Shown piece by piece: positions 1-64,000 of a DNA stretch of 64,000 nt. The translations under genes were made by a program, and so were the position numbers. Position 1 is the first letter of the stretch. Each line of letters begins with the position of its first letter. The notes under the pieces were generated by a model. It saw nothing but the letters and a program-made list of their open reading frames with translations. It was not told the DNA's origin and did not search any database. Where the stretch lies: contig CP092863.1 of NCBI GenBank assembly GCA_030710605.1, forward strand, positions 109,229,754 to 109,293,753, written 5' to 3'. This stretch comes from Cordylochernes scorpioides. Its lineage: Eukaryota; Arthropoda; Arachnida; Pseudoscorpiones; Chernetidae.

Positions 1-84
1 TTTGTTATATATATATATAAGGAAAGGTTTACTATATACCAGGTTCATTTTAGGGAGGTTTTACTATACATGCTAAAAAAGAGA

Positions 85-335
85 GTGGTTAGTGATAAGG
101 TACACTTTATAATACCGAATAGATTCAAAAAGGATAAGTTTCTTTATTTGAAAAATCAATTCGAGCTTTCGGGCGCAAGCTGCCCTTCTACAGGAATAAG
201 GTACACTTTGGAATATAGATTAGATTTACAAGTTAATAAGACCACAAATCCAAATAAATACATAGTGTGTGATGGTAACACAATGCTGTTACTGAAAGGT
301 CACACACTATATATGTCCTATCTGTCGTGATCGAA
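85..335. repeat. Degraded copy of the GGTAACA hairpin repeat family
   Basis: Related to the palindromic element at 15892-16055: it shares the tracts AAGACCA(C)AAATCCAAATAAATA, TAGTGTGTGATGGTAACA and TGTTACTGAAA..CACACACTATA. Here the hammerhead-like core has decayed (CTGAAGA is absent). A small open frame at 70-330 is only a translation of the repeat. Confidence 0.6.
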
Positions 336-569
336 TGGAAGGGTGAAACCATTATACATGTAAGCTTCGAAAAGAATTCGTTCCATACAAGTGAGCGCGC
401 GCACGCGGCATGCTGTAGCATTTGCCGCGCTGGCTCCCCACGTTTATTTTGTACAGCGTATTTATATATGGGTGAATTTGTATTTACATTTTAACACAAG
501 CTTAACATATTTACCCTACTTATTTTGGTGGAAAGAAATTATACCTCTTGAGTATTAGGCAAATTATGA

Positions 570-700
570 CAAGTGATAAGGTACACTTTGGAATATAGAT
601 TAGATTTAGATCCAAATAAATAGTGTGCGATGTTTCGGTGACAATGCTGTTACTGAAACATCACACACTATTTATTTAGATTTGGTCTTATTACCTGGTA
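570..700. repeat. Second degraded copy of the GGTAACA hairpin repeat family
   Basis: Arms containing AAATCCAAATAAATAGTGTG and CACACACTATTTATTTAGATTTGGTCTTATTACC surround a short GTGACAATGCTGTTAC hairpin. It is a compact foldback related to 15892-16055. No coding content. Confidence 0.6.
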
Positions 701-837
701 GATTAGCTCATATTAGGAGGAGGACAAACCACTAGCATCATAGAGGAATGCCATCAGCACCGGATAAAAAGGTGATTTAGATCCCTGGGAATGTTGTTCT
801 CTACCAACAACAACAACTGAGGTAGTAGAGAACTTAC

Positions 838-905
838 CCGGCAGGGGAGAAGAGAGCCACAGAGTGTTTGGTGGATTTGCGGGAAGCCGTGGTTCCAGAC
901 TCCGT
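838..905 (-). other. Weak candidate exon, possibly downstream in the CEP120 gene
   Basis: On the minus strand a strong donor-like GTAAGT (832-837) follows 68 bases that are open in two frames and are preceded by a GTAG acceptor-like dinucleotide at 906-909. No repeat family explains it, and it lies where the next exon of the minus-strand host gene could be. The peptide does not clearly match CEP120, so this is only a splice-signal guess. Confidence 0.18.
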
Positions 906-990
906 CTACATCACACCTCTCATCAATATCTAACATGTTTTTTTAAGAAATAATATTTTGTGGAAAAGTGGAAATTGTCCGACTTTTAGT

Positions 991-1166
991 GACTACACAC
1001 ATGGACAAAACTTAAGGAAGTTTCATATTTTGATGTAACCAGTCTTCTATTTTTTTTTTTAAGGAGACAGAGATAATTTTGTTCACACTTGGTTATCTCG
1101 TGTGTTTTCAATAAAGGTCACTGTGTATCAAATATCTTTCAGAGTTGTTGTCTGAATCCCTATATA
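991..1166. repeat. MITE with CTCATGGACAAAACTTAAGG termini, left part
   Basis: Left part of a dispersed MITE with ends reading CATGGACAAAACTTAAGGAAG. It is split by the maT transposon at 1167-2478 and resumes at 2479-2525. Other copies: 23700-23880, 28510-28680, 36935-37084, 49241-49674, 51915-52121, and a piece at 53083-53123 interrupted by Tc1. Non-coding; a passively mobilised Tc1/mariner-type MITE is the simplest reading. Confidence 0.7.
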
Positions 1167-2478
1167 CTCAGTCTAGCCATAAATATTGTTACAAAACCAA
1201 ATCAGTGATAAAAAATTAATTTGACTGCGTTAAGTATTCAAAATACAGTTGTTGTTATTTGAATATCTTGTGCACACGTGCACAGAAAAAAAATCAAAAT
1301 ATATTTGTTTTTTGATAATGGGTTTGGGTATTAAAGAAAACCCTATAGTCGTAATAGCCTTATACAAGGTAGGCCAAAATCTTTCACCCTTTTTAAACTT
1401 TTACAAAATTTGAATATTACGCGTCAATTTGTTTATCGAATCATTGAAAGGTTCAACAAGGCTTGCACTATTGATGACCTTGAAAGATCTGGTCGACCTC
1501 GCATGCAACGAACGCAAGCAGCTATAAAAGCCATTCGCGAAAGAATTCGTCGAAATCCATACTGCAAACAAAAGATCTTAGCAAAGCAGATAAATTTAGC
1601 TCCAAGATAGTTTCAAGGATAATCAACGAAGACCTTGGACTGAGAGCTTTCAAACGACGCACAGGTCATTTGATAACCCCTGCTCTTAGAGATATTAGAA
1701 GGGTTAGATCAAAAATGTTGTTGGCGCAGCATGATGGTCGGTGGCATGAGAGAATCCTTTTCACAGACGAGAAATTTTTCACTGTCGAGGAAAAGATTAA
1801 TCGTCAGAATGATAGGATATATGCTCGTAGCTCTCTAGAAGCTTCTTTGAAAGTCAGAAGACTTGAAAAAGTCACCATCCTTCTTCTGTCATGGTTTGGT
1901 GGAGAGTTAGCTACCAAGGTGTAACAGATCTCCACTTCTGTGCCAAAGGGGTAAAAAATACAGCTAAAAACTATAAATAAGACATTTTGTAACAAATAGT
2001 AAAGCCTCTGAATACAAAAATGTTTAATGGAGAACATTGGATATTTCAACAAGATTCAGCTCCTGCTCACAAAGCTAAGTCAACTCAACAATGGTTGGAG
2101 ACGAATGTTCCGGAGTTCATAAAGGCCAATGAATGGCCCTCTGGAAGCCCTGATTTAAACCCCCTTGATTACAGTTTGTGGGCATATTTAGAGGAGAAGG
2201 TGTGCTATAAAAGATATCATAATTTGGATAAATTGAAATCAGCATTGGTGAGAGCAATGAAAGAAATACCCTTAGAAAAGGTGCGTGCCACCATAGATCA
2301 GTGGCCCGAACGTTTGAGATCCTGTGTCAAAAATAAGGGAGAACATTTTGAATGCTTGTATATATTTAAAATCTATGTCCTATTGGCTAATAAAATATGT
2401 ATTTATATTCCATTAGTTTTTGTTCTTAATCATTTAATTTATAAAATTGTTTGTAACAGAATTTATGGCTAGACTGTG
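1167..2478 (+). mobile_element. maT-type (DD37D) Tc1/mariner transposon, decayed
   Basis: Terminal inverted repeats begin CTCAGTCTAGCCATAAAT at 1167 and end in its reverse complement (CACAGTCTAGCCATAAAT) at 2478, flanked by TA at 1165-1166 and 2479-2480. It lies inside the MITE at 991-2525, so it is the younger insertion. Length about 1.31 kb, as expected for this superfamily. The encoded transposase is broken. Confidence 0.85.
1410..2378 (+). pseudogene. maT-family transposase pseudogene
   Basis: Three pieces in three reading frames (about 1410-1610, 1670-1924, 2020-2378). The first is a helix-turn-helix region ending in the typical linker SGRPR. The second carries the first catalytic Asp in ILFTDEKFF. 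The third carries the second Asp in FQQDSAPAH and the third in SPDLNPLDYSLW. I count 37 residues between second and third Asp, the DD37D signature of maT elements (cut-and-paste transposases integrating at TA). At least two frameshifts and internal stops make it inactive. Confidence 0.85.
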
Positions 2479-2525
2479 TACATGCTAAAAGGTACAACTT
2501 GCTTAAGTTTGATGTATGAGTGTAT
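2479..2525. repeat. MITE with CTCATGGACAAAACTTAAGG termini, right part
   Basis: Continuation of 991-1166 after the maT insertion: ATGCTAAAAGGTACAACTTG, then the inverted terminal motif ending in GAGTGTA. Confidence 0.65.
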
Positions 2526-2567
2526 ATGGAAAAATATTCTTCAATTTGATCTGCTGGTGGCCATCAC

Positions 2568-2704
2568 TCTCAGCATTTTGACTTGCATTAGATGCACTAA
2601 ACAGGACCTTTGAGAGAGGCCGCTGCTCATCATAAAACAGCTCAAGGAGCATGAACTCATGTAATTTGTATAATCTTTACACAAGGGGATAAGAAACAAC
2701 AACA
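2568..2704 (+). repeat. LINE 3' end fragment (GGGGATAAGAAACAACAAC tail)
   Basis: Last codons, 3' UTR and (AAC)n tail of the non-LTR element also seen at 4536-5032, 10612-10722 and, inverted, at 19050-19205. Shared landmarks are GCATTAGATGCACTAAACA, GAGCATGAACTCATG and ACAAGGGGATAAGAAACAAC. A 5'-truncated retrocopy. Confidence 0.75.
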
Positions 2705-4000
2705 ACTCTCAGCTCATCTAGTAACCTTCTGGTAGCTTTCTTGGCCTCTTCTAGCTAGCTCGATGTAAAGTCTTCCTCTTTCTTGCTTTTTCTCCTTCAA
2801 TTTTTACCAACATTGACATCTAAACCAATTTCTCACATTATGTGCCCATAAAAAAAAAAGCTAAAACAGAACACTATTCAACTATAATCACAAACCTCCT
2901 TAAACACCACAATTACACCTATATTCCAGGCCAAAGTAGGTCAAATTAGGTGGGTCTAGTGAACTCTATTATATAGGGGAAATAACGACAAAAAGCTTTA
3001 CTAGGACCTTTTGGTCTTATATTGATTCTCCAAACAGAAATGTAGGTTACATACAGGAATAACAGTGATAGTACCAGTAATCAGCAATGTTATTTAGTGT
3101 ATCAAATAAGGAGAAAAAGAAAGGAAGGGCTTAGCATAAACTTATATAGAAGCAGTTGAGAACAAGCAGTACCTAAAGAACAATAATCAGTAGAATTGAG
3201 ACAGAAATATACATAAATATCAGGCATCTCCATTAGAGGTTAATAAATGAGTTCATTCACCCAGTTGTTCAGTAGAAGCCGCCAGATTCATTAAGTTACT
3301 TCGAATATCACTCGCAGCTTTATATAAAATTTTAAATATTTAAAAGTAAGTCAGCCAGAGCAGTATTTAGCCAGTTATACATTTATTGAGAGTCAGTTTG
3401 GAGCACAAGGGTACCGCCCAGCAAATTATGAGTGAAAATTTAGCACTGGGGAGATTTGAAGAGGTTTTCACATTAGAACTAGCATGTAGAGTTCATTGAA
3501 TTGGATATCCATTATCATTCCATTTGAATTTACAGAGGTAAACTATTTCAGCGTAAGTGTTTCTTTTTCAAATATATCAATTGTAATATACCTTGTAATA
3601 GGAAAGAAAGGAGAAAAAGCGATAAATTGTTTGCATATGAGTTACTTCACGAGAGGGATGCGTATTGAACGGTAGGCGCGTGTGCATTGAACAGATTGTT
3701 GTTACCTTTTGTATTGCGAATAACAAAGTTGAATTATCTTTTCTATCTTATTCTTTAATAAAAATAAAGAGGAATATAACAGCAATATATAAAGATATTA
3801 AAAGTGAGCAAGACCATCAATGAGCTGGCCGGAAGAGGTCAAGAAAGCTACTAGAAGGTCACTAGATGTTGATGGTCACTAACAGATCAAATTTGTCCAT
3901 ATAGTCACTAAAACCATACATTAAACCATACTCCTCCTATATATAAACTGTTCACCCTTAGTTAATTCTTTGAAGAATAAAATTTGAAAAGCTTGCAGGG
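2705..4000. other. Unassigned AT-rich stretch
   Basis: No coding region or RNA gene recognised. 2985-3060 resembles, inverted, the 3' hairpin end of the CR1-like LINEs seen elsewhere (TTTACTAGGACCTTTTGGTCTTAT). 3826-3915 contains a diverged unit similar to the 77-bp minisatellite at 21561-22817 (ATCAAATTTGTCCATAT). Part of the last intron detected for CEP120, or downstream of it. Confidence 0.5.
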
Positions 4001-4009
4001 ATAGTGATG

Positions 4010-4190
4010 GTACTTATCCACAGTATGTCATGATAATCATGGTGAGTAGTTAGTTACTGTAAGTGTATCACAAGTCTACACATGAGGAAATCAGTTCCAT
4101 TTCCACACTTACAAGTGTGCCCAACCTCATTTGCTTACTTACATTCACTGGTGGGGTTGAACTTCTGCAATAATTAGGGGTCATTAAAGG
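4010..4190 (-). repeat. Truncated copy of tRNA-derived SINE family S2
   Basis: Contains the S2 tail in reverse (ATGATAATCATGGTGAGTAG, then a GTACCACAAGTCTACACATG-like tract), homologous to the reverse of 17640-17862. The tRNA-like head is missing. Confidence 0.55.
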
Positions 4191-4381
4191 GTCAAAGGGT
4201 TTTTTTAATTAAAAAATGGCCAAGGTGGGGGGATTGGATTCCCCCGATAATGGACAGTTTATAACCACCAACCCCCCTATATAAAAGAATCTTGCTACTG
4301 CAGCATGTATTTTTGTCAAATGTTGATGTTATATTTCAAAGATCAAATTTCCACCAATCATGTGTTACATCATAGACTTAC

Positions 4382-4508
4382 AGTAACAGGATGAGGTGTG
4401 GCCTCCAGACAGGGGCCAAGGTTGACACGACCAGCACCCAGGAGACTATCCTGTTGGTGGCTGTTGGAACTGCCCGTCTGATGCACCAGCTCCACCACCA
4501 GGGGGACA
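4382..4508 (-). CDS. CEP120: CEP120 exon: C-terminal part of third C2 domain
   Basis: Minus-strand exon of 127 bases between an acceptor (GTGTGGGTGGGTGCAG, AG at 4509-4510) and a donor GTAAGTCT at 4374-4381. Joined to exon 7895-8044 the split codon gives Asn, then VPLVVELVHQTG and DSLLGAGRVNLG. This is the C2 strand pattern that in vertebrate CEP120 reads IPLLVELWHKD..LLLGIARIQL. CEP120 is a daughter-centriole-enriched protein needed for procentriole elongation, acting with CPAP and SPICE1. A truncated LINE (4536-5032) sits only about 18 bases upstream of the acceptor. The exon ends in phase 0. Identification is from remembered family sequence, not a search. Confidence 0.82.
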
Positions 4509-4535
4509 CTGCACCCACCCACACCACTCAGTACA

Positions 4536-5032
4536 TACAAAAACTCAACACAAAAATACATCTCCAATGGAAACCCTCACACATTGGCATTGATGGCAAT
4601 GAAGTTGCTAATGCCCTAGCAAAAAAAGGCACAAGAGAACTCTTGCCACAAAAAAATAAACTTACTTTTAAAGAAATAGAGACTATAGCCAAATAAAAAA
4701 TAAACAAGAACTTGAGGATCCCACCTAAGCACAGCTGGTACAGTGAAGTGGACCCAGGAGGAGCTCTGAACTTCAGAAATAGACAGCATCAAACAACACT
4801 AACAAGATTTAGAACAGGCCATCTCAAGCCATTGAAGATAGAAAATAACAACAAAATCTATCCCAGTGGCCCAAAATGTAGCTTGGCACCTGCAGCTCCA
4901 GAACACATTTTGGCTTGTATTAGATGCACTAAACATGACTTTTGGGAGAGGCTGCTGCTTATCATCAAACAACTCAGGGAGCATGAACTCATGAAAGTTG
5001 CGTAATCTTTGCACAAGGGGATAAGAAACAAC
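4536..5032 (+). mobile_element. 5'-truncated LINE (RNase H and C-terminal part) with target-site duplication
   Basis: Flanked by direct repeats ACTCAGTACA at 4526-4535 and 5033-5042. The frame up to 4696 encodes the end of an RNase H domain (WKPSHIGIDGNEVANALAKK, with the conserved H-x-G-x-x-GN-x-xA-x-xLA pattern). A stop follows, then 4712-5005 encodes the extreme C-terminus (PEHILACIRCTKHDFWERLL). The 3' end is GGGGATAAGAAACAAC. This fits an I/Jockey-group element with RNase H. It landed beside a CEP120 splice acceptor. Confidence 0.85.
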
Positions 5033-5045
5033 ACTCAGTACAACA

Positions 5046-5232
5046 TATACGGTAGAACATACTCCATCAGAGAAAACTCTCAATAGAGGACAACTCTCCA
5101 CAAATGACAGTTTTCATAGACTAAAATTAACCCTTTTCTATTTATTATAGCAACCCTCTGGTTAGAGGACACTTTTCCTTAAAGAAAACTTTGGCTATGC
5201 AACTAGGTGTTGTCCTTTACAGAGAGTTTCTA
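5046..5232. repeat. MITE family M1 (TACAGTAGAACCTCCCT termini)
   Basis: Near-palindromic copy with internal TAGAGGACA and GTTAGAGGACAC tracts, ending TTGTCCTTTACAGAGAG. The family (TACAGTAGAACCTCCCTGTAAAGGACACC termini, TA flanks) recurs at 7163-7336, 10745-11075, 16441-16950, 20371-20533, 20719-20912 and 21083-21250. The pogo/Tigger-like end suggests mobilisation by a pogo-type transposase not present here. Confidence 0.7.
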
Positions 5233-5385
5233 ATGTTTTGAAAAACCATTTACAAAGATAATATAATTACAAACTTTGAAATTAGAAATCTCAACACAGC
5301 TTGCTCTGTGAAGTTCTACTACAGTCAATAACTTATATTGAGTTTTCTTTTGTATATAAACATTTGTTTCTTGTATATATAATAT

Positions 5386-5707
5386 ATGTAACAAATAAAT
5401 TTACTGGCAATGTATTTCTTTTCAATATTATCATCTATACAGACCTTACTGCAATGATATAAGTTATTGAATGAGAGGGCTTGGCTCATCAGTAGAGAAC
5501 CCTCTCAGCAGTTTTGCCAAATTAATCTCTAGACCTCTCTACTATTGTATTGGATTAGTTTGGGATATACCCTTTATTTTCTATGGAAGGCAGCATAGGG
5601 GTGTTTAGCCCTCTCTTTCAAAAACTTATATCATTGCAGTAAGGTCTGTAGATATGATATTATTGAAAGAAACACATTGCCAGTAAATTTATTTGTTACA
5701 AATTTTA
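5386..5707. repeat. Long near-perfect palindrome, family M4
   Basis: The arm AACAAATAAATTTACTGGCAATG..ATACAGACCTTACTGCAATGATATAAG is repeated in inverse at the right side, giving roughly 80-base arms around a spacer of about 160 bases. The spacer holds the family signature GAGGGCTTGGCTCATCAG. Related copies: 7445-7555, 22922-23035, 24591-24936, 25545-25624, 38470-38720, 38825-38950, 40850-40960, 44570-44705. Confidence 0.7.
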
Positions 5708-5736
5708 TCGATAGATGGCAATTAAATTTATAAATA

Positions 5737-7023
5737 CAGTAAAACCCCTCTATAGTGAACCCCAATGGGACAGAGCTTTTAGTTCACTATAGCCATGGTT
5801 TGGCTTTTTTTTTTTTTTTTTTTTTTTACTTTCCAAAATTTTTAGATCGTATAATTAAAGGACAGCCATACACACAGCAAGAGGCTTCCTCTTAATAGTG
5901 GTCACTTTGTTTTAATTCCCTTAATTGACCAATTTCCTTACATTAATACTGAATAATAATAGAAATCATTAGATGATAGGTTCTTCTTATCATTAACATA
6001 CATGTACCTCTATGTCTAATTTAAAAATCAAGACAAATTCTAGGCAAAGTTTTATTAAATATATATTCAAAGATATAAAATGATTTTAAAACATCTTTAT
6101 CACATTATATAATACAATGTTTATTTGGAAAAATGACTCTAATACCTTGTTGTTTCAAAGCATTATTCCAAGCATTGCACCATTCAAATAAAGTTAGTGT
6201 TTTTCTTTCATTTCATGTTTCCACATATTCTTCAAGGTCTAGATTTCGTTTTTTAACCTGTCATGCAAAACATTGCTGACTTTAAAATCACCATAGTTCA
6301 TGGCATAAAAATAATTTTTGTTTCATCACGGGACCGTTTATTTGGACTTTTTTTTCCCCCCTAAAACGTACAATCGCGATCGCGGCAAAAGTTGAGGTTG
6401 ATTCCTCTTTGTAACAATTTTTAATAGCTTTATATTTTATCTTTTATAATAGAAAAGATATATTTTCTTATTTTAATATGTTATTAATATTGCCTGTGTT
6501 GTTTCACTTTGAAAAGTTCTGAAAATGGCCTTTTTTTTTTTTTTTTTAGAGAAATAACGTTTTTATTTTTAAAATGCCTTTGTTTTCTTCATTTTGGAAG
6601 CCATTTGCATTTTTTATATTTCAAGTTTAATGGATGCAAAGATATTCTATTTAATAAAAAGTATAATGTGTAAAAATTTATACAACATACAGCAAAAATA
6701 AAGTGCAAAAATCAAAACAAACAATGCCGCTAAATTCATTGTTTTGAAATCGCGATCCACGAGCTGAAACATGCTTAAAATTTTGTTGTTTTAATTTTTT
6801 TTTTAATTACAATTCTAAGTTCGTTATAAGCATAGTATTTTAAATAGATTTTATCATTTTGGGACCGAAAATAGGTTCGTTATAGGGGTAGTTCGTTATT
6901 CTAAAAATCGCAAAGTTCGTTATAACGATGGTATTTTCAATGGAATGGAATTGGGAATCGGCGTGGGTTCATTATAAGGGAAGGTTCGTTATATCCAGGG
7001 TTCGTATTAGCGGGGTTTTACTG
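5737..7023. mobile_element. Pogo/Tigger-like element, non-coding
   Basis: Starts CAGTAAAACCCCTCTATAGT and ends in the inverse GTATTAGCGGGGTTTTACTG; TA dinucleotides at 5735-5736 and 7024-7025 look like the target duplication. About 1.29 kb with several further GTTCGTTATA tracts near the right end. No transposase frame is left. A shorter relative is at 10035-10213. Confidence 0.7.
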
Positions 7024-7049
7024 TATATATATATATACAGTATTATATA

Positions 7050-7122
7050 CTTTAATTAAAAAGGCATATATTGGATCAAATTAAATGATATTTTGATCCA
7101 ATATATGCCTTTTTAATTAAAG
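7050..7122. repeat. Perfect 31-bp hairpin with 11-base loop
   Basis: Arms 7050-7080 and 7092-7122 are exact reverse complements (CTTTAATTAAAAAGGCATAT...); the loop is 7081-7091. Lies directly outside the pogo-like element. No terminator role is implied in this eukaryotic context. Confidence 0.85.
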
Positions 7123-7162
7123 ATTTATTTATGGATTGCTCTATTTTCAAAAATATTATATA

Positions 7163-7338
7163 AAGTAGAACCTTCATGAAAGGACACTCTACTAGAGAAC
7201 ACCTCTCTCCAAAGGAAAGTTTTCATTTTTAAAATTTACATTTTTACTATTTAACAACTCTCTGGTAAGAGGACACCTCTCCATAAAGGACACTTTGGCT
7301 CTGCAAATAAATGTCCTTTACAGGGAGGCTCTACTGTA
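7163..7338. repeat. MITE family M1 copy
   Basis: Ends with TTACAGGGAGGCTCTACTGTA; internal AAGGACACTCTAC, CTCTCCAAAGGA and GGTAAGAGGACACC tracts identical in layout to other M1 copies. Confidence 0.75.
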
Positions 7339-7654
7339 TATATTTCTACTGTCCTCAAAGCTTATGTCCATATTTCATTTAAAAATACCTTTTCCAAGAG
7401 GTCAGCTTCAGTATGAGTATAAAAAGAAAACAGCAAAATGCAATATCACAGCGGTATGGTAGATTAAACTCGTAAAACTGCTGTGAGAGCTCACCACTGA
7501 TGAGCCAGGCCCTTACCATTAATTTATCATTACAGTAAGGGCAGTAGAAAATTGTTTAATTTTAAAAAGAACCATACATGCCTAAAATAGTTTCAATTTT
7601 ATTATAAATATATCTCTACACCAAATTGCATCCTTTTTTTTTTTTAATTATCCC

Positions 7655-7865
7655 TAGTACACGTGGTACAGGCCATGATAATCATGGTGGGTAGAAGTTG
7701 GCGACTGCTTTTACTGTAAGTGTACCACATGTCTACACAAGTGAAAAGCAGTTCGACTTTTGCACTTACAAATGTGCGTGCCAGAGCCCTGTTTGGTTAC
7801 TTGCACTCGCTGGTGGGGTTGGACTTTTTCAAGAATTGGGGGCCATTGGAGCATCATATTGCATC
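7655..7865 (-). repeat. SINE S2, 5'-truncated copy
   Basis: Reverse orientation of the S2 body and tail (ATCCCTAGTACACGTGGTAC, then GTTGGACTTTTTCAAGAATTG). It stops before the tRNA-like head. Small ORFs overlapping it are shadows. Confidence 0.7.
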
Positions 7866-7894
7866 CTTGATTCCCCAATATGTCAACCACTTAC

Positions 7895-8044
7895 TTCTTG
7901 AAGCTCTTGGCGATCTGCTGTGGGGTAGAGGCAAAGTTGAAGGCGCAGTAGCCACTAGGCAAGGAGATCTCAAAGTTGGGGCCGATCTCTACCGCAGGGT
8001 TGGTGGTGATGGTGGCCGTGGTGCCGAAGAATGGGTAGGAATAG
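7895..8044 (-). CDS. CEP120: CEP120 exon: core of third C2 domain
   Basis: Exon of 150 bases between acceptor ACATCTGTGTCACAG (AG at 8045-8046) and donor GTAAGTGG at 7887-7894, phase 2 on both sides. With the split Arg codon from the upstream exon it encodes RYSYPFFGTTATITTNPAV, then NFEISLPSGYCAFNFAS and TPQQIAKSF. This closely follows the vertebrate CEP120 run RYSYPFFG..P.MTNPPVEV...YCAFDFAT and is the strongest piece of the identification. The donor and reading frame agree with the neighbours: three consecutive exons total 411 bases, exactly 137 codons. Codon use is GC-richer than the surrounding introns, as expected for a conserved exon. Confidence 0.9.
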
Positions 8045-8714
8045 CTGTGACACAGATGTGGTTTTACTCAAGACAAATGTTATAAAATAGGATTTGCTGG
8101 GATCAAGCAAAATTGAGTCCCAATTATCAGAAGTACTATAAATAAATGTTTAATATTGAAATACTCTTGAGCTAACAAATTCTCGAAAAAAACTTCAGTT
8201 GTCGTATTTCAAGAGTGGAGACTATGGTAATTTAACAGCAAGGAGTTGTAAACCATTTATTAATATGGCTGCGGCGACTTTTTTTTTCAAGAAAAATAAA
8301 GTGGCAGAAACCATTGAAGGTCACCAGCAGGGAAGGCCGACCAATCAGAGAAGCCATGGGGAGCAGTATGTAACTTGCTTGGTTATCGCTGGTCAGATCG
8401 ATTATGCTTGTTTGTGTTGACTTACTTTATTCTCTTTAATAAGTTTAAAAGAGATCCTTAGCAACCCAGTGTGCTTAATTTATAGTCATCCTGCATACAT
8501 GGGAGATTGGCGGCTTGGCATCGTGATAACATAAGGTACAGCCTTTTGTCCTGTCTTCTGTGGCTATATCAATATCCATCTTAGTCATTGAGAGAATGTT
8601 AGTTTAAAGTGTTACAACAACATCTGATGGTGGCGAAAACTGTCCACCAACTGTGGACTGGGGAAGCAGATCGACCATTCAGGAAGAAGCCCAGCTGACT
8701 GCAGTCAAGTTTTG
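8045..8714. other. Intron sequence of CEP120, no feature recognised
   Basis: Between the exon acceptor and the 74-bp minisatellite. A frame at 8199-8420 has no recognisable domain and is probably chance. Confidence 0.5.
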
Positions 8715-9310
8715 CTCCTCTTGTTGCTGTTTCTTATCCCCTTGTGCAAAGATTATACGAATTCCATGAGTTCATGCTCCTTGAGCCCCTCCTCTTGTTG
8801 CTGTTTCTTATCACCTTGTGCAAAGATTATACGAATTCCATGAGTTCATGCTCCTTGAGCCCCTCCTCTTGTTGCTGTTTCTTATCACCTTGTGCAAAGA
8901 TTATACGAATTCCATGAGTTCATGCTCCTTGAGCCCCTCTTCTTGTTGCTGTTTCTTATCACCTTGTGCAAAGATTATACGAATTCCATGAGTTCATGCT
9001 CCTTGAGCCCCTCCTCTTGTTGCTGTTTCTTATCACCTTGTGCAAAGATTATACGAATTCCATGAGTTCATGCTCCTTGAGCCCCTCCTCTTGTTGCTGT
9101 TTCTTATCCCCTTGTGCAAAGATTATACAAATTCCATGAGTTCATGCTCCTTGAGCCCCTCCTCTTGTTGCTGTTTCTTATCCCCTTGTGCAAAGATTAT
9201 ACAAATTCCATGAGTTCATGCTCCTTGAGCCCCTCCTCTTGTTGCTGTTTCTTATCCCCTTGTGCAAAGATTCCATGAGTTCATGCTCCTTGAGCTCCTC
9301 CTCTTGTTGA
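8715..9310 (-). repeat. 74-bp minisatellite built from a LINE 3' end
   Basis: Eight near-identical units of exactly 74 bases (landmark TTGTTGCTGTTTCTTAT at 8721, 8795, 8869, 8943, 9017, 9091, 9165, 9239), the last one internally deleted. Read on the minus strand, each unit is the LINE C-terminal codons, stop, 3' UTR and (AAC)n-like tail also found once at 2568-2704 and 4950-5032. Confidence 0.9.
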
Positions 9311-9640
9311 CCCTGTGGTTGGATCATCCTCCATGTTTGTTACTTGCTGTTCTCCATAATGCAGAAGGTTAAATAAAGAAAGAATAAAACACAAACAGAG
9401 ATCCCTATCAATCCTGTATTCTTATTTGACCACCCTTGATACAGCAGCAGTGACAGTGGCATGTGGCAACAATATGAGGTCAATGGTCACTTCTTGACTT
9501 CCACTTGCTTCCTAACATTATTGATAGCAGTCATCATCAATTTGCATATGCCCTAAAACTAGCTCTATCATTATGGCATACAAAAGATAGAGATCTCTCA
9601 GATTTCAGCTAGTTTCAAAATACAGTAAACCCTTTCAGAA
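9311..9640. other. Intron sequence, nothing recognised
   Basis: Unique-looking AT-rich DNA without clear repeats, RNA genes or coding frame. Confidence 0.5.
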
Positions 9641-9647
9641 TTTATAA

Positions 9648-9998
9648 AATATTTTCTCACAATGAGTTTCTTTTTATTTTAAAATGCTAGCTTTCAAGTG
9701 ATAATCGCTCTTCAACAGGCTTAATAAAAAATATCGACTATATCCTACAAGAAATATTTACAAATACACACACGCGCAGCATGGATATTTACAACTGAAA
9801 TTTTAAAATTGATATGCAATTTAACAATGTTATGGAATATTTCTATTTACATTTTTAGGGCAACCAGAACCTATAAAATTGATCCATTGATTTCTTCTGA
9901 GATATCTAAGGTATTGTATTGGTAAAGTTGAAGAGCGATTATCGTTTGAAAACTAGCATTTTAAAATAAAAAGAAACTCATTAATGAGAAAATATTTT
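9648..9998. repeat. MITE with about 70-bp inverted termini
   Basis: The left arm contains GAGTTTCTTTTTATTTTAAA and TGATAATCGCTCTTCAA; the right arm is its inverse with few changes (GAAGAGCGATTATCGTTTG...AAAATAAAAAGAAACTC). About 350 bases, non-coding. Confidence 0.75.
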
Positions 9999-10034
9999 GT
10001 AATTTTTAAACATTTTTCACAATTTTATCATGAA

Positions 10035-10213
10035 TACAGTTAAACCGGGCTAAAACGAACCTGGGATATAGCGAAGCTTCCCTTATACCGAACCTGAAAT
10101 AATCCCCATTTTAAAAAGAATAACACAGTGAACTATGGCCATAACAAACCATGGCTATAGTGAACCACAGGTTCAGTCCTATTGGGTTTCAATATAGAGG
10201 GGTTTTATTGTAG
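10035..10213. repeat. Short pogo-like MITE related to 5737-7023
   Basis: Ends CAGTTAAACCGGGCTAAAAC and ATATAGAGGGGTTTTATTG; internal AACTATGGCCATAACAAACC / GGCTATAGTGAACC tracts match the long element. Confidence 0.65.
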
Positions 10214-10611
10214 CTATTAGCTTTTTGATTTTTAAAAGATAAACAGAGAAAGAGATTACATGAACAAATTTAGAATTAAAATAGTTTGAATTTGTCTCAC
10301 GACAAGAGGTATTGATGGGGATAGCTTTTTTGAAATAAAAAAAAAAAATAGCTTCAACTTCCAGCAAGGCTTAAATTTGGCCTCCATGGATTCCTACAGA
10401 CATAGGCCCCTTCAATTATGTGTCAGGGGGGGTTGATATAGTAATTCCTCTATTTTAGATCCCGCTCCTCTAAATAAAACCTTTCTCTGTCAGACTTTCG
10501 CCAAAGTGTCCTTCGATAATGGTGCCATGTTCAACGAAAGCTGCACCCCTACACCCCATCCATTAGATGAGATGTTGATTTGCATGCTGCATCACCCGTC
10601 GGGCAGAATAA

Positions 10612-10722
10612 ACTAAACAGAACCTTTGGGAGAGGCCACTGCTTATCATAAAATAGCTCAAGGAGCATGGACTCATGGAATTTGTGTAATCTTTATACAC
10701 GGGGATAAGAAGCAACAACAAC
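10612..10722 (+). repeat. LINE 3' end fragment (GGGGATAAG tail)
   Basis: Same family as 2568-2704: AAACTAAACAGAACCTTTGG, GAGCATGGACTCATGG, ACACGGGGATAAGAAGCAAC and an (AAC)n tail. Confidence 0.7.
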
Positions 10723-10744
10723 AAACTTTTCTCTAAAACCATTT

Positions 10745-11080
10745 TCTCCCTCAAATTCCCATATCTCAGTACAGTAGAACATACTCTCAAGAGAGAACAT
10801 TTCAACTAGAGGACACCTCTAGACAAAGGACAATTTTTATCACCAAAATTATAATTTTTACTGAGGTAAGAGGACACCTCTCTATAAAGGACACCTTGGG
10901 TTATAACTAGGTACAGTGGAACCTCATGCTAGAGGACACCCCTCTATAAAGGACAGTTTTCATCGCCAAAAATACCATTTTTACTATTTAGCAACTCTCC
11001 GGTAAAAGGACACCTCTCCCTAAAGGACACTTTGGCTCTGCAACTAGGTGTCCTTTACAGGGAAGTTCTATTGTATTGTC
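10745..11080. repeat. Two adjacent MITE M1 copies
   Basis: First copy from ACAGTAGAACATACTCTC; second from TACAGTGGAACCTCATG to TTACAGGGAAGTTCTATTGTA. Both show the ACTAGAGGACACC and GGTAAAAGGACACC arms. Confidence 0.7.
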
Positions 11081-11274
11081 CTTTATAGAGAGGTAGTTTT
11101 ACTAAATAAACACTGATTTTTAAGAGAAAAAATCAGAAGGCAAGAAGAAGAGTTTTTTCATTTATAAACAGTTGTATAAGCTTTTGGGCACGGTAGGACT
11201 TCTACAGTTACAATACATCCAGATATGTAACTAGGGTACTTTCAAGTAATTGACCATGCAACAAGTGAACTGAC

Positions 11275-11408
11275 CGGAGATAACAGCGGAGTCCTGTAGA
11301 AGGGAACTGGGCTCCAGCAGACAGAGTCCTGAGGTCCAGGGTGAAACAGTAATGGTGGGGTCCTCCACCAGCTGAGTCCTCTAAGTGGACTGTTTTCTTC
11401 TGGAGCTG
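11275..11408 (-). CDS. CEP120: CEP120 exon: start of third C2 domain
   Basis: 134 bases from acceptor CGCACGCCTAG (AG read at 11409-11410) to donor GTCAGTTC at 11267-11274. The acceptor could instead be 3 bases further in, giving 11405 as start; the frame is the same. The translation begins QLQKKTVHLEDSAGGG and continues HHYCFTLDLRTLSAGAQFPS and TGLRCYLR. The signature HH(F/Y)CF.(I/L)DLR.L and the Arg split across the next junction match CEP120 just before the third C2 domain. Phase 0 start and phase 2 end fit the flanking exons. A longer overlapping frame in another phase (11242-11457) is a shadow. Confidence 0.85.
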
Positions 11409-11718
11409 CTAGGCGTGCGGCTGCGGACCTACTTCTGGGACTGCCCTCCTGGACCACACCCTTCTGTCAGGACTCCCCAGTGTAACAACCAACAGGACAG
11501 AGGTAGGTACTCATTGGGTCAGTGATTCTCAGTTGCAGGTGCTGCGGAGTGGTGCTGGTCTGGCAAATTGGCACCAATCCACAGAAAATTTTGACCAGTT
11601 TTCTGAGATTTTTACCTATATTCCTCTCTCTGTTCCCAATATTTAAAAAAATCTTATATTCAAAAAAAATATATTTATTAAAATATTCTATGCTATTTTT
11701 TTTTTTTATTACATTAAT

Positions 11719-11732
11719 GCTTTATACATAGT
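11719..11732. repeat. Target-site duplication of LINE A, left copy
   Basis: GCTTTATACATAGT here and again at 12616-12629 brackets the LINE insertion 11733-12615. The right copy includes the first bases of the older mariner. Confidence 0.9.
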
Positions 11733-12615
11733 ATTTTAGACTCAAACGGTTTTTCGTTCCTGAAGGGTTGTCCGGATTACGCTGCAATAATGACTGAAAT
11801 CCCTGGTATTATTCGAATAGCAACCGAACAAAGCATCCAAAACGACATGGCGAAAATCCTAAATACTTCACATTACAGTCACTTCAAATACCTAAAAAAT
11901 TCAATAACAGCAGAACGATATTTATTCACAACTATTCCTCTAGCAATTAAAAGATTTTTTTGCACAACTGAGACTCCTTTGGACGATCTTCCCAGAAAAT
12001 CGTTCAAATCGCTGGAAAATTGATTTGACTCTAACTTGCGATCTGTGTAAAAACAGAATCCAAGACGAAATTATGCATATAATATTTGGATGCTCTTGCT
12101 AAGAGAAACAGAGGAAAGAAATTTTGGGTGACTTACCCTGGTCTCAACCTGACTGCCAACAAATTTGCAGCTGGATGAACACACTGATGGTTGATCAGGG
12201 TCTCTCCCTCGGTTTATATAAATTCTACAAGGCCGCAGTCAATGTCCGTTGGAGAACAATGGAAGCGCCGAATGTCGTGGTTTGCTTGGAGGAAGAAAAC
12301 GAAGATTGAATGCGGCTGATTCAACACTAGCCTCTCAATGATATCCTAACCTTGACATATTTTAAACATTGGTACTTTAATTTAAATTTTTAATCATGTA
12401 TGGTTCCTTTTGCTCTGTATGTTTATTTTTTGTATATATGGTTATATTTATTTATTTTTTTTTTTTTCTTCTCGCTTTTCTTTTTCCTTATTACTTCCTG
12501 TATTCTAGTTTTTACTTTCGAAATATCTTCCTTTGCTAAATCCTGTAGAGGGGAATCATGTATAGGGCTGGATGCCCCAATAAAAAGGCTTGTGTGTGTG
12601 TGTGTGTGTGTGTGT
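11733..12615 (+). mobile_element. 5'-truncated CR1-like LINE with (TG)n 3' tail
   Basis: Bracketed by the 14-bp duplication GCTTTATACATAGT. It carries the C-terminal part of ORF2 in two frames (11790-12023, then about 12001-12309 with a stop near 12097), including a CysCys-His-Cys zinc finger CDLCKNRIQDEIMHIIFGC. The 3' UTR ends in a small hairpin, GGGCTGGATGCCCC, then AATAAAAAGGCTTG and a TG repeat (12591-12616). A dead retrocopy. Confidence 0.85.
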
Positions 12616-12623
12616 GCTTTATA

Positions 12624-12674
12624 CATAGTGTGATCAATAATTTCCAGGAATGTTAAATTTTTAAAGAAATACAA
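12624..12674 (-). mobile_element. Left end of a nested mariner (continues at 14722-15588)
   Basis: CATAGTGTGATCAATAATTT matches, inverted, the right end CATTCCTGG..ATTGATCACACGTTG at 15588, with TA on both outer sides (12622-12623, 15589-15590). The element has been split by LINE B. Confidence 0.8.
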
Positions 12675-12689
12675 AAGTAAAATAAAGTT

Positions 12690-14708
12690 ACTACACACAC
12701 TACAACTACAAAAACTTTATTAAGACCTTTTAGCCTTATACAGATTCCCCAAGCAGAAATATAGGATACATGAAGGAAAAACAGTGATAGATTTTAATGG
12801 TAAAATGATATTTATATACAGGGAAAATTATATAAAGGCTATCAAGTTAATAGATTAATCTGGAAAATTGAAGGCAAAGAAAGTTACTATACATGGATCC
12901 ACCACGGATTCTCGTGTTAGGTCTTGTGGAGTTATTTGGTAGCAGCTCTGAGACTTAGCTATGTAGAACTTTTCCTAGTCATCATCCCCGCTCATTGCCG
13001 GTTGGACTTCACTTGTAAGCATTTCAACCTGTGAGTCAATTGTGGAGTCTTCCACTAGTAAATTTGGTTGAATCCCTCAGGCTACTTTTGTAAGATGTAG
13101 CCTTGTCTAGCTGCCCAGGAATACTTGCCAACAGAACGAAACTTCGTATCATCTTTTGCCTTTATATTGTTTAGACCATTACATTTTGTGGTAAAGTGGT
13201 AGATGATCCAAATAAGGCATGCATTCAATAGTAAGATCAACAATCAGCTCAAGTAGTGCAGGCGAAACAATAGAAAGATCTATAACTGAGGATCCTTGAG
13301 TTGAAGAATAAAAGTAAAGTTTCCATATTTATCACTGATAGATCTGCCATTTATTACCGTGAGTGAATTCTCATCGAGTAAATAATAATTCTACAGAGTC
13401 CACCTGTATTCCAGGAGATTATTCTACGAGTATTGTTCTTTAGTGATGTAACATTTTATTTTGATAATTAGAATGTTTAAGCTGAGCTACATGCGCAGAT
13501 TGACGACTTTTATTCATTTTTAGAAATGAGCAATTATGTGATAGTTCTTGTCTAGGTTGTCGCAAAAATTCATCCTGAGAAAGATATGTTAACTGTGAAA
13601 AATTAGGTTGGACGGTGGTACAATATGAATGCTATCCGGAATTTGCTATAATGCATCCCCGTTGGAGCTGACAACACGACCATTTAAAACAGAGTAGCTT
13701 GTGCCATGGACAATTAGCCTGTTATCTCTTAGTTTGGAAACTGTTCCCTTACTCATGAGTTCTTTTCGCTTGCTAATTAGCAATATCCTTTGGTCTCTAA
13801 TAGTTGGAGGGTAATCTTTATTTATGAATATCTTTTTGTCCCTGAGTTTGAAAGCGTTCCTAAAAAGCAGAATTCTTTGCTTGAAATCAGGCAACTCAAT
13901 AAGCAGCGGCGAGTTAGCTTTTTTTGTCAATCTTCGGCACTGTTCTATCTTGAGATCTTCAGAAATTTGCATCGTGTTTGAAAGCAGATCTTGGATCAAA
14001 CCTCGAGATTCTTCAGGGGTTTCGTTTTCTGCTCCTTCTAGGCCGTAAATAATCAGGTTCTTTTCCCTCTGTCTCATCTCTCCAAGCTCCAACCGTCTCT
14101 CTAGATCGGATATTCTATTTGTATTAAGCGAGACAGCTTTAGAAGTGTTTTCCAATGATGACTGGAAGTGTTGTAGGCGCTGATTTATTTTGTCCAATCC
14201 TTGTTCTACCGAAACAAGTCTAGTTTCCATTTTTTTACCAAATTCATCTATCTTAGTTGAAAGTGCTAAAATTAGATCATGCAAATCTTTATCTTTGCCT
14301 GCATCTAATGTTGTTTGCCTTGTCTGTTTGGGGCCAGGATTTGGTTCAATACCTGACATGAGCAGTAGCATTAAAATAATACATCGACGGGTTCCCTTTC
14401 CAGCATTAATAAAAGATATAACTTCGCAGTTATTTTCATAACAAACAAAAGATTTAGCGCGAAAATTTACATATCTAGTGATCACAGCAGCTTCTCTTGC
14501 AAAAATAAAGACATTAATTATAGAAATAAATAAAATCAGCTTCATAATCTTCGTAGAGAATATATAAACTAAAGGCCAACGGCAGGATACTCACAAGAAG
14601 GCTTAACCCAAGTAGAAGCACAAAAAGTTATAAGTTTAAAATATTTACTTATCGGGAGCCGAAGAATTTCACGACTGCTCAACTTGGCCACCTAGCGGAG
14701 AATCATCA
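12690..14708 (-). mobile_element. LINE B: non-LTR retrotransposon with 2A-like ORF1, ORF2 deleted
   Basis: Direct repeats of AAGTAAAATAAAGTT flank the insert (about 12675-12689 and 14707-14721). On the minus strand it has a 5' UTR of about 160 bases, the complete ORF1 (14545-13646), a short open stretch after about 13615 that may be the start of ORF2, about 0.9 kb of non-coding DNA, and a 3' end with the hairpin AGGCTAAAAGGTCT and AATAAAG shared with other CR1-like tails in the window. The endonuclease and reverse transcriptase are missing, so this copy is non-autonomous. Confidence 0.8.
13646..14545 (-). CDS. LINE ORF1 protein with N-terminal 2A-like motif
   Basis: Intact frame of 299 residues. 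Residues 1-17 are hydrophobic and could be a signal or membrane segment. Residues 64-72 read SGIEPNPGP, a 2A-like NPGP ribosome-skipping motif (skip expected between Gly71 and Pro72); the usual Asp before I/V-E is Gly here. A probable coiled coil follows (about 85-150), then an RNA-binding ORF1 domain (about 160-285, from REKNLIIYGLEG to KRKELMSKG). In LINEs such proteins coat element RNA as RNP particles. NPGP-bearing ORF1s are known in non-LTR elements of several invertebrates. It is remarkable that ORF1 is unbroken while ORF2 is gone. Confidence 0.85.
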   Translation of the reverse strand: MKLILFISIINVFIFAREAAVITRYVNFRAKSFVCYENNCEVISFINAGKGTRRCIILMLLLMSGIEPNPGPKQTRQTTLDAGKDKDLHDLILALSTKIDEFGKKMETRLVSVEQGLDKINQRLQHFQSSLENTSKAVSLNTNRISDLERRLELGEMRQREKNLIIYGLEGAENETPEESRGLIQDLLSNTMQISEDLKIEQCRRLTKKANSPLLIELPDFKQRILLFRNAFKLRDKKIFINKDYPPTIRDQRILLISKRKELMSKGTVSKLRDNRLIVHGTSYSVLNGRVVSSNGDAL

Positions 14709-14721
14709 AGTAAAATAAAGT

Positions 14722-15588
14722 TTTATTTTAAATTTCTCAAAATGATCACTGTCACTATCTATACCCTTGTTCCATCTTTTTTTCCAGATATCAAAACACC
14801 TTTGAAAATCCTCATCTTTCAGGCTTTTCAAAATATTTTTCGTATTCTCCTTTGTTTCAGGTATTGAGTCAAATTAACGTCTTTTAAAGACTTTTTAAAT
14901 TTAAGGGTTAAGGAAAAAGTCGTTGGGAGCAAGGTCAGGAGAATAGGGTGGCTGGGGTAGTAAAGCAATTCCGTTTTTAGCCAAATAGAGTTGTACAGTG
15001 ACGGCCGTATGTGGCCGTGCGTTGTCATGATGCAAGAGCCAATTTTTCTGATGCCATTTTCGGGTCGTTTCTGAGGCACAGCCTCCCTTAAACGTCACAA
15101 TACATCAAGATAGTAATGTTGATTAATGGTCTGACCCTCGGGCACGAATTCATAGTGTACCAATCTCTTTACATCAAATAAAGTGATAAGAAGACACTTA
15201 AGCTTCGATTTGATCCTCCTTGCTTTCTCTCGCTTGTTCGACCATATTTAAATCGTGAAACCATTCAAATGGCCTCGATTGTGATAGGGCATCTTCTTTA
15301 AAAGCCTGTTTCAACATTTGAAATGATTCGGAAGCTGTTTTCCTTAATTTAAAGCAAAACTCTATGCAGAATCGTTTTTTTAATACAGTCCATACTGAAG
15401 TTAGAAAATGTTCTGATTTACTCGAGCTTATAAATTCGAAAAAACGTGAGCGCGTGCTTATGTGTGATCAAATTTTTTTCTACGTGTTAATAAATGTTTT
15501 ATCTATAAGGTCCTTATAAAATTATTTCATTATTTTGAATATTTTACGTGATCCAGTCTCATTCCTGGAAATAATTGATCACACGTTG
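14722..15588 (-). pseudogene. Mariner (DD34D) transposase remnant and right end
   Basis: Minus-strand transposase pieces: an N-terminal CIEFCFKLRKTASESFQML region near 15360-15300, then the catalytic core HHDNARPHTA...PYSPDLAPNDFF at 15060-14905 with 34 residues between the two Asp, and the C-terminus DIWKKRWNKGIDSDSDHFEK near 14740-14790. The part between the N-terminus and the second Asp is deleted or scrambled, and there are frameshifts. The terminal repeat at 15560-15588 pairs with 12624-12674. Confidence 0.8.
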
Positions 15589-15891
15589 TAGATGGAAAAT
15601 TTATGCTTTAATATATAGGGTTATTAAAATCCATAAATTTTGTGTTTGAAGATTGAGAAAATAGAAATGTTACAATTAATCTAGATGTAGTAGTCCTTTA
15701 AAAGCTAGTAAATTTTTTTTAATTTACAAATTTTATCAGTCCAAAGACCAAAAAAAAAAAAAAGGTTAAATTCTGCATTAGGTGGCTCACAGCAAAGTCT
15801 TCATAACCCCTCTATACAGTAGAACCAACTTCTGTTTAGCAATAAGGATACTCTTTTAAAAAGAGGCCCATAAAAAGACAGAGAGGGTAAA

Positions 15892-16055
15892 CACAAGGTA
15901 ATAAGACCAAATCCAAATAAATAAATAGTGTGTGACGTTTTGGTAACAGCGTTTTTACCATCTTCAGACATCTTTTGTCTGAAGATGGTAACAACGCTGT
16001 TACCGAAACATCACACACTATTTATTTATTTGGATTTGTTCTTATTACCTTGTGT
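15892..16055 (+). repeat. Foldback element with near-perfect 78-bp arms and hammerhead-like core
   Basis: The left arm starts CACAAGGTAATAAGACCAAA and the right arm ends with its inverse. At 15979-16008 the plus strand reads CTGAAGA, then a 7-bp helix GGTAACA/TGTTACC with loop ACGC, then GAAA. That is the ordered core of a hammerhead ribozyme (CUGANGA, stem II, GAAA). Diverged copies are at 85-335 and 570-700. Confidence 0.75.
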
Positions 16056-16440
16056 TTATAATCTATAATCCAAATTGTGCCTTATCGACAGAGAGGGTAA
16101 GAATATGAGAATTGAAAGAAAGAAAATCTCCAGACCAGGCAGCTGTATGTGTATGGATACTCCTTGAGACACCATTTTAATTCTAGATTAGAAACATAAA
16201 GGTATAACAAAAACAAAAATCCAAATTAATAAATTCTGTAGGACGTTTTGATGAGAGCATTGTTAATTCAAGAAATGACCAAGTCTGAAAGAGACACCAA
16301 ATCCATTTTAATTTGGATTTATTAAACAATTATCTTTCCAATTAATAATACAAAAATATTGTACCTTATCAATTACTTGTAATGATAGAAAATGTAATCA
16401 TGATTACATTTCACCCAACACTGCTGTATGGTAAGATATA

Positions 16441-16542
16441 CAGTATAACCTCCCTTTAGCGGACACCCCGCTAGCAGGCATCTCTCTACAAAGGACAGTT
16501 TTCATTTGCAAAATTACCATTTTTACTATTTAGCAACTCTCT
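16441..16542. repeat. MITE M1, left part, split by SINE S1
   Basis: From CAGTATAACCTCCCTTTAG; interrupted at AGCAACTCTCT by the SINE and resumed at 16857-16950, ending GTTCTACTGTA. Confidence 0.8.
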
Positions 16543-16856
16543 CAACTCCGCCCTTGCCGGTCCCAAGCCCAGATGAAAAAGGAGGAGGGGGATCAGTAAA
16601 AAGCTCACTAAAAAACCTGGGCTCAGCTGGCCCGGCTGATAGTACCCTGTAAGGGCTCCTAATCTAGGGATACAGGATGAGCAGCGTTTGTACTCCATGT
16701 TAGGAGCCGCTGCACATGACGTCTGTTCCTCAGGTCAGAGGTGGCCATTTATTTTGGAGCTAAGTCAGTGGCCTGCCACTGAGTAGTGCTCCAGTCTTAA
16801 TGACAAAGGCAGACGCATTCTACTTCACCCAGTGTGGAGATAGAAGAAGAAGAAGA
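16543..16856 (+). mobile_element. SINE-like element S1 (copy 1)
   Basis: Flanked by AGCAACTCTCT at 16532-16542 and 16857-16867. The body starts CAACTCCGCCCTTGCCGGTC and ends in (GAA)n. Two further full copies (19443-19846, 51147-51515) also have their own target duplications, so this is an actively retroposed family. No ORF. Confidence 0.88.
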
Positions 16857-16950
16857 AGCAACTCTCTGGTAAGAGGACACCTCCCCCTACCTAAAGGACA
16901 CTTTGGCTCTGTAACTAGGTGTTGTCCTTTACAGGGAGGTTGTTCTACTG
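16857..16950. repeat. MITE M1, right part
   Basis: Resumes after the SINE with GGTAAGAGGACACC and ends GGGAGGTTGTTCTACTGTA. Confidence 0.8.
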
Positions 16951-17026
16951 TATTTAAAATTCAATGCTGTAATAACATGTTACTAGATAGTATGATGACA
17001 GGGCTGAGGTGAGAGGAGGATCTTAC

Positions 17027-17115
17027 TTGGAGTCTCCCGGACTTGTCAATCTTCTGGGGTGGGGAGTGGGAGTAGTCCAGCCTCCTGCGGACTGAGGACG
17101 AGGTCCACTCCTGTT
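17027..17115 (-). CDS. CEP120: Possible CEP120 linker exon
   Basis: A good donor GTAAGAT lies at 17020-17026. Immediately upstream the minus strand is GC-rich and open in two frames. The frame that ends RRRLDYSHSPPQKIDKSGR finishes in phase 0, which fits the phase-0 start of the next exon (11408); its acceptor would be AACCAACAG near 17116. The alternative frame runs back to 17213 (FVEDVAEENVVISHP...) but would not match phase. CEP120 has a poorly conserved linker between its second and third C2 domains, so sequence cannot settle it. Confidence 0.38.
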
Positions 17116-17549
17116 GGTTTCATCTGGGGGTCCCAGCACTGAGGTGGGGTGGGAGATAACCACATTCTCCTCCGCCACATCCTCAACAAACAACATCCCT
17201 CCGTGGAATAACAAAACTGATAGGATCTATGTGTAAGAGACATTCTTAGCAGACGGCCCGTGGCAACCCGGTTGGCGGAAGCCCACCTCCCCAATGGTCA
17301 CAGCGGCCCGACCAATCAGGTGTCAAGGCCACAGAGTATGAGTAACAATGCTGGCGACGCTAGTGTCGTGGCATGTGCTACTTTCTTTCAGTAGAATTTT
17401 GTTTGTCGTGTGTATTTTTTAAATAAATAATTTTATCGCCTACAATATAAGTGAGACTTTTTATTTTACTAAGAGACGACGACCAGAGGAAGCTAACAGA
17501 TGTATGTGTATAAAATCAAACAAATGGTAATGCTAATATAATGAAATAT

Positions 17550-17862
17550 AGGGGTCGGTGGAAGGATGGTCTAAACCATTGGTTTTCAACCGCTACGACC
17601 TGGGTTCAATTCCCGCATTGGGCACTTTTTTCCAATTTAAAAGAAAAAAAAAATGCTCCAATGGCCCCCTATCCTTGCAAAAGCCCAACCCCACCAGCGA
17701 GTGCAAGTAACCAAACGGGGCTCTGGCACATTTGTAAGTGCAAAGTTGAACTGCTTTTCACATGTGTAGAAATGTGGTGCACTTACAATAAAAGCAGTCA
17801 CCAACTTCTACCCACCATGATTATCATGGCCTGTACCACATGTACTAGGGATAAGCAAAAAA
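17550..17862 (+). mobile_element. tRNA-derived SINE S2, full-length copy
   Basis: Head GGGTCGGTGGAAGGATGG with a box-A-like segment, then box B GGTTCAATTCC (17603-17613) and CCGCATTGGGCAC as a tRNA-like 3' side. The body follows with CTTGCAAAAGCCCAACCCCA and the tail ATGATTATCATGGCCTGTAC, ending GATAAGCAAAAAAAAAA. Other copies: 34012-34240 (plus), and 4010-4190, 7655-7865 and 43905-44108 (minus, truncated). Confidence 0.8.
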
Positions 17863-17889
17863 AAAATAATAATAATGATATATGTTCAA

Positions 17890-18142
17890 AAAGTACATGA
17901 ATATCATCCTCCCGCAACTTTATGTTATATTCTTACCTTTAAATCGGCCTTTGCCATTTCACCAGCTCAAACACCTTTTTGGTAAATTTGACCAATTCCA
18001 TAACCCCTCTCGTTGGATGTTATGAAATCGAAGCCGCCCCTATACTGATTGGATCAATGCCAATGGTATACAGGTTGTTGGTTTTTTGTCTGAATTTGCC
18101 AAAACTAGTATTGTGGCTCATTCTTTATCATCACTAGTAAAG
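17890..18142 (+). repeat. Dispersed element with degenerate hammerhead region, left part
   Basis: Homologous to 25130-25380: AAATCGGCCTTTGCCATTTC, then TGTTATGAA..GAAGCCGCCCC, then ATGGTATACAGGTTG. In the sister copy these flank TTGACGA..GGGCC, a decayed hammerhead core. Interrupted by the LINE at 18143-18614; continues to about 18740. Confidence 0.6.
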
Positions 18143-18614
18143 TAATGGCTTTCAGCTCACGTTGGAATTCCTGGTAATGAGCTGGCAGACTCTCTGGCAA
18201 AGGCTGGAGCTCTTGGCCTACCTGAAGCAAGAGAATCTACCACCCAACTAGACGAAAGAGACCTCCTCCGTACCATCAAAACCCAATGCCTGCAGGAATG
18301 GAAATCTGATGCTGCACATGACTGGTACAGAGCAGGAGGGACAAGCACCGGTTCTGTCCTCCCAAGAGAACAACAGTCTTTGATTTCCAGACTTAAATCT
18401 GGTCATCTATGGACAATGACTTTCCAGAATGGTTGCAGGGTTTTCCCACTATGTACTAAGTGCAATTCTCAGCCTGCAACCCCAAAACATGTTATTGACT
18501 GTATTGACTCATCCATTGATGAGCTCTACTCTTCCCCGGCAGACACCATCAACAAGCTTTACAAGCTTGATACCTTAGCGTGATTGAGTGGAGATAAGAA
18601 AGAAGAAGAAGAAG
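18143..18614 (+). pseudogene. LINE ORF2 C-terminus (RNase H), 5'-truncated insertion
   Basis: Flanked by ACTAGTAAAG at 18133-18142 and 18615-18624. The frame 18146-18583 is open throughout. It starts inside RNase H (WLSAHVGIPGNELADSLAKA), includes DWYRAGGTSTGSVLP, then CCHC-type Cys/His positions in PLCTKCNSQPATPKHVIDC, and ends at the natural stop. Its last 90 bases (GAGCTCTACTC..CAGACACCATC..GAGTGGAGATAAGAAAG) are shared with SINE S1. It would be the source of, or partner for, the S1 tail. Confidence 0.85.
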
Positions 18615-18782
18615 ACTAGTAAAGTTTTTTACTAGGGTGATGCATAGTGCCATCATTCTTATACACAATTAAAAGGGAGAGGTGTCTCTTTTGTACATGA
18701 ATATCATCCTTCCACAACAAATTTATGTTGTATGATGATATATATAATAATTTATAGAAAGAAGAGGAGAGGAAAGGGAGTT

Positions 18783-19040
18783 TTATAAATCCCTGTACAA
18801 CCTTCCAGCAAAGATTTCCACCCCCATATGGAAAGTGTGAGGGTAATCAAAAAAAGGAAAGAGAGTTCTATCACCATTTATCTGAGGGAAATATGCATAT
18901 AAGGCTTCAGTTCTCCCAGAATATCTCCCATATATGGATAGAAAATAAAAGTTGACAGACCATGGTCTACCCTCCAAATGTCTGAGGGGAAGAGACAACA
19001 CTTTTGTGTTAGATGTCTCCCCACCAGTCCCTCCCAGAAT
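18783..19040 (-). repeat. Tandem CAGCTGGAGGTAAG-type units, diverged copies
   Basis: Minus-strand units with the core GGAAGATATTCTGGGAGGG and CCCTCAGACA..TGGAGG. More regular units follow at 19230-19440 and 19850-19997. Each looks like an acceptor (CTCTTTCCCTCAG) ten bases before a donor (GGAGGTAAGCC). Confidence 0.55.
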
Positions 19041-19049
19041 ATCTTCCAT

Positions 19050-19205
19050 TGTTGTTGTTGTTGTTTCTTATCCCCTTGTGTAAAGATTACACGAATTCCA
19101 TGAGTTCATGCTCCTCGAGCTATTTTATGATAAGCAGCGGTCTCTCCCAAAGGTCCTATTTAGTGCATCTAATACAAGCCAAAATGGGTTCTGGAGCTTC
19201 AGGTG
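19050..19205 (-). repeat. LINE 3' fragment (GGGGATAAG family), inverted
   Basis: Reverse complement of the 3' end seen at 4860-5032: GTTGTTTCTTATCCCCTTGTG, CCATGAGTTCATGCTCC, then AGTGCATCTAATACAAGCC. It interrupts the tandem units around 19040-19220. Confidence 0.75.
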
Positions 19206-19442
19206 CTGCATCTTCCATTGTATGAATAGTAACTAAAAGTAGATGGGATATCAAGAAAGAGGAGGGTCTCACCTCCAGCTGAGAAAGGACACTCCTACAA
19301 TAGGCTCCGCCCCTCTCAGAAAATCTTCCATATATAGATGAAAACAAAATGGGAAGGGCCATCAAAAGGGAAGGGGCTTACCTCTAGCTGTCTGAGGGTA
19401 GATACATTCCCATATTGGGTATCCCCTCCCAGAATATTTCCC

Positions 19443-19846
19443 TAACTCCGCCTTTGCCAGTTCCAAGCCTGGATGAAAAAGAAGGAGGGGGAGCAGTTAC
19501 AAGCTCGCTAAAAAACCTGGGCTCAGCTGGCCCGGCTGATAGTACCCTGTAAGGGCTCCAGGGATACAGGATGAAAGTGTCTGTACTCCCATGTTAAGAG
19601 CGGCTGCACATGGCGTCTGTTCCTCATGTTAGAGGCGGCCAGCCATTTCATATTGGAGCTAAATCGGCCTGCTAATGAGTAGTGCTCCCAGTCATAATGA
19701 CAAAGGCAGACACATTCTACTTCACCCCAATCATTATGGATGTCAAATCTTATTTGATGAGCTCTACTCATCCCCAGCAGACACCATCTCAAGCTCTACA
19801 GGCTTGATACCCTGATATGATTGAATGGAGATAAGAAAGAAGAAAA
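19443..19846 (+). mobile_element. SINE-like element S1 (copy 2)
   Basis: Target duplication AATATTTCCC at 19433-19442 and 19847-19856. The most complete copy: it ends with the LINE-like tract TGATGAGCTCTACTCATCCC..GAATGGAGATAAGAAAGAAG, homologous to the 3' end of the LINE at 18143-18614. Confidence 0.88.
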
Positions 19847-19924
19847 AATATTTCCCATATATGGATAAAAAAGACAAAAGTAGGGGCCTTCCCACTGGAC
19901 ACCAAAAAAAGAGGAGGGGCTTAC

Positions 19925-20025
19925 CTCCAGCTGTCTGAGGGAAAGAGACACTCCCACATAGGGCTCGGCCCCTCCCAGAATATCTTCCTGGTGAGGATGG
20001 TGGAGACTTTGGGAGATCTGGAGAT
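19925..20025 (-). CDS. CEP120: Probable CEP120 exon following the second C2 domain
   Basis: Excellent acceptor AACCTCTCTTGTGTGACCTGCAG (AG at 20026-20027), phase 0, matching the phase-0 end of exon 21427-21540. The translation starts ISRSPKVSTILTRK, resembling the CEP120 segment (PTVGVSVALQRE) that closes the second C2 domain. No donor occurs at the natural boundary. The next good donor, GTAAGCC at 19918-19924, lies inside one of the tandem repeat units, so the exon as drawn runs 17-20 codons into repeat DNA. Either the exon end has been replaced by repeat sequence or the true donor was missed. Confidence 0.5.
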
Positions 20026-20196
20026 CTGCAGGTCACACAAGAGAGGTTTAACAATCAATATTGACCTGGGTTAAATTGGCTAGTTTGATCCAAAAAAGAA
20101 ATAAAAGGAAAGCTTGATAGGTAGTTTGGTATCTGTAAAAACATGGGCATTGTCTCTGATAGGACTTCATTTAAACAGATTTCCACCATATATATA

Positions 20197-20357
20197 TACA
20201 GTTAAACCTGTCTATAGGGCCCCCTCTAAATAGCGCCCGATTTTATACATTTAATGTAAACATTTTACATTAAAAGTGACCTGTCTATAGCACCCCCTCT
20301 CTATAGCACCCTATTTTGGTGAGTCCCAACAGGGGGCGCTATAGACAGGTTTAACTG
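20197..20357. repeat. Palindromic MITE (ACAGTTAAACCTGTCTATAG termini)
   Basis: Begins ACAGTTAAACCTGTCTATAG and ends GCGCTATAGACAGGTTTAACTG. Internal CTATAGCACCCCCTC repeats. About 160 bases, pogo-like ends, non-coding. Confidence 0.75.
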
Positions 20358-20370
20358 CATATACTTCAAG

Positions 20371-20533
20371 TACAGTAGAACCTCCCTGTAAAGGACACCT
20401 AATTTCAGAGCCAAAGAATCCTTTAGGGAGAGGTGTCCTCTTACCGGAGAGTTGATAAATTGTAAAAATGGTAATTTTTCACATGAAAACTGTCCTTGTG
20501 GAGAGGTGTCTGTTAAAGGGAGGTTCTACTGTA
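20371..20533. repeat. MITE M1 copy
   Basis: Complete: TACAGTAGAACCTCCCTGTA ... AAAGGGAGGTTCTACTGTA. Confidence 0.85.
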
Positions 20534-20718
20534 CTGCCAATTAATGGGACATTATTGATGGGACTTCATTTAAACAGACTCCACCATAATACTGTGTCAA
20601 TTAAATGGGACATTATTGGTGGGAAAGCCAGACTTTAATTCCAATTAGTAGTAATCCCCATTATCAAATGTGATATTAAAATAATCCTGATTAGGTTCTT
20701 GAAGTGAACAGATATAAA

Positions 20719-20915
20719 TACAGTAGAAACCTCCCTGTAAAGGACACCTATTTGCAGAGCCAAAGTGTCCTTTAGGGAGAGGTCTCCTCTTACTGGAGAG
20801 TTGCTGATTTATAAAAATTGTAATTTTGAAAATGAAAACTGTCCTTTGTGGAGAGGTGTCTACTAGCGGAGTGTCCACTAGTGGGGTGTCGCTAAAGGGA
20901 GGTTCTACTATATCG
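20719..20915. repeat. MITE M1 copy
   Basis: ACAGTAGAAACCTCCCTGTA to AAGGGAGGTTCTACTATA, with extra TAGCGGAGTGTCCACTAGT tracts at the right end. Confidence 0.8.
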
Positions 20916-21082
20916 CAAACTACCATAAGGGATTTGCTTGAATCCATGAATGACACCCCCACACTGGTCAATTTGTAAATTAAAAAAAAAAAAAGAATAC
21001 ATAGGTCTGAAGTTAGTGACATCCATAGACTCCTGGTTAATGACATAAAATGGTGTAAAAATGTTAATTTTTTCAATGTAAT

Positions 21083-21252
21083 AGAATAGAACCTCCATAG
21101 GACACTCTCCCGCTCGAGGACTCTTCACTACAAAGGACAGCCTTTATCATTTTAACTAATTAGTATCTCTCCAGAAAGAGGACATCTCTCTCTAAAGGAC
21201 ACTAGCTCTGCAATAAGGTATTGTCCTTAACAGAGAGTTTGTTCTACTGTAT
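21083..21252. repeat. MITE M1 copy, diverged
   Basis: AATAGAACCTCCATAGGACA to GAGAGTTTGTTCTACTGTA. Confidence 0.7.
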
Positions 21253-21426
21253 TAATATTAGGGCTACAATAATGTTGTTTCCTTGCTAAATGTGCATGTT
21301 TCAATTTCATTTATTTATCTAGGCAGGAAGGGGATTAATTGTTGGCTTTTGTTTAAACCAAGAAAAAGAATAAACAAGTGGATATCTTGGGGTGGGTGAT
21401 GTTCCAGACAACAAGATAGCATCTAC

Positions 21427-21540
21427 CTGGTAGTTGGCTTCCATCAGAGCCGGTTTGCTCAGCAGGTCTCCGGTTCTCACCAGTGGTGTGAGGTCCACCA
21501 GAGCAGCGCTGATGGCATCCTCACCTCCACACAGCACCAC
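21427..21540 (-). CDS. CEP120: CEP120 exon: end of second C2 domain
   Basis: 114 bases (38 codons, phase 0 at both ends) from acceptor GGGGGTTACAG (AG at 21541-21542) to donor GTAGATGC (21419-21426). It encodes VVLCGGEDAISAALVDLTPL, then RTGDLLSKPALMEANYQ, matching the CEP120 C2 segment ([24 protein letters not shown] in vertebrates) in length and in the hydrophobic pattern. The 77-bp minisatellite begins about 20 bases upstream of the acceptor, so the branch-point region is satellite DNA. No exon further upstream was recognised to the right. Confidence 0.75.
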
Positions 21541-21560
21541 CTGTAACCCCCATTACTGTC

Positions 21561-22817
21561 ACTTTTGGTGACACTATGGACAAATTTGATCTGTTGGTGA
21601 CCATCACTGTTGTTGTTGTTAGTGTCCATCAAGTCAACTTTTGGTGACACTATGGACAAATTTGATCTGTTGGGTGACCATCACTTGTTGTTGTTGTTAG
21701 TGTCCATCAAGTCAACATTTTGGTGACACTATGGACAAATTTGATCTGTTGGTGACCATCACTTGTTGTTGTTGTTAGTGGTCCATCAAGTCAACTTTTG
21801 GTGACACTATGGACAAATTTGATCTGTTGGTGACCATCACTTGTTGTTGTTGTTAGTGTCCATCAAGTCAACTTTTGGTGACACTATGGACAAATTTGAT
21901 CTGTTGGTGACCATCACTTGTTGTTGTTGTTAGTGGTCCATCAAGTCAACTTTTGGTGACACTATGGACAATTTGACTCTGTTGGTGACCATCACTTGTT
22001 GTTGTTAGTGTCCATCAAGTCAACTTTTGTTGACACTTTGGACAAATTTGATCTGTTGGTGACCATCACTTGTTTGTGTTGTTAGTGTCCATCAAGTCAA
22101 CTTTTGGTGACACTATGGACAAATTTGATCTGTTGGTGACCATCACTTGTTGTTGTTAGTGTCCATCAAGTCAACTTTGGTGACACTTTGGACAAATTTG
22201 TTCTGTTGGGACCATCCTTGTTTTGTTGTTTAGTGTCCATCAGTCAACTTTTGGTGACACTAATGGACAAATTTGATCTGTTGGTGACCATCATCTTGTT
22301 GTGTTGTTAGTGTCCATCAATGTCAACTTTTGGTTGACACTATGGACAAATTTTGATCTGTTGGTGACCATCACTTGTTGTTGTTGTTAGTGTCCATCAA
22401 GTCAACTTTTGGTGACACTATGGACAAATTTGATCTGTTGGTGACCATCACTTGTTGTTGTTGTTAGTGTCCATCAAGTCAACTTTTGGTGACACTATGG
22501 ACAAATTTGATCTGTTGGTGACCATCACTTGTTGTTGTTGTTAGTGTCCATCAAGTCAACTTTGGTGACACTATGGACAAATTTGATCTGTTGGTGACCA
22601 TCACTTGTTGTTGTTGTTATTGTCCATCAAGTCAACTTTTGGTGACACTATGGACAAATTTGATCTGTTGGTGACCATCACTTGTTGTTGTTGTTAGTGT
22701 CCATCAAGTCAACTTTTGGTGACACTATGGACAAATTTGATCTGTTGGTGACCATCACTTGTTGTTGTTGTTTAGTGTCATCAAGTCAACTTTTGGTGAC
22801 ACTATGGACAAATTTGA
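21561..22817. repeat. 77-bp minisatellite running into an assembly gap
   Basis: About 16 units containing GTCCATCAAGTCAACTTTTG, GTGACACTATGGACAAATTT and GATCTGTTGGTGACCATCAC, with a (GTT)n spacer. Units at about 21960-22340 carry many single-base insertions and deletions, unlike the clean flanking units. ORFs here are artefacts. Confidence 0.93.
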
Positions 22818-22917
22818 NNNNNNNNNNNNNNNNNNNNNNNNNNNNNNNNNNNNNNNNNNNNNNNNNNNNNNNNNNNNNNNNNNNNNNNNNNNNNNNNNNN
22901 NNNNNNNNNNNNNNNNN
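22818..22917. other. Assembly gap (100 N)
   Basis: Exactly 100 N, a conventional unknown-size gap. The repeat does not resume after it, so the array's right end is inside the gap. Confidence 0.98.
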
Positions 22918-23208
22918 ATGAAATCAACTTCTATTATCCTTACTGCGATGATAAATATTAGGGAGGCTTGGCTGATCAGTGTGAACCCTCCAAGCGGTTT
23001 CACCAATTTAATCTACCAGACCGCTTTTTAGCATATTGATATTTATTGGATAATTCTGCTTATATATCTCACAGTGTAGATTGGGTTCTTAGTTATGATA
23101 TTTAAGTTTGGACATAATCTTTGAGAACAGTAAAATTATATATATATACATTTAAATTATTTTAAAATTCTATACTACTCAAACATACAACATAAACACT
23201 TAGAGACA

Positions 23209-23430
23209 GTCTTCGAATTTATTATGTGTAGTACAAATTGGGTATAGATCATGATAATCATGGTTTATCAAAGTTGGCAACTCCTTTAATTAGTTTTTAC
23301 TGAATGCACTACATGTCTATGTGTGTATAAAGCTGTTCAACTTTTGCATTTAGAAACGTGCCAGAGCCCTCTGTTTGGTTACTTACATTCACTGTATAGT
23401 TGGACTCTTTTGCTAGGCATTGAAAGCTAT
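23209..23430 (-). repeat. S2-related sequence, left arm of an inverted pair
   Basis: Contains TTCGAATTTATTATGTGTAG and GTTTATCAAAGTTGGCAACTC; the same tract occurs inverted at 24190-24325. The body resembles SINE S2 (ATCATGATAATCATGG, GTTTGGTTACTTACATTCACT). Confidence 0.65.
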
Positions 23431-23699
23431 GTTTTTTTATTTTTAAGAAAAAAGTTTTACCAATGCAGAATTCAATCCAGAGTTGTTGTTGTTGAAAACT
23501 GAAGGTTTATACCACTCATCTTCTGACTCCCATTGGCTACAACATTAACCAGGACACCATTTTTGGTCAAATTGGGCCAAGTTTCAAACATAACATTTGT
23601 CAAAGGACATATCCGATCTGGATCTGCATGATTTGCGCAGAGAAGCTCAAAAAAGTGTATTTTTAATGCATTTTATAAAGGGAGAGGTGCCCTTTATCA

Positions 23700-23880
23700 C
23701 ACAAATATTTAAGCACTCATGGATAAACCTTATGGAAGTTGTACCTTTTAGCATGTATATCGGGATTCAGACAATAACTCTGAACCAAGTGTGAACAAAA
23801 TTGCCTCTGTCTCCTTCAAAATAAAAATAGACGACCGGCGACATCAGACTTTCTACTGACGTTTTGTCCATGAGTGTATA
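23700..23880. repeat. MITE with CTCATGGACAAAACTTAAGG termini
   Basis: From ACTCATGGATAAACCTTATGG through GCATGTATATCGGGATTCAG to GTTTTGTCCATGAGTGTA. Confidence 0.7.
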
Positions 23881-24189
23881 TGTATATATAGCGTAAAAAA
23901 ACTTACAAATATTTAATCGTAACAATTCACAGAAATGAAATGTTCAAACCTGCGCCTATTAAGATATGTTGACATAATTGAGACTCAAGGTTAGAGGCGT
24001 TCTTATCTTGATAGAAGGATGCAGTGAACTTGCCATGATCCACCTCTCTAAACTTGATTAAACATGATCTAACCCCCAGTGAGAGGCCCACCACTGAAGT
24101 ATCAATGTTTTGAATGGTCTTTCATGAGAGGTTCTACTGTACAGGGGCACACTAGGACATCCATACCAGAGGTTTGTAGTTCAATCAGA

Positions 24190-24325
24190 TAGTTGAACAG
24201 CTTTATACACACATAGACATGTAGTGCATTCAGTAAAACTAATTAAAGGAGTTGCCAACTTTGATAAACCATGATTATCATGATCTATACCAATTTGTAC
24301 TACACATAATAAATTCGAAGATAAT
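24190..24325 (+). repeat. S2-related sequence, right arm of an inverted pair
   Basis: Inverse of 23209-23345 over about 135 bases; together they form about 1.1 kb with inverted ends. Either two SINEs inserted head to head or the termini of an unrecognised element. Confidence 0.6.
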
Positions 24326-24590
24326 CAATACTTGAATGTGGGAATCAAAAGTTCAGTTCTTTATAAATAAGAAACAGGTCTTTTCTCGATTTTAGACATA
24401 CTGTAGCCAAGAGACCAAAACATTTCCAGTCTTAAATCAGGTCTCAAAAAGGTTTGATTTATAATAAATTGTTATACAATAATTGTATTCGGATTGGAGA
24501 ATCCTGGTCTCAAATGTGGGTTAAAATCTGGGTGGTCTCTGAAATCTACTCTTAGAATTTATCACAAAGCAATAACGCGCCATCTATACA

Positions 24591-24936
24591 TATAAGATAA
24601 AAGGATTTAAAAGCGCGATGTTTCTTTTATACATAAAACGAACTTCTTGAATGTAATTCTACTGTCCTATAAGCTTATGTCCATAGTTTACTTGAAAACC
24701 ATTTTTAAGATTCCATCCAGTGTAGCATATAAAAGCAGAATGATCCAATACAGTATTAGAGCTCTGAGAAGCGGTCTGGTGGATTAAATTGGCGAAACCG
24801 CTGGGAGGGTTCACCACTGATGAGCCAAGCCCTCCCAATATATTTTTTCATCGCAGTAAGGACAGTAGAAGTTCGTTTTATGTATAAAAGAAACATTCGC
24901 GCTTTTAAATCTTTTTATTTTATATCTTAGAATTTA
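24591..24936. repeat. Family M4 foldback with 90-bp arms
   Basis: Arms share GATTTAAAAGCGCGA and GTTTCTTTTATACATAAAACGAACTT (inverted at 24845-24936). The central part carries GGAGGGTTCACCACTGATGAGCC. Confidence 0.7.
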
Positions 24937-24979
24937 TATTTGGAAACAATTTTATTGACTTCCACATCAATAATGAATC

Positions 24980-25440
24980 ATATACTTAAAGAGATACATA
25001 AAGTTGGGAGATAATGATATTCATGTACCAAGAGAGGCACCTCTCCCTTTAATTATACAACAGAATGTTGCACTTGTTCATCACCCTAGTAAAAAACTTT
25101 ACTAGTGATAATAAAGAATGAATATCATCCTTCCGCAACTTTATGTTGTATTCTAGCCTGAAAATCGGCCCTTGCCACTTCACCCATCTTAAACACCTGT
25201 TTGGTAAATTGGACCGATTTCCCATAATTCCTCTCGTAGGATGTTATGAAGCCGCCCCTGTATTGACGAGGGCCAAAGCCTGAACCATGGTATACAGGTT
25301 GTTTTTTGTCTGAATTTGCCGAAACTGGTGTTGTATTTCATTCTTTATCATCACTAGTAAAGTTTTTTACTGAAGTGATGAACAAATGCATCGTTCTGAT
25401 GTATAATTAAAGGAGGGGTGTCTCTTGTGGTACACTTAAA
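24980..25440 (+). repeat. Dispersed element with degenerate hammerhead core (copy 2)
   Basis: Sister of 17890-18740. Near 25255-25300: GAAGCCGCCCCTGTA, TTGACGA, GGGCC..GCCTGAACCATGGTATACAGG. Arms CCCCTGTA and TACAGG can pair as stem I, but CUGANGA is UUGANGA and GAAA has lost an A, so it should be inactive. Confidence 0.6.
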
Positions 25441-25544
25441 GAGATATATGTTAAGGGAGAATGATAAACACTATATTTTATGATGCATTAGCTCGTCATC
25501 TGTTATGAAAATTTGAAACTATTATAGACACGTATGATTCTTTT

Positions 25545-25624
25545 TAAAATTTCTACTGCCCTTACTGCAATGAAAAAAAAAATAATGGGAGGACCTGGTT
25601 CATCAGCGGTGAACCTTCTCAGGA
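25545..25624. repeat. Family M4 end, cut by the 64-bp minisatellite
   Basis: TTTCTACTGCCCTTACTGCAATG..GACCTGGTTCATCAGCGGTG, ending abruptly at CTCAGGA where the satellite starts. Confidence 0.65.
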
Positions 25625-28183
25625 GCCTGGGTGACTATGGCCGCCGCTATATACCATCTTTACCTCACTTTTGCCGCCTGGTGCTGGAGCCTGGGTGACT
25701 ATGGCCACCGCTATATACCATCTTTACCTCACTTTTGCCGCCTGGTGCTGGAGCCTGGGTGACTATGGCCACCGCTATATACCATCTTTACCTCACTTTG
25801 GCCGCCTAGTGCTGGAGCCTGGGTGACTATGGCCACCGCTATATACCATCTTTACCTCACTTTTGCCGCCTGGTGCTGGAGCCTGGGTGACTATGGCCAC
25901 CGCTATATACCATCTTTACCTCACTTTGGCCGCCTAGTGCTGGAGCCTGGGTGACTATGGCCACCGCTATATACCATCTTTACCTCACTTTTGCCGCCTG
26001 GTGCTGGAGCCAGGGTGATTATTGCCACCGCTATATACCATCTTTACCTCACTTTGGCCGCCTGGTGCTGGAGCCTGGATGACTATGGCCACCGCTATAT
26101 ACCATCTTTACCTCACTTTGACCGCCTGTTGCTGGAGCCTGGGTGATTATTGCCACCGCTATATACCATCTTTACCTAACTTTTGGCCGCCTGGTGCTGG
26201 AGCCTGGGTGACTATGGCCACCGCTATATACCATCTTCACCTCACTTTGGCTGCCTGGTGCTGGAGCCTGGGTGATTATGGCCACCGCTATATACCATCT
26301 TTACCTAACTTTTGCCGCCTGGTGTTGGAGCCTGGGTGACTATGGCCGCCGCTATATACCATCTTTACCTCACTTTGGCCGCCTGGTGCTGGAGCTTGGT
26401 GACTATGGCCACCGCTCTATACCATCTTTACCTCACTTTGGCCGCCTGGTGGTGGAGCCTGGGTGACTATGGCCACCGCTATATACCATCTTTACCTCAC
26501 TTTGGCCGCCTGGTGCTGGAGCCTGGGTGACTATGGCCACCGCTATATACCATCTTTACTCACTTTGGCCGCCTGGTGGTGGAGCCTGGGTGACTATGGC
26601 CACCGCTATATACCATCTTTACTTCACTTTGGCCGCCTGGTGCTGGAGCCTGGGTGACTATGGCCACCGCTATATACCATCTTTACTTCACTTTGGTCGC
26701 CTGGTGCTGGAGCCTGGGTGACTATAGTCACCGCTATATGCCATCTTTACCTCACTTTGGCCGCTGGTGTTGGAGCCTGGGAGACTATGGCCACCGCTAT
26801 ATACCATCTTTACCTTACTTTGGGTGCTGGAGCCTGGGTGACTATGGCCACCGCTTTATACCATCTTTACCTCACCTTTGCTGCCTGGTGCTGGAGCCTG
26901 GGTGACTATGGCCACCGCTATATACCATCTTTACCTCACTTTGGCCGCCTAGTGCTGGAGCCTGGGTGACTATGGCCACCGCTATATACCATCTTTACCT
27001 CACTTTTGGCCGCCTGGTGCTGGAGCCTGGGTGACTATGGCCACCGCTATATACCATCTTTACCTCACTTTGGCCGCCTGGTGCTGGAGCCTGGGTGACT
27101 ATAGTCACCGCTATATACCATTTTTACCTCACTTTGGCCGCCTGGTGCTGGAGCCTGGGTGACTATGGCCACCGCTATACACCATCTTTACCTCACTTTG
27201 GCTGCCTGGTGCTGGAGCCTGGGTGATTATGGCCACCGCTATATACCATCTTTACCTCACTTTGGCCGCCTGGTGCTGGAGCCTGGGTGACTATGGCCAC
27301 CGCTATATACCATCTTTACCTCACTTTGGCCGCCTGGTGCTGGAGCCTGGGTGACTATGGCCACCGCTATATACCATCTTTACCTCACTTTGGCCGACTG
27401 GTGCTGGAGCCCTGGGTGACTATGGCCACCGCTATATACCATCTTTACCTCACTTTGGCCGACTGGTGCTGGAGCCTGGGTGACTATGGCCACCGCTGTA
27501 TACCATCTTTACCTCACTTTGGCCGCCTGGGGCTGGAGCCTGGTGACTATGGCCACCGCTATATACCATCTTTTCCTCACTTTGGCCGCCTGTTGCTGGA
27601 GCCTGGGTGACTATGGCCACCGCTATACACCATCTTTACCTCACTTTGGCCGCCTGGTGCTGGAGCCTGGGTGACTATGGCCACCGCTCTATACCATCTT
27701 TACCTCACTTTGGCCGCCTGGTGCTGGAGCCTGAGTGACTATGGCCACCGCTATATACCATCTTTACCTCACTTTGGCCGCCTGGTGCTGGAGCCTGGGT
27801 GACTATCGCCACCGCTGTATACCATCTTTACCTCACTTTGGCCGCCTGGTGCAGGAGCCTGGGTGACTATGGCCACCTCTATACACCATCTTTACCTCAC
27901 TTTGGCCGCCTGGTGCTGGAGTCTGGGTGACTATGGCCGCGCTATTTACCATCTTTACCTCACTTTGGCCGCCTGGTGCTGGAGCCTGGGTGACTATGGC
28001 TACCGCTGCATGCCATCTTTACCTCACTTTGGCCGCCTGGTGCTGGAGCCTGGGTCACTATGGCCACCGCTATATACCATCTTTACCTCACTTTGGCTGC
28101 CTGGTGCTGGAGCCTGGGGTGATTATTGCCGCCGCTATATACCATCTTTACCTCACTTCGGTCGCCTGGTGCTGGAGCCTGGA
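25625..28183. repeat. 64-bp minisatellite, about 40 copies
   Basis: Unit: GCCTGGGTGACTATGGCCAC, CGCTATATACCATCTTTACC, TCACTTTGGCCGCCTGGTGC, TGGA. Since 64 is not a multiple of three, all frames cycle through a 64-residue super-repeat and hit TGA (..LEPG stop) every third unit. The many ORFs here are therefore artefacts. About 56% GC, clearly above its flanks. Confidence 0.95.
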
Positions 28184-28189
28184 TTCTCT

Positions 28190-28320
28190 TATTCCAGAAC
28201 ATTGACCAAATTCCTATCTTGATTAATCAAAGAATTGCAAACCATGTACGCGTTTCGGGATATTGGCCCTCGTCAGCGTGGTGCAGACTGTACCCAACGA
28301 CCAATATTCTGGTTTAATTA
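28190..28320 (-). ncRNA. Hammerhead-like ribozyme in dispersed repeat (copy of family HH2)
   Basis: On the minus strand: CTGACGA (28270-28276), stem II GGGCCAATATCCC, GAAA (28253-28256), then CGCGTA and CATGG. The core order CUGANGA, helix, GAAA, UH is intact; stem I (CCACG/CATGG) has one mismatch. The best-preserved relative is 50284-50322. The flank (ATTAATCAA, GATGGCACAAGC..TCAGC) is shared with 50380-50470 and 54893-54985. Confidence 0.65.
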
Positions 28321-28400
28321 GTTGATTTTTTTATTTTTCCGACAGATGGCACAAGCTATGAGCAACTTTCAGCTACACAATAAGCATGCATCGATGCTTT
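28321..28400. repeat. Fragment of the GATGGCGCAAGCCATCAGC repeat
   Basis: TTCCGACAGATGGCACAAGC.. matches 50395-50475 and 54910-54985; flanks the hammerhead-like element. Confidence 0.6.
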
Positions 28401-28509
28401 TCTTTTTCATTGTATAGAACTTGGACTTCGTTTGTATTTTCCAAAATTAGTAATGTGCAACTCTTTGTATCCTGTTTTTGAACTCTCTGTTCAGGGATGA
28501 TCAACACTA

Positions 28510-28680
28510 CACCACGTCGTTTTTTTTAAAGGAGACAGAAGCAATTTTGTTCACACTTGGTTATTTCGAGTGTCTTCAATAAAAGTCACTGTGTATAAAA
28601 AATTATTTCAGAGTTATTGTTTGAATCCCGATATAGCTGCTAAAAGGTACAACTTCCTTAATTCTTGTCCATGCGTGTAT
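28510..28680. repeat. MITE with CTCATGGACAAAACTTAAGG termini
   Basis: AAGGAGACAGAAGCAATTTTG, GTGTCTTCAATAAAAGTCAC and the right terminus ACTTCCTTAATTCTTGTCCAT. Confidence 0.7.
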
Positions 28681-29127
28681 TTTAATGCATTAAAATAAAC
28701 GGTGCTATTTCTGCGCACAAGAATATTATCCTATTATAATATTAGAATGTCAAGTGATTCTAAGCATCGAACAAAAAACATTTTTTTGTAACCAATCAAC
28801 CAGAGAGTTTTTATATGTTGAAGTGGTTAACAGTTTAGCCCACTAGATTTTAGTAGATTTTAAACAATTTTAATTAGCATCCGTTAATAGTAAACACATA
28901 CTTACCTAGAGAGAGCGGGAGGATGATATTCGTTTACAAAAAGAGGTACCTCTCCCATTAAATGTGCCTTTTAAAAAGACATTTTTAAAGAGAGAGATGT
29001 TTCTTTTGGTTCAACGTGATTATTTACAATATTATTAATATATACAGTTATCAGAGTCATCAAGCAAAAATTCTTAATAATCAATTCTGTCTCCGTTTGT
29101 TTTTGTGAATGGAATAAATAGCCAAAT

Positions 29128-29198
29128 ATGGCCATTTCTCATAACCATCGGTGGTTCAGTGGTAGAACCACCGGGCGTTGCCCGGGTCATTCGGCTAG
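29128..29198 (+). mobile_element. Helitron 3' end fused to a partial tRNA-Gly
   Basis: Ends with the hairpin (C)CCGGGCGTTGCCCGGG, then TCATTCGG and CTAG (29195-29198) followed by T, the Helitron 3' signature. Just inside lies ATCGGTGGTTCAGTGGTAGAA, the first 5' third of the tRNA-Gly gene found complete at 31717-31787. The upstream ATAGCCAAATATGGCCATTT also matches 31691-31710. The 5' end was not found. Confidence 0.75.
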
Positions 29199-29249
29199 TA
29201 TATTACAAAAATCATATAACTCCGTAACTCTGTTTTATTCACTTGATCA

Positions 29250-29300
29250 AAGGAAGCTTTCGGACAAGCCCTTCTTCAACTAATTAGAAACGTATAATAA
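29250..29300 (-). ncRNA. Possible degenerate hammerhead motif
   Basis: Minus strand: TTGAAGA, AGGGCTTGTCC, GAAAGCTTCC. The order fits a hammerhead core with C-to-U at the first position; stem I is not evident. Low confidence. Confidence 0.3.
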
Positions 29301-29625
29301 AGGCAAAGAAAGAGAGAGATATTCATATAGTATTTTTAAAGAGGAATCTATGTAAATATGGTAAATAAAATCTTTTTTAATAATTTACATAATTGAATAA
29401 ATTTGAAGAATCAACTATTTCAGGTCAATAAGACAAATTTAAGATAGAAGGGATATGTGGGTTGTGATGGTAACTGGATACTTTTGGTTATTGCTTATTT
29501 TATTATTTATTTATTTTTTTTTAATATTACAGAAGTCTATCAGACTATTGTGCTATATTAGAATTATTTATACTTATATATATCTTTAATTATTTACACG
29601 ACTAATTAGAAATTACAAACTAAAA

Positions 29626-31381
29626 ATGATTAACAAGAATAAGGTCTTTGTTGAGGAAGGGGAAATAGTGTACCTAATATCTAACATAGACATTAAAAAA
29701 GCCCCTGGGGTTTACAGTATAAGTAATAACATGATCAAAAGTGCCCTTCCAAAAATTTTACCATTATTATGCGATTTATTTAATAAATGCTATTTAATAA
29801 ATGCACTTCGGATACTATCCAGATAGATGGAAAGAGGCAGCTCTCAGGATAATTTCAAAGCCTCACAAAACGAATTTATAATTAGTAAAGAGTTATCGAC
29901 CTATTTTATTAATTTCTAACTTATCAAAAATATTTGAAAAAATTTTTAAAATTAAATATACGAATACTATGAAAAAATGATCTCCTTAGCCCTAGACAAC
30001 ATGGTTCTTGAAGAATAGGTCAACAACAACCTGTTTGAAAGAAATCACAAAGATCATAATGGAACATAGACAGAAACAACTAGTTACGCTGATTGCAATT
30101 GATATACAAGGAGCGTTTGATAATCAATGGTGGCCAGCCTTGTTTAAAAAATTAGACGAAGACAATTTACCAGTTGAATTGATCAAAATTTTACGTTCTT
30201 TTTTGAAAAATAGAAAAACGATTTTCAAGTATAATAATATGAAAGTTTCAAAGATATTAACAAAGGGCTGTCCTCAGGGTGGGGACCATTGTCTCCGTTG
30301 TTATGGCTGATATATTTTAATGATCTGCTAACTAATTTGCAATCACCAAACTCTGAAATCATTTTCTATGCTGATGATGTAACAATTATATGTTGGAATA
30401 ATGGGTTAACAAATCTAAAAAAGTCGATTGAGTTTAATTTGGAAAAGATAGATCAATGGTGTAATGATAATAAGCTAAATATCAATCTTGATAAAACTAG
30501 TATTTTACACTTGCACAATAAAGACAAAATTTCAATTAATTTTAGAGACAATATTATTGTGCCCGTAGAAGAAATTAAAATTCTTGGAATTACGATTGCG
30601 AATCATAGATGGAAAAACAAATTGAATTTTGGCCCTCACCTTAACATTATACTAAACAAAACCCAAAGATTGAAAAACCTTTTTTCAATATGTGGAAAAT
30701 CTTGGGGTCTTAGCACCCAAAAAAGGCTTACACATTATAAATCTATAATAAGACCAACGTTAACTTACGGAATAGAAATATGGTTTGAATTTATTAGCAA
30801 AAAATATATGTACAAACTGAACTCAATGCAATATCAAATTCTGCTATGGTGTACCCAAACATATAAAACAACCAGTTATAACTGTGTTCACACCTTAGCC
30901 AATTTTGCTTTGATCGATGATTATAAGGAATCTAGAATTATAGGTTATGAGTTGAATAATTTATCAACAGAAGATAAACAATTTTATGATTTGTATATTC
31001 CAGGTATACTCAAAGATTTCATTATATCAAGGATTAATTTACTGAAAAAGAATACTAATCAAACATTTCAAAGTTTCTTTCCTTATGATATTCCGAAATA
31101 TTTTCGACCAAACTATTATAATTCACAATTTATCACAGATCATGGAAATTTCAGGTTTTAAGAAAATCCAGGCTGTGCAAGATTCGACATGTTTCTGTGG
31201 ATTGGGGGAACAAACTTCAATACATCTCTTGCTAGAGTGCCCTGTCTTTCAAGATTACAGAGTCAACAACGGTTTAATAGCTTTAGGCCCTAGTGATTTA
31301 ATTGCAAGTAAGGACACATATATAAAATTTAATTTCCTTTGTAAATATATTTTGGATTTCATTAAGAAAAATGGTCTTTGA
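29626..31381 (+). pseudogene. LINE reverse transcriptase (ORF2) pseudogene
   Basis: In pieces (29626-29826, 30008-30310, 30289-31161, 31085-31381) in alternating frames. Visible: KKAPGVYSISNNMIKSALP (RT N-terminal block), AIDIQGAFDNQWW (motif A with catalytic Asp), GCPQGG and SPLLW (motif B), FYADDVTI with catalytic DD at 30367-30378, KTSILHL, and a C-terminal zinc finger CFCGLGEQTSIHLLLECP. No RNase H between them. This fits a Jockey-like non-LTR element. At least three frameshifts plus stops; dead. The endonuclease half is missing. Confidence 0.88.
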
Positions 31382-31480
31382 TGTAACGATCTCAAGGAAA
31401 TATTGGAAATATCTTGTGGTTGTAAACAATATATAGGTGTATGCGTGTATATGTGTGTATATATGTATATATTATATATA

Positions 31481-31965
31481 TTATATTATATATATAAAAG
31501 TCAATTTCTGTCTGTCTGTCTGTTTCGCGATAAACTCAAAAACTACTGAACCAATTGGTACCAAATTTTGCATGTCGCTTTTTATAAACCTGAGGAAAAT
31601 TTTCGGCTGCATTTTGATTAGTATTTTTGGCTATTTCTTTTTTTCATTTGAAGAACTTTTTTTTACGCGGACTAATCCGGAATGGAATGAATACCTAAAT
31701 ATGGCCATTTTTTAAAGCATCGGTGGTTCAGTGGTAGAATGCTCGCCTGCCACGCGGGCGGCCCGGGTTCGATTCCCGGCCGATGCATTTTTTTTTACAA
31801 TTTTTAAAACTCATTTATATTATCTCTATATATATAATCTCTATATATATAAAAGTCAATTTCTGTCTGTCTGTCTGTCTGTTTCGCGATAAACTCAAAA
31901 ACTATTATTTGAATAAAAACATTTAATCGGGTAAAACCCGGGCGTTGCCCGGGTCATTCGTCTAG
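31481..31965 (+). mobile_element. Non-autonomous Helitron carrying a tRNA-Gly gene
   Basis: Two Helitron 5' ends (TATATATATAAAAGTCAATTTCTGTCTG at about 31485 and, starting TCTCTATATATATAAAAG, at 31838) and one 3' end: hairpin CCCGGGCGTTGCCCGGG (31937-31953), TCATTCGT, CTAG (31962-31965), T. It looks like a copy into which, or next to which, a second copy landed. No RepHel protein in the window, so it depends on a helper elsewhere. It lies in the 3' UTR of the LINE 29626-32172. Confidence 0.82.
31717..31787 (+). tRNA. tRNA-Gly (GCC)
   Basis: 71 bases. The acceptor stem GCATCGG / CCGATGC pairs fully; discriminator A. Box A TGGTTCAGTGG, box B GGTTCGATTCC, anticodon loop CTGCCAC with GCC at 31749-31751. 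A run of nine T (31788-31796) provides a Pol III terminator. The sequence is close to the universal animal tRNA-Gly(GCC), so the gene looks functional although it lies inside a Helitron. Confidence 0.95.
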
Positions 31966-32220
31966 TATGTATATATTTTTAAATTTAATGATGTAACTGT
32001 AAATAAAATTCAAAGAATATCTCTATATGTAAATAATATTTATGAATCTTTCTAAGTCGCTTTCTGTGTATCTTTCCATGTTGAATATTTTCTTTGTTAT
32101 ATTTGTATGTACATTTAGCGCAAGTGTCCCTAGGGGGGACATAGCGTTTGGAATTGAAATAAATAAATAAAAATTAGTAGTGATTTATAAATCTGTGGAC
32201 AAATTGCTCTAAACTTGATG

Positions 32221-32443
32221 TTTATTGCTTGATTTTAGATACGCTTATATATAGTTGAGGAGGATTCCTTAAGGATGAAGATGTCTTCCTCCAGATGATC
32301 AGGAGGTATTCGTTATCTTCCCTCACCTCAAGGCTCAAGAATATCTTGTAGTTGAACGCCTTGGCTGACAAGAGAATGGAGATGTCATCAAGACCTTGTC
32401 CGAAGAGCCATTCCTGCAGGTCGGGTACAGGTAGGGGCTAGAT
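32221..32443 (-). pseudogene. LINE ORF2 C-terminal fragment (PDLQ-WLFG type)
   Basis: The minus strand is open for PDLQEWLFGQGLDDISILLS then AKAFNYKIFLSLEVREDNE. The same C-terminal tail (PDLQ..DD..ILASAK..I...FLSLE) occurs in the LINE at 60299-61139. A second, shorter copy lies at 32844-32935. Confidence 0.6.
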
Positions 32444-32840
32444 CAACCTGAAACAGTGGGTGCAGCAACACGGTGAAGTTCAAATGTGCAAATTAAAAGG
32501 TATAATATACACAGAGTATAACAAGCCTATATGTAAATAAGTTATCTACACGGGGAGCTCAGATAATATATTTGTTATATTTATTGTGTGTGGAGATGCT
32601 ATTTCAACCTGAAACAGTGGGTGCAACTACACGGTGAAGTTTAAATGCGCAAATTAAAAGGTATAATGTACACAGAGTATAACCAGCCTATATGTAAATA
32701 ATTTATCTACACGGGGAGCTCAGATAATATATTTGTTATATTTATTGTGTGTGGAGGTGCTATTTCAACCTGAAACAGTGGGTGCAACGACACGGTGAAG
32801 TTCAAATGTGAAAATTAAAAAGTATAATATACACAATATA
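32443..32840. repeat. 161-bp tandem repeat, about 2.4 copies
   Basis: CAACCTGAAACAGTGGGTGC starts at 32444, 32605 and 32766; units contain GAAGTTCAAATG and GGGGAGCTCAGATAATATAT. Confidence 0.88.
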
Positions 32841-32843
32841 ACA

Positions 32844-32935
32844 AGCATTGGCTGACAAGAGAATGGAGTTGTCATCAAGACCTTGTCCGAAGAGCCATTC
32901 CTGCAGGTTGGGGGCAGGTAGGTTCTAGATCAACC
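32844..32935 (-). repeat. Duplicate of the PDLQ-WLFG LINE fragment
   Basis: CATTGGCTGACAAGAGAATGG to GCAGGTTGGGGGCAGGTAGG, near-identical to 32348-32437. Confidence 0.75.
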
Positions 32936-33233
32936 AGAAACAGTTGGTGAAACGACACGGTGAAGTTCAAATGCGTACACACAAATTATTTATATAAGGT
33001 ATATTATGCACGATATAACTAGCTTATATGTGAATACATTGTTGTCCCAAAAGTTCGTAAACACTTTCAAAAAAATTAAAATACCAATATTATTCGTCGT
33101 TATGTATAATGTCTTTGTATTATTATAAAGTAATTGTATTATGTATTCGCGTCGTAATAATACTATTCGCCAAGTAATAAGAAAAATAACGTTTTAAGAA
33201 AAACACGAACTTTTGAGATAATCTTATAAGTTA

Positions 33234-33955
33234 CTAGCCGAATGACCCGGGCAACGCCCGGGTTTTACCCTATTAAATGTACCCTGTTTCACCCGTGGTC
33301 TCTGTTTTTTGGAATTTTTCCCGATATAATTTTGTATCTGATAATCAAACATGATACAGCAAAATTTTTAAAATAGCCTATCGTCTTCCCAGTATTCTTT
33401 TACCTATGTATGGAAATTTTGGTTTGAATTAGTGAACTACTGCGAATTTGTAGACGAATGACCCGGGCAACGCCCGGGTTTACACGATTAAATGTATATT
33501 ACATATGGAAGATGGACGTAGTTCCCGGAGGGCACCCGCGAGGTCACTCTGCCCCCGCGCAACTGTCCAACCGGGAGCGCGCCCCGCCGTCAAAATCGCC
33601 ACGCGTTCTAGAGGGCGCTGCTCGTGAGCTCAACCGGCCGGCAGCCGGAGATCTCATTTACTCGGCGGGGGGGGCAGGGGGCAGGGAAGTCACGTGCTGC
33701 GCCGGCAGCCAATCGTCCGCGCCGCCGTCGACGCTTGAGTGTTCTAGAGGGCGCTGCTCGTGAGCTAAGTTGAATAATTCGAAAATATAGTTTTAATAAA
33801 TGATTTATATATTTTTTAAAATAGCCTATCGTCATCCCCGTTATTTTTTACCTATGTATGGAAATTTTGGTTTGAATTAGTAAACTACTGCGAATTTGTA
33901 TAGGAGTCATACAGACAAACAAACATACAAACATTCATTTTTATATATATAGAGA
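33234..33955 (-). mobile_element. Helitron (minus) with nested 3' end and GC-rich cargo
   Basis: Minus-strand 5' end TCTCTATATATATAAAAATG at 33955 and 3' end with hairpin CCCGGGCGTTGCCCGGG, TCATTCGG and CTAG at 33237-33234. A second hairpin end, with CTAC instead of CTAG, lies at about 33451-33480. The tract ATGGAAATTTTGGTTTGAAT is present twice (33411-33430 and 33858-33877), showing an internal duplication or nested insertion. No replicase encoded. Confidence 0.8.
33505..33775. promoter_or_regulatory. CpG-rich segment carried by the Helitron, promoter-like
   Basis: Far GC-richer and CpG-richer than its surroundings. Contains CACGTG (E-box), AGCCAATCG (CCAAT box) and two copies of TTCTAGAGGGCGCTGCTCGTGAGCT whose TAGAGGGCGCT core resembles a CTCF site. 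It may be a captured host promoter fragment. The frame at 33458-33763 shows no domain and is probably chance in GC-rich DNA. Confidence 0.4.
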
Positions 33956-34011
33956 TTTACATGTGGGTAGCTTAGATAATATATTTGTTATTGTGTGGGT
34001 GGACAAGTATA

Positions 34012-34240
34012 GAAACTGTTGGTTTTCGACAGCCATGATCCGAGATCGAATCCCGTATTGGGTACTTTTTGATCAAGAAATATTGCTTCAAGAGCCCCAC
34101 AATCTTTATAAAGTCCAACCATACCAGTGAATGCAAGCAACCAAACAGGGCACTGCACATTTGTAAGTGTAAAAGTCAAACGGCTTACTTCGTGTAAAGC
34201 AGTCGCTAACTACCGGCCTGATTATCATGGTCACGTGTAT
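34012..34240 (+). mobile_element. SINE S2 copy
   Basis: Head with TGGTTTTCGACAGCCATGAT, box-B-like GATCGAATCCC, then AAGTCCAACCATACCAGTG and the tail GATTATCATGGTCACGTG. A diverged copy with recognisable tRNA-like head. Confidence 0.7.
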
Positions 34241-34318
34241 TTAGTGATAATTTAAAAAAATTGATGGCTAAATTAGGGAAATTATAAGTACCCATACACT
34301 TAAATGTATGTAATTATA

Positions 34319-35312
34319 ATCTTCTCTGTATCCTTCCTATTGTAGTAGTTGTACCGCCGAACTGGTATCACAGGGACCATGCTAATCTTCTCTGTATCCT
34401 TCCTATTGTAGTAGTTGTACCACCGAACTGGTATCACAGGGTCCATGCTAATCTTCTCTGTATCCTTACTATTGTAGCAGTTGTACCGCCGAACTGGTAT
34501 CACAGGGACCATGCTAATCTTCTCTGTATCCTTCCCATTGTAGTAGTTGTACCGCCGAACTGGTATCACAGGGACCATGCTAATCTTCTCTGTATCCTTC
34601 CTATTGTAGTAGTTGTACCACCGAACTGGTATCACAGGGACCATGCTAATCTTCTCTGTATCCTTCCTATTGTAGCAGTTGTACCGCCGAACTGGTATCA
34701 CAGGGACCACGCTAATCTTCTCTGTATCCTTCCTATTGTAGTAGTTGTACCGCCGAACTGGTATCACAGGGACCATGCTAATCTTCTCTGTATCCTTCCT
34801 ATTGTAGCAGTTGTACCGCCGAACGGGTATCACAGGGACCATGCTAATCTTCTCTGTATCCTTCCTATTGTAGCAGTTGTACCGCCGAACTGGTATCACA
34901 GGGACCATGCTAATCTTCTCTGTATCCTTCCCATTGTAGTAGTTGTACCGCCGAACTGGTATCACAGGGACCATGCTAATCTTCTCTGTATCCTTCCTTT
35001 TGTAGTAGTTGTGCCACCGAACTGGTATCACAGGGACCATGCTAATCTTCTCTGTATCCTTCCTATTGTAGCAGTTGTACCGCCGAACTGGTATCACAGG
35101 GACCACGCTAATCTTCTCTGTATCCTTCCTATTGTAGTAGCTATACTGCCGAACTGGTATCACAGGGACCATGCTAATCTTCTCTGTATCCTTTCTATTG
35201 TAGTAGTTGTACCGCCGAACTGGTATCACAGGGGCCATGCTAATCTTCTCTGTATCCTTCCTATTGTAGCAGTTTTACCGCCGAACTGGTATCACAGGGA
35301 CCATGTTAATCT
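34319..35312 (-). repeat. U6 snRNA-derived 66-bp satellite, array 1 (15 copies)
   Basis: Minus-strand unit: GTGATACCAGTTCGGCGGTA, CAACTACTACAATAGGAAGG, ATACAGAGAAGATTAGCATG, GTCCCT. From the TTCGGCGG tract through GATACAGAGAAGATTAGCATGG it follows U6 snRNA (5' hairpin TTCGGCAG, the ACAGAGA box, the AGC triad). As 66 = 3 x 22 and the unit lacks a stop in one frame, a 312-residue ORF results; it is not a gene. Confidence 0.9.
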
Positions 35313-35399
35313 ATCTTGAAATATTCTGTTTAAATAAATCATTAGCTCAATTTAGAATCATAAGACCTTAAAACAGTCATAACGAATCTTTATTACGAG

Positions 35400-35530
35400 A
35401 ATATTGATCTAGCTTTCACGTCAACAGTTCTTCATCTAGATCCTTTTTGTTTACAGGTTCATTTTATCGCATGTATGGCCTTATGAAGATCTGATGACGT
35501 GAAAACTATCTCAATTTTATCCTAATAAAG
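35400..35530. repeat. Inverted pair with GATGA..GTGAAA motif
   Basis: AGATGAAGAACTGTTGACGTGAAAGCTAGATC (minus) and GATCTGATGACGTGAAAACTATCTC (plus) face each other; TAATAAAG follows each, as in the other retroelement ends with hammerhead-like cores. Possibly a decayed relative. Confidence 0.35.
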
Positions 35531-35559
35531 AAAGGTGATTTGAGAGTTCGTGTTTAGAG

Positions 35560-36035
35560 CAGTAGAAACTTGGCAAGAAAGAGTTTCAAGGTCAAATGAG
35601 TTTCGTGTTGAAGCCACCGACGAAAGAACACATTCTGCCCACTCTCAATAGAACAGTAAGGATCCAGGCAAAGAAAGCCGCTGGATGGACATGAAAGAAA
35701 GATTAAAGAAGGAGCCAAATGACAGCGCCTGAGATCAAAGGGGTCAGGGCACGTCTAACCTCGACACCGGCGACTTAAGTGGCCTCCATCCACCGCCTGC
35801 TGTCCTCGACGTAATCTCGAAGGGGGAGGGTCCGTCCTTAATGGGGACCCGGATGTGGTGGGTGACAGCTGGCCTTTAATTTAAATGTCAACTTGCATGT
35901 CCGGGCTGTCTTACTTTGTCTTTCTCATCTTATGGCCACTCCACACGACGGCTCTATGTGCACCTCACGCGGCTTTATACTTCGCCCAACATAAGTGGAC
36001 TCTATGTGCACCTTACATCAGCTTTATACTTCACT
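35560..36035. other. Unassigned, partly GC-richer DNA
   Basis: Includes CTAACCTCGACACCGGCGAC and AAGGGGGAGGGTCC. No reading frame or repeat that I recognise; possibly a LINE fragment. Confidence 0.35.
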
Positions 36036-36041
36036 CAACAC

Positions 36042-36890
36042 ATGGTCTCTCCATATCTCCCTCCTTCAGTACCTTCCTCTACTGAGGGTGGGTCACATGG
36101 TCTCTCCATATCTCCCTCCTTCAGTGCCTTCCTCTACTGAGGACAGGCCACATGGTCTTTATATCTCCCTCCTTCAGTGCCTTCCTCTACTTAGGACAGG
36201 CCACATGGTCTCTCCATATCTCCCTCCTTCAGTGCCTTCCTCTACTGAGGACAGGCCACATGGTCTCTCCATATCTCCCTCCTTCAGTGCCTTCCTCTAC
36301 TGAGGACAGGCCACATGGTTTTATATCTCCCTCCTTTAGTGCCTTCCTCTACTGAGGGTGGGCCACATGGCCTCTCCATATCTCCCTCCTTGAGTGCCTT
36401 CCTCTACTTAGGACAGGCCACATGGTCTCTCCATATCTCCCTCCTTCAGTGCCTTCCTATACTGAGGGTGGGCCACATGGTCTCTCCATATCTCCCTCCT
36501 TCAGTGCCTTCCTCTACTGAGGACAGGCCACATGGTCTCTCCATATCTCCCTCCTTCAGTGCCTTCCTCTACTGAGGACAGGCCACATGGTCTTTATATC
36601 TCCCTCCTTCAGTGCCTTCCTCTACTGAGGGTGGGCCACATGGTCTCTCCATATCTCCCTCCTTTAGTGCCTTCCTCTACTGAGGGTGGGCCACATGGTC
36701 TCTCCATATCTCCCTCCTTCAGTGCTTTCCTCTACTGAGGGTGGGCCACATGGTCTCTCCATATCTCCCTCCTTCAGTGTCTTCCTCTACTGAGGGTGGG
36801 CCACATGGTCTCTCCATATCTCCCTCCTTCAGTGTCTTCCTCTACTGAGGGTGGGCCACATGGTCTCTCCATATCTCCCTCCTTCAGTTT
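36042..36890. repeat. 55-bp minisatellite, about 16 copies
   Basis: Unit: CATGGTCTCTCCATATCTCC, CTCCTTCAGTGCCTTCCTCT, ACTGAGGACAGGCCA. Two unit types (GGACAGGCC or GGTGGGCC) alternate in patches; a few units lack two bases. Overlapping ORFs are artefacts. Confidence 0.93.
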
Positions 36891-36934
36891 CATATCTTAA
36901 GCATAAATCCCTCTTATTTGCTCATAAAACGGCC

Positions 36935-37084
36935 GGTCGTCTGTTTCTTTGTTCATACTTGGTTATTTCGTGTGTCTTCAATAAAGATCACACTGTGTGT
37001 CAAAAATCTTCGAGAGTTTTAGTTTGAATCCCAATATACATGCCAAAAAGTACAACCTTCTTAATATTTGTCCATGAGTACATG
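36935..37084. repeat. MITE with CTCATGGACAAAACTTAAGG termini, right part
   Basis: GTTCATACTTGGTTATTTCG, TGTCTTCAATAAAGATCAC, ending TTAATATTTGTCCATGAGTA. Confidence 0.7.
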
Positions 37085-38460
37085 TATTTTTGGAAAACAT
37101 TCACTTCAAGTTCCAGTTGAGTCATTTTCTATAGTTGAAGAATAAAATAATGTATTTTCCAATATAGTATAATTTCTCTCTATAGGACACCTAGTTGTTA
37201 TAGATCCCAATTGTCTATTAGAAAGAAAGATGTTTTCTAGCGTGAATGTCTTCTGATGGAGATTGTACTTTATTTATATTTCTGAATATGAAATTAAATG
37301 CTTTGTGGAAGTTTGGTATCCTTTTTCATACCTCAAAACTACAGAATGAAATTCAAAGAACTTTCCTATAAAGGTAGTGTTGTGATTCAAAATATAGGAT
37401 ATCTAAAGACTCTATACAAATTATGCAAAATAACGAACAAATTTGCATATTGCATATAGGGTCAGAAATTATTATTATAATATATAAATAAGAAATTTAA
37501 TTTCTATGTTCATTTATATAAAATATAATATATTTATTAAAAAATTGTATATTTAAAATTTTCAAAAACTATTAATAAACGGGGGAATTTCTATAAAATT
37601 TTATTTTGTTTTTACCTATGTATATATATATTTTTATATAAAAAATATATTTTCACATTCTTATATAAAAAAATAAAATATTAATAAAAATATATTCCAT
37701 TTATACACATATTAGCATATAAATAAAAAATTGAATTAAAAAGTTGCCCTTCATTTTTATGTAGAAAAGAAAATATCGCACATTTTCAATAAAAATTTTC
37801 ACAGAAAACCAGAGCTCCGTAGTTCAATAGGGACATCTTTTGTGCCTTTACCAAAGCAGACGATACGGATCTTCCCGCGTAATTTGCATTTTTTGGTTCC
37901 AAATGATGATGTCGTCTGCCATCCAGGTATTGAGGAGGGTTCTATATTGAAATCCAATATGGCGCTGCTAGTTAGCTTGCACCAGACGAACTAATCTGTC
38001 AGTCATCTTCTGCAGTTTTATCGCCGTCCTTTATGACACCCCTGATGACATATTGCATCGTTTTTTTACGACCCTTTCTTTTTTGTCAACTTAAACCTCT
38101 TTGTTGACTTTTTTTTTCGGTTATTTTGCTCTTTTTATACATCATCGACGGTTGGACAAATTGTTCTTTTTTTTTATTCATTGAAAATACGTCTTTTATG
38201 GCCCTTTTTGAATAGTCAGAGTTGACATATCTTTTTACAATAATATCTTGTCTATTTAAATAGAACGATATCTGTAATAAATATTTGATAATTGATATTT
38301 AACTCTTAATTTATCTCTTTATTTTGAATATAATTTCTATTTTAGTTAATATTGGATGTTTTTAATGGTAATATATATATATTTTATTGATTTAATTTTA
38401 TAAATGACTAGAAATATATTGTAAGACCTCGTAATAGCGTCCACAATGTGACTAAAATTG
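37085..38460. other. AT-rich intergenic stretch
   Basis: Mostly A+T, with a moderately balanced island at 37800-38060 for which I found no coding frame or RNA structure. Confidence 0.5.
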
Positions 38461-38469
38461 GGTTCACTA

Positions 38470-38955
38470 TAGTGTGTCCTTACTACATGAAAATATTGAG
38501 AGGGCTTGGCTCATCAGTAGGAAACCCTCTTAGTGGTTTTGCCAAATTTAATCTACCTTAGAGCTCTAATACTGTATTGGATGAATCTGCTTATATATGT
38601 TACACTGAAGGGTGGAATCTCAGAAATGGTTTTTAAAAGTAGTCTGGTGGATTAAATTTGGCGAAACAGCTGGGAGGGTTCACCACTGATGGGCCAAACC
38701 CTCACAATATTTTCATGTAGTAAGAACAGAGTAGTAGGTCTGTTTCGTTTAGATTTAAAATAAGAAATCGTATTTTATGTTTCTCTTTATAGTTATAGCA
38801 TAGTTCTGTTGTACTTGAAAAAATAAATTAGAGGATATATTAAACTAGCGAAACCGCTGGGAGAGTTCACTACTGATAAGCCAGGCCTTCCCATTATTTT
38901 ATCATTGCAGTAAGGGCAGTAGAGAATTTATTTATTTAAAAAAGAATCATACACG
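38470..38955. repeat. Family M4 copies
   Basis: Three partial units: GAGGGCTTGGCTCATCAGTAGG (38495), GGAGGGTTCACCACTGATGGGCC (38675), and GAGAGTTCACTACTGATAAGCC with ATTGCAGTAAGGGCAGTAG (38860-38925). Confidence 0.65.
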
Positions 38956-39479
38956 TCAAAAACAGTTCAAATTTCTCATAGAGAAATATGTTTTGTTTGA
39001 TTGTTATAAAAATATTCTTTTTGAACGCCATACGAGGTAAAAAAAAAAACATTGCGAATAATTTCTGTATCATCTTGTTTAAATCTACAATCTTATATCA
39101 TGCGGGAGTGATCAAACTACAGAATAATCCACCAATCACCATTCAGTAAATCTGGCCAATAGGAGCCATTCTTTAAGATAGCAATTCAATCAGACGAAAT
39201 AATGTTCCAAGAATTTATGGACGATAAATCTTTGTCCCATACCAGTGTGATTTCTATGTATCCCACGTAGATACTTCAATTATCTGATATTTCATTTGTA
39301 TGAAACTCCAATTATCCGAATTTCAATATTCCGATGTTCCATCTCTACGAGACACTTCAATTATATAACATTATGTTATTCGAAAATTTAATTGTTCAAA
39401 TTTCCTTTTTTACGACATTCTATTTATCCGAAATTCTCAATTAAATGAAACTTCATTTATACGAAACTCCATTTATTCG

Positions 39480-40030
39480 ACACATTTCATTTATCCGAAA
39501 TTCCAAATATCCGAAATATCATTTATCCGAAACTCCATTTATCCGAAATTCCTATTAACCGAAATCCCAAATATCCGAAAATTCGTATATCCGAAATCCC
39601 GATTAACCGAAATTCCAAATATCCGAAACTCCATTTATCCGAAATTCCTATGAACCGAAATTCCAAATATCCGAAACTCCATTTATCCGAAATTCATATT
39701 AACCGAAATTCCAAATATCCGAAAATCCATTTATTCAAAATTCCTATTAACCGAAATTCCAAATATCCGAAAATCCATTTATCCGAAATTCCTATTAACC
39801 GAAATTCCAAATATCCGAAAATTCATTTATCCAAAATTCCTATCAACCGAAATTCCAAATATCCAAAAATCCATTTATCCAAAATTCCTATTAACCGAAA
39901 TTCCAAATATCCGAAACTCCATTCATTCGAAATTCCTATTAACCAAAATTCCAAATATCCGAAAATACATTTATCCGAAATTCCAAATATCCGAAACTCA
40001 ATTTATTCGAAATTCCGATTATCCTAATCG
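39480..40030 (+). repeat. 48-bp minisatellite with shorter ATCCGAAA sub-repeats
   Basis: Unit: CCGAAATTCCAAATATCCGA, AAATCCATTTATCCGAAATT, CCTATTAA. Earlier DNA (39280-39480) has irregular precursors (ATTTATCCGAAAT). The 125-residue ORF (INRNSKYPKIHLSEIP repeats) results from 48 being divisible by three. Confidence 0.9.
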
Positions 40031-40560
40031 AAAATTTAGATTTTCTCCCATCTCATAAAATTCTAAGGCTCTAGACTTAGTCTGAACATGGTGGAACATG
40101 GGGGTGAGTCACTTCAAATTAAGAGAGTTCGTGACTTAGCTGAAAAATGGCCTTTTAGTCAGGAAACAAAGAGCATGATTCACTTTTTGACTAAATAAAT
40201 GTTTCATTCTTTATTTATTGTGTTTTCAGTGGACATTTCATTTACTGTAAATACCTTATTCTCAATGCTATTCTACTCAGATCCTAGTCTCCAGTTGATG
40301 CCATACTTTATATATATATTGTCACTTGCTTAATTGTACAGCCCTTGACGCAGAGAGGAAGGCCCTATATCAACAAATTAAATGTACCAACACTTCACCC
40401 TACGTATTGCTTTCAAAAATATCAGCAAACAAATCTAAGGCAATAGCTTACTACAATTTTTTTAGATCATCATTATGTAAGGACCAGTCAACAAGTGAAT
40501 GACTTTGAGACGAAGAGTAAAGCCAGTTCAATTTCTATGTAAATAACACAAGATGATTAT

Positions 40561-40622
40561 TACCTTACCCAATTGGGAGAATCTGTATGGGGCAAGTCCC
40601 TAATAAAGGCTTGTGTGTGTGT
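40561..40622 (+). repeat. CR1-like LINE 3' tail
   Basis: GAATCTGTATGGGGCAAGTCCC, AATAAAGGCTTG, then (TG)n: the same end design as 12540-12615 and 49850-49895. Confidence 0.6.
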
Positions 40623-41059
40623 TTTATTTATTGTCACTTAGAAAATTAGGAAAGACAAACTTCAGGACACCCTTGAAGCAGATGGCCACCCAGACCTTTC
40701 GGTCCACAAGCCGGAAACTTCAGAACAGCAATTTTTTTTATGGAACAAGAGCAAAATTATAATTGGTAAAATATTAAAGATAAATTTCAATTATATATAT
40801 TATGATGCATCTGTTATGAAATTTCGAAACTATTATAGACGCGTTTGATTCTTTTAAAAATTAAACAATTTCAACTGCCCTTACTGAAATGGAAAAATGC
40901 CCTCTCATAAATATTTTCATTGTAGTAATGACAGTAGAAATTGTTTAATATTTAAAAGAATCATACGTGTCTATAATAGTTTCGGATTTTCATAAATTTC
41001 AATATCAATTGATTTAAATCCCCTGGATTTTAATCAAACAAATGCTACAGGTTTCTGGA

Positions 41060-41135
41060 GATGTGTTTCTTTTATCTTTATCAAACGTAATCTCAAGCTT
41101 TCGGACATTTCTGATCTTCTACAGGAGTACATAGA
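41060..41135 (-). ncRNA. Hammerhead-like motif in retroelement end (family HH3)
   Basis: Minus strand: CTGTAGAAGATCAGAAATGTCC, GAAAGCTTGAGATTACG, then TTTGATAAAGATAAA. The first core box is CUGUAGA instead of CUGANGA. Related ends at 41560-41640 (plus) and 58235-58310 (plus). Confidence 0.35.
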
Positions 41136-41224
41136 AACATATAAACGCCGTTAAGATTCTAACAGATCAAGCAATATGCAAAATCTATCCTAATATTTAA
41201 ATAGATACATGTATATATAAATCA

Positions 41225-41640
41225 ATTAGCATCTTAACGGCGTTTATATGACGTCATCTCTTGACTGTTATAGACCAATTTCTCCTCCCGGCAAGATTTC
41301 CAATTATATTTTGACCATAGATTTGGCCCAGCCACTTTGCCAGCTAAACACCTCTTTAACAGATTGCGAGGATTCCATTAGATCCCGTGTGGATCTCATG
41401 GAATAAAGTCCGCCCTAGGCTGACAAGGGTCATTAGCCCGAAACCATGGTCTCTAGGTGGACGCTTCTCTGTTTACCAAAGCAGGTGTTGTGGCTTTGTT
41501 ACCGACCTAAGGTCGCTAGTTTGCGGAGACGGTCAATAGATGGCGTCTAGTTTCTATGTACACCTGTAGAAGGGCAGAGATGCCCAAAAGCTCGAGATTA
41601 CGTTTAATAAAGATGAAGAAACACATCTCCAGAAACCTAT
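41225..41640 (+). repeat. HH1-family element with mutated hammerhead
   Basis: Sister of 44165-44500. Core at 41420-41443: CTGACAA (GA to AA mutation), GGGTCATTAGCCC, GAAA, CCATGGTC, TCTAGGTGGAC. The conserved GA mutation should abolish cleavage. A further end with CCTGTAGAAGGGCAGAGATG closes it at 41560-41640. Confidence 0.65.
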
Positions 41641-41970
41641 GGCATTTGTTTGAAAATACAAGAGAAGCAATGAGTGAAGTTTACCGAGAAGTAAAACATA
41701 AATATCAAAATAGATAATTTGTTAATAAAATAATGAAAGCTTTGTCACAATAGTTATAAAATTACAATTCTTAGTATTTAATCATATGGGTAAAAAATCA
41801 AACAGGGATAGATTTTGTTATGTACTCTTCTACCTAATATTCAATAATCTTAGGTAGTGTAGTTTTTCATTAAAAGAGATTGTATGCTACTGTTATATAT
41901 TTTTTCATAATATTTTATTATTACAGAAGTATCATAAGAACTAAAAACATGAATATCTCGCGCTATATAT

Positions 41971-42732
41971 TGACACGTGGAAAATTAGGGAAGACAAAAA
42001 CTTCAGGAGGAAACAAAATTTACTTCAGGCAAGGACAAACTATCAAAGGTAAACAAAAGATAAGCCACGAGGGAAATTTACAGAGTCGCAAGATATAAAA
42101 TAAAAATGACCACTCTGTTAAATAAAAAATAATAAAATTAAGAAATACTATGTTACATAAATTAAATTATTACATACTCTGTTTCATAGCTTCTTCCCTA
42201 TGGGAGCTGTGACCCACAGCTAGCAATTATTGTAGATAGTGACGTGGATTTGACGTGCTTCTGCCAAGGATTCCATCGAAGTCTTGGAACTTTGTCCCTA
42301 GTACCTTTGCGTCCATTTTCTTGCGGCGTGAAGAGCGGCTTTGTCGTCGTATCGTCTATAGGGACATCGTCATCTTCGAGGGAGGTCTTAGCTTTAGCAC
42401 GGCGGTGGAATCCTGATGTCAGTCTCCGAAAATGTAGTCACAGCACCCATGGCTTCAAGGTCTTCTCGGCGATCTTCAGTTTGTCTTCCCTAACTTACCC
42501 AGCATCTCCACCAAAATGACACGTGGAAAATTAGGGAAGACAAAAACTTCAGGAGGAAACAAAATTTATTTCAGGCAAGGACAAACTATCAAAGGTAAAC
42601 AAAAGATAAGCCACGAGGGAAATTTACAGAGTCGCAAGATATAAAATAAAAATGACCACTCTGTTAAATAAAAAATAATAAAATTAAGAAATACTATGTT
42701 ACATAAATTAAATTAATACATACTATGTTTCA
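41971..42732 (-). mobile_element. TRIM-like miniature LTR retrotransposon 1
   Basis: LTRs 41971-42186 and 42516-42732 (TG..CA, near-identical) flank about 330 bases without gag or pol. ATAT sits on both outer sides as a target duplication. On the minus strand a primer-binding site TGGTGGAGATGCTGGGT (42512-42496) begins 3 bases inside the 5' LTR, complementary to the 3' end of tRNA-Ala. A purine run (AGGGAAGAAG) precedes the other LTR. The ORF at 42244-42519 is a shadow. Confidence 0.88.
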
Positions 42733-42864
42733 ATATTGATTACATCACACAACAACAACCAAGTCCTTGGTCAAAACCATTTATACATATATATTAGGTT
42801 TCTTGTTTATATTGTAGCACAAAATATTTATTCTATGTACAGATTAATTTTTTTATATTTATAT

Positions 42865-43569
42865 TGCCACGTGTAAAATTAGGGAAGACCAACTTTGGGA
42901 TAAGACAGCAATTTATTTCCGTCAAGAACAAACTATGAATGGTAAACAAAAGATAAGCCACGAGGGAAATTTACAGTGTAACAAAATATAAACATAAAAA
43001 AAATGACCACTCTGTTAATAAAAATGATAAGATTAATAAATTCTTTGTTACATAGCTTCTTCCCTATGGGAGCTGTGACCCACAGCTAGCAATTATTGTA
43101 GATACTGACATGGATCTGAGGTGCTTCTGCCAAGGATTCCATCGAAGTCTTGGAACTTTGTCCCTAGTACCTTTGCGTCCTTTTTCTTGCGGCGTGAAGA
43201 GAGGCTTTGTCGTCGTATCGTCTATAGGAACATAGTCATCTTGGAGGGAAGTCTTGGCTTTAGCACGGCGGTGGAATCCTGGAGTCAGTCTCCGAAAATG
43301 AATATCACAGCACCCATGGCTTCAAGGTCTTCTCGGTGGTCTTCAGTTTGTCTTCCCTAACTTACCCAGCATCTCCACCACAATGCCACATGGAAAATTA
43401 GGGAAGACAAAAACTTCAGGATGAGACAGCAATTTATTTCAGACAAGAACAAACTATGAATGATAAACAAGAGATAAGCCACGAGGGAAATTTACAGAGT
43501 AGCAAATATAAGCATAAAAATGACCACTCTGTTAATGAAAATAATAAAAATAATAAATACTTTGTTACA
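42865..43569 (-). mobile_element. TRIM-like miniature LTR retrotransposon 2
   Basis: LTRs 42865-43052 (188 bases) and 43384-43569 (186 bases), TGCCAC...TTGTTACA, flanked by ATAT. Same primer-binding site for tRNA-Ala at 43380-43364 and an internal region homologous to element 1. LTRs are shorter than in element 1, so this is a second lineage. AATAAA lies in the LTR on the minus strand. Confidence 0.88.
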
Positions 43570-43599
43570 ATATTATCTATATTTTGCTACTCAGGGAAC

Positions 43600-43720
43600 T
43601 TCACGTATTGCTTTTCTTGTATCTTATAAATGTTGATTTTGTTTTTGTCTTAAATAAATTGCCGTGTCATCCTGAAGTTTGTCTTTCCTAATTTTCTACC
43701 TGACAATATCTTTTGATACT
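43600..43720 (+). repeat. TRIM-related LTR fragment (plus)
   Basis: TTGCTTTTCTTGTATCTTATAAAT, AATAAATTGCCGTGTCATCC, GAAGTTTGTCTTTCCTAATT: the LTR 3' part, diverged. Confidence 0.55.
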
Positions 43721-43904
43721 TCAAGCTCTCAAGGACTTGGCACCTTTCTACTGAAGGAGTGTTGGCAACTCCACCTGTTAGAAACAGATCGATTCATACT
43801 CTGTGTATTTTGTACAGAAATTCTATTTTTGGAATATTGTCACAGTAGTGATGAGTCGTTTACTTAAGATAAACAAATGTAGATGGAAATCTTTTTTTTT
43901 TTTT

Positions 43905-44108
43905 TGCTTATCTCTAGTACACGTGGTACAGGCCATGATAATTATGGTGGGTAAAAGTAGACGACTGTTTTTACTGTAAGTACACCACATGTCTACACAT
44001 GGGAAAAGCAGTTCGACTTTACACTTGCAAATATGCCAGAGCCCTGTTTGGTTACTTACACTCGCTGGTGGGGTTGGATTTTTGCAAGATCGGGGGCCAT
44101 TGGAGCAT
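43905..44108 (-). repeat. SINE S2, truncated copy
   Basis: CTTATCTCTAGTACACGTGG, GCCATGATAATTATGGTGGG, then GTTGGATTTTTGCAAGATCG. Confidence 0.7.
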
Positions 44109-44119
44109 GGAAATCTTTC

Positions 44120-44515
44120 CGGGAGGAAATTGATCTATAAAAGCATAGTACGCCTCTCCCGTCAAAATAGAAGTCAAAACTAGACGCCATCTATTGACTT
44201 TTATAGACCAATTTCTCCTCCCGGCAAGATTTCTTACTATATTTTGGCCATAGATTTGGCCCAGCTACTTTACCAGATGAACACCTCTTTAACAGATGTC
44301 AAGATTCCATTAGATCCCGTATAGGTCTTATGTAATAAAGTCCGCCCTAGACTGACGAGGGCCATTAGCCCGAAACCATGGTCTCTAGGTGGACGCTACT
44401 CAGCTTACCAAAGCTGGTGTTGTGGCTTTGTAACCGATCCAAGGCCACTAGTTTGCGGCGACGGTCAATAGATGGCGTCTAGTTTTGATGTCTATTTTGA
44501 CGGGAGAGGCGCACT
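44120..44515 (+). repeat. HH1-family element containing a complete hammerhead
   Basis: About 395 bases with inverted ends (CGCCTCTCCCGTCAAAATAGA at 44151 and TCTATTTTGACGGGAGAGGCG at 44491). Relatives: 41225-41640, 56711-57010 and 57005-57275. No reading frame. Size, ribozyme and dispersal fit a non-autonomous retroelement of the Penelope/retrozyme type. Confidence 0.7.
44340..44394 (+). ncRNA. Type I hammerhead ribozyme, all three helices present
   Basis: Stem I: GTCCGCCCTAGA (44340-44351) with TCTAGGTGGAC (44384-44394). Core CTGACGA (44352-44358). Stem II GGGC-CATTA-GCCC (44359-44371). GAAA (44372-44375). Stem III: the last A and CC pair with GG and U, with a two-base loop. The scissile site would be after GTC (C at 44383). 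Short stem III is typical of hammerheads in Penelope-like elements, which may work as dimers. Confidence 0.82.
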
Positions 44516-44569
44516 ATGCATTTATAAACAAATGTTTATTTACCAAAAGGATGACACTTGTTATACAGA

Positions 44570-44705
44570 TCAGATCAACGGTTGGAGGGTTACCACTGAT
44601 GAGCCAGGCCCTCCAATTAATTTTTCCATTGCAGTAAGGGGAGTAGAAATTGTTTATTTATAAAAAGAATCAAACGCGTCTATAATAGTTTCGAATTTTC
44701 ATAAC
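44570..44705. repeat. Family M4 copy
   Basis: GAGGGTTACCACTGATGAGCC, CCATTGCAGTAAGGGGAGTAG, then TCAAACGCGTCTATAATAGT. Confidence 0.65.
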
Positions 44706-44881
44706 AGATGGTGCGCTAATGCATCATAATACTCAATAAGGTAGACATGAAACATCGGTGGAGCCAATTTAATTCACGGGCAGATTAATTTCTTTAATTA
44801 ATGATCATTTATTATTTAATTAAAGATTCACTGATAATATGTTCAGTTATTCAAACAATTATTCCGCGTATTTTAGTTATA

Positions 44882-46192
44882 CAAGGTATGTCCCATAAGT
44901 TCCCGGACTGGGTCCATAAAAAAATAAATAAATGAAAAATGTAAATGAATTTGACTGTTTATTATAGAAAAAATATCTGGCTACACGGTGGTACCAATAT
45001 CGAGGCGGTACTTGCGCGCGCGCCAAGGTTATTCTAATTTATTTAAAGGTCACACCTAGCGCTGCGGCGATTTTACGATGGAACAAAAATTGAAGCAGAG
45101 GATTTGCATAGAATTTTGTGTGAAACTTCAAATATCAACAACCGAAACTTTTGAAATGCTTAATAAAGCATTCCCCAATGACGCCCCAAAGAGAACAACT
45201 GTTTTTGAATGGCATTCTAGATTTAAAGCTGGCAGAATTTCCATTGAATATGATCCTCGTCAAGGACGCCCAAAATTTCAAAGGACTGATGAAAATGTGC
45301 AAAAAATCACCGATTTGATAAAATAAAATCCTTGAACCACTTTGCTGGAGCTAGAGCAAGACACAGGCATCTCTAAAACAACGATTGGAAGGATCGTAAC
45401 CGAAGATTTGAAGCTCAAAAAGACTCCTGCAAAATTCATCCCAAGATTCCTCACCAATGAGCAAAAACTGTGTCGGCTTGCAACCTGTGAGGACATGATG
45501 GAAATGACAAAAACGGATCCAGAATGGAAAGACAAGATAATCACAGGCGACGAGACATGGGTCTATGGCTATGACCCTGAAACCAAACCTCAATCTGCCG
45601 AGTGGAGAGGTTAGGGTGAGCCTAGACCCAAAAAATCCAGAAACAAGGTGTTGCTGGTCGCTTTTTCGGATAACAAGGGCATTGTTCATCACGAGTATCT
45701 TCCTGCAGGCCAAACAGTTATTAAGGAAATGTATTTGGGCATTCTTCGCCGTCTAAGGGAAGCGATTCGAAAAAAAAAAAGGCCAGAAAAATGGACTAAT
45801 GGTGGCTGGATCCTACACCATGACAATGCTCGCCCTCACACAGCGCACTTGATGACTAGCTTTTTGGCGAAAAACGGGACACAAATCCTTCTTCAACCAC
45901 CCTATTTCCCAGACATCGCACCAAATGACTTTTTCCTGTTCCCCAAACTTAAGGCAATTCTAAAAGGAAGACATTTTGACACCAGGGATGACATAATAGA
46001 AAAATCGCCGTTAGCATTGAAGAGCATTCCAAAAGAGGCTTATAAAAACTGTTTCGACCATTGGGAGAAACGATGGCGCTGGTGCGTTGAAGCAAGGGGG
46101 GATTACTTTGAAAAGTTTTAATAAAAATTAAAAAAAAAAATCTTACCTTTTTTTTTATGGACCCAGTCCGGGAACTTATGGGACATACCTTG
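44882..46192 (+). mobile_element. mariner transposon (DD34D), complete with TIRs
   Basis: 1311 bases. Left TIR CAAGGTATGTCCCATAAGTT.. at 44882 and right end ..AACTTATGGGACATACCTTG at 46192; TA at 44880-44881 and 46193-46194. TIRs match without change over at least 40 bases. Encodes the pseudogene at 45078-46121. Confidence 0.93.
45078..46121 (+). pseudogene. mariner transposase with three in-frame stops
   Basis: One continuous frame of 348 codons broken only by TAA (45324-45326), TGA (45333-45335) and TAG (45612-45614); no frameshift. N-terminal HTH (KQRICIEFCVKLQISTTETF), then IITGDETWVYGYDPE (first Asp), ILHHDNARPHTA (second) and APNDFFLFPKLK (third), with 34 residues between second and third. 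Normal length for mariner is about 345. The C-terminus is natural (..ARGDYFEKF, TAA). Confidence 0.93.
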
Positions 46193-46349
46193 TATTATCC
46201 AAATACTCATCTGAGCGGCCAGAATATGTCTTTTTTATATCAACAACACCTGACCTTTTATTTTCTTACTTCTTTTTAAACATATTCAGCATAATTATGC
46301 AACTTTGACCCTAAATACCTTTTTCTTGATTTCTCAGAACACCTCTTGG

Positions 46350-46470
46350 ACCTAATATTTTGGTCGTTGAGGCACAGCCTGAATTATACAGACCGGAGGC
46401 CAACAGTCCGAAACGCGTAATATAGCTGGCTTTTTAAAAATATATCAAGAAAATGGATTGGCCGAATATT
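46350..46470 (+). repeat. HH2-family element, core decayed
   Basis: GGTCGTTGAGGCACAGCCTG, CAGACCGGAGGCCAACAGTCC, GAAACGCGTAATATAGCTGG. The CUGANGA box is lost; otherwise aligned with 50258-50345. Confidence 0.6.
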
Positions 46471-46482
46471 ATGGACTTATGG

Positions 46483-47490
46483 TACATCTACTACAATAGG
46501 AAGGATACAGAGAAGATTAGCATGGTCCCTGTGATACCAGTTCGGCGGTACAATTACTACAATAGGAACGATACAGAGAAGATTAGCATGGTCGCTGTGA
46601 TACCTGTTGGGCAGTACAACTACTACAATAGGAACGATACAGAAAAGATTAGCATGGTCCCTGTGATACCAGTTCGGCAGTACAACTGCTACAATAGGAA
46701 GGATACAGAGAAGATTAGCATGGTCCCTGTGATACCAGTTCGGCGGTACAACTACTACAATAGGAAAGATACAGAGAATATTAGCGTGGTTCCTGTGATA
46801 CCAGTTCGGCGGTACATCTACTACAATAGGAAGGATACAGAGAAGATTAGCATGGTCCCTGTGATACCAGTTCGGCGGTACAATTACTACAATAGGAACG
46901 ATACAGAGAAGATTAGCATGGTCGCTGTGATACCTGTTCGGCAGTACAACTACTACAATAGGAACGATACAGAAAAGATTAGCATGGTCCCTGTGATACC
47001 AGTTCGGCAGTACAACTGCTACAATAGGAAGGATACAGAGAAGATTAGCATGATCCCTGTGATACCAGTTCGGCGGTACAACTACTACAATAGGAAAGAT
47101 ACAGAGAATATTAGCGTGGTTCCTGTGATACCAGTTCGGCGGTACAACTATTACAATAGGAAGGATACAGAGAAGATTAGCATGGCCACTGTGATACCAG
47201 TTCGGCGGTACAACTACTACAATAGGAAGGATACAGAGAATATTAGCATGGTTCCTGTGATACCAGTTCGGCGGTACAACTATTACAATAGGAAGGATAC
47301 AGAGAAGATTAGCATGGCCACTGTGATACCAGTTCGGCGGTACAACTAGTACAATAGGAAGGATACAGAGAAGATTAGCATGGTTCCTGTGATACCAGTT
47401 CGGCGGTACAACTACTACAATAGGAAGGATACAGAGAAGATTAGCATGGCCCCTGCTCAAGGATGACACACAAAATCGTGAAGAGTTCTA
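46483..47490 (+). repeat. U6 snRNA-derived 66-bp satellite, array 2, ending in near-full-length U6
   Basis: About 15 units as in array 1 but on the plus strand. The last unit continues past the usual junction as TTAGCATGGCCCCTGCTCAA, GGATGACACACAAAATCGTG, AAGAGTTC, i.e. the rest of U6 including its internal stem-loop region. A five-unit (330-base) higher-order repeat is visible: 46483-46812 is nearly repeated at 46813-47142. Both strands hold long ORFs (298 and 330 residues) that are translation artefacts. Confidence 0.93.
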
Positions 47491-47639
47491 TCTACTTTTC
47501 AACCACTAAACTAATTTTTCCTTTAAGATTTTTTTTCATCCGTCTAATTCAGGTAATCTCAAGCAAGTTGAATGGGTAGCGACACAAGGAGGATTAAATG
47601 GATGTTGAAATGATGTAAAGATGAAACGCATACAGATCC

Positions 47640-47800
47640 GTGAGAGCCAAGGTTACGTAGTAAAAACACCTGAAGAGTTCGACCTGGGGGGTGTTGTGTT
47701 TTTACTGGGGGTGCGTCGCAATATTGACAGAGGTCTTCCGGCTCGTCACCCAGCGCGTGTGTCAATTCGACGCATTGTTGTTTTTTAAGGCGTTCCTCCC
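47640..47800 (-). pseudogene. Probable LINE C-terminal fragment
   Basis: Minus strand: LTHALGDEPEDLCQYCDAPP, then VKTQH and PGRTLQVFLL. The CxxC..H layout after a THxx-GDEP run resembles the C-terminal zinc finger of Jockey/CR1 ORF2. Too short for certainty. Confidence 0.4.
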
Positions 47801-47949
47801 ATCACATCCGCTTGTCGTTGACTTCTTGCATGGACGGAAGGACATTTGGTCAGGATGGCAGGATTGTGTGGAAAAAGATACAAACTATGGTAAAATCTTT
47901 CTATAAAATTGAAAGAAGGCGACACTACCTATAATCCAATGTATTGAAT

Positions 47950-48280
47950 ATGGTCACGTAGAAAATTTAGGAAAGAAAAATTTCAGAATGATATGGAATT
48001 TTATTGAGACCAGAACAGTCTCTCTTGATGTAACCAGGATTCCTGTAGCCACCACGTACTAAAGTAGTCAACTATCCATGTTGAAGCTTCACGTCTAATG
48101 GTGGACATCCAGTTTATCAGATGGCTGTACTTGGGAATGTTCTGTAGGACTTCAGGGGTAAATATACTTATTCCTAGGATTAAGGCAAAACAAACCAACA
48201 TAGTACTAGTAAAGATAGAGGCTGCCTGGCCGGCATTCATAGTTCTTCAAATTAAAGATACTTCGACCAGTAAATCTTTT
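47950..48280 (-). repeat. TRIM-LTR-like sequence and AT-rich spacer
   Basis: GGTCACGTAGAAAATTTAGG, AAAGAAAAATTTCAGAATG, ATTTTATTGAGACCAGAACA resembles the TRIM LTR edge. The rest is unassigned. Confidence 0.45.
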
Positions 48281-48284
48281 TTAC

Positions 48285-48815
48285 TTCCCTCATTGATGCT
48301 CGGGTATTTTATAAATGTTGATATAGTTCAGCCGCCCAGCATTTCAACTACTTTGACTTCCCTAAATCAATGACACTGCCCTATTGAATCTACCAAGAAA
48401 CAAATCGGCATGGAAACAGTTGGTGAACTGGTTCACTATGGCTACCAAGACAGGCTCCTAAACCACAGAACAGCCCGGATAGTTGGCGATATATGAATTT
48501 ACTGGCCGAAGTGTCTTTACTTTGAAGAACTAGTAACAATTAGGTAACCCAGGATCCTGGAACGTAGCCATAGATCGCCAACTTACACAGGCTGTCCTGT
48601 GGTTTAGGTGTCTATCTTGGTAGCTTTAGTAAACCAATTCACCAAGTGTTTCCAGGCCGGTGTGTGTCTTGGTAGATTCAATAGAGCAGTGTCATTAAAT
48701 GAGGGCAGTCTAGGAAGTGTAGCCGTCTAGAATAGCTGTAGTTGGAATTCTGGGAGCAGCTGAACTATATTAATATTTATAAAATACCAGAGCGGAAATG
48801 AGGGAAGGTTACAGA
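48285..48815. repeat. Large foldback, arms over 230 bp
   Basis: Left arm 48285-48520 and right arm 48545-48815 are inverse copies with scattered differences: CTCATT..GGTATTTTATAAAT, GTTCAGC(C/T)GC, AATGACACTGC(C/T)CTATTGAA, TTGGTGAA(C/T)TGGTT. Short loop of about 25 bases. Confidence 0.78.
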
Positions 48816-49240
48816 GTAGCAAATATACCTACCAAAGTTAATAACCTGCTCATAAAGTAATAATAATATTTTGTTACAATATTACATAAAAAATAATGAT
48901 AGCTCTAAATGTACATGATTCCATATAACTTTGTAATTTCACATTTCTTTCTCCCTCTTTTTCTACTCGTTTTCTGTAACTCTCAGGAGAAAATATATAA
49001 AAAACTAAATATTTTAATTTTAAAAAGGTTGATAAAACTTTTTTTTTCCCACTTTGAAATCAATATATTGGTTATATAGAATAGAAATTTCCATGAGAGG
49101 TTAATAAAAATATGAAAAATCCTTGTTTCTTCTGGAGAGATGGGCTTTTTTTTGTTTGTATTAGATAAAGTCAAGTCAAATTTGAGTTTACACAGATTCA
49201 CGTGGACTCATCTGTCTTTTCTTTCACCTGTCCAAGTACA

Positions 49241-49674
49241 CTCATGGACAAAACTTAAGGAAGTTGTACCTTTTAACAAGTATATCGGGATTCAGACAAT
49301 AACTATGAAAGATATACTCATGGACAAAACTTAAGGAAGTTGTGCCTTTTGGCATGTATATCGGGATTCAGACAATAACTCTGAAAGATACACTCATAGA
49401 TAAAACTTAAGAAAGTTGTACCTTTTAGCATGTATATCGGGATTCAGACAATAACTCTGAAAGATACACTCATAGATAAAACTTAAGAAAGTTGTACCCT
49501 TTACCATGTATATCGGGATTCATACAATAACTCTGAAAGATATTACAGTGACCTTTATTGAAGACACTCTAGATAACCAAGTATGAACAAAATTGCCTCT
49601 GTCTCCTTCAAAATAAAATTAGACGATGGTGACATCAAAGACTTTCCCCTTTCTTAAGTTTTAACCATGAATGT
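49241..49674. repeat. MITE with 76-bp internal end amplified four times
   Basis: The left terminus plus 76 bases (ACTCATGGACAAAACTTAAGG .. ATATCGGGATTCAG..) is repeated at 49241, 49317, 49393 and 49469, followed by one internal region and right end (TTAAGTTTTAACCATGA). Confidence 0.85.
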
Positions 49675-49739
49675 ACATCATCAATATGGAACGATATCAA
49701 GGTTGATAGCGTACAGGTTTTCAGTGATACGTTAACCTT

Positions 49740-49895
49740 GACGTATGCACGATGTGGCCACTGGACATGTGTCGGACCTGTAGGCTGTTGTTGGGTTTTG
49801 TTTTGCATAGAGTACAGGAGCTCTATCTATGCTTCCTATCTATGTGGTCAATCTGTATAAGACCGTTGGTCTTAATAAAGCTGTGTGCGTGATAC
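49740..49895 (+). repeat. CR1-like LINE 3' tail
   Basis: CTTGACGTATGCACGATGTG.., then AATCTGTATAAGACCGTTGGTCTTAATAAAG with an AGACC/GGTCT hairpin and TGTGTGCGTG. Confidence 0.65.
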
Positions 49896-50105
49896 CATAC
49901 CACCAATCAGGATTACAGGAATGGTGGTTAGTTATTCTGGATATATCTTATTATACCAGTATCGTCAATTCAACACCTTAAGGCCGAAAACAACGCTTTT
50001 TTGAGGAAGAATGATATCTCAGATAACGTCCATAAAGTGCATTTGCATCGATATAATATGGTTTTACGGGAAACTAACCAAAGTGTATTATTTTCTAGCC
50101 CCAAT

Positions 50106-50147
50106 AAAGTTCTCACGCCGGGAATCGAACTCGGGCCTTCTGGGTGA
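50106..50147 (-). repeat. tRNA-Glu 3'-half fragment
   Basis: Minus strand: TTTCACCCAGAAGGCCCGAG, TTCGATTCCCGGCGTGAGAA. Anticodon loop with TTC, variable region, T arm and acceptor 3' side of tRNA-Glu; the 5' half is absent. Preceded by a T run, which is an A run on the plus strand. Confidence 0.7.
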
Positions 50148-50257
50148 AAGTAAAAAAAAAAAATTGCACCGTAGACTTTTGATCATCCCTCAAATCGCTG
50201 GTATACTCAAAGTGATGGAATGTCAGAAACATCGATGGATGCCTGAATGAACAGTTT

Positions 50258-50345
50258 TTTGGTCGTTGAGATACAGCTTGCATCACGCTGATGAGGGCCA
50301 ACAGCCCGAAACGCGTCCGTGGTTAGCTTTTATTGATTAATCAAG
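50258..50345 (+). ncRNA. Hammerhead ribozyme (best copy of family HH2)
   Basis: CTGATGA (50288-50294), stem II GGGC-CAACA-GCCC (50295-50307), GAAA (50308-50311), stem III with the A-U closing pair and CGCG, then GTC with the predicted cut after C50317. Stem I: CACG (50284-50287) with CGTG (50318-50321). All conserved core bases are present. Stem III is only about two pairs, so a dimer may be needed for activity. Confidence 0.75.
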
Positions 50346-50379
50346 AATGGCTATTTGGCCAATTCTGGAATAATTAAAA

Positions 50380-50475
50380 ATCAACGAGAATAGTTGATAT
50401 TTATTCCGATAGATGGCGCAAGCCATCAGCAACTTTCAGTTGCACGATAAGGAGATGCCTTTTTCATAATCGATA
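50380..50475. repeat. GATGGCGCAAGCCATCAGC repeat
   Basis: AAATCAACGAGAATAGTTGA, TTCCGATAGATGGCGCAAGC, TTTCAGTTGCACGATAAGG: near-identical to 54893-54985 and related to 28310-28400. Part of the HH2 element. Confidence 0.75.
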
Positions 50476-51146
50476 TGTATGTTCACCATTTTATTGTTCT
50501 AGTTGTAACCACAAAGGATTAAAAGGAAGAAAACTTGTAGAAAATACCTCAAAGGAAGGGAAGAAAATTATATAGATCTTTAATGTGAAATTGAAATCGG
50601 AATTTCTCTATTGTTTCCAATATTTACTAAGAACAAAAAAGAAAATTCTAATTAAATAAAAAAATCATTGATGATAATGTGGTCAAATATAATTATTTTC
50701 TCTTCACTGATTTCCCTCAGGAATCAGGTCAACAGAAAGAAATGACTGATGATTTGAATTTGATTTTCATGTAGTCACGTTTTAACCTGATGTAAGTTAG
50801 GACACCTTGTGAAATTAAACTGTTTACATAAGATGATAATTTATGATTTCTCTGAAGTATCGGCTGCTCTTTTTTTCTTTTTTTCTTCTGGGCGCGCGCA
50901 AACAATGGATCGTTTGTCACCTGCTCCACTCCCTCCTTGTCTTGGAATGTTCCCGCTAGGGGTCGCGCTCTACAGTGGGGGCGGATAACATTTCCACGCG
51001 ATTCTGGCCAACCTTACTAAACTTTTGGAAAATAAACTTTTTTCTTCTTTATTAAGGTCAAAACATCAGGTTCCCAGGGATAAGTTTCTTATAAAACATT
51101 TCATCTTCAATATTTCGAAAGACTTTCCACTTCCATTAGAAAAATG

Positions 51147-51515
51147 AACTCCGCCTTTGCTGGTCCCAAGCCCAGATGAAAAAGGAGGAGGGGGAGCAGT
51201 AACAAGCTTGCTAAAAAACATGGGTTCAGCTGGCCTGGCTGATAGTACCCTGTGAGGGCTCCTAATCCAGGGATACAGGATGAGCAGCGTTTGTACTCCA
51301 TGTTAGGAGCGGCTGCACATGGCGTCTGTTCCTCATGTCAGAGGCGGCCATTTCTTTTGGAGCTAAGTCGGCCTGTCACTGAGTAGTGCTCCCAGTCTTA
51401 ATGACAAAGGCAGACGCATTCTACTTCACCCAGTCATAATGGTTGTCAAACAGACACCATCAAGGGTCACAACTTGATATCCTAATATGATTGAGTGGAG
51501 ATAAGAAAGAAGAAG
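51147..51515 (+). mobile_element. SINE-like element S1 (copy 3)
   Basis: Target duplication ATTAGAAAAATG at 51135-51146 and 51516-51527. The body aligns with copies 1 and 2; it ends GAGTGGAGATAAGAAAGAAG. Confidence 0.9.
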
Positions 51516-51914
51516 ATTAGAAAAATGCAAAGGCGAAAAATATCCTTTATCGTTGAATCGTTTCACAAACTTTTTCGAATCTTTCAGTCGCCTTTAACCA
51601 GTTAAAGAACTGAAAGGTTTGAAATCTTGTGAAGCGATTTTACAATTATAGAAAAATTTCGCCTTTTTTCTCGTGGTAATTTTGATCATTATTATTATTT
51701 TGTTGCTGCCATCTCTCTTTAAACTTCCAATATTACCTTTCTGTAATTTTATAATTTTTACTATGTTTTTACATCACAGCTAAAATTGCCGTGTTATTCT
51801 GATGGTTCTCTCTTTCCTAATTTTCTACGTGAAAATATTGAATTTCTGAGTCTGTAGGCCTTGAACTGGTATTAATGAAGCTCTCCAATAATTGACCACC
51901 TTCAGTATCTATTT

Positions 51915-52121
51915 ACACACGTGGACAAAACTTGAATAAGTGGAAAGTCTATGATGTCACACCTGTCATATTTTTTTTAAGGATACAGAGGCAATTTTGT
52001 TCACACTTGGTTATTTCGTGTGTCTTCAATAAAGGTGACTGTAATATCTTTCAGAGTTATAATATGAATCCTGATATACTTGCTGAAAGGTACAACTTCC
52101 TTAAGTTTTGTCCATGAGTGT
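51915..52121. repeat. MITE with CTCATGGACAAAACTTAAGG termini
   Basis: ACACGTGGACAAAACTTGAAT to TTAAGTTTTGTCCATGAGTG; a complete copy of about 207 bases. Confidence 0.8.
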
Positions 52122-52162
52122 ATCTATATACGACACATACACGTCTATCATAACATATTCTA

Positions 52163-52318
52163 ATAGTTACATCAATCAATTATTCATTTAATTCTCGACG
52201 TTTCAGTCACTAGCTGTCGTCATTCTCTTCAGTTCCTCTCAGTCCATCATTCCACTGAGGAGAGTGAGAGCAAATCACTGAAACGTTGAGAATTAAATAA
52301 ATAATTGATTGATGTAGA
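52163..52318 (+). ncRNA. Foldback with hammerhead-like core (family HH4)
   Basis: Inverted ends TACATCAATCAATTATT. At 52255-52283: CTGAGGA, stem II AGTGA-GAGCAAA-TCACT, GAAA, then CGTTGAGAATTAAATAAAT. The core order is right; stem I and III are not clear. A second copy at 55613-55675 has CTGAGGA and GAAA but a damaged stem II. Confidence 0.55.
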
Positions 52319-52321
52319 CAT

Positions 52322-53080
52322 ATATTTTTCTCCAAACACCTTTCAACAAACAAATGATATTGAAAAAAAAGAAGATTCTATTATGTTAAAAAAAAAGGTA
52401 AAAATCTTCCATTGATTGCTATTTATAAACCAATAAATCAATCATTTATATAAAAAAAGAAAATTACACAAATAATTTTACATAAAGAAAACACATAAAA
52501 ATTCATTTCACGAGAACTTGAAAAAAAAAAGTTTTAAATTCATCGACATGTATGAATAACAAGGCTTACAAGGGCACCTAAACATCGTCTGGTATATAAA
52601 TCATGCTAGACTGGGTGTGAAAAAGTCAACAAAGGTCCTATTGTTTGCCATCATCATTTATCATTGAACAATTCCCTTTTTGTCATTGAATATTCTATGA
52701 TTAAAATTACTAACAAGAAAATATCTGGCAACACTTGACCTTATTCATTGTTGGGGTTTTTTTTTTCTTCCTTCCTGATCTATTTCAAACGTTTTTCTAT
52801 GGATTTCCATTCAATCTTTTGACACAAAAGTTTGAAAAAATATAATTTATGTAAATTAATTAAAGATATTATGCGTCATTTGATTTTTTTAAACATCATT
52901 ATATGCAAATATACTTTAGGAAAAAACCTTTATAAGTATATCAGAACAAAAGAGAGTTAACAGGCGAGTTTTTTAGTAATATATCAAAATGAATGGTAAA
53001 CTGATATTTGTTACGCTTTTCTCCACCAAAACTACTGTATAAATCATCAAGACTTTTTACATGTAGGTGTGTAGATATAC
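52322..53080. other. AT-rich stretch without recognised features
   Basis: No coding frame, repeat or RNA gene recognised. A minus-strand ORF at 52941-53306 is chance and crosses the Tc1 end. Confidence 0.5.
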
Positions 53081-53123
53081 ACTCATGGACAAAACTTAAG
53101 GAAGTTGTACCTTTTAGCATGTA

Positions 53124-54545
53124 CACTGCGTGACATTGAAAATGGAACACCAAGAAATAGTGGCCAGAAAGTGATGAAACTCGGCAGACAGAGAGAGACA
53201 GGGACGAACAATAAGTGATCTTTATATAAAAATGATAGTCATAATACAGAGAGCGAGAACGGCGTCGGCTTAGTAGCAAGTAGGACCACCGCGGACGGCG
53301 ATGCACGCAGCAACAAGTCTAGGTAGAGAGTCAATCAGAGTACGGATGGCGCCCCTGAGGGATGGCTCTCCATTCCCTCTCAACCATTTGCCACAGTTCG
53401 TCTTCTGAACGCGGCTGTGGCAAGGCATGCAAACGGCGTCCAATGATGTCCCAGACGTGCTCGATTGGTGAGAGATCAGGAGAGTACGGTGGCCAGGGAA
53501 GCATCTGTACATCTTGCAGAGCTTGTTGGCTAATGCGAGCAGTGTGCGGTCGGGCGTTATCCTGCTGCTAAAGGGCATTGGGTACCCCCTGAAGGTAGGG
53601 GAGTGTCACCGGTCGCAGCACATCATCAACGTATCGTTGTGCCGTCATAGTGCCCTGAATACGAAGTAAAGGTGACCTGGAATCATACGCGATTGCGCCC
53701 CAAACCATGATTCCACGTTGTCGCACGGTGGGGCGTTCCACAATTGCTGCCGGATTGGACCTTTCTCCACGTCGACGCCACACGCGTACACGGCGACTAT
53801 CACTGGACAAGCAGAAACGCGACTCATCTGAGAACACGACCCTGTGCCATTCCGTCATCCACGTCGATCTAGCCCGGCACCATTCCAAACGTTGGCGCCT
53901 ATTCTGTGGGGTCAATGGCAGTCTTCTTAGCGGACGGCATGAGTGCAAGCCATTAGCAACCAATCGACGGGAAATGGTTCTGGTCGAGATGGAATGATCT
54001 AGGGTGTCTTGCACATGTTGCAGGATGGCGGTACAAGTGGCTTGTGGGGCCGCCACTGCTTGTCGAAGGATACGCCGATCCACACGTGCTGACGTCACTC
54101 TGGTTGCACCGAAATTCCTATAAATTGCCACATTTCCTTGTTCCAACCATCTTCTCCACAGTCGGTGCACCGTGGACGCACCAAGGTGTGTATCAGCTGC
54201 GATTTGACGTATGGACCAACCTGCCCTTTTCAGTCCGATCACCATGCCCCTCGTAAAAGCGCCTGTCTGCTTGAACTGCCTCCGTTTACGATGACCTGGC
54301 ATTCTCTGTTATTACACGTGTCTTTTGACACAAGAACGAAATTTCTACAATGATTTTCCTTGAAGAAATAACGACACGAATACTGTCCTTTCTACAAGTT
54401 CCTTCCCTTATATCTTACTCCATGTGCACACGAGAGCTGCGCATTTTACATCATTTGCATAACTCGGTTAGGCGCGTCTACCCTGAAATTTGCATAATTT
54501 TCTGGCCACTATTTCTTGGTGTTCCATTTTCAATGTCACGCAGTG
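53124..54545 (-). mobile_element. Tc1-like transposon with perfect 47-bp TIRs
   Basis: 1422 bases. TIRs begin CACTGCGTGACATTGAAAAT and are identical over 47 bases at both ends; TA at 53122-53123 and 54546-54547. Inserted into the CTCATGGACAAAACTT MITE (53083-53123). Perfect TIRs suggest recent transposition. Confidence 0.95.
53270..54302 (-). pseudogene. Tc1-family transposase, one stop and one frameshift
   Basis: Starts MPGHRKRRQFKQTGAF at 54302. Paired HTH domains (GLKRAGWSIRQIAADTHLGA), then VVFSDESRFCL (first catalytic Asp), HGD-like middle VWGAI, a TAG stop right before QQDNARPHTA (second Asp) at about 53565, then SPDLSPIEHVWD (Glu, third). I count 32 residues between second Asp and Glu. 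A one-base insertion in the CAGGGGCGCC tract (about 53353-53362) shifts the last 25 codons (IRTLIDSLPRLVAACIAVRG). Otherwise near full length. Confidence 0.92.
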
Positions 54546-54612
54546 TACATTCTGTATAACCTTTCCTAATTATAAATAAGGGATAGTCACAATACTTTGT
54601 GTTCTAATATAT

Positions 54613-54790
54613 TGTCGCAAAGTATTTATTATTTTATTAACAGAGTATCATTTTTGATGTTTATATTTTGCTACTCTGTAAACTTCTCTCGTGGCTTATC
54701 TTTTGTTTACCATTCATAGTTTGTTCTTGCCTGAAATAAATTGCTGTCTCATCCTGAAGTTTTTGGTCTTCCCTAATTTTCCACGTGGCA
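54613..54790 (+). repeat. Solo LTR of the TRIM family
   Basis: 178 bases, TGTCGCAAAG...CCACGTGGCA, flanked by ATAT on both sides, with AATAAA near the 3' part. Matches the TRIM LTRs at 42865-43569 in inverse orientation. Left by LTR-LTR recombination. Confidence 0.85.
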
Positions 54791-54892
54791 ATATAATTAA
54801 ATTACAACAAGGTTAATCATAATATATAAACAAACAAAACAAACTTAATTAAACGAAAAAACATGGTGAAGGAAGACGAGTTTCTTTTATTA

Positions 54893-54985
54893 AAAATCAA
54901 CGAGAATAGTTGATATATATTCCGATAAATGGCGCAAGCCATCAGCAACTTTCAGTTGCACGATAAGGAGATGCCTTTTTTCATA
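54893..54985. repeat. GATGGCGCAAGCCATCAGC repeat
   Basis: Near-identical to 50383-50475. Confidence 0.75.
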
Positions 54986-55056
54986 ACTATGCACCCTACA
55001 ATATCACATTTGTACTATTTTTTCATAAGAATTAAATATTTACAAATTTACATGCA

Positions 55057-55545
55057 TTGGTGTTTCTAAAAGACTTCTTTTATGTAAGTATTTCTGGCCG
55101 TGTGATGTGACAAATTGGGTGGCTATAAAATTTGGATGGAACTGTGTAGGAATTTCGTTTGGAAAAATATTGAGAATAGTCGTAGATAAGGTGAAGAGCA
55201 GTTTGTTCGGTTTCTCCGCAGGAACAATTTGGTGTTTCTAAAAGACTTCTTTTATGTAAGTATTTCTGGCCGTGTGATGTGACAAATTGGGTGGCTATAA
55301 AATTTGGATGGAACTGTGTAGGAATTTCGTTTGGAAAAATATTGAGAATAGTCGTAGATAAGGTGAAGAGCAGTTTGTTCGGTTTCTCCGCAGGAACAAT
55401 TTGGTGTTTCTAAAAGACTTCTTTTATGTAAGTATTTCTGGCCGTGTGATGTGACAAATTGGTTGACTATAAAATTTGGATGGAACTGTGTAAGAATTTC
55501 ATTTGGAAAAATAGTGTAAATTGTATAATTAGCATTATAAAGCAT
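55057..55545 (-). pseudogene. LINE C-terminal fragment, tandemly triplicated (172-bp unit)
   Basis: TTGGTGTTTCTAAAAGACTTC recurs at 55058, 55230 and 55402. Minus strand: QFVTSHGQKYLHKRSLLETP, then NCSCGETEQTALHLIYDYSQ, resembling the zinc finger of the LINE at 29626-31381 (CFCGLGEQTSIHLLLECP). A local segmental triplication of a LINE relic. Confidence 0.75.
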
Positions 55546-55796
55546 CTCGTATTTTAGAAAATCATGTATGCAAATAAGTATGAATTAGATTCAAAACAAT
55601 CATTCCCCTGAGGAGAGTATCAAAGAGTCTCTGAAACATCAGGAATTAAATAAACAATTAGATGATGTAGCTATATTTTTTCCCAAACAAACTTCCAACC
55701 AAAAAAATCTATGAAATCAATCAGAAATTACTTTCTAGATATAATTTAGAGATAACTGTGATTTTATCAATAATAATATTGTAACGTAGAAATCAA

Positions 55797-56075
55797 GCTA
55801 CACCAATACCTCGCTTTGCGTCGTTTCGTTTTTTTTTTTTTTTTCGAAGTTGCGTCGCTGCTTAATTTTTACTGATTTTCACTGTGCGTCGTTAGATTTT
55901 CGAAGTTGCGTTGTTTTGGATTCGAGTCTTTAATTTTTTTTTTTGTTTCCTAAAATATGGCAACACCTTTGATTTTGATTACGCCTTCACATATTTTCAC
56001 TTTGCGTCGTTTCAATTTGCGTCGTGTTTTTTTGGAACGTAACCCCGACGCAAAGCGAGGTATTGGGTGTATTTG
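55797..56075. repeat. MITE with ATACCTCGCTTTGCGTCG termini
   Basis: Left end CAATACCTCGCTTTGCGTCG, right end CGACGCAAAGCGAGGTATTG; internal TTTGCGTCGTT and TTCGAAGTTGCGT repeats. About 280 bases, pogo/Tigger-like. Confidence 0.85.
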
Positions 56076-56700
56076 TATATCTGGAGATGTGAATGTATTT
56101 ATTAATGACGTCACCACGACCAGTCGACAATTATTAACAAACCAACCAAACTATCTACAGCTAGAGAATATCGAGCAAGCAAGCTAGGCAACTAAATGAT
56201 GATTTTACAAATAATAAATCTGTTTCCAAATAAAAAAAAAAAAACTTTCAACCAATAAGAGAGCTTCAAAACTTTCTTTTTTTTTTTTTATAAAATCCCA
56301 ATAAAGAATCCAGGGCTAAGTTTCTCTAGCTTTCTCTGGCTTAAAGTTGATGTAGTGTACAACTTAAATTAATCAAAATTCAACTTACAATTATGGTCTA
56401 TTCTCTATATTATGTCATTAATATGAAATCTTTATTTCCAGATAGGCTTTCTGAATTTAACAAAACTGGTGTTTTGTCTTTATTCTAATAAATTAAATCA
56501 TTATTAATACACCTCTCTATTTGTTAAGTAATTCCTTTCTCTACAATTTAATATTTTCAATTTAAAGGAAATAGAATGATAACAGAATGGAATTCTTTGT
56601 AAATAAGTTATAAAGTGGACACAAACCTAAGTGACGTCTTTGTTATGGAGTGAAAAGCTTGGAGAAGAATTATCAGATTGAGCTTCCGAACAGTATAAGG
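56076..56700. other. AT-rich stretch without recognised features
   Basis: No gene or repeat family seen. Confidence 0.5.
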
Positions 56701-56710
56701 TGTAAAGAGA

Positions 56711-57275
56711 CAAGGGTCGCCTCTCCCGTCAAAATAGACGTCTAAAACCAGACGCTATCTATTGACCGTCGCCTCAACTAGCGGCCTCGGGTCGGTGACA
56801 AAGCCACAACACCAACTTTGACAAACTGAAAAGCGTCCACCTAGAGATCATGGCTTCGGGCTAATGGCCCTCGTCAGTCTAGGGCGGACTTTATTCCATG
56901 AGATCCACACGGAATCTAATGGAATCTTCACAATCTACCAAAGAGGTGTTTAGCTGGCAAAGTGGCTGAGCCATATCTATGGCTAAAATATAGATAGAAA
57001 TCTTGCCGAGAGGAAATTGATCTAAAGAGACAAGGGTCGCCTCTCCCGTCAAAATAGACGTCTAAAACCAGACGCCATCATTATCCCGAAACCATGGTCT
57101 CTAGGTGGACGTTTTTCAGTTTGCCTGTTGTGGCTTTGTCACCGACCCGAGGCCGCTAGTTGCGGCGACGGTCAATAGATGGCGTCTGGTTTTAGAGGTC
57201 TATTTTGACGGGAGAGGCGACCCTTGTCTCTTTAGATCAATTTCCTCCCTGCAAAATTTCCATCTATAGTATAAG
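56711..57275. repeat. Two HH1-family elements, head to head
   Basis: 56711-57010 is an inverse copy; on the minus strand it has CTGACGA, GGGCCATTAGCCC, GAAG (core A changed to G) and CCATGATC. 57005-57275 is a plus copy missing the first half of the core but keeping CCCGAAACCATGGTCTCTAGG. The ends GTCGCCTCTCCCGTCAAAAT pair within the second copy. Confidence 0.65.
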
Positions 57276-57574
57276 GTGTATTACTTAGTTTGTATTTGTC
57301 TAAACAGCATCTTAGGACTCTTTCTGAAGCTGTTTGTTGAACTTCTGGAAGTATTAGGTACACTTGTACCATCAGACAATGTAAGCAGACAATTGATTTC
57401 TACATGTTACCAAAAGGGAAGGCTTAATTCTAAGATGATCCAAATACTGTTGTATTCACGATGTGGTTTCACAATTGCTAAGGGATATTTGTTAAAGAAA
57501 GTCTATAAAAGTGTTAAGATATTTCTTCCATATAATTACTATTGACTCGATTTATATCTTCTAAATATACACAT

Positions 57575-57650
57575 AAAGCTTTATTAAGACCACCGGTCTT
57601 ATACAGATTCACCACAGGATGAAAGGTATCAAAGATGAAGCTCTTGTTTA
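57575..57650 (-). repeat. CR1-like LINE 3' tail, inverted
   Basis: CATAAAGCTTTATTAAGACC, ACCGGTCTTATACAGATTCACC. A second copy is at 58070-58135. Confidence 0.6.
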
Positions 57651-57658
57651 TATATAGA

Positions 57659-57745
57659 CTAGCCGAATGACCCGGGCAACGCCCGTGTTTTACCCGATTG
57701 AATGTTTTTATTCAAATACTATTTGTTACAATTATAAATTGGCGC
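57659..57745 (-). mobile_element. Helitron 3' end (minus)
   Basis: Minus: GGGTAAAACACGGGCGTTGCC, CGGGTCATTCGG, CTAG at 57662-57659. One mismatch in the hairpin. The 5' end is not found. Confidence 0.65.
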
Positions 57746-57746
57746 C

Positions 57747-57892
57747 TTAAATAAATGCATATATTAGTTAATAACTATAGCCTATGTGCTTTATCTGTCT
57801 ATGTACTGTTGGCTTCCGTAGGCGTCTCTTACTGGGTAAAAGAAAGAGAGGATTCCATTTAGTTATTAACTAATATATGCATTTATTTAAGG
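57747..57892. repeat. Perfect 32-bp inverted repeat
   Basis: Arms CTTAAATAAATGCATATATT.. (57747-57778) and inverse (57861-57892), spacer 82 bases. Confidence 0.8.
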
Positions 57893-58234
57893 AGCGATCC
57901 GCTCCAACACAATAGTTACAAAAACAACAAAACGAGTGGGGGGGGGGGGCAAAGGTGGCGTGATCGTAGCCAACCAATAGGAGAGCGCCATTCCAAAAAA
58001 AAAAGCAAACGGTGACAGAGATGAAAAAGAATTGATGACGCTCGTAACTGTATATAGAATTATACACACACAAAGCTTTATTTAGACCACTGGTCTTATA
58101 CAGATTCACCACAGGAAGATATGATTCATAGATGGAGCTCCTGTTAAATCTTCTAAATATAAATTAAAGTAATATACAACAGGTTTGTGGAGATGGAGAT
58201 TTAAAACGGCGTTTATTATTTGTTTTATGTAGTC

Positions 58235-58310
58235 CTGTAGAAGGGCAGGAATGCCTGAAAACTTGAGATTACATTAATAAAAAGAAATCCTTCTAAAAAA
58301 ACTGTTGCAT
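58235..58310 (+). repeat. HH3-family retroelement end
   Basis: CCTGTAGAAGGGCAGGAATG, CCTGAAAACTTGAGATTAC, ATTAATAAA. Relative of 41060-41135, more decayed. Confidence 0.4.
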
Positions 58311-58386
58311 TACTTTAACAATTACTATTTGTCTATCTATTTAAAGGGTGTTGTTTTGTATTTAAGAAGATAAGACAAATAAGGCT

Positions 58387-59615
58387 ATCTGGACAGCACT
58401 TTCGTAAATGTACGTACAAGGAACGCGAACTACGGCCAGGAGACGGCTGTCTGGACAGCACTTACGTAAATGTACGTACAAGGAACGCCAACTCACTACT
58501 GCCAGGAGACGGCTGTCTGGACAGAACTTTCGTAAACGTACGTACAAGGAACGCCAACTCACTACTGCCAGGAGACGGCTGTCTGGACAGCACTTACGTA
58601 AATGTACGTACAAGGAACGCCAACTCACTACTGCCAGGAGACGGCTGTCTGGACAGCACTTACGTAAATGTACGTACAAGGAACGCCAACTCACTACTGC
58701 CAGGAGACGGCTGTCTGGACAGAACTTACGTAAATGTACGTACAAGGAACGCCAACTCACTACTGCCAGGAGACGGCTGTCTAGACAGAACTTACGTAAA
58801 TGTACGTACAAGGAACGCCAACTCACTACTGCCAGGAGACGGCTGTCTGGACAGCACTTTCGTAAATTTACGTACAAGGAACGCCAACTCACTACTGCCA
58901 GGAGACGGCTGTCTTGACAGAACTTACGTAAATGTACGTACAAGGAACGCCAACTCACTACTGCCAGGAGACGGCTGTCTGGACAGAACTTACGTAAATG
59001 TACGTACAAGGAACGCCAACTCACTACTGCCAGGAGACGGCTGTCTGGACAGCACTTACGTAAATGTACGTACAAGGAACGCCAACTCACTACTGCCAGG
59101 AGACGGCTGTCTGGACAGAACTTACGTAAATGTACGTACAAGGAACGCCAACTCACTACTGCCAGGAGACGGCTGTCTGGACAGCACTTTCGTAAATTTA
59201 CGTACAAGGAACGCCAACTCACTACTGCCAGGAGACGGCTGTCTTGACAGAACTTACGTAAATGTACGTACAAGGAACGCCAACTCACTACTGCCAGGAG
59301 ACGGCTGTCTGGACAGCACTTACGTAAACGTACGTACAAGGAACGCAATCTCACTACTGCCAGGAGACGGCTGTCTGGACAGCACTTACGTAAATGTACG
59401 TACAAGGAACGCGAACTCACTACGGCCAGGAGGCGGCTGTCTGGACAGCACTTACGTAAATGTACGTACAAGGAACGCGAACTCACTACTGCCCGGAGAC
59501 GGCTGTCTGGACAGAACTTACGTAAATGTACGTACAAGAAACGCGAACTCACTACTGCCAGGAGACGGCTGTCTGGACAGCACTTACGTAAACGCACGTA
59601 CAAGGAACGCGAAAT
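58387..59615. repeat. 66-bp minisatellite, about 18-19 copies
   Basis: Unit: CTGGACAGCACTTACGTAAA, TGTACGTACAAGGAACGCCA, ACTCACTACTGCCAGGAGAC, GGCTGT. Unrelated to U6 despite the same length. A five-unit (330-base) higher-order period is visible from the variant TTTCGTAAATTTACG at about 58857 and 59187. The 434-residue minus ORF and 169-residue plus ORF are artefacts. Confidence 0.93.
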
Positions 59616-59639
59616 CACCATAGTCCATAAATACAAGGC

Positions 59640-60270
59640 TATACACTTCCACGAACTACAGATCAACCCTCAGTTAGAGAATAGACCAATCTGAGCAACA
59701 CAGCAGACTAAATACATATATACAGACTACAAGAGAAACACAGAATATCACCACCTGGAGAAGCACGCATGTCAAAATTAAATTAAAACACGAAGGTTTA
59801 ATTAAAGCCATAGCGACAAAGAAGGAGTGGCAGTCAGCCCGCGGCAGGATCGGACAATGTTGGAGTTAATGAGCAAGCGGGGGAGGGAGGGAGGATAACC
59901 TCGCCCCCACTCTTCATGCAGGTCGCCGCAGCTGTAATTACAGGTAGGGGGGGACGACAACCCTTAAGGAGGCTGCTACAGTGCGCCACAGTCTTCGTGA
60001 ATCTGGGTTGAAATGGGCGGAATCATCTTCTAAATTGCCATACTTGACAGAGTCTTTATCTTCCGAGGATAAAAATATATCTCGCTCTCTGTAAACTTGG
60101 TTCTTATTAATGCTCTATGTAATTATATCTCCATATTTACATATTCTATGTAATTTACATCCTTATTTGCATATTGTCCGTAGAAATCTATTGATATTTC
60201 TCGGTTAGTTAAAGAGGTTTCGTGTAGCTCATTTAAAACTTGTAAACAAAAATAAAGTCAAATATTTTGA
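59640..60270. other. Unassigned, partly GC-rich
   Basis: 59810-59990 contains GC-rich DNA (AGCGGGGGAGGGAGGGAGG, GTCGCCGCAGCTGTAATTAC) without a convincing frame; 60060-60250 is AT-rich. Confidence 0.4.
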
Positions 60271-60298
60271 CGTCGGCACGCAGCTGAGACTGGTATGT

Positions 60299-61139
60299 AT
60301 GAAAGGTGTTCAAGCTTCATTTCGTGGAAGTCTCAACGCCTACTTTTGGCTCACTGATAGTGGGGCCTGGTTAACTCCTCTTCCATCCGGGACATGGCTT
60401 CCACCTCGACGTCGTAGACTCTTGAATATATGGGAAGCAGTTTCGGACTTCCTTGTGCTGGACCACCGGATAGCTCCAACACAACAGCTGAGGGACCTCG
60501 CCATAATCGGAGGATGCAGGTTCCTCCGGCCACCTGACCTCCTAGCCGCTGCACGGTGGATGGGAGCACGTATCGGGGTATTCGATGGCCCTGTGTCACC
60601 GCTCACTCGTCCGACCCGATGCGCTCTTGCAGACGCCACAGCGTTGGCCAACTTCTGCAATAGGCTGATTGAAGAAAACCTCCTAGGGTCCCACCGGGCG
60701 GACAACCTAGGCGAAGCTGTGGTGCTGCGCGGGACGGTGACTCCGCTCATGCGCCTAACTACCCGCACTATCCGCCGTACACTTGAGCGACCACGTCTGC
60801 CCATCGCCCAGCTTCGGTACCGTTGGCAAGACTTTGTCAACATTCCTCTCACCGTCGGCTGGCCATCGCTTCGACGTTGCGCCTTTTCAGGGCACAATGC
60901 CGACATTGCAGTACAGCTGGCCCTGCACGCTCTTCCCCATCCTGCACATCCGGCCTCTGCTCGAGAGACCTGCATCGCCTGTGGTTCTAGTGACCTGACG
61001 TTGGCCCACCGGTCCTGCAGCTCCATCAGGCCCCTCATACGGGTGACCTTCAGCATCATAAACCTGACCTGCAGGAGAGGGATGACAACCCCATTCTCGC
61101 GTCTGCCAAGTCATCAATACACAGGCTCTTTCTGAGCCT
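60299..61139 (+). pseudogene. GC-rich LINE ORF2 C-terminal region
   Basis: One open frame (278 residues) with much higher GC than its flanks. Visible: ARWMGARIGVFDGP, a Thr/Arg-rich middle, RYRWQDFVNIPL, then CIACGSSDLTLAHRSC (CxxC-H-C finger) and SIRPLIRVTFSII. After about 61060 the true continuation is in the next frame: PDLQERDDNPILASAKSSIH, RLFLSLEMR, stop. This is the C-terminal design of a non-LTR element; the minus fragments at 32221-32935 share it. Truncated at the 5' side, one frameshift. A host gene is unlikely. Clade not assigned. Confidence 0.6.
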
Positions 61140-61330
61140 TGAGATGAGGTGAGAGTCTCCTTACTGTCTGGAGGAGGACTCTTTGTCTTTGGGGGAACCT
61201 CCTGGACTGTACATAACTGTAAATAGTCGCCTCTTTTATTTTATCTTTTACTATTTTTTTTTAATATTCTATCTTTTTTATATATATATTTTATTTTATC
61301 TATGCTACCATTGACTTGTATGATTTTAAA
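61140..61330 (+). repeat. Probable 3' UTR of the GC-rich LINE
   Basis: Contains the hairpin GGAGGACTCTTTG..GGGGGAACCTCC and an AT-rich end with AATAAAAT. Confidence 0.45.
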
Positions 61331-61660
61331 TAAAATATATTGAGACGTTACAAAAAAACAATTTTCAATTGTACATAAATTCCTTTAAGGTGTTACTTTA
61401 ATTTTTCATATGTTTATTTTCAATTTCTTTTTCTCATTCATTAAAAGTCAATGATGTACATCCAAATTTAGTAAAAACTCAATAAAAACGATATGTAAAA
61501 ATAGATATAAAAACAAATGGCTTAAAAACGAAGGCGGCAATAAAATGAGTTGAGGTAAAATGTCTATTCCATTAACAAACATTTCACTTTTAAAATAATG
61601 AACTTTAAAATTAAAGTTTTACAAAACAGAAAATTAGCGTTTTAAAATAAAAACGTGGCA
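61331..61660 (+). repeat. Probable 5' LTR region of the Ty3/gypsy element
   Basis: AT-rich DNA directly before the primer site. The left border cannot be set because the 3' LTR lies outside the window. Confidence 0.45.
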
Positions 61661-61662
61661 TT

Positions 61663-61673
61663 TGGCGCAGTCG
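61663..61673 (+). promoter_or_regulatory. Primer-binding site, tRNA-Ser type
   Basis: TGGCGCAGTCG is complementary to the CGACTGCGCCA 3' end of animal tRNA-Ser, as used by 17.6/297-type gypsy elements of Drosophila. It sits 22 bases before the gag ATG. Confidence 0.75.
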
Positions 61674-61694
61674 AAAAGGATACGGAAAGAAAAA

Positions 61695-62530
61695 ATGGCG
61701 GAAAATCCAAACAACCGGTTGCAAAAATTCAACGGCTCGAAGTCGGCAATTAGGCCTGAGTCATGGATCAAATTATATGATTTTGAAAATAATTCTTTAA
61801 AGGAAGATGAAAAAATCAAAAATCTTATGTACTACTTGACAGATTCAGCACTTGAATGGTATGCAGACGAGATTATTTCAAATCCTGCAATAAAAAGATG
61901 GGAAGTTGTAAAGGAAAAGTTGATTCAAAGATTTGGTTCATACAACGCAAATCCAATTGTCTCAGCATCACATTGAAGATTAAAACGAGAAGAATCAATA
62001 GAAAATTATTTTCAAGATAAAATTCGCCTGTTAAATCAAACCCATCTAACGAAGGAGGAAAAATTCATTTATTAACAGACGGACTTCCAAATGATTTGGA
62101 AAGATTTAATTGTGGCTGCACAGCTAACTGACGCCACAAAATGGTTTCATATCGCAGCTTCAATTGAACAAAATAGGGCTTCAATTCAGTTTAAGCCTAA
62201 AAACAAAATACATCTCGCGACAAAAAATAATGATAATAGAAAAAATGTTTGCCCATTCTGGTGTCCAATATGTTCGAAAAAGGGAATAAAAATTAAACAT
62301 TGGGTCACAGATTGTGAGGATTATGATCCTAATTATAAAAAGGATAGGCCTAATCAAAACACTTCAGTGAAACAAGTATGCGGAGCCCCGGAATTGTTGA
62401 ATGTAAGTACTTTGACAAATACCCCTACACAAGGAGCTTTCAAGCTTATCAACATAAGTGTTGAAGTAAATGGAATTCCTGCGCAAGCATTTGTGGATAC
62501 TGAGCAACAGTATCAATAATCAATTGGCGA
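61695..62530 (+). pseudogene. Ty3/gypsy gag, broken
   Basis: Starts MAENPNNRLQKFNGSKSAI, with the capsid pattern PESWIKLYDFE...ALEWYADEI typical of arthropod gypsy Gag. TGA at 61974-61976 ends it; the sequence continues in other frames (SIENYFQDKIRLLN, AAQLTDATKWFHIA) to a Cys/His cluster CPFWCPICSKKG..KHWVTDC, a nucleocapsid-like zinc finger. AFVDTE at about 62490 is the degenerated start of the protease active site (normally DTG/DTGA). Frameshifts and stops throughout. Confidence 0.8.
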
Positions 62531-62893
62531 TTGTTCAAGCGAACCCGTCTTCAACTTCAACCAAATTCAGACATTCACATCAGCCAAGCGGATGGTGTTA
62601 CCAGGATATGTGGAAGCCTTCAGACCAAGGTAAGAATAGATAAACTAATTAAACCTGTAACTCTCCATGTAATGAAGAACTTTAAATATCCACTCTTGAT
62701 CGTATTAGATGTTGCATCTCTTTTTAATCTTTTAATAGATGTCAAAGACAGAACAATTTACACCAAATTTGATGGATTACAAAATTCAATTCTTGTAAAT
62801 CATCTAGAAGAGATAAGAGAACATGAATTAAAAAAATACTTGAACACAATAGGAATGTATTTTGTCAGCATGCCATTGATTTGGGAAAAGTAG
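62531..62893 (+). pseudogene. Ty3/gypsy protease to RT linker, frameshifted
   Basis: Frame with VTLHVMKNFKYPLLIVLDVA (protease C-terminal part, where ..ILG.D is usual) and EEIREHELKKYL. At the A run near 62830-62836 the frame is lost; the correct continuation (KKILEHNRNVFCQHAIDLG) is in the RT frame. Confidence 0.7.
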
Positions 62894-64000
62894 CTATACA
62901 ACATAAGATCATCACGAAAAGTGAACAACCAATTTCTCTTAGACCCTATCGTCGTCCTCTAAAAGAGTATGAAGAGATAGCTGAACAAGTTAAAGAACTT
63001 CTCGAACACAAGTTAATAAGAACTTCAGATTCTCCTTGGGCATTTCCTGTTGTTATGGTTCCCAAGAAGGATGGAAATAAAAGGATGTGCATTGATTACA
63101 GACGTCTTAATGAGATCACGCTGGATGACAGGCAACCCCTACCTCACATACAGGACATGTTTGATCGATTGCATGGATCCAGATTCTTCTCTACCCTTGA
63201 TGTTGCATGGGGTTATTGGCAGATCGAAATGGACCCGCAATCTATTCAAAAAACTGCATTCGTCACAAACGATGGTCATTATGAGTTTTTAGTGATGCCA
63301 TTTGGTTTAAAAAATGTTGCTTCAACGTTTCAAAGGATAATCCAACATATTCTAGGTGAATTATTATGGAAAGGAACTTGCTCTTTCCAAGATGACATAT
63401 TGGTGTACACGAAAACATGGCAAGAGCACATAGAGCTTCTTAGTAAAGTTTTTGACAAATTAAGACAGTACAACATGAAATTAAAATTGTCGAAATGTAT
63501 TTTTGGAAGAACTGAAGTAAAATACCTCGGACATATCATCAGTCACAATCAATTAAAACCTGATCCAGGAAAAGTAAAATCTATTCAAGACTTTCCAAGA
63601 CCTGATACTGTAAAGAAAGTTCGTCAGTTCATGGGATTGGCAAATTATTACAGAAAATTTGTGAAGGACTTTTCTAAAATTTCATTCCCCTTGGTTCGAC
63701 TCACTCGGAAGAATCAGCCCTTCATCTGGAATGAGGAAGTAGAGGAGTCGTTCGCTAAACTTAAAATGGCACTATCTACAAAACCTCTCCTTGCTATTTA
63801 CAACCCGGACTACCCCTCTAAAGTTTATACAGATGCCTCCAAATATGGAATTGGAGCAATCCTAACACAAATTGGTCCAGACAATGAGGAACATGTAATT
63901 GCTTATTACTCCAAAACACTGCAACCACACCAAGAGAATTATTCTGCTTATGAGATGGAATGCCTAGCCGTAATACAAGCAACTGATCACTTTCATGTAT
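62827..64000 (+). CDS. Ty3/gypsy reverse transcriptase and RNase H, partial (runs off the edge)
   Basis: Open from the TGA at 62824 to the window end (391 codons), no internal stop. Order: HAIDLGKVAIQHKIITKSEQ, SPWAFPVVMVPKKDG, MCIDYRRLN, STLDVAWGYWQIEMD (first catalytic Asp), MPFGLKNVASTFQRI, FQDDILVYTK (DD; usual YxDDIL has Gln here), LGHIISHNQLKPDPGKV, MGLANYYRKFV, then the RNase H start VYTDASKYGIGAILTQ and YSAYEMECLAVIQA. This copies the genomic RNA into DNA. Integrase would follow outside the window. The most intact coding stretch in the window, but gag is dead. Confidence 0.93.
   Translation, partial: MKKILEHNRNVFCQHAIDLGKVAIQHKIITKSEQPISLRPYRRPLKEYEEIAEQVKELLEHKLIRTSDSPWAFPVVMVPKKDGNKRMCIDYRRLNEITLDDRQPLPHIQDMFDRLHGSRFFSTLDVAWGYWQIEMDPQSIQKTAFVTNDGHYEFLVMPFGLKNVASTFQRIIQHILGELLWKGTCSFQDDILVYTKTWQEHIELLSKVFDKLRQYNMKLKLSKCIFGRTEVKYLGHIISHNQLKPDPGKVKSIQDFPRPDTVKKVRQFMGLANYYRKFVKDFSKISFPLVRLTRKNQPFIWNEEVEESFAKLKMALSTKPLLAIYNPDYPSKVYTDASKYGIGAILTQIGPDNEEHVIAYYSKTLQPHQENYSAYEMECLAVIQATDHFHV

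What the first reader, a model, noticed from the sequence alone, without database searches (positions are those of the whole stretch)
46483..47490. U6 snRNA turned into a tandem satellite
About 15 copies of a 66-base unit equal roughly the first two thirds of U6 (5' stem TTCGGC, ACAGAGA box, AGC triad), and the last unit runs on into the U6 3' part (CTCAAGGATGACAC..AAATCGTGAAG). U6 pseudogenes are usually dispersed single copies; a satellite made from it is unusual. A 5-unit higher-order repeat shows ongoing unequal exchange.
Basis: partly seen in the sequence, partly recalled or inferred. Interest (0 to 1): 0.85.

Follow-up and report, generated by a model that had tools for sequence, protein, structure and literature searches.

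The report
U6 RNA copies expanded into satellites
Copies of the splicing RNA U6 carrying one particular internal duplication appear to have been pasted around this animal genome by a retrotransposon's machinery and then grew in place into tandem repeats of up to about 70 units, linking a basic RNA gene, "jumping" DNA and satellite DNA in a single family.

Summary
The window holds two U6 arrays: 46481-47499 (+), ending in a full-length U6 3' part, and an unreported one at 34317-35312 (-). The 66-bp unit is U6 nt 11-68 plus 8 extra bases (TGATACCA). That junction is in 23 of 23 66-bp arrays scanned, so a single origin is likely. It occurs 19,465 times in the 2.6-Gb genome (up to 2 mismatches; reversed control 0).

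Of 14 arrays picked without regard to their ends, 10 start at a U6 5' end and 7 run into the U6 3' part. Eight of 18 two-ended arrays have target-site duplications, against 3 of 306 mismatched pairs, one around a 4.9-kb array. Most likely RNA with the duplication was retroposed like known 3'-truncated snRNA pseudogenes, and the copies then expanded in place: two duplicated loci with about 97% identical flanks have 16 and 12 units.

No source gene was found, neither window array has a TSD, and DNA-level spread into U6 pseudogenes remains a rival. I rate it a new variant of a known kind. No U6-derived satellite showed in the literature listings.

The parts
46481..47499 (+). U6-derived array 1: about 15 units of 66 bp ending in the U6 3' part
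   Evidence: TRF; Rfam U6; BLAST extent
47392..47499 (+). last unit running on into a full-length U6 3' part, through the position of the terminal T run
   Evidence: Rfam U6 1-105/105, 93.4 bits; alignment to this genome's U6
46473..46533 (+). first, degenerate unit of array 1. The 68 nt from GGTACATC on equal (by eye) the start of another array at C1:106.5 Mb
   Evidence: Rfam U6 41.6 bits
46483..47142 (+). 5-unit (330-bp) block and its duplicate inside array 1 (approximate limits)
   Evidence: lag-5 identities 1.0, 1.0, 0.98, 0.98, 1.0
34317..35312 (-). U6-derived array 2: about 15 units of the same family, both ends cut inside a unit, no U6 3' part
   Evidence: TRF; Rfam U6; sequence

Best explanation
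A U6 gene, or a copy still transcribed from a U6-type Pol III promoter, once acquired an internal duplication: nt 11-68 repeated behind an 8-base filler TGATACCA (inferred from the shared junction). RNA from it was used by a LINE-type reverse transcriptase for target-primed reverse transcription. Priming was by a few bases of pairing with an internal 3' stretch of U6, giving mostly 3'-truncated copies without poly(A) and with target-site duplications of about 9-15 bp (structure shown for part of the arrays; enzyme inferred). After insertion the repeated part of each copy grew and shrank independently by slippage or unequal exchange (shown at one pair of duplicated loci), producing a locus-specific 66-bp satellite. 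Array 1 in the window is taken to be such an insertion, old enough that no TSD is recognisable; array 2 has lost both ends. No function for the arrays is indicated.
For: Junction at up to 2 mismatches in 23 of 23 66-bp arrays scanned, from units identical to true U6 to arrays averaging 0.87 identity; 19,465 places genome-wide, reversed control 0. Exact 5'-end-plus-junction 133 places, exact junction-plus-3'-part 134, on 23 of 24 contigs (together). TSDs: score >=9 in 8 of 18 two-ended arrays vs 3 of 306 cross-pairs; without three TC-rich sites, >=11 in 6 of 15 vs 0 of 210. Examples: L041 (4.9 kb, 15 bp, 1 mismatch), L067/68 (2.2 kb, perfect 13 bp), L040 (1.4 kb, 12 bp), L062 (12 bp). Nine TSD arrays (the eight plus L065, score 7) share 1-5 nt, mean 2.9, between target and the U6 continuation. 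Flanks of 15 arrays are unrelated apart from the duplicated pair L048/L049 and one 54-bp dispersed repeat in L043/L050. In-place change: L048 and L049 have 16 and 12 units in about 97% identical flanks; nearest neighbour in the same array for 267 of 363 units, expected 42; only 5 of 210 unit types are shared between loci (L049 left out as duplicate). Recent activity: 25 exact U6-identical unit-plus-junction copies at 14 loci.
Against: Ten of 18 two-ended arrays, including array 1, lack a TSD at score >=9, and seven arrays lacking a U6 end were left out of that test and show no convincing TSD (best score 8 in L039, not abutting the array). That multi-unit RNA was mobilised is not shown for long arrays; the test for shared ordered unit pairs gave 0, but its shuffled control also gave 0, so it had no power. 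The derived U6 variant also exists as 36 single copies.
Confidence: 0.72

Rival explanations
1. The satellite spreads as DNA. Single U6 retropseudogenes, made earlier with TSDs, act as homologous landing sites, and 66-bp arrays enter them by ectopic gene conversion or by integration of extrachromosomal circles.
For: Explains U6 ends plus TSDs around arrays; single U6 copies are abundant (673 exact matches holding both the 5' and 3' part, true genes included); local exchange is active; derived first units could themselves be conversion products.
Against: Short arrays that are U6-identical or nearly so occur with TSDs (L062, 12 bp; L066, in a TC tract). Derived sequence is strongly tied to arrays (45 derived vs 21 ancestral first units; 36 vs 497 in singles; odds ratio 30; copies, not independent insertions) and begins 13 nt after the U6-specific CGCTT, leaving little room for a crossover. 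Neither point is decisive.
Confidence: 0.17
2. The repeats are made during reverse transcription: the enzyme repeatedly jumps from the U6 5' region to position 68, or circles on a 66-nt circular U6 RNA, so each array arises anew at insertion.
For: Full-length U6 copies joined head to tail by T runs exist (L052, L057), and positions of full-length U6 copies show runs of 107-125 bp period, so U6 concatemers form repeatedly here; metazoan retrozymes use circular RNA (PMC7229834, listing and passages).
Against: The identical 8-base filler in old and young arrays needs a template; no ribozyme is found in the window's units; duplicated loci show unit number changing after insertion.
Confidence: 0.07
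3. An ordinary local satellite that happened to start from a U6 pseudogene, with no mobility of the array itself.
For: This genome expands many sequences in place: 16% of the window is tandem arrays of 48-172-bp units, the two U6 arrays included. Neither window array has a TSD.
Against: One shared junction at thousands of places, on 23 of 24 contigs; TSDs at U6 ends elsewhere.
Confidence: 0.03

Closest known systems
3'-truncated ('tailless') snRNA processed pseudogenes (Doucet et al. 2015, PMC4476161; abstract and sections 8 and 10 read)
   Same: U6 RNA, 3' truncation without poly(A), TSDs, a few bases of homology at the 3' junction, LINE machinery proposed
   Different: There single copies; the words tandem, dimer, concatemer and satellite do not occur in its main text. 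Here an internal duplication expands to about 70 units and a shared junction marks one lineage. Insertion sites here do not look like L1's TTTT/A (by eye, few sites)
SINE-derived satellites (sSats) of squamates (PMC10702118; abstract and one passage read)
   Same: Part of a retroposed element amplified in tandem
   Different: Built from SINEs and said to be likely linked to subtelomeric regions; here built from a spliceosomal RNA, dispersed, part with intact element ends and TSDs
SINEU, SINEs with snRNA-derived heads (Kojima 2015; not held; known from a passage and citation in PMC8010984)
   Same: snRNA-derived non-autonomous retroposon
   Different: By recalled definition a SINE has a separate tail; here the 3' end is U6 itself and no shared tail was seen
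SVA elements (named in a passage of PMC13174262)
   Same: Non-autonomous retrotransposon with an internal variable-number tandem repeat
   Different: Unrelated sequence, composite structure; the rest is recalled
Metazoan retrozymes (PMC7229834, listing and passages)
   Same: Short tandem units, dimers to 62-mers, non-LTR retroelements
   Different: Carry a hammerhead ribozyme in units of 150-450 bp; none found here

Membership tests
tailless / 3'-truncated snRNA retropseudogene | 3' end truncated inside the snRNA, no poly(A) | tested here: met
   ends at GTTC, GATGACAC, GAAGC etc. in TSD arrays; array 1 instead keeps the full 3' end
tailless / 3'-truncated snRNA retropseudogene | target-site duplications | tested here: met
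   8 of 18 two-ended arrays at score >=9 vs 3 of 306 cross-pairs; not found for either window array, nor for the other six arrays lacking a U6 end
tailless / 3'-truncated snRNA retropseudogene | homology between target and RNA at the 3' junction | tested here: met
   1-5 nt in 9 of 9 TSD arrays examined; these were selected for having a TSD, L044 (score 8) was not examined
tailless / 3'-truncated snRNA retropseudogene | single copy of the RNA | tested here: not met
   2 to 74 units per array
satellite DNA | long head-to-tail arrays with local homogenisation | tested here: met
   within-array identity 0.941 vs 0.911 between; 267 of 363 nearest neighbours in the same array
satellite DNA | heterochromatic blocks | not testable with these tools
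   needs FISH or chromatin data; the assembled arrays read are short and dispersed
SINE | separate tail shared with a partner LINE | tested here: not met
   300-bp right flanks of 15 arrays share nothing adjoining the U6 end apart from the duplicated pair L048/L049
SINE | internal Pol III promoter | not tested
   U6 promoters are external (recalled); PSE-like and TATA boxes lie upstream of L002-L006, L053, L055
retrozyme | hammerhead ribozyme in the unit | tested here: not met
   Rfam finds only U6 in the window's arrays; on 17 other loci lists only U6 and tRNA, but shows 150 of 224 rows
functional U6 gene array | complete U6 with upstream promoter in each unit | tested here: not met
   units lack U6 nt 69 onward and carry no spacer

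The most novel reading that the evidence does not exclude
A U6-type Pol III gene with the TGATACCA duplication is still a living source of a non-autonomous retrotransposon whose own internal U6 repeat varies in number, an SVA-like element built only from a spliceosomal RNA, and its long RNAs carry many ACAGAGA boxes that could bind spliceosomal partners.
Probability: 0.25. Interest if true: 0.78.

Novelty: new variant of a known kind. Interest (0 to 1): 0.57.

Why it matters
It joins two processes usually seen apart: retroposition of a small nuclear RNA and birth of a satellite. Perhaps hundreds of insertions, part of them with a recognisable TSD and each with its own unit number, would let one measure how tandem arrays start and grow from a known two-unit seed, a question usually studied only in arrays whose origin is lost. 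It also warns annotators: Rfam calls units as U6 genes (20 U6 hits above threshold in this window, 19 of them partial units), and because 66 is divisible by 3 the arrays read as open frames of 300 or more residues on both strands.

Tried and rejected
Transposon carrier for the arrays: 300-bp flanks of 15 arrays share nothing adjoining the array apart from the duplicated pair L048/L049; L043 and L050 share a 54-bp dispersed repeat, so rejected. Living source gene: 14 array starts have TATATA within 18-40 bp, two of them (C3:89213234, C22:32131356) at the exact spacing of true U6 genes, where about 0.6 is expected, and both lie beside TC tracts; undecided. Block mobilisation of mixed arrays: no ordered pair of different units is shared between loci, but the shuffled control is also 0, so this says nothing either way. 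One suggestive sister pair remains: the array at C1:106507224-106507630 has a first unit identical to array 1's and a last unit one base different over the listed letters (by eye), but segmental duplication is not excluded. Other snRNAs or ribozymes inside the window's other minisatellites: none listed by Rfam at E 0.05. Helper reverse transcriptase: one RVT_1 match among the 10 of 36 listed ORFs that were scanned, no link to U6 shown. Organism: not identified; the transposon proteins look arthropod-like (recalled, inference). Literature: searches listed no title or abstract beginning that describes a U6-derived satellite; several listings were cut (for example 12 of 25, 10 of 38), and the library holds open-licence papers only.

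Full report
What is there. The window (C1:109229754-109293753 of an unnamed 2.62-Gb genome in 24 contigs) holds two arrays of a 66-bp unit: 46481-47499 on the + strand and 34317-35312 on the - strand, each about 15 units. Rfam recognises the units as U6 positions 1-65 and the last unit of array 1 as a complete U6 (93.4 bits). Compared with this genome's own U6 (loci L002-L006, L053, L055, which have PSE-like and TATA boxes at constant spacing), the unit is U6 nt 11-68 followed by TGATACCA. The two parts outside ACAGAGAAG and the 3' tail each beat 2000 of 2000 shuffles. No such promoter boxes lie in the 100 bases before array 1.

Genome-wide family. The junction CCTGTGATACCAGTTCGGCGGTAC occurs 9,260 + 10,205 = 19,465 times at up to 2 mismatches, with 0 for the reversed pattern, so about 1.3 Mb of unit sequence at least. 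Exact 5' end plus junction occurs 133 times and exact junction plus U6 3' part 134 times (each listing shows 100). In 14 arrays chosen without regard to their ends (12 on C1 that had perfect junctions and came first, including the duplicated pair L048/L049, plus the two in the window), 3 match the exact 5' pattern, which suggests roughly 600 arrays with a very wide error. In that set, by reading, 10 begin with a recognisable U6 5' end (slightly changed in L043 and L044) and 7 run into the U6 3' part. In the arrays read, size ranges from 2 to 74 units.

How arrays got where they are. Target-site duplications were sought between the sequence left of the U6 5' end and right of the U6 3' breakpoint. 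Eight of 18 two-ended arrays score 9 or more against 3 of 306 cross-pairs; leaving out three TC-rich sites, 6 of 15 score 11 or more against 0 of 210. Ten of the 18 were chosen because both ends matched exact patterns. Seven arrays lacking a U6 end (array 2 of the window, L039, L042, L043, L046, L048, L049) were not in the test and gave no convincing TSD. Array 1 of the window was in the test and has none. The 3' breakpoints share 1-5 nt with the target in 9 of 9 TSD arrays examined, L065 at score 7 among them. This matches the published picture of 3'-truncated snRNA pseudogenes (PMC4476161, section 8). A single U6 copy, L058, has a 12-bp TSD and 1 nt of overlap.

Growth in place. L048 and L049 lie in duplicated DNA (flanks about 97% identical) but have arrays of 1138 and 869 bp, 16 and 12 units. 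Across 388 units of 23 arrays the mean identity is 0.941 within and 0.911 between arrays, and 267 of 363 units have their nearest neighbour in the same array against 42 expected (the two full-length U6 tandems L052 and L057 left out). Array 1 shows one 5-unit and one 2-unit block duplication. In-place expansion is not special to U6 here: 11 arrays, the two U6 arrays included, fill 16% of the window, and its 55-bp array is also found in L053 on C3.

Lineage. Two sequence types carry the junction: one like true U6 (ancestral) and one with AACTACTACAATAGG (derived). At up to 1 mismatch, array first units are 45 derived and 21 ancestral, single U6 copies 36 and 497 (odds ratio 30). These are copies, not independent insertions: the singles include true genes and tandem runs. 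Twenty-five exact U6-identical units with the junction sit at 14 loci, so the duplicated form was mobile recently as well as long ago.

Judgement. Shown: U6 origin, one junction, dispersal, TSDs at part of the arrays, in-place change of unit number at one locus pair. Inferred: RNA intermediate for the duplicated form, LINE enzyme, a U6-type source gene. The main rival is DNA-level invasion of existing U6 pseudogenes. Each process taken alone is known (snRNA retropseudogenes, SINE-derived satellites); a dispersed satellite family seeded by a duplicated U6 was not seen in the listings of the searches made, so I file it as a new variant of a known kind.

Noticed in passing
window 16539-16593, 19439-19493, 51142-51196 (+): Three type-P1 twister ribozyme matches below Rfam's threshold (40-41 bits, E about 1e-5) at or near the 5' limit of a dispersed repeat; homology between the window copies starts at about 16544, with related copies in L048 and L049.
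   Followed up: partly
window as a whole: About 16% of the window is tandem arrays of 48-172-bp units (U6 arrays included); the 55-bp array at 36039-36888 recurs in L053 (C3, 41 copies) and the 76-bp unit at 49237-49542 matches tandem arrays of about 100-bp period in L048-L050.
   Followed up: partly
G000 C15:21039513-21040440, C1:7578456-7578977, C4:29985871-29986410, C1:87407365-87407770: Positions of full-length U6 copies show tandem runs with 107-125-bp periods, different from the 66-bp family (letters not read); L052 and L057 show U6 copies joined by T runs.
   Followed up: no
G000 contig C24 (180 Mb, out of size order): None of 66 listed array starts (45, 21) lies on C24; about 4.5 expected, P about 0.009, seen after the fact. 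It may be a sex chromosome (inference).
   Followed up: no
window 34288-35319, 46438-47487: Long open frames on both strands (303-343 aa) caused by the 66-bp period being divisible by 3; likely to be mis-annotated as proteins.
   Followed up: yes
L052, L054, L057, L066: U6 copies inserted in TC-repeat tracts, ending at GTTC joined to TCTCTC, as expected if priming uses pairing with the U6 3' stretch.
   Followed up: partly
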